DNA of 5,215 nucleotides from a bacterium (GTDB lineage Bacteria; UBA9089; CG2-30-40-21; SBAY01). The stretch covers positions 1 to 5,215 of the forward strand of contig JBFLYA010000261.1 of the NCBI GenBank assembly GCA_040757115.1, read 5' to 3'. Made by a program: the position numbers and the translations under genes. This document shows, in pieces, positions 1 through 5,215 of this stretch. Position 1 is the first letter of the stretch; each line of letters begins with the position of its first letter. The notes below the pieces were generated by a model. It was not told where the DNA came from. It saw only the letters and a program-made list of their open reading frames with translations, and ran no database searches.

Positions 1-25
1 AAGTTCTTTCTTCTAAATCATATTG

Positions 26-91
26 TTTGGAATTTTGAATTTTGGTCATTGGAATTTATTTGTATTTTGGAATTTGTGATTTGGAATTTTG
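26..91. repeat. GGAATTT / GAATTT short-unit repeat
   Basis: GGAATTT occurs at 29-35, 51-57, 69-75 and 83-89, with a related GAATTT at 37-42, separated by variable T-rich spacers of 7 to 15 bases. Units are irregular, so this is a degenerate simple repeat and not a clean tandem array. No coding frame or promoter is apparent in it. My impression is that similar strings are common in intergenic DNA of environmental candidate-phylum genomes, but that is recollection. Confidence 0.6.
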
Positions 92-159
92 CCACTCACT
101 CCGCTCTCCTGCAATCTCTAATCTCCCATTCATAGTTTATCCTTGCTTACCTCATCTTG

Positions 160-178
160 TTACCCAACTTGTGGGTAA
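160..178. other. Small stem-loop TTACCCA/TGGGTAA
   Basis: A perfect 7-bp inverted repeat (160-166 and 172-178) encloses a 5-base loop ACTTG. No T-tract follows on either strand, so it is not a standard terminator. It lies just left of the GC-hairpin element and may be part of the same repeat family. Confidence 0.4.
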
Positions 179-185
179 GGATTAG

Positions 186-244
186 ACCCCCGCCAGCGGG
201 GGACAACGGCCAATCAATCACTTGAATGGCGACAGAGCACTAGT
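186..244 (+). repeat. GC-hairpin dispersed element, copy A
   Basis: The element begins with a 16-base palindrome (187-202, CCCCCGC / GCGGGGG), continues through ACAACGGCCAATCAATC, and ends in GCGACAGAGCACTAG. An inverted copy lies at 2647-2705: aligning 59 positions by hand gives 57 identities, with mismatches opposite 2651 and 2691. A shorter forward copy is at 2754-2798. The high identity over 59 bp at 2.4 kb distance, with no coding potential, indicates a mobile or recombining repeat of REP/MITE type. The end GCGACAGAGCAC followed by TA would suit a TA-targeting element, which is inference. Confidence 0.75.
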
Positions 245-370
245 ATAGCGTTCTCTAAGTAGATATAACAAATATTATAGTAAGTATTAACCAAAAGTTC
301 ACATTAGGATTGTTGATAGTTGATATTTGCATTAAACTCCTTGTGGAATATTTCGCACCGGTATATCTTT

Positions 371-632
371 CTATATTTTATAAATCTTGCTCCGATGTTC
401 AATAGCATAAACAGTGATTATTTGAGAAGAATGTTCAATTGAATATATTATTCGCCAATCACCAACCCTCAGTTTATACTTACCTTTAAATTTCCCTGTT
501 AGTGGTTCACTGATAATATGTCCTATATTTTGACAAAACCATTCTATCTTTATCAACAATCCGTTTTGCAATAGTTTTATCAATGCAAGATAAATCTTCT
601 TCGGCTTGAGGTGTAAATTCAACTTTGTACAT
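371..632 (-). pseudogene. RelE/ParE-family mRNA interferase toxin, frameshifted
   Basis: The ATG at 632 starts MYKVEFTPQAEEDLSCID and continues to K28, then runs out of frame to a TGA at 507-509 (41 codons). The frame one base further on continues as IEWFCQNIGHIISEPL and carries the diagnostic RelE stretch GKYKLRVGDWRIIYSI and a C-terminal AIEHRSKIYK before the TAG at 371-373. Deleting one A from the AAA codon (plus-strand TTT, 549-551) joins the halves into an 86-residue protein of normal RelE-family length. Family members are ribosome-dependent or free mRNA endoribonucleases that block translation and are neutralised by the cognate antitoxin. The ATG shares one base with the antitoxin stop (TGATG), a typical translational-coupling arrangement. 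A TTG at 622 opens the second frame directly but gives a non-family N-terminus, so I do not believe it is the real start. The single extra base may be an inactivating mutation, a sequencing error, or less likely a +1 frameshift site. Confidence 0.85.
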
Positions 633-829
633 CAAACCAACCCGAGTTTTTTCTTCACATCTTCAAAGGGAACTCTTTCTTTAGATGCGATTGAGTTTTC
701 CAATCTTTGAACAAATTCGTTTTGTAATTCAAGCCCATAGTCAGGATCAAAGAATCCCTTAAATTTTTCTTCAATTACCTCACCCATTAACACCTTGAAC
801 TCTTCTTTGCTTAAATCGGCTACTTTCAT
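632..829 (-). CDS. Small antitoxin partner of RelE-family toxin
   Basis: This 65-residue acidic protein has no recognisable DNA-binding fold that I can name. It shows the pattern of short antitoxins that precede RelE-type toxins: an N-terminal helix (LSKEEFKVLMGEVIEEKF), then DPDYGLELQNEFVQRLENS, ending VPFEDVKKKLGLV. It is assigned an antitoxin role because its TGA overlaps the toxin ATG by one base and antitoxin-first order is the rule for these operons. The start is supported by a Shine-Dalgarno-like AGAAGGAAG just upstream of the ATG at 829. It appears intact although its toxin partner is frameshifted. The protein presumably binds and masks the toxin; autorepression is possible but no operator was seen. 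No clear promoter lies in the 117 bp between the gene and the attC-like site, so transcription may come from the promoter at 1054-1083. Confidence 0.75.
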   Translation of the reverse strand: MKVADLSKEEFKVLMGEVIEEKFKGFFDPDYGLELQNEFVQRLENSIASKERVPFEDVKKKLGLV

Positions 830-946
830 AAAATTTCTTCCTTCTTAAATAAGTAGTATTGTCAAAAATTTCAGTTCAAATTTTCCTTATATATTTGTAT
901 TTTCAAGTAATTCTGTCCACTCAACTTTCCACCCTTGTTCCTTTCT

Positions 947-1005
947 GACTAACGACAGAGTTGAGCGGCGTGCGTTAGCACATCCACTCCAACGACTTGT
1001 TGAAC
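947..1005 (-). other. attC-like integron recombination site (left site)
   Basis: Read on the minus strand, this 59-bp segment has outer core GTTCAAC (1005-999, fits RYYYAAC), a 5-base spacer, inner core GTTGGAGT (993-986), a central hairpin ending in the loop TAAC, inner core GCTCAAC (966-960), a 6-base spacer, and outer core GTTAGTC (953-947; GTT conserved, one base off GTTRRRY). The inner cores pair except that the left one has one extra base, the strand-determining bulge expected of attC sites. The orientation agrees with minus-strand genes on both sides. Integron integrases recombine such sites as folded single strands. No integrase gene lies in the window. An unrelated stem-loop is the alternative, but the combination of core spacing, extra base and outer cores makes attC more likely. 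Confidence 0.6.
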
Positions 1006-1008
1006 AAA

Positions 1009-1030
1009 GCCACTTTGTGGCAGTTTTTTT
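1009..1030 (+). terminator. Possible intrinsic terminator, no gene in front
   Basis: The plus strand has stem GCCAC / GTGGC (1009-1013, 1017-1021) with loop TTT, followed by AG and seven T residues. The stem is only 5 bp and no plus-strand gene precedes it. It could be a remnant or chance. A competing pairing ACAAAG / CTTTGT covers part of the same bases. Confidence 0.3.
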
Positions 1031-1053
1031 GACAGCTTTGTAGAGTTATTTTA

Positions 1054-1083
1054 AGTTTATCATATTAGGATATTTGATGTCAA
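1054..1083 (-). promoter_or_regulatory. Probable sigma70 promoter reading toward the antitoxin
   Basis: On the minus strand TTGACA (1083-1078) is a perfect -35 box. With an 18-bp spacer it is followed by TAAACT (1059-1054), preceded by TGA, which gives an extended -10 (TGnTAAACT). Transcription would begin near 1047, cross the attC-like site and reach the antitoxin at 829. No gene lies between, so this is the best visible promoter for the toxin-antitoxin pair. The -10 matches consensus at four of six positions. Confidence 0.45.
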
Positions 1084-1146
1084 GAAGAAAAAGATACATT
1101 TTCAGGAAAATTGTAACTATTCAGCCACGGATTAGCACGGATAAAT

Positions 1147-1244
1147 AGCAGAAGGCAGAGAGCAGAGGACAGAGAGCAGAAGGCAGAGAGCAGAAGGCAG
1201 AGAGCAGAGGACAGAGAGCAGAAGGCAGAGGACAGAAGATAGAG
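1147..1244 (+). repeat. 14-bp tandem repeat, seven units
   Basis: Seven contiguous 14-mers fill 1147-1244: AGCAGAAGGCAGAG alternates with the variant AGCAGAGGACAGAG, and the last unit degenerates to GACAGAAGATAGAG, with a partial unit after it. The strand is almost free of T and purine-rich. A period of 14 is not a multiple of three, and no open frame of useful length crosses it, so it is not a coding repeat. It lies wholly inside the MITE-like element. Copy number should be prone to slippage. Confidence 0.9.
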
Positions 1245-1256
1245 GTCAGAGGTGGG

Positions 1257-1288
1257 TTGTCCCCCGCTGGCGGGGGTTGGGGGGTGGA
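1257..1288 (-). repeat. GC-hairpin element fragment, copy D
   Basis: TTGT, a perfect 16-base palindrome (1261-1276, CCCCCGC / GCGGGGG) and TTGGGGGGTGGA match 2685-2716 at 30 of 32 positions. It lacks the GCGACAGAGCACTAG end found in copies A, B and C, so it is a fragment or a distinct subfamily. It is nested inside the MITE-like element. Confidence 0.65.
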
Positions 1289-1547
1289 AATTTCCTCCAG
1301 TGGCAGAGAATCAAGAAGGATAGAAAATAAAAGTCAGAAAGAGAAAAACCCTTCAGCCTTCAACCTGATTACGGACACGGAAAACGGATACGATTCACGA
1401 ATTTTCAGTGTTTCATCCGTGTCCATCTGTGGCTGAATAATTACTCTGGATTAAAGCGGACTATAGAAGTCTCAAAAATAGATAACTAAACCTACCAAAT
1501 ACAAAATAGCCTTTTATTCAAATTCCAAATAATACTCCATTGCGTTA

Positions 1548-1604
1548 GTTCAACCCAGAATTGTGTGTCGGCGTTACTCCACACAAATTTTTAATTCGTT
1601 AGGC
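1548..1604 (-). other. attC-like integron recombination site (right site)
   Basis: On the minus strand this 57-bp segment starts with GCCTAAC (1604-1598), a perfect RYYYAAC outer core, and ends with GTTGAAC (1554-1548), a perfect GTTRRRY outer core. Between them AATTTGTGTG (1589-1580) pairs with CACACAATT (1567-1559), the left arm carrying one extra T, around a 12-base loop. The spacers are 8 and 4 bases, less regular than in canonical sites. It lies 143 bp beyond the stop codon of the PIN toxin, where the attC of that gene's cassette should be, in the correct orientation. I could not find the matching cassette start (TTAGGC) upstream of the antitoxin at 2503, so the far end of that cassette is unproven. 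Confidence 0.5.
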
Positions 1605-1690
1605 AAAAGATTTGCTCCGCCGTCTTTTTCTTTACTTCTTAATCTTCTCTTTTTTGTAAATTCTATATTCGAGGTTTGCTCCTAATTTAT

Positions 1691-1711
1691 AAAAAGGACA
1701 TGGGCTGTCCT
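1691..1711 (-). terminator. Probable intrinsic terminator of the PIN toxin operon
   Basis: On the minus strand AGGACA (1711-1706) and TGTCCT (1700-1695) form a 6-bp stem with loop GCCCA, followed immediately by a run of T then TATAAA. It begins 36 bases past the PIN gene stop. The stem is short, so efficiency may be modest, but placement and T-tract fit a rho-independent terminator. Confidence 0.45.
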
Positions 1712-1746
1712 GAGTTCTAATTGAATTGGAGATGTTTTATTGAGGT

Positions 1747-2214
1747 TCATTTTCTTCTACTCTTCGTAGCCTTCAGTGGATTTATAACCTCCAGGAATTC
1801 AAATTGCTTAAAGTGAGCCTCATTTGTGGTGTAAATGCCTTTTATGTTATTGTCCATCATTGTGGCTACCAAAACCAGATCAAAAACGCTTTGTTTTGAA
1901 ACAGAATATTTCTTGAGCAGGTTTATAACGGTCTTTAGGGTATTGCTCAATGGGAATATCTTCTTTAAGTTAACCGCTTTTTGGCAGGATTCAATAATTT
2001 CTCTTGCCTTGTCTGATTCTAATGGTGAACCAACTCTTCTGGAATCAGTAATGACCGCATAAAATTCATAGAGGACCTGATGGGATACACAGGCATTTAT
2101 CTTTCCTGAAAGGACCTTTTTATCTATTATCTCCTTGGCCTTTTTATGGTAATGGCTATCTAAATCATAGGCATAAACAAGAATATTAGAATCTATCAGA
2201 TAGGTAGTCGCCAT
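1747..2214 (-). CDS. VapC-like PIN-domain ribonuclease toxin
   Basis: This 155-residue protein is a single PIN domain, the usual length for VapC toxins, which are metal-dependent endoribonucleases that cut tRNA, rRNA or mRNA when freed from their antitoxin. The first motif is YLIDSNILVYAYD with D8. E50 lies in LYEFYAVI, D112 in VFDLVLVATMMD, and the last motif GIYTTNEAHFKQF offers N131/E132 where many members have an aspartate. I chose the ATG at 2214 because AGGAAGG (2227-2221) stands six bases before it. An in-frame ATG at 2244 would add ten residues but has no good ribosome site. The chosen start overlaps the antitoxin gene by 29 bp, suggesting translational coupling. A basic tail (KATKSRRK) ends the protein. 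Its specific RNA target cannot be told from the sequence. Confidence 0.85.
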   Translation of the reverse strand: MATTYLIDSNILVYAYDLDSHYHKKAKEIIDKKVLSGKINACVSHQVLYEFYAVITDSRRVGSPLESDKAREIIESCQKAVNLKKIFPLSNTLKTVINLLKKYSVSKQSVFDLVLVATMMDNNIKGIYTTNEAHFKQFEFLEVINPLKATKSRRK

Positions 2215-2503
2215 AGATTGCCTTCCTATTGATGAGTTCTTCATTTATTTTACCAAGATGTCCAGTGGGAAATTGTTTCAGGACAAATGGTTTTCCCATT
2301 GCCTCATCCACCTCAATCTTTTCCTTATATCCCTGCCATGCCTTCATCTTAAGCCATTGCAGAATAACATCCCTGGGAAAGAGTATATTCTTGCCTACTT
2401 TTACTGATGGTATCTTACCTTTACTTACACTTCGATAAATGGTTAGAGGTTCCACTTCCAATATTTTTGCCATTTCCTCGACATTATAGACTATCTTTTC
2501 CAT
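2186..2503 (-). CDS. MerR/excisionase-type HTH antitoxin
   Basis: This 105-residue protein has a winged helix-turn-helix of the HTH_17 (MerR-like, excisionase) kind at about residues 6-51: YNVEEMAKILEVEPLTIYR is the HTH, KGKIPSVKVGKNILFPRD the wing, and VILQWL the closing helix. The C-terminal part (about 70-105, with FVLKQFPTGHLGK and EELINRKAIYGDYL) is the probable toxin-binding tail. Lying directly before and overlapping a PIN toxin, it is best read as the operon's antitoxin and repressor, binding DNA by the HTH and blocking the ribonuclease with the tail. The start is firm: a perfect AAGGAGG lies ten bases before the ATG. A phage-type excisionase is the alternative, but no integrase is nearby and the PIN partner argues against it. 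Confidence 0.8.
   Translation of the reverse strand: MEKIVYNVEEMAKILEVEPLTIYRSVSKGKIPSVKVGKNILFPRDVILQWLKMKAWQGYKEKIEVDEAMGKPFVLKQFPTGHLGKINEELINRKAIYGDYLSDRF
2221..2227 (-). promoter_or_regulatory. Ribosome binding site that sets the PIN toxin start
   Basis: AGGAAGG on the minus strand is six bases from the ATG at 2214 and lies inside the antitoxin coding sequence. The alternative ATG at 2244 has no comparable site. The toxin is therefore probably translated by ribosomes arriving from the antitoxin gene. Confidence 0.6.
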
Positions 2504-2540
2504 CTTTTCAAAACCTCCTTTTTATTTTCATCTGGCTACT

Positions 2541-2546
2541 ATTATA
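2541..2546 (-). promoter_or_regulatory. Possible -10 box of the HTH antitoxin operon
   Basis: TATAAT on the minus strand (2546-2541) sits about 38 bases before the antitoxin ATG and ahead of its Shine-Dalgarno. No good -35 hexamer is found at 16-18 bp. The overlapping TATATA has TGT before it, so an extended -10 promoter is possible. Any operator for the HTH protein would be expected around here, but I see no convincing palindrome. Confidence 0.4.
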
Positions 2547-2634
2547 TAACATTGAATACAATAAATCCCCTGCTGTCCACGCGAGGTAGATAAGTGTCTT
2601 CATCCCCCTTGCCCCCGTCAAAAGATTCAACAAC

Positions 2635-2653
2635 CAATAGTATCAGACTATTG
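2635..2653. other. Small stem-loop at the edge of repeat copy B
   Basis: CAATAGT (2635-2641) and ACTATTG (2647-2653) form a perfect 7-bp stem with loop ATCAG. The right arm lies within copy B, and one of its bases (2651) is where B differs from copy A, so the stem may postdate insertion. No T-tract follows. Confidence 0.35.
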
Positions 2654-2705
2654 CTCTGTCGCCATTCAAGTGATTGATTGGCCGTTGTCCTCCGCTGGCG
2701 GGGGT
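2647..2705 (-). repeat. GC-hairpin dispersed element, copy B
   Basis: This is an inverted copy of 186-244, 57 of 59 positions identical. It begins ACTATTGCTCTGTCGCC, contains the segment CAAGTGATTGATTGGCCG, and ends in the imperfect GC palindrome CCTCCGCTGGCGGGGG (2689-2704). It is followed by TAGGGGGGTGGA, which also follows copy D. Nearby CATCCCCCTTGCCCCCGTC (2601-2619) looks like a decayed half-unit. Confidence 0.75.
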
Positions 2706-2753
2706 AGGGGGGTGGATTCTTCTATTTCAGATTTCATATTCCATCCCCTTAAT

Positions 2754-2798
2754 CCCCCGCCAGCGGGGGACATCAATTGAGTAGCGACAGAGCACTAG
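2754..2798 (+). repeat. GC-hairpin dispersed element, copy C (short form)
   Basis: A perfect 16-base palindrome (2754-2769, CCCCCGC / GCGGGGG) is followed by ACATCAATTGAGTA and the conserved end GCGACAGAGCACTAG (2784-2798). Relative to copy A it lacks about a dozen internal bases. It faces copy B: GCTCTGTCGC (2653-2662) and GCGACAGAGC (2784-2793) are exact complements, so B and C together form a 152-bp unit with inverted ends. Confidence 0.7.
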
Positions 2799-2819
2799 AT
2801 TAAGACACCACCCGGATTT

Positions 2820-2867
2820 CGGGATTCGGGGATTTTTTCATTCCCGAATCCCGAACCCCGAATCCCG
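2820..2867. repeat. CGGGATTCGGG inverted and direct repeats after pnp
   Basis: CGGGATTCGGG (2820-2830) is complementary to both CCCGAATCCCG (2843-2853) and its direct repeat (2857-2867). The first pairing gives an 11-bp stem with a 12-base loop, and the second a 12-bp stem using 2820-2831 and 2856-2867. In the pnp transcript this structure starts 31 bases after the stop codon. It has no following U-tract on the minus strand, so it is not a standard terminator. It could still protect the mRNA 3' end or stall polymerase. It may equally be another dispersed repeat. Confidence 0.65.
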
Positions 2868-2898
2868 CGCCCCAAACCTACACTCTTGATGCATAGAC

Positions 2899-4977
2899 CT
2901 ATCTTCGTTCGTGAAGCAGTGCCTTTCGGCTTAAACTGATTCTATCATGCTCATCAATCCCAATCACCTTAACCATTATTTCGTCTCCTTCATTAACTAC
3001 ATCCTCAACTTTTTTGACATGATAATCGGCTAATTGAGATATATGAAGCAATCCTTCTTTGCCGGGTAGTATTTCTACAAATGCACCGAAGGTGGTAACT
3101 CTCATCACCTTGCCGCGATAATTTTTGCCTACTTCAGCTTCTTCAATTAAATACTCAATCATCCCTACTGCTTGTGAGGTGGATTCTTTATCCGGTCCAG
3201 AGATATTTACCGACCCATCATCTTTAATATTAATTTTTGCTCCAGTAGTCTCTGTGATATTTTTGATTACCTTTCCGCCAGGGCCAATAACATCTTTAAT
3301 CTTTCTCACCGGGATAGTCATCATAACAATATTAGGGGCATAGTCAGAAACCTCTTTTTTAGGTCGAGAAATAGCCTTTTCCATTTCGGATAAGATGAAT
3401 AATCTTCCTTGTTTAGCCTGTTCTAATGTTGCTTTTATTATTTCATTAGTTATCCCTGGAATCTTTATATCCAATTGAATACCCGTAATGCCATTTTTCG
3501 TTCCAGCAACCTTAAAATCCATATCACCATAAGCATCTTCTAATCCGGTAATATCCGTCATTAAGGCGAAGTTGTTATTTTCTTTAACCAAGCCAATACT
3601 GATTCCTGCAACCGGGTCAGTAATTGGGACTCCCGCGTCCATTAAAGACAATGAACCACCACATACCGAAGCCATAGAAGTAGAACCATTTGATTCTAAA
3701 ATATCTGATACAACCCGAATGGTATAAGGGAATTTTTCTTTAGGTGGAACGACCGGGAAAAGTGAGCGTTCGGCTAAAGCACCATGTCCTACCTCGCGTC
3801 TGCCAGGACCTCGCATTGATTTAATCTCCCCAACGCTAAACGGCGGGAAATTGTAATGCAACATAAACTGTTTGAATTTCTTCCCCTCAATGTTATCTAA
3901 CATTTGTTCATCATCTGGCGTTCCTAATGTCGTTATGACTAAACCCTGTGTTTGTCCTCTGGTAAATAATGCAGAACCATGTGTTCTTGGTAATATCCCT
4001 ACCTGACATTCTATGGGTCTGATTGAAGTAAGGTTGCGACCATCAACCCTTTTGCTATCTTTTAATATAGAGGTTCGAATAATCTCTCCACTAATAATGT
4101 CTATTACTTTACGAATTTGTGGTTCCTGTTCAGAAGAAATTGATTCAAAATGTGAAATTGTTTGGGATATAGCCTCCTTAATTTTTTTATTCCTTAAAGT
4201 TTTATCTGGAATAAACAGAGCCTCTTTAAGTAAATTAGTTGCAAATTCTCGAACCTGGCGGTCAAGTTCCTTATCAATCATAAATATAGGAACTTCCACC
4301 TTTTCTTTTCCTGCTTTTTGTCTCAAATTCTCTTGTAAATCAATAATTTGACAAATAATCGGTTGAGCAAACTCAATTGCATCTAAAATCACCCTTTCAT
4401 CTAACTGATTGGCTGATGCCTCAAGCATCATAATCGTATCTTTGGTTCCTGCAACAATAATATCCAGGTCAGATTCATCTTTTTCTTGATAGGTAGGATT
4501 GACGATGAACTCCTGATTAATCCTTCCTATTCTCACGGCTCCAATGGGTGTGGTAAAAGGAATATCAGAGATATAAAGTGATGCAGATGCGCCGATGATA
4601 CCAAAAATATCTGGTGGGGTATCATCTGCAGATAAAACGGTAGGAACTATCTGGACTTCATTTAAAAATCCTTCAGGAAATAGGGGACGAAGTGGACGGT
4701 CAATAAGTCTGCTACTTAAGATTTCACGCTCGGATGGTTTTCCTTCTCGTCTGAAAAATCCTCCAGGTATTCTACCCGCCGCATAAAATCTTTCTTGATA
4801 CTCAACGGTTAATGGGAAAAAGTCCGTTTCTTTATCTACCTCTGGACTTACAACTGAGGTAACTAAAACAGAAGTGTCTCCACATTTTACCCAGACACCA
4901 CCGTTGGCTTGTTTAGCTACCTTCCCTGTTTCTAATGTCAGGTTTTTCTTACCTATTTTGCATTCAACTGTAAACAT
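2899..4977 (-). CDS. pnp: Polyribonucleotide nucleotidyltransferase (PNPase)
   Basis: PNPase degrades RNA from the 3' end by phosphorolysis, releasing nucleoside diphosphates, and acts in cytoplasmic mRNA turnover as a trimer. The 692 residues match the family length and all domains are present. The first RNase PH domain (about 10-145) includes FFRREGKPSERE and SSRLIDRPLRPLF. An alpha-helical linker (about 150-240) follows. The second RNase PH domain (about 310-520) includes GSALFTRGQTQ and GSTSMASVCGGS. Catalytic residues corresponding to E. coli D486, D492 and K494 are seen as D481, D487 and K489 in EDAYGDMDFKVAGT. A KH domain (about 555-600) has the GPGG loop at 565-568, and an S1 domain (617-687) contains GAFVEILPGKEGLLHIS. 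AAGGAGG precedes the ATG. The gene has its own promoter and no rpsO directly upstream, unlike many bacteria. No damage is seen. Confidence 0.98.
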   Translation of the reverse strand: MFTVECKIGKKNLTLETGKVAKQANGGVWVKCGDTSVLVTSVVSPEVDKETDFFPLTVEYQERFYAAGRIPGGFFRREGKPSEREILSSRLIDRPLRPLFPEGFLNEVQIVPTVLSADDTPPDIFGIIGASASLYISDIPFTTPIGAVRIGRINQEFIVNPTYQEKDESDLDIIVAGTKDTIMMLEASANQLDERVILDAIEFAQPIICQIIDLQENLRQKAGKEKVEVPIFMIDKELDRQVREFATNLLKEALFIPDKTLRNKKIKEAISQTISHFESISSEQEPQIRKVIDIISGEIIRTSILKDSKRVDGRNLTSIRPIECQVGILPRTHGSALFTRGQTQGLVITTLGTPDDEQMLDNIEGKKFKQFMLHYNFPPFSVGEIKSMRGPGRREVGHGALAERSLFPVVPPKEKFPYTIRVVSDILESNGSTSMASVCGGSLSLMDAGVPITDPVAGISIGLVKENNNFALMTDITGLEDAYGDMDFKVAGTKNGITGIQLDIKIPGITNEIIKATLEQAKQGRLFILSEMEKAISRPKKEVSDYAPNIVMMTIPVRKIKDVIGPGGKVIKNITETTGAKINIKDDGSVNISGPDKESTSQAVGMIEYLIEEAEVGKNYRGKVMRVTTFGAFVEILPGKEGLLHISQLADYHVKKVEDVVNEGDEIMVKVIGIDEHDRISLSRKALLHERR

Positions 4978-5021
4978 AAAATTTTTATCCTCCTTTTTTA
5001 TGTTCCTCTAAATTGCTTAAA

Positions 5022-5050
5022 ATTATAGTATATTTTGTTAATTATGTCAA
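5022..5050 (-). promoter_or_regulatory. Consensus sigma70 promoter of pnp
   Basis: On the minus strand TTGACA (5050-5045), a 17-bp spacer and TATAAT (5027-5022) give a perfect match to the sigma70 consensus. Transcription would start near 5015, leaving a leader of under 40 bases with the Shine-Dalgarno AAGGAGG. Such a leader is too short for the long RNase III-cleaved hairpin that mediates pnp autoregulation in E. coli. Confidence 0.85.
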
Positions 5051-5063
5051 GAAAAACTTATCC

Positions 5064-5092
5064 TTGACTTTTTTTTTAACTCGTGATATAAT
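5064..5092 (+). promoter_or_regulatory. Strong extended -10 promoter, divergent from pnp
   Basis: TTGACT (5064-5069), a 17-bp spacer and TATAAT (5087-5092), with TG at 5084-5085 (extended -10), match consensus at all but one -35 base. A T-run fills the first part of the spacer. The -35 boxes of this and the pnp promoter are only 13 bp apart, back to back. The expected transcription start (about 5098-5100) coincides with the ATG at 5100. Confidence 0.8.
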
Positions 5093-5099
5093 CTTTTCT

Positions 5100-5215
5100 A
5101 TGGGAGAAATTAAAAGAATAAAAGTTGGTTTAATCTGGAGAGAAAGTTTTAAGATGATGGTTAAACAGCCCAGAATTTTTCTTCCCTATTTTACTTTAAT
5201 TTTGTTAGAAATTAT
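5100..5215 (+). CDS. N-terminus of probable membrane protein, cut by window end
   Basis: Thirty-eight codons are visible before the window ends. The protein starts MGEIKRIKVGLIWRESFKMM, then VKQPRIFLPYFTLILLEI. A basic amphipathic lead of the type IWRESFKMMVKQPRIFLP followed by a hydrophobic stretch is common at the start of multi-pass integral membrane proteins of unknown function, so I infer a membrane location and nothing more. The ATG at 5100 lies seven bases after the -10 box, so no Shine-Dalgarno can be in the mRNA and translation would be leaderless. The internal ATG at 5154 has GGAG about 13 bases upstream and is a weaker alternative that would discard the amphipathic lead. The family cannot be named from this fragment. 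Confidence 0.65.
   Translation, partial: MGEIKRIKVGLIWRESFKMMVKQPRIFLPYFTLILLEI

What the first reader, a model, noticed from the sequence alone, without database searches (positions are those of the whole stretch)
947..1604. Two attC-like sites: a possible integrase-less integron cassette cluster beside pnp
Two segments of 57 and 59 bp, about 540 bp apart and in the same orientation, both show outer cores fitting or nearly fitting RYYYAAC/GTTRRRY, paired inner arms with one extra base on the left arm, and a central loop containing TAAC. Both lie where attC sites belong relative to the minus-strand genes. The gene content (toxin-antitoxin modules) is also typical of sedentary chromosomal cassette arrays. 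No integrase is in the window, so it would be a cluster of attC sites lacking the integrase.
Basis: partly seen in the sequence, partly recalled or inferred. Interest (0 to 1): 0.75.

Follow-up and report, generated by a model that had tools for sequence, protein, structure and literature searches.

The report
IS91-family remnant inside an attC site
One of the two proposed integron recombination sites is real. The other is the hairpin end of a small, gene-less relative of IS91 transposons that has jumped into the first site, and related elements hit the same spot in integrons of other bacteria, including a multidrug-resistance plasmid of E. coli.

Summary
Site 1 (947-1005, minus) is a genuine integron attC. 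A covariance model built only from class 1/2 plasmid attCs finds it at E=3e-6. The genome carries an integron integrase above cut-off, many integrase fragments, and about 60 further attCs. Site 2 (1548-1604) is not an attC: it fails the models, and homology between copies breaks at the R'' boxes, not at R' as for cassettes. It is the hairpin end of an element (999-1597) lying inside the R'' box of the site-1 attC, inverted to the host cassette, with a second repeat nested in it. Longer relatives encode an IS91-family transposase plus an IntI/Xer-like tyrosine recombinase. Related intact elements occupy the same position and orientation in attC_aadA1 of an E. coli class 1 integron and in Photobacterium/Salinivibrio attC-like sites. 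The end hairpin mimics an attC; the other end supplies GTTCAAC, rebuilding R''. So 'attC cluster without integrase' is half right: one attC, in an integron-rich genome, hit by an attC-targeting IS91-type element. attC targeting is known for IS1111-attC elements and group IIC introns; for IS91 elements I found only one passing hint.

The parts
371..622 (-). ParE/RelE-type toxin ORF, downstream of the attC
   Evidence: PF05016 30 bits, TIGR02385 35 bits
632..829 (-). small ORF in antitoxin position, just upstream of the toxin ORF
   Evidence: ORF list, no family match; role inferred from position
947..1005 (-). attC site 1: genuine integron attC; the R'' box GTTCAAC (999-1005) is supplied by the inserted element, the rest is host attC, R' box GTTAGTC at 947-953
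   Evidence: covariance models 29.8 bits E=3e-6 and 39.8 bits E=8e-9; PWM
999..1597 (+). non-autonomous IS91-type element, 5' (ter) end at 999, 3' (ori) end at 1597, including the nested repeat; orientation given as that of the transposase in full-length relatives
   Evidence: copies and boundaries; full relatives with IS91 transposase; uninterrupted copy at C208:2052-2320
1009..1030 (+). ter-end hairpin GCCACtttGTGGC followed by T7: terminator-like for transcription entering the element; same kind of hairpin in E. coli, Photobacterium and Salinivibrio elements
   Evidence: sequence
1054..1083 (-). outward promoter-like TTGACA-18-TAAACT pointing out of the element toward the attC and the ParE pair
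   Evidence: kept in 10 element copies from 6 genomes; activity inferred
1107..1445 (.). nested MITE-like repeat with GTAAYTATTCAGCCAC terminal inverted repeats, inserted in the element
   Evidence: dozens of copies in the genome; absent from the C208 element copy
   Evidence: fails attC models; conserved in 11 phylum copies and in proteobacterial elements
1598..1604 (-). host R'' box GCCTAAC, separated from the rest of its attC (947-998) by the element
   Evidence: joined flanks restore GCCTAACAAGTCGTTGG..CGTTAGTC; same split at C208 and C56
1747..2244 (-). PIN-domain (VapC-like) toxin ORF, probable gene of the cassette that owns the interrupted attC
   Evidence: PF01850 43 bits; TIGR00028 64 bits, below its cut-off
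2186..2503 (-). HTH_17 ORF in antitoxin position
   Evidence: PF12728 42.5 bits

Best explanation
Window 999-1597 is a non-autonomous (MITE-like) member of an IS91-family group whose full-length members encode an IntI/Xer-like tyrosine recombinase and an IS91 HUH transposase. It inserted in the R'' box of the attC at the end of a HTH/PIN cassette, in the orientation opposite to that cassette. The insertion parted the host R'' box (1598-1604) from the rest of the attC (947-998). The element's ends look like pieces of an attC. Its ter end finishes in GTTCAAC, which replaces the lost R'' box, so site 1 still looks like a complete attC. Most likely mechanism: a single-stranded or circular element intermediate is joined at the RYYYAA/C step of the R'' box of an attC. 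Either the HUH transposase or the tyrosine recombinase does the joining. An outward promoter near the ter end may then drive the next cassette, here the ParE pair. Shown: the positions, orientation, end conservation, enzyme families in relatives, and repeated attC targeting. Inferred: which enzyme chooses the target, activity of the rebuilt attC, promoter activity, and the one-ended mobilisation described under evidence.
For: Homology between copies stops at R'' boxes on both sides; in 11 of 12 phylum ter ends GTTCAAC abuts attC-like spacer/arm sequence that differs between loci, the twelfth reads GTTCAAA. At 10 of 19 ter ends the flank scores as attC at a level reached by 3.5% of random AAC sites. 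Seven of the distinct ter-end flanks are covariance-model hits at E below 0.01. The split R'' equals the complement of its own cassette's 5' R' box at C208 (GGCTAAC/GTTAGCC) and C56 (AGATAAC/GTTATCT), and 6 of 7 bases match at G002:C119. A longer relative (G001:C184) encodes an IS91 transposase (NF033538, 258 bits against cut-off 125) and a tyrosine recombinase. An intact element of this type lies exactly between GTCTAAC and AATTCGTTCAAG of attC_aadA1 in E. coli plasmid RCS41_p; the empty site is in R100. The same geometry occurs in Photobacterium and Salinivibrio. End hairpins differ in sequence but keep pairing. Window and C197 share ori end, element, attC and ParE pair (320-1608) but not the DNA beyond the ori end, as one-ended IS91 transposition would give (one-ended transposition described in PMC7923331).
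Against: No IS91 transposase is found in this genome, so mobility here is past or helper-dependent. The longer relative in G001 is frameshifted and has lost its ter end. P. ganghwense, Herpetosiphon and Mesorhizobium relatives are not in recognisable attCs, so attC targeting is not universal in the group. The tetranucleotide next to the ori end is mostly GTTA, not the GTTC/CTTG I recall for IS91 itself. Several ter-end flanks (C28, C208 second copy, two in G005) score poorly because their R' box is decayed. The P. toruni flank does not score as attC either.
Confidence: 0.85

Rival explanations
1. One reading: two ordinary attCs bounding a gene-less integron cassette in a cluster without integrase.
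For: Both sites have R-type boxes; 1548-1554 GTTGAAC and 999-1005 GTTCAAC are complementary, as cassette ends are.
Against: Site 2 fails two attC models. The body keeps the same site 2 but sits next to many different attCs, with breaks at R'' rather than R'. Longer relatives carry transposase genes.
Confidence: 0.05
2. The unit is an integron cassette that the integron integrase inserted inverted, by using the wrong (top) strand of host attCs, so that the joint lies at R''.
For: The joint at R'' and the inversion fit what attCs with inverted extrahelical bases do in experiments (PMC2727003); the circular form would carry an attC-like site with paired boxes.
Against: All copies are inverted, none follow an R' box. 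Longer relatives encode their own tyrosine recombinase and IS91 transposase. The same ends occur in Photobacterium and E. coli elements with intact transposase genes.
Confidence: 0.08
3. The element's own tyrosine recombinase, not the HUH transposase, inserts it into attCs by recombining its attC-mimic with the attC R'' box.
For: The recombinase is IntI/XerA-like (TIGR02249 181 bits, below cut-off); the ends in a circle form box-hairpin-box like an attC.
Against: No biochemical data; ori/ter anatomy and apparent one-ended spread fit HUH rolling-circle transposition. This is a variant of the best explanation rather than a full alternative.
Confidence: 0.35
4. A derivative of an IS1111-attC element or of a group IIC-attC intron, the two known attC-targeting kinds.
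For: Both are known to invade attCs, the introns in the opposite orientation to the cassette (PMC11187229, PMC9229058).
Against: Four IS110/IS1111 transposases in the genome share no ends with the element. No group II intron or other Rfam family matches the window, and I see no GUGYG start (sequence). The linked transposase is IS91.
Confidence: 0.01

Closest known systems
IS91-family elements with an additional tyrosine recombinase gene (e.g. the E. coli RCS41_p and Photobacterium copies; possibly ISShvi3 named in PMC9229058)
   Same: IS91 HUH transposase with upstream tyrosine recombinase in full-length relatives; ori hairpin and ter hairpin end nearly identical (CTGCCRCAAAGYGGCTTMGTTCAAC)
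   Different: The window copy is gene-less, about 265 bp without the nested repeat; the flanking tetranucleotide is mostly GTTA
IS1111-attC insertion sequences (ISKpn4, ISPst6)
   Same: Insert at a fixed position in attC sites
   Different: DEDD transposase guided by seekRNA; different ends
Group IIC-attC introns (S.ma.I2)
   Same: Insert in attC opposite to the cassette gene, split gene from attC, bring an outward promoter (PMC8876359)
   Different: Retroelement with ribozyme; none here
Integron attC sites / CALIN
   Same: Site 1 is an attC; genome has integrase and arrays
   Different: Only one attC in the window; site 2 is an element end

Membership tests
integron attC (site 1) | R''/R' boxes and L''/L' arms with unpaired base in L'', scoring in an attC covariance model | tested here: met
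integron attC (site 1) | recombined by an integron integrase | not testable with these tools
   an integrase above cut-off is present in the genome on another contig
integron attC (site 2) | scores in an attC covariance model | tested here: not met
   no hit with R1; 8.9 bits, E=0.6 with R2 on the opposite strand
integron attC (site 2) | cassette break points at the R' box (G/TT) | tested here: not met
   breaks at R'' boxes on both sides
CALIN (cluster of attC sites lacking integrase) | at least two attCs close together without integrase | tested here: not met
   one attC in the 5.2-kb contig
IS91 family | IS91 HUH (Y2) transposase in full-length members with the same ends | tested here: met
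   G001:C184 and G006:C96; E. coli RCS41_p and Photobacterium share both end types
IS91 family | transposase in the copy itself | tested here: not met
   no ORF; no Y2_Tnp in the genome; hence filed only as a non-autonomous derivative
IS91 family | insertion without target duplication next to a fixed tetranucleotide (GTTC/CTTG for IS91, from memory) | tested here: inconclusive
   no duplication beyond the shared GTT core; flank is mostly GTTA
IS1111-attC group | ends shared with a DEDD transposase element | tested here: not met
group IIC-attC intron | group II ribozyme and GUGYG 5' end | tested here: not met
   no Rfam match; element starts GTTGAAC (sequence)

The most novel reading that the evidence does not exclude
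IS91-family elements with a tyrosine recombinase include a third kind of attC-seeking mobile element. They carry an attC mimic, insert at the R'' box of integron attCs, rebuild a complete attC on one side and form a second attC-like site on the other. The element, and what lies next to it, could thereby behave as a gene cassette. This occurs from an uncultured phylum to clinical class 1 integrons.
Probability: 0.5. Interest if true: 0.75.

Novelty: new variant of a known kind. Interest (0 to 1): 0.6.

Why it matters
If right, a widespread IS91 subgroup whose extra recombinase has no role that I know of gains a target and a likely role for that gene. Integrons gain another parasite, able to split cassettes, add promoters and carry neighbouring cassettes along, also in resistance integrons. 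It warns that attC-like hairpins at the ends of such elements can be mistaken for attCs. It also puts integrons and their parasites in a small, uncultured bacterial phylum, where 9 of 19 genomes have a strong (E <= 1e-40) integron-integrase match.

Tried and rejected
A simple box-and-arm scan was too permissive on its own: it ranked a false site by pnp above site 1, so covariance models and weight matrices were built instead. The gene-less cassette and the inverted cassette were each held for a time and dropped when longer relatives turned out to carry IS91 transposase genes. IS1111-attC ends were tested against four IS110-like elements and rejected. A megablast of the E. coli element in the plasmid collection found only itself and a Shewanella end fragment, and no match in E. 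coli genomes. A plasmid search with the window itself found nothing. R''/R' complementarity between neighbouring cassettes is only slightly above that within one attC here, so it is weak evidence by itself.

Full report
What was checked. The window is a whole contig (C261, 5215 bp) of a 4.3-Mb genome in 462 contigs. On the minus strand it holds pnp, a HTH_17/PIN pair and a ParE-type pair.

Site 1 is an attC. A covariance model built from eight attCs of class 1 and 2 plasmid integrons, none from this organism, hits 947-1005 minus with 29.8 bits, E=3e-6. A model that adds attCs of this genome, but not of the window, gives 39.8 bits, E=8e-9. A weight matrix gives 44.5 against at most 22.2 in 100 shuffles.

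The genome is integron-rich. Contig C39 has an integron integrase of 368.6 bits (cut-off 265), and C30 has a partial one over the cut-off with a stop. Fragments lie on several further contigs, and attC arrays follow several of the integrases in the usual divergent layout. The model finds 35 mostly short attCs on over 20 contigs, and the scan adds about 28 of around 130 nt. Nine of 19 genomes of the phylum have an integron integrase match at E <= 1e-40, six of them over the cut-off.

Site 2 is not an attC. It does not score. What lies between the sites is repeated. Copies on C208, C197, C231, C56, C124, C28 and C209 share either the site-2 side or the site-1 side. An uninterrupted copy on C208 is about 269 bp. 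In the window, a second repeat (1107-1445), with dozens of copies in the genome, is nested in it.

Break points. On the site-1 side the shared sequence ends in GTTCAAC (GTTCAAA in one copy), followed by the spacer and arm of attC-like sequences that differ between loci, over 12 junctions from the phylum. On the site-2 side it starts right after a RYYTAAY-type box in most of 11 regex-matched junctions. At C208 and C56 that box is the exact complement of the 5' end of its own cassette (GGCTAAC with GTTAGCC; AGATAAC with GTTATCT), and at G002:C119 six of seven bases match. Joining the flanks in the window gives GCCTAACAAGTCGTTGGAG..CGTTAGTC, a canonical attC. So the unit lies inside R'' boxes. 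Cassettes moved by an integron integrase would break at R' instead (PMC2727003).

Identity. Longer relatives in the phylum contain genes on the strand opposite to the host cassette. G001:C184 holds a tyrosine recombinase (PF00589, PF13495; TIGR02249 181 bits, below cut-off) and an IS91 transposase (Zn_Tnp_IS91, Y2_Tnp; NF033538 258 bits) broken by a frameshift. G006:C96 holds remnants of both. This genome and its genus mate have no Y2_Tnp match, so the window copy is a gene-less derivative.

The same elsewhere. A search with the recombinase finds intact pairs in named plasmids. In E. coli RCS41_p the pair lies between aadA1 and qacEdelta1. Its ends are exactly at GTCTAAC and AATTCGTTCAAG of attC_aadA1, in the orientation seen in the window; the empty site is in R100. 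In two Photobacterium damselae plasmids, P. toruni and Salinivibrio, the element starts GTTGAACGAAGCC next to attC-like arms and ends next to GTTATGC/GTTATGT/GTTAAGT; the P. toruni and one P. damselae flank score weakly as attC. In P. ganghwense, Herpetosiphon and Mesorhizobium no attC is evident. Over 19 ter ends, 10 reach an attC score that 3.5% of random AAC positions reach.

Anatomy and mechanism. The ori end is a hairpin with different stem sequences but kept pairing: GGATAGG/CCTTATCC, GGATATGTGTCG/CGACACCTATCC, AGAATTGTGTGTCG/CGACACACAATTCT. It is followed by GTTGRAC in all proteobacterial copies and in this genome, GTTGAAT in the other family. The ter end carries another hairpin and finishes in GTTCAAC, which restores an R'' box. 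A TTGACA-17/18-TAMACT promoter pointing out of the ter end is kept in ten copies from six genomes. Window and C197 share everything from ori end through attC to the ParE pair but differ beyond the ori end. That is the pattern expected if transposition ran past ter and carried neighbours along (inferred; one-ended transposition described in PMC7923331). Which enzyme picks the attC is not shown.

Context. pnp is followed by an M16 peptidase in G006, G007 (identical to isolate Yes70-31) and G001, but by repeats and cassette genes here. The genus mate's contig breaks at the same repeat. The join beside pnp therefore needs long reads.

Literature. attC targeting is described for IS1111-type elements (PMC11187229) and group IIC introns (PMC8876359). 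[quoted passage not shown] Most subscription papers are not held, so prior description cannot be excluded.

Noticed in passing
G000 contigs C30, C63, C114, C116, C118, C154, C324: Many fragments and frameshifted copies of integron integrase besides the one on C39; several still head attC arrays, as if the genome had held several integrons.
   Followed up: partly
L009:1474-2877 (C39): The integrase sits in a 468-aa open frame with about 145 residues before the usual N-terminal domain; relatives G002, G003 and G006 also have frames of 419-514 aa.
   Followed up: no
window 1107-1445: MITE-like repeat with GTAAYTATTCAGCCAC inverted ends and a variable GCAGAAGGCAGAG core; dozens of copies in the genome.
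   Followed up: partly
window 186-244, 2647-2800 and 1-248: Another dispersed repeat family; 1-248 is 98% identical to a stretch of the integrase contig C39, and the genus mate's pnp contig ends at the copy near 2740.
   Followed up: partly
L017, L018, L020, L024: Many attCs of about 130 nt share a nearly constant internal segment (CAAAGTTTTGTGGT..), and others are only 49 nt long.
   Followed up: no
window 2504-2900: pnp lacks the M16 peptidase that follows it in G006, G007 and G001; insertion or assembly joint at a repeat.
   Followed up: partly
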